Part shown: positions 1 through 5,320 of the stretch, piece by piece
Position numbering within the stretch: the stretch's first letter is position 1
Layout of the letters: each line of letters opens with the position of its first letter
Assembly (NCBI GenBank): GCA_028819775.1
Contig: JAPPKV010000500.1
Coordinates: forward strand, 1 to 5,320
DNA length: 5,320 nucleotides
From: Gammaproteobacteria bacterium
GTDB taxonomy: Bacteria > Pseudomonadota > Gammaproteobacteria > Pseudomonadales > Azotimanducaceae_A
Reading direction: 5' to 3'
Program-made: the position numbers and the translations under genes
The notes under the pieces: generated by a model
Database searches by the model: none
What the model saw: only the letters and a program-made list of their open reading frames with translations
Told to the model about the DNA's origin: nothing

Positions 1-982
1 GGGTTAGGTCCGCGACCTTGACCGTGGGTGATCCATCGACGACGGGACCGCGGAACACGCCGCCCCGGGTGTGGGGATTCCGGAAGTAGAAACCGCCTTC
101 CACCTGCCGCTCGGCCCAGTTGCCAAATGCGTAGGCTTCGCTGCCGTTGTTGAGATCGATGCCGAAGTTGCCGAACAGCTTGAAGTCGCCGGAGATCCGG
201 GGTGCGCCCCAGATCTGCGCTGCGGGTCGCCGTACATCGGTATTGCCGGCGTCGATCAATCCCTGGGCATCGCCGCGCTGGGCGCTGCGGCTGGTCGGAT
301 CCGACTCTTTGAATTCGAAGCTCAGATTCGCGAAACCCAGATCCGTCAGGGGGAGGCCGACGTTGGCGGCGATGGTTATCGCATCGCCGTCGCCTTCGAC
401 GTGCCGGCCCCACTTGGCTTCCACCAACGTTCCCTGGGCGTCCTCCTTGAGCACGAAGTTCATTATCCCGGCGATGGCGTCGGACCCGTACTGGGCCGAT
501 GCGCCGTCGCGGAGCACCTCGAGGCGATCCAGGGCGATGGCCGGTATGGCCGACAGGTCGGGGCCTTGCGAACCGCCCGATATCCCGGCGCCGAGCAGCG
601 CGATGACGGCAGCCCGGTGACGGCGCTTGCCGTTCAGGAGAACCAGCGTGGCATCCGGGGGCAGCGACCGCAGCGTTGCCGGACGAATGAACGTCGCGGC
701 GTCGCTGATGGGCTCCTGGGCGACGTTATAGGACGGCACCAGCGCCGCGACCAGTTCGTCCATGTCGGTATTGCCGTGGGCGAGAAAATCGTCGCCGCCG
801 ATCACGTCGACGGGGACGGGCGAGTCGGATGCCGATCGGTCGCGGCGTCGTGAACCGACGACCACCACCTCTTCGATCGGGCCGGAAGATGCTTGCTCAC
901 CGGATTCCTCGGCGATTGCCGGTTCGTTTGTGATGGCAAGCGATGCAAGTGCGATCGGTACTGCTATAGCAAACGATTTCAA
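1..982 (-). CDS. TonB-dependent outer-membrane receptor, N-terminal part (runs off the left edge)
   Basis: This gene encodes an outer-membrane receptor that would import a bound ligand (iron chelate, vitamin or other nutrient) using TonB energy. The ligand cannot be read from this part. The 327 visible residues start with a signal peptide (about 1-24, ending PAIA before EES). A TonB-box-like stretch follows (IEEVVVVGSRR, 36-46), then the plug domain with LVLLNGKRR (113-121) and the hallmark LEVLRDGASAQYGSDAIAG (154-172). The first barrel strands come after residue 176, and the rest of the barrel lies outside the window. I chose the TTG start at 982 because GGAG (990-993) lies 7 bases upstream and the signal peptide begins directly with it; no better ATG is in frame. 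A TATAAT box upstream suggests its own promoter. The family call is firm from the plug motifs; the substrate is unknown. Confidence 0.93.
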   Translation of the reverse strand, partial: MKSFAIAVPIALASLAITNEPAIAEESGEQASSGPIEEVVVVGSRRRDRSASDSPVPVDVIGGDDFLAHGNTDMDELVAALVPSYNVAQEPISDAATFIRPATLRSLPPDATLVLLNGKRRHRAAVIALLGAGISGGSQGPDLSAIPAIALDRLEVLRDGASAQYGSDAIAGIMNFVLKEDAQGTLVEAKWGRHVEGDGDAITIAANVGLPLTDLGFANLSFEFKESDPTSRSAQRGDAQGLIDAGNTDVRRPAAQIWGAPRISGDFKLFGNFGIDLNNGSEAYAFGNWAERQVEGGFYFRNPHTRGGVFRGPVVDGSPTVKVADLT

Positions 983-989
983 GGGAGTG

Positions 990-993
990 CTCC
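990..993 (-). promoter_or_regulatory. Ribosome binding site deciding the TTG start of the TonB-dependent receptor
   Basis: GGAG on the minus strand, 7 bases before the TTG codon at 982-980. It supports TTG as the true start, which matters because no in-frame ATG is available for a protein beginning with this signal peptide. Confidence 0.6.
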
Positions 994-1018
994 AGAAGGC
1001 TGCGAACGGACAAAAGGC

Positions 1019-1024
1019 ATTATA
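1019..1024 (-). promoter_or_regulatory. Candidate -10 box (TATAAT) for the TonB-dependent receptor gene
   Basis: A perfect TATAAT on the minus strand, about 37 bases before the receptor start, would give a 5' leader of around 30 bases. No good -35 hexamer lies 16-18 bases upstream (the 17-base position reads ATCCTG), so it may need an activator or be weak. It stands in the 118-base gap after the SCO gene. The receptor is therefore probably transcribed separately from the FNT-SCO pair. I see no convincing terminator for the SCO gene in this gap. Confidence 0.4.
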
Positions 1025-1100
1025 GCCCAGCTAGGGCGATGCAGGATGAAGCCGGGACGTATCACTTTGAATAGAAGCCAACCACCGCCCGAGGGGGCCT

Positions 1101-1685
1101 CTAGATATGGTCGCGAATCCTTGCGGCCATGGCGACATGGTCGGCCGCCCCGGGTAGATAGTCGACGATCCGGCTGAACGGATCGACGATGTAGACGATC
1201 GTCGAATGGTTGATCTGGTGGTCTGGCGTCGTGTCGCCCGAGAACTCCTCGAACAAGGTCTTGAAGGAATCGGCCGCGCCCTTGAGGGCTGCGCGGGAGC
1301 CCGTTAGGCCGACGAAGCGCTCGTCGAAATACTCGAGGTAGGCAGCGACCTTTTCCGGCGTGTCGCGCTCCGGGTCGACGGAGATGAACACCGGCGAAAT
1401 ACGCGTTCCATGACCGGTCCGGTCGAGTTCCGCCATCACTTGGGTGAGTTTGTTCATCTGTGTGGGGCAGATCATATGGCAGTTCGTGAAACCGAAGAAC
1501 ACCATGAGGTGTCGACCGCCGAGGTCCGTCGCCGTCAGGGTCTCCTGCTCGTGGCTCACGAGCCGGAACTGTATCCGCGAACCGGTGTCCTCGTGCAGCC
1601 AGACTGCGAATGCGAACGAGGCGACGATCACGCCGAGGACGACGAGGAACAGGACCGCCGTCTTGGCGGCGGGAGAGACGGTCAC
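1101..1685 (-). CDS. SCO1/SenC/PrrC-family copper chaperone, membrane-anchored
   Basis: This is a periplasm-facing copper chaperone or thiol-disulfide protein of the family that assembles the CuA (or CuB) centre of heme-copper oxidoreductases. It has 194 residues. One N-terminal membrane helix (about 9-30, AVLFLVVLGVIVASFAFAV) anchors a thioredoxin-like domain. The copper motif is CHMIC (C69 and C73, in GFTNCHMICP), and the distal His is H160 in DHQINHSTIVYIVDP. SVDPERDTPE (102-111) is typical of the family, and all three copper ligands are present. The GTG start at 1685 is supported by GGAG five bases upstream and by the GTGA overlap with the TGA of the FNT gene, which implies translational coupling. 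It ends with TAG. A second SCO gene lies at 4357 on the other strand. The two may serve different steps of the same oxidoreductase, or this one may serve another oxidase; that is inference. Confidence 0.93.
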   Translation of the reverse strand: MTVSPAAKTAVLFLVVLGVIVASFAFAVWLHEDTGSRIQFRLVSHEQETLTATDLGGRHLMVFFGFTNCHMICPTQMNKLTQVMAELDRTGHGTRISPVFISVDPERDTPEKVAAYLEYFDERFVGLTGSRAALKGAADSFKTLFEEFSGDTTPDHQINHSTIVYIVDPFSRIVDYLPGAADHVAMAARIRDHI

Positions 1686-2215
1686 GAAGGCTCCGACCGA
1701 TGCGGAGCGGTCTCGCCGGTTGCCGTGTCTTGATCCGCTTTGGACCATGCGAAGCGACCATGGGTTGCAACCCAGTAGCCGAACCCCATGAACAGGCTGC
1801 CGCCGATGATGTTGCCGACCGTCACCCAGAGGAGGTTGTGGGCCATGCCGCCGACACTGATCGTATCCGGATGGTCGGTGAGCAGCGGGATCGAGAGGAG
1901 GGTCATGTTGGCGACGCTGTGCTCGAAGCCGCTGGCGATGAATGCGAACAGGCACCAGAAGATCACGATCGCCTTCGTTGCGTCGCTCTTGGTCCGCGCG
2001 GACATCCACAACGCCAGGCACACCAGCCAGTTGCAGAGCGTCGCGCGCGCGATCAAGGCGGGTATCGAGGAGTTCATCTTGAAGTCCGCGATCTTGAACA
2101 GGAACGGCGCACCTTCCGACAGCAGCCCGCCCCCCCCACCGGCAACGAAGAGCGCCGCCAAGCCGACCGAACCGACCAGGTTGAAGATCCACGACGCGAC
2201 CCAGACTTTCTTCAA
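1682..2215 (-). CDS. nirC: FNT-family formate/nitrite channel (NirC-like), N-terminally truncated
   Basis: FNT proteins are pentameric inner-membrane channels for nitrite, formate or related anions, normally about 250-280 residues with six helices. Here 177 residues correspond to the last two thirds: helix 3 (about 4-25), the conserved LCNWLVCLALWM (60-71), helix 5 with ASGFEHSVANM (94-104, containing the family's pore histidine H99) and helix 6 with HNLLWVTVGNIIGG (126-139). These strings resemble E. coli NirC closely. Helices 1 and 2, about 100 residues, are missing. The frame stays open upstream to about 2335 but that sequence is not FNT-like, and the next ~100 codons would collide with the oppositely oriented subunit II gene. 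The only start is TTG at 2215, with GAGG four bases upstream. It overlaps the SCO gene by four bases. It is probably a broken remnant unless the short form pairs with another protein. A run of eight C (2130-2137) encodes a Gly-rich loop without disturbing the frame. Confidence 0.8.
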   Translation of the reverse strand: MKKVWVASWIFNLVGSVGLAALFVAGGGGGLLSEGAPFLFKIADFKMNSSIPALIARATLCNWLVCLALWMSARTKSDATKAIVIFWCLFAFIASGFEHSVANMTLLSIPLLTDHPDTISVGGMAHNLLWVTVGNIIGGSLFMGFGYWVATHGRFAWSKADQDTATGETAPHRSEPS

Positions 2216-2270
2216 TGGTCCTCGACGCCGTAACGGGCTGGCCGCAAGAGAACGCGTGCCCGCAGCCCGC

Positions 2271-2297
2271 TTGAACTCCGCATCCCATAGGTGTAAA
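2271..2297 (+). promoter_or_regulatory. Possible promoter of the heme-copper reductase operon
   Basis: TTGAAC (2271-2276) and TGTAAA (2292-2297) are separated by 15 bases, each matching four of six consensus positions. The spacing is short, so this is a weak candidate. If used, transcription would begin around 2304, inside the inverted repeat at 2300-2314. That would be a usual place for a repressor to act. Confidence 0.25.
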
Positions 2298-2320
2298 CGT
2301 GCAGGTGACCTGCATGGTTT
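2295..2320. promoter_or_regulatory. Inverted repeat, probable operator between the divergent FNT and subunit II genes
   Basis: The core TGCAGGT-G-ACCTGCA (2300-2314) is a perfect 7-base inverted repeat around a single central base. It is flanked by AAAC (2295-2298) and GTTT (2317-2320), which continue the symmetry with a one-base offset. It lies 44 bases before the subunit II start and about 85 bases before the FNT start, in the only divergent intergenic region of the window. This position and symmetry suit a dimeric transcription factor controlling both directions. It does not match the FNR/NNR consensus (TTGAT-N4-ATCAA). Its single-base centre recalls NsrR-type sites, but the base content differs, so I do not assign a regulator. 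Confidence 0.5.
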
Positions 2321-2343
2321 GGGTCGACATCATCCGGCGGATT

Positions 2344-2353
2344 GGAAGGGGGG
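2344..2353 (+). promoter_or_regulatory. Ribosome binding site of subunit II
   Basis: GGAAGGGGGG ends five bases before the ATG at 2359. It chooses this ATG over the in-frame ATG at 2299, which lies inside the inverted repeat and has no such signal. Confidence 0.55.
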
Positions 2354-2358
2354 CTGCG

Positions 2359-2891
2359 ATGATCCAAGACACGGTGTTCGTGGTGACCGTTGTTCTCATG
2401 CTGGTGGTCGCGGGTGCGTTCGCATTCGTGGCGCTGGGCGCCAGCAAATCCACGGCGGAATACCCGCCGATCCAACAGAAGTCCCAGGGCCTGCGCGTTG
2501 GTTCTTCTGGCTGCTGATCGTTGCGGGTGTGTTGATCGCGGTCATCACCATGCTCGATCTGCCCTACGCGGCGACGCGGGGGGATGCGCCCGACGACGCC
2601 GTCACGGTGGATGTCGAGGGCAAGCAATGGTTCTGGGAGTTGGGCAGCGCCGAATACAAGGCGGGGACCACCGTGGTCTTCAACGTCACGTCCGGCGATG
2701 TGAATCACGGTCTCGGCGCCTACGACCCGGCGATGCGGATGATCGGGCAGACCCAGGCGATGCCGGGCTACGTCAACGTGTTGGCGGTCAAACTCGATAG
2801 CCCGGGTACGTACAAGCTGCTCTGCATGGAGTACTGCGGCCTCGTCCACCACGCGATGGTGAGCGAGTTCACGGTCGGCGAAGGCGGGTAA
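2359..2891 (+). CDS. Heme-copper oxidoreductase subunit II with CuA site (probable sNOR subunit), frameshifted
   Basis: This is the electron-entry subunit. Its CuA cupredoxin domain takes electrons, probably from a cytochrome c, and passes them to subunit I. As read, the first frame (from 2359) stops at TGA 2515-2517 after 52 codons. The homologous frame resumes at 2496, so one base seems missing near 2491-2498 (LR then RWFFWLL). The repaired protein has 177 residues. Helix 1 is about 6-28, helix 2 about 48-66 and the CuA domain about 75-177. The CuA set is complete: H117 in DVNHG, then C156, E158, C160, H164 and M167 in CMEYCGLVHHAM. Spacing C+2, +4, +8, +11 equals that of classical subunit II. 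The short N-terminal part and compact domain are of the ba3/NOR-like kind. It precedes subunit I by 25 bases. The identity is secure; the NO-reductase assignment rests on subunit I and gene order. Confidence 0.88.
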
Positions 2892-2904
2892 CGCGAAGAC
2901 GAAC

Positions 2905-2910
2905 AGGAGA
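2905..2910 (+). promoter_or_regulatory. Ribosome binding site of subunit I
   Basis: AGGAGA, six bases before the ATG at 2917, in the 25-base gap after the subunit II stop. It is strong and well spaced, so subunit I has its own translation signal. Confidence 0.6.
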
Positions 2911-2916
2911 ACTCCG

Positions 2917-4014
2917 ATGGCTGAACAAACCGCTGCACCGCTGCCGTCGTCCGGCCGGCTGGGCGTGATCGTCTACCTAGGGATCAGTGCCCTGGTTTTC
3001 GTGCTCATGATGGTTCTGGGCCTGCTCATGCGCCTCTCCCAGGCGACTTGGCAGGAACTGACGCCCAACCTCTTCTACGAAGTAATGACCGCCCATGGCG
3101 CCGGCATGGTCGGCATATCCGGGCTCGCGGCCAGCGGCGTGATCTGGTACTTCCTGCGCCGCTACGTCGACCTGTCCGTGGGTATCCTGTGGACGAACCT
3201 GGCGTTCTTCCTGCTTGGGGTCGTCCTCATTCTCGGCGGCATCTTCCTGGGGAACTACGCCGGTGGCTGGACCTTCCTGTTCCCGCTGCCCGGCACGAGC
3301 GCGGGGGTGTGGGGACCGGCGGGTGCTGCCTCGTACCTCTTTGGACTGTTGTCGATCGGTGTCGGGTTCCTGTTGCTCTACCTGGACTTCGCCAGGGCGA
3401 TCATGGCGAGGTACGGTTCGCTCGCCAAGGCGCTTGGCTGGCCGCAGCTTTTCCGCAACAGCGACGACGAGGCGCCGCCGCCGACGGTCGTCGCCGCGAC
3501 CATGGTATTGATCGTCAATATCGCCGGCATCCTCTCCGGTGCCGTCGTGCTGGCGCTGATACTCGTCAACCTGTTCGCACCGCAATTCGCGGTGGATGCG
3601 TTGCTGACCAAGAACCTGACGTACTTCTTCGGGCACGTATTCATCAACGCCACGATCTACCAAGCGCTGGTGGCCGTCTACGAGATCCTGCCGAAGTACG
3701 TGGGCAGATCCTGGCCGGTGAACCGGATTTTCCTCGCGGCATGGACCGCGACCACCGTCATGGTGATGGCGGTATACCCGCACCACCTGCTGATGGACTT
3801 CGTGATGCCCACCTGGGCATTGGCGCTCGGCCAGGTCGTCTCCTACCTGGCGGGACTGCCGGTCTTCGCCGTCACGGCCTGGACGACGCTCACCATCGTG
3901 TATCGCTCGGGCATCAAGTGGGATATGACGTCGGGACTCCTGTTCGTATCCATATTCGGCTGGAGCGCTGGGATCGTACCGGCCATCATCGACGGGGTCA
4001 TCGCGGTGAACTAG
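2917..4014 (+). CDS. Heme-copper oxidoreductase subunit I, N-terminal 365 residues up to an in-frame TAG (probable sNOR nitric oxide reductase)
   Basis: This is the catalytic membrane subunit carrying a low-spin heme and a binuclear heme-metal centre. Visible ligands are H60 (MTAHGAG, low-spin heme), H240 (FFGHVFINATIY, CuB) and H289-H290 (YPHHLLMDF, CuB). At H+4, where A- and B-family oxygen reductases have the tyrosine cross-linked to the CuB histidine, there is N244; tyrosines stand at 248 and 255. That loss, with the CuA partner and the following senC and small membrane gene, points to sNOR, a reductase of 2 NO to N2O. GGWTFLFPLPG (116-126) is the loop seen in many subunit I proteins. The frame meets TAG at 4012-4014 and resumes at once with VMHNTMWVPGHFH. 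A product ending here lacks both remaining heme ligands and should be inactive. Reading through gives 479 positions, a normal length. A single C-to-T change from CAG (Gln) would explain it. Confidence 0.88.
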   Translation: MAEQTAAPLPSSGRLGVIVYLGISALVFVLMMVLGLLMRLSQATWQELTPNLFYEVMTAHGAGMVGISGLAASGVIWYFLRRYVDLSVGILWTNLAFFLLGVVLILGGIFLGNYAGGWTFLFPLPGTSAGVWGPAGAASYLFGLLSIGVGFLLLYLDFARAIMARYGSLAKALGWPQLFRNSDDEAPPPTVVAATMVLIVNIAGILSGAVVLALILVNLFAPQFAVDALLTKNLTYFFGHVFINATIYQALVAVYEILPKYVGRSWPVNRIFLAAWTATTVMVMAVYPHHLLMDFVMPTWALALGQVVSYLAGLPVFAVTAWTTLTIVYRSGIKWDMTSGLLFVSIFGWSAGIVPAIIDGVIAVN

Positions 4015-4356
4015 GTGATGCACAACACCATGTGGGTACCCGGCCACTTCCACATGTACCTGGTGCTCGGCCTGGTGGCCATGTTGTTCGGCTTCATGTA
4101 CTACCTATCCGATCAGGGATCGCGAAAAGGCGTCGATGTCGTCGCGTTCTGGCTGTATCTCCTCGCCGGCACGGGTTTCTCGGTGGGGCTCCTGGCAAGC
4201 GGGCTCGGTTCGGTGCCGCGGCGTTGGGCGGTGCATCTGCCGGAGTGGGTGGCTGATAGCCAGGCATCCTCGGTATTCGCGGCCGTGATAGCCCTAGCGG
4301 CGCTGGTCTTCGCCGTGCGTTTCCTGACGAGCCTTAGACACGCCCGGGCCGGCTGA
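4015..4356 (+). CDS. Heme-copper oxidoreductase subunit I, C-terminal 113 residues after the in-frame TAG
   Basis: This is the continuation of subunit I in the same frame. It opens with VMHNTMWVPGHFHMYLVLG, in which H377 (high-spin heme) and H379 (low-spin heme) are numbered on the read-through protein. The distance from the HH pair (289-290) to HFH (377-379) is close to that in bovine subunit I, so nothing else is missing. Three further membrane segments follow and the gene ends with TGA at 4354-4356. GTG (4015) and ATG (4018) stand directly after the TAG, so reinitiation could in principle make this piece separately, but I see no convincing ribosome binding site and know no heme-copper enzyme split here. 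I treat it as part of one gene interrupted by a nonsense codon or a base-call error. The next gene begins on the very next base. Confidence 0.85.
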   Translation: MMHNTMWVPGHFHMYLVLGLVAMLFGFMYYLSDQGSRKGVDVVAFWLYLLAGTGFSVGLLASGLGSVPRRWAVHLPEWVADSQASSVFAAVIALAALVFAVRFLTSLRHARAG

Positions 4357-4965
4357 ATGCCTTGGCGGTCGGCGTGCGCCGCCGTCCTCGTCCTGGGGTT
4401 GGGTTGCGCCGCGCTGATCCTCGGCACCGACGGCGGGTCCATTTGGACCGCCGAAGGTGCCCGTCGCCAGGCGGTGCTTTCGAACCCCAAGCCGCTAGCG
4501 GACTATCCGCTTAGGGATTCCCTCGGCACCCGGCTTTCCCTCGCCAATCCCGGGCGTGAGCTGCAGGTCATCGACCTGATCTACACGCGTTGCCCGACGG
4601 TTTGCCTTGCCATGGGCGCACAGCTTCGCATGCTGCAAACCGAACTCGCGGCCGTCGGTCTGCTCGAACAGGTGGGGATACTCAGCATCACGTTCGATCC
4701 GGCCGATGACGAACGTGCGCTCGCGGACTACTTGGCGCGGTTTCACGCCATCGAACCCGGTTGGCGGGCCGCCCGGTTCGAAAACGACGAAGATCTCGCC
4801 CGTACGCTCGACGAACTCGGCGTCGTCGTGCTCCCCGACCCGAGCGTCGGCTTCGTCCACAACGCCGCGTTCTACCTGGTCGAGCAGGGGCGTGTCGTTG
4901 CGGTCCTGGATGTCGAGGACCGCGCCGGCCTGTTCGAGGCCATCCGCAAACGGACAGGGGCATGA
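4357..4965 (+). CDS. senC: SenC/SCO-family copper chaperone of the reductase operon
   Basis: This protein would deliver copper to, or reduce the thiols of, the CuA site of the adjacent subunit II (C156/C160). It has 202 residues: an N-terminal membrane anchor (about 8-24), then the SCO thioredoxin-like domain. The copper motif is CPTVC (C79 and C83, in IYTRCPTVCLAMG) and the distal His is H168 in GFVHNAAFYLV. SITFDPADD (110-118) matches the family's usual SVDP-type strand. The N-terminal GLGC is a poor lipobox, so I favour an uncleaved anchor over a lipoprotein. The ATG directly follows the TGA of subunit I, with no clear ribosome binding site, so translation is probably coupled. The stop overlaps the next start by four bases (ATGA). 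Its place between subunit I and a small membrane protein matches norSY-senC-orf1. It is only distantly similar to the SCO protein at 1101-1685. Confidence 0.93.
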   Translation: MPWRSACAAVLVLGLGCAALILGTDGGSIWTAEGARRQAVLSNPKPLADYPLRDSLGTRLSLANPGRELQVIDLIYTRCPTVCLAMGAQLRMLQTELAAVGLLEQVGILSITFDPADDERALADYLARFHAIEPGWRAARFENDEDLARTLDELGVVVLPDPSVGFVHNAAFYLVEQGRVVAVLDVEDRAGLFEAIRKRTGA

Positions 4966-5320
4966 GCGCACTTGCCGGTTGGATAGAGGGCCGGATGCTC
5001 ATCGCGGTCGGGGTCCTGCTCGCGATCATCGCGACGCCGTTGGGGTCGACGCTGGCATCGACGATGGTCGGCCATGTACTGATCCAGATCCCACTGCTCG
5101 GCGCAGCGGGGTTCGTGCTCGGCAAGAGCCTCGAGCCGAAGATCGAAGCCACCCTTCGAACCTGGAACGCCGGCGGCATCCCGGGGATCCTGCTGGCAAG
5201 TCTCGCGATCGCGTTCTGGATGATTCCGAGGTGGCTGGACGGTGCCGTGACCAGCACGGCCGTAGACATGGCGAAGTACGGATCCGTGGTGCTGCTAGCC
5301 GGGGTCCCGCTCGGCTGGAG
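4962..5320 (+). CDS. Small multi-helix membrane protein following senC (runs off the right edge)
   Basis: I do not recognise a named family. The 119 visible codons begin MSALAGWIEGRM and contain hydrophobic segments at about 12-31, 35-54, 72-90 and 104 to the edge, so it is an integral inner-membrane protein. A histidine (H38) lies in GHVLIQIPLLGAAG within the second segment. This recalls oxidase-assembly membrane proteins of the CtaG kind, but only loosely. The ATG overlaps the senC stop (ATGA), implying coupled translation and a shared task. In the norSY-senC-orf1 operon the fourth gene is also an uncharacterised membrane protein, so this is probably its counterpart, perhaps for assembly or copper handling (inference). 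No stop occurs before the window ends, so the full length is unknown. Confidence 0.82.
   Translation, partial: MSALAGWIEGRMLIAVGVLLAIIATPLGSTLASTMVGHVLIQIPLLGAAGFVLGKSLEPKIEATLRTWNAGGIPGILLASLAIAFWMIPRWLDGAVTSTAVDMAKYGSVVLLAGVPLGW

What the first reader, a model, noticed from the sequence alone, without database searches (positions are those of the whole stretch)
2359..5320. CuA subunit II, subunit I, senC and small membrane gene form a probable sNOR (norSY-senC-orf1) operon
Gene order and tight spacing (25, 0 and -4 bases) match the sNOR operon described in Nitrosomonas and Nitrosococcus. Subunit II has a full CuA set and subunit I has all six metal-binding histidines but no canonical active-site tyrosine. 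Routine annotation would call these genes cytochrome c oxidase. If correct, this host detoxifies or respires NO with an uncommon, little-studied reductase. I do not assign which gene is norS or norY.
Basis: partly seen in the sequence, partly recalled or inferred. Interest (0 to 1): 0.75.

Follow-up and report, generated by a model that had tools for sequence, protein, structure and literature searches.

The report
Broken sNOR nitric oxide reductase operon
This stretch carries the gene set of a little-studied enzyme thought to reduce nitric oxide, usually mislabelled as a cytochrome oxidase, but in this record two of its genes and a neighbouring one are damaged, so this copy probably no longer works.

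Summary
The operon call is right; the claim about the host is not. Subunit II (CuA), subunit I, senC and orf1 have the stated order and spacings. Subunit I has all six metal-binding histidines and Asn where oxygen reductases have Tyr (H+4). It falls in the sNOR clade with Nitrosomonas eutropha, apart from A, ba3, cbb3, bNOR and cNOR rows. Relatives keep the operon: CuA upstream 57 of 58, SCO/SenC downstream 59 of 61, orf1 58 of 60, formate/nitrite transporter nearby 30 of 46.

This copy is disabled as read: norS (CuA subunit) is split between two frames near 2498, norY (subunit I) has an in-frame TAG at codon 366, and the neighbouring transporter lacks its first half. A 98%-identical sister has two large deletions in the same operon, and another relative a different TAG in norY; the other 63 of 65 full-length relatives are open in norY. 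Both sister genomes keep a cNOR and an aa3 oxidase. Lesions look recent (norY dN/dS 0.024). Sequencing error for the two small lesions is not excluded. Whether sNOR reduces NO or O2 in vivo remains open.

The parts
2359..2517 (+). norS (CuA subunit II), N-terminal helix, frame 1, ends early
   Evidence: matches the start of the open L001 gene
2499..2891 (+). norS, second helix and CuA domain, frame 3; NHG and CMEYCGLVHHAM motif
   Evidence: (PF00116, E 4.4e-07)
2917..4356 (+). norY (heme-copper subunit I); H60, H240, H289, H290, H377, H379; Asn244 in place of Tyr
   Evidence: (PF00115, E 7.5e-49)
4012..4014 (+). in-frame TAG, norY codon 366 (Gln or His in the five relatives read)
4357..4965 (+). 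senC (SCO1/SenC copper chaperone), open, CPTVC and a later His
   Evidence: PF02630, E 3.7e-11
4962..5320 (+). orf1, multi-helix membrane protein, runs off the window; 206 aa in L046; weak DUF1404 likeness in relatives
1682..2215 (-). formate/nitrite transporter (FNT), C-terminal part only; 291 aa in L001
   Evidence: (PF01226 profile 99-240 of 240)
1101..1685 (-). second SCO1/SenC gene, open, ends in TAG
   Evidence: (E 8.8e-41)
2..982 (-). TonB-dependent receptor, 5' part in window; not part of the system

Best explanation
This is an sNOR operon (norS CuA subunit, norY heme-copper subunit, senC copper chaperone, orf1 membrane partner) of a gammaproteobacterium, probably a sponge symbiont, that has recently been disabled. 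In an intact copy (inferred from family and motifs) electrons from cytochrome c enter the CuA site of NorS, pass through the low-spin heme of NorY to its heme b3-CuB site, where Asn replaces the cross-linked Tyr and two NO are reduced to N2O; SenC supplies copper and orf1 assists assembly or forms a third subunit. In this record the transporter next door is truncated, norS is frame-shifted and norY has a premature stop after the CuB histidine pair (289, 290) and before the heme ligands H377 and H379, so ordinary translation cannot make a working enzyme. Loss would be tolerated because close relatives also encode a canonical cNOR. Shown: family, motifs, order, lesions in the record. Inferred: catalytic route, host, that the lesions are real and not technical.
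For: Family: (sNOR with its sister rows 100/100; sNOR alone 95/96). Operon conservation. Lesions. Other lesions in relatives: L046 deletions, L001 TAG at codon 408. 63 of 65 full-length relatives open in norY. Open near relatives exist (P0006, 97%). Redundancy: G001 and G002 each hold an aa3 subunit I and a NorB with HLWVE; norC beside it was looked at and found in G001 only. Recent: norY dN/dS 0.024 over 226 codons, window against L046.
Against: Strong purifying selection also fits an intact gene misread at two sites. No reads are available. P0006 at 97% shows that the near lineage can keep norY. No genome of the window is held, so cNOR redundancy is from sister genomes. No activity data here.
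Confidence: 0.66

Rival explanations
1. The operon is an intact, working sNOR; the frame shift in norS and the TAG in norY are sequencing or assembly errors.
For: Both are single-site lesions; norY and senC look constrained; P0006 at 97% is open.
Against: The transporter truncation is a structural change of about 330 bases against L001; L046 and L001 carry other lesions in the same operon, while the remaining 63 of 65 full-length relatives are open in norY.
Confidence: 0.28
2. The enzyme family is mainly a high-affinity O2 reductase that tolerates NO, not an NO reductase.
For: PMC6967387 (passages): sNOR genes 2.7- to 10.8-fold higher under O2 limitation in N. europaea, NorB glutamates lacking, heme-copper centre; no NirK or NirS hit passed its cut-off in 7 related genomes, so no own NO source was found.
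Against: Asn replaces the Tyr that all 16 A/ba3 reference rows have; no Tyr at the cbb3 place in 61 of 61 sNOR rows; bNOR, also Asn at H+4, is named as biochemically characterised (PMC11388526 passages); a formate/nitrite transporter lies near in 30 of 46 loci.
Confidence: 0.3
3. TAG is read through or means Gln in this lineage, so norY is functional.
For: Close relatives have Gln at codon 366 (P0006, P0007) and at 408 (P0007), where the window and L001 have TAG.
Against: Release factor 1 is present in both sister genomes; TAG ends 11 of 29 long open frames sampled from one and 8 of 21 from the other (frames not checked to be genes), and ends the upstream SCO gene in window and L046; CAG to TAG is one transition; P0009, P0012 and P0015 have His at 366 and P0006 has Val at 408; it would not explain the norS frame shift.
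Confidence: 0.03
4. Ordinary ba3-type or aa3-type cytochrome c oxidase operon.
For: Pfam COX1 and COX2 hits.
Against: Asn at H+4, tree placement, and curated oxidase models far below cut-off.
Confidence: 0.02

Closest known systems
sNOR of Nitrosomonas eutropha / N. europaea (norSY-senC-orf1)
   Same: Same gene order, H+4 Asn, same clade (L019, 58% identity); norSY-senC-orf1 listed in PMC3764937 (passage).
   Different: Window copy is interrupted in norS and norY; a truncated transporter and a second SCO gene lie divergently upstream. Ammonia-oxidation genes were not searched.
Type II 'qCuANOR' of Bacillus (BAZO_04705/04710)
   Same: CuA subunit with two N-terminal helices, shorter 12-helix subunit I, Asn for Tyr, linked SenC and small membrane protein (PMC3475470 passages). 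That this type is what later papers call sNOR is my inference from the Bacilli rows.
   Different: Bacilli rows L042 and L044 are 46-50% identical, and their SenC/orf1 were not found with my queries.
bNOR (CuANOR, Bacillus azotoformans)
   Same: CuA subunit II (PMC3475470 passages) and Asn at H+4 (L091, L096, labelled bNOR by me).
   Different: Longer subunit I (559-566 aa); groups with ba3 oxidases, not with norY.
ba3 (B-family) oxygen reductases
   Same: Best solved-structure sequence match is Thermus ba3; fold shared with heme-copper oxidases.
   Different: HPxVY with Tyr; separate clade.

Membership tests
sNOR | Six heme/copper histidines in subunit I | tested here: met
   (60 of 61 rows; the miss, L063, is masked at one place)
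sNOR | Asn in place of the active-site Tyr (PMC8756737 Table A4 passage) | tested here: met
   Asn244; Asn in 61 of 61 sNOR rows incl. window
sNOR | CuA cupredoxin subunit II directly upstream | tested here: met
   motif complete but split in two frames in this record
sNOR | norSY-senC-orf1 order | tested here: met
sNOR | Clade with Nitrosomonas sNOR, apart from other NOR and oxidase families | tested here: met
   family labels of references are mine; gNOR and nNOR references absent; one Gln-bearing row (L088) only
sNOR | Open reading frames able to make the enzyme | tested here: not met
   norS frame shift, norY TAG; membership by descent stands, a working enzyme does not
sNOR | NO reductase activity | not testable with these tools
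   needs an enzyme assay
sNOR | No proton channel (PMC8756737 Table A4 passage) | not tested
   channel residues were not examined
B-family (ba3) oxygen reductase | Cross-linking Tyr at H+4 and ba3 clade | tested here: not met
C-family (cbb3) oxygen reductase | Tyr on the next helix, H+44 (place recalled) | tested here: not met
   Val 59, Thr 2 of 61 sNOR rows; Tyr in 4 of 4 cbb3 rows
cNOR/qNOR | Glu at H+4 | tested here: not met

The most novel reading that the evidence does not exclude
sNOR may use a substitute redox tyrosine: Tyr248 (H+8 on the CuB helix, one turn past the Asn) is Tyr in 61 of 61 sNOR rows and 5 of 5 sister rows, in none of the A, ba3, bNOR and cbb3 rows used, and lies where the cNOR/qNOR rows have a Glu. 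If it can serve the active site, the Asn would not prove NO chemistry and sNOR could reduce O2 by a route unlike any known family. Against: the two bNOR rows also have a Tyr close by (H+7), and Tyr287 (58 of 61) is a second candidate, so conservation alone points to no role.
Probability: 0.07. Interest if true: 0.65.

Novelty: new member of a known kind. Interest (0 to 1): 0.33.

Why it matters
It adds a correctly named sNOR family member in a marine (probably sponge) lineage and warns that a gene label is not a function: in the three nearest DNA records, this one included, the operon carries different lesions, while the two sister genomes keep a cNOR. It also shows that orf1 is a near-constant, unnamed partner and that a formate/nitrite transporter is often linked, both usable leads for the unsettled question of what sNOR does.

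Tried and rejected

Rows dropped: six loci of the sister type (L062, L064-L068; five Gemmatimonadota, one ANGP1) left out of the counts; five of them have a CuA hit and none a SCO or orf1 hit. From: rows under 400 aa, L046, and L093, L094, L098 (same genes as L062, L054, L019); L099 was not extracted. From the tree: L072, L078, L079, L084 and all but 31 sNOR-type loci. From: also L073, L075, L081, L083, L087, L088, L097 and more sNOR rows. The trees warn of long branches that meet: cbb3 with the sNOR side and ba3/bNOR with A, so the order among families is unsure. The 63 open norY include five sister-type rows and three rows with masked bases.

Host habitat: searches listed no paper in which I saw these MAGs named; the RHO label is read as Rhopaloeides odorabile by inference from PMC8163846 (passages), which lists that sponge but does not contain 'RHO1' in its text.
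Full report
What is there. The window reads, from left: the 5' part of a TonB-dependent receptor gene (2-982, minus), an SCO1/SenC gene (1101-1685, minus), the C-terminal part of a formate/nitrite transporter (1682-2215, minus), then on the plus strand a CuA subunit II, a heme-copper subunit I (2917-4356), a second SCO1/SenC gene (4357-4965) and a membrane gene, orf1 (4962 to the window's end). No genome of the window is held.

All six histidines are present (H60, H240, H289, H290, H377, H379). Four residues after H240 lies Asn244. In 26 reference heme-copper subunits taken from six genomes, the residue is Tyr in 16 (14 A-type, 2 ba3), Gly in 4 cbb3, Glu in 3 cNOR/qNOR, Asn in 2 bNOR and Gln in 1. 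These family labels are mine, from motif and tree, not from a curated set. Asn is present in 61 of 61 sNOR rows, the window and P0006 included, and in 5 of 5 sister-type rows. Asn at this place for sNOR is what PMC8756737 Table A4 states, and for the Bacillus CuA enzymes PMC3475470 (passages seen of both).

Operon conservation. Of 70 loci found in species genomes, 64 were counted as sNOR. A CuA gene lies just upstream in 57 of 58 with room (the miss is L046), a SCO/SenC gene downstream in 59 of 61 and orf1 in 58 of 60 (misses: the two Bacilli, probably too diverged for my queries), and a formate/nitrite transporter hit (E up to 1e-3) lies within the locus in 30 of 46. By published usage norS is the CuA subunit and norY subunit I (PMC6967387 passages: norSY, previously coxB2A2; NorY compared with NorB). 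PMC3764937 (passage) lists norSY-senC-orf1 in N. europaea, N. eutropha and 'N. multiformis'.

This copy is damaged. norS starts at 2359 in frame 1 and stops at 2517; its CuA domain is in frame 3 to 2891; the frame changes near 2498 (open counterpart in L001). norY has TAG at codon 366, ahead of the heme ligands H377 and H379. The transporter has 177 aa here against 291 in L001 and matches only profile positions 99-240 of 240; about 330 bases are missing against L001.

Relatives. L046 (MAG RHO3_bin_63), 98% identical over 2.2 kb upstream, has lost everything from within the transporter to norY codon 31, and about 460 more bases inside norY. L001 (MAG RHO1_bin_53, 91% identical protein) has a different TAG, at norY codon 408. 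Of 65 full-length relatives these two are broken and 63 are open in norY; 5 more are cut by contig ends. The 63 include three further sponge-labelled MAGs by their names (L005, L006, L007; inference). Open near relatives exist as proteins, e.g. P0006 at 97% and P0007 at 94%; the protein collection favours open frames, so it cannot tell how common breakage is. Of 64 loci with a norS hit, two are cut by the contig's start (L015, L028) and two look interrupted: L019 (in-frame TGA) and L055 (frame shift in the CuA motif).

Recent loss or error. Between window and L046, norY shows 14 synonymous and 1 non-synonymous change over 226 codons (dN/dS 0.024; 0.106 over the last 68 codons); senC 0.113, orf1 0 (4 synonymous changes), the TonB gene 0.069, the transporter remnant 0.105, the upstream SCO gene 0.473. 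So constraint held until recently. This fits recent loss and also fits an intact gene misread at two sites; the structural lesions in the window and L046 and the separate TAG in L001 tip the balance towards real loss. TAG recoding is unlikely: release factor 1 is present in both sister genomes, TAG ends 11 of 29 and 8 of 21 long frames sampled there, and the upstream SCO gene ends in TAG in window and L046.

Why loss could be tolerated. The two sister genomes each have three PF00115 genes: an aa3-type subunit I (HPEVY), a NorB with HLWVE, and the sNOR gene or remnant. In G001 a norC-like gene with CxxCH lies next to norB; G002 was not looked at for that. So NO reduction by cNOR would remain. 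No NirK and no NirS hit passed its cut-off in any of 7 related genomes (weak hits in 2 of 7 each); the genomes may be incomplete.

What sNOR does. From motifs the expected route is cytochrome c to CuA to heme b to heme b3-CuB, with NO as substrate because the cross-linked Tyr is missing. But PMC6967387 (passages) finds sNOR genes raised 2.7- to 10.8-fold under O2 limitation in N. europaea, proposes a high-affinity oxidase and says that further work is needed. My data cannot decide. At the place of the cbb3 Tyr (H+44, recalled) sNOR has Val or Thr in 61 of 61 rows; of ten columns that are Tyr in all four cbb3 rows, sNOR is uniformly Tyr only at residue 255, which is Tyr in ba3 and bNOR too. Tyr248, at H+8, is Tyr in 61 of 61 and sits where cNOR/qNOR rows have Glu, a target for mutation rather than evidence.

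Verdict. Known kind, broken member. Papers were seen as search listings and passages only: PMC6967387, PMC3475470, PMC11388526, PMC8756737, PMC7285500, PMC12569097, PMC3764937, PMC5118430, PMC9999580, PMC8163846. In the listings of searches I saw no title on sNOR in sponge symbionts; search 47, for the words sNOR, sponge and symbiont, returned none.

Noticed in passing
L019:5352-5861: N. eutropha Nm57 norS has an in-frame TGA before the CuA domain, so sNOR may be damaged in this ammonia oxidiser draft too.
   Followed up: partly
L055:5344-5808: Roseovarius MAG norS changes frame inside the CuA motif.
   Followed up: partly
L062, L064-L067: Sister clade of sNOR in Gemmatimonadota (one ANGP1) MAGs: Asn at H+4 and a CuA gene, but no SCO or orf1 hit; may be another proposed NOR family.
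   Followed up: partly
window 4962-5320; L046:7493-8110: orf1 family has invariant G, W, P, D, C, Y, Q (RLCNxYLxxDQ region) and weakly matches DUF1404 in 21 of 38 members at E up to 1, best 1.4e-05; no named function.
   Followed up: partly
window 1682-2215 and related loci: A formate/nitrite transporter lies near sNOR in 30 of 46 loci, on either side and either strand.
   Followed up: yes
window 1101-1685: Upstream SCO gene shows raised dN/dS (0.473) against L046, unlike its neighbours; few changes, so weak.
   Followed up: no
NC_006569.1:196988-198223: sNOR-like subunit I on the Ruegeria pomeroyi megaplasmid record, 55.6% identity, so sNOR can be plasmid-borne.
   Followed up: no
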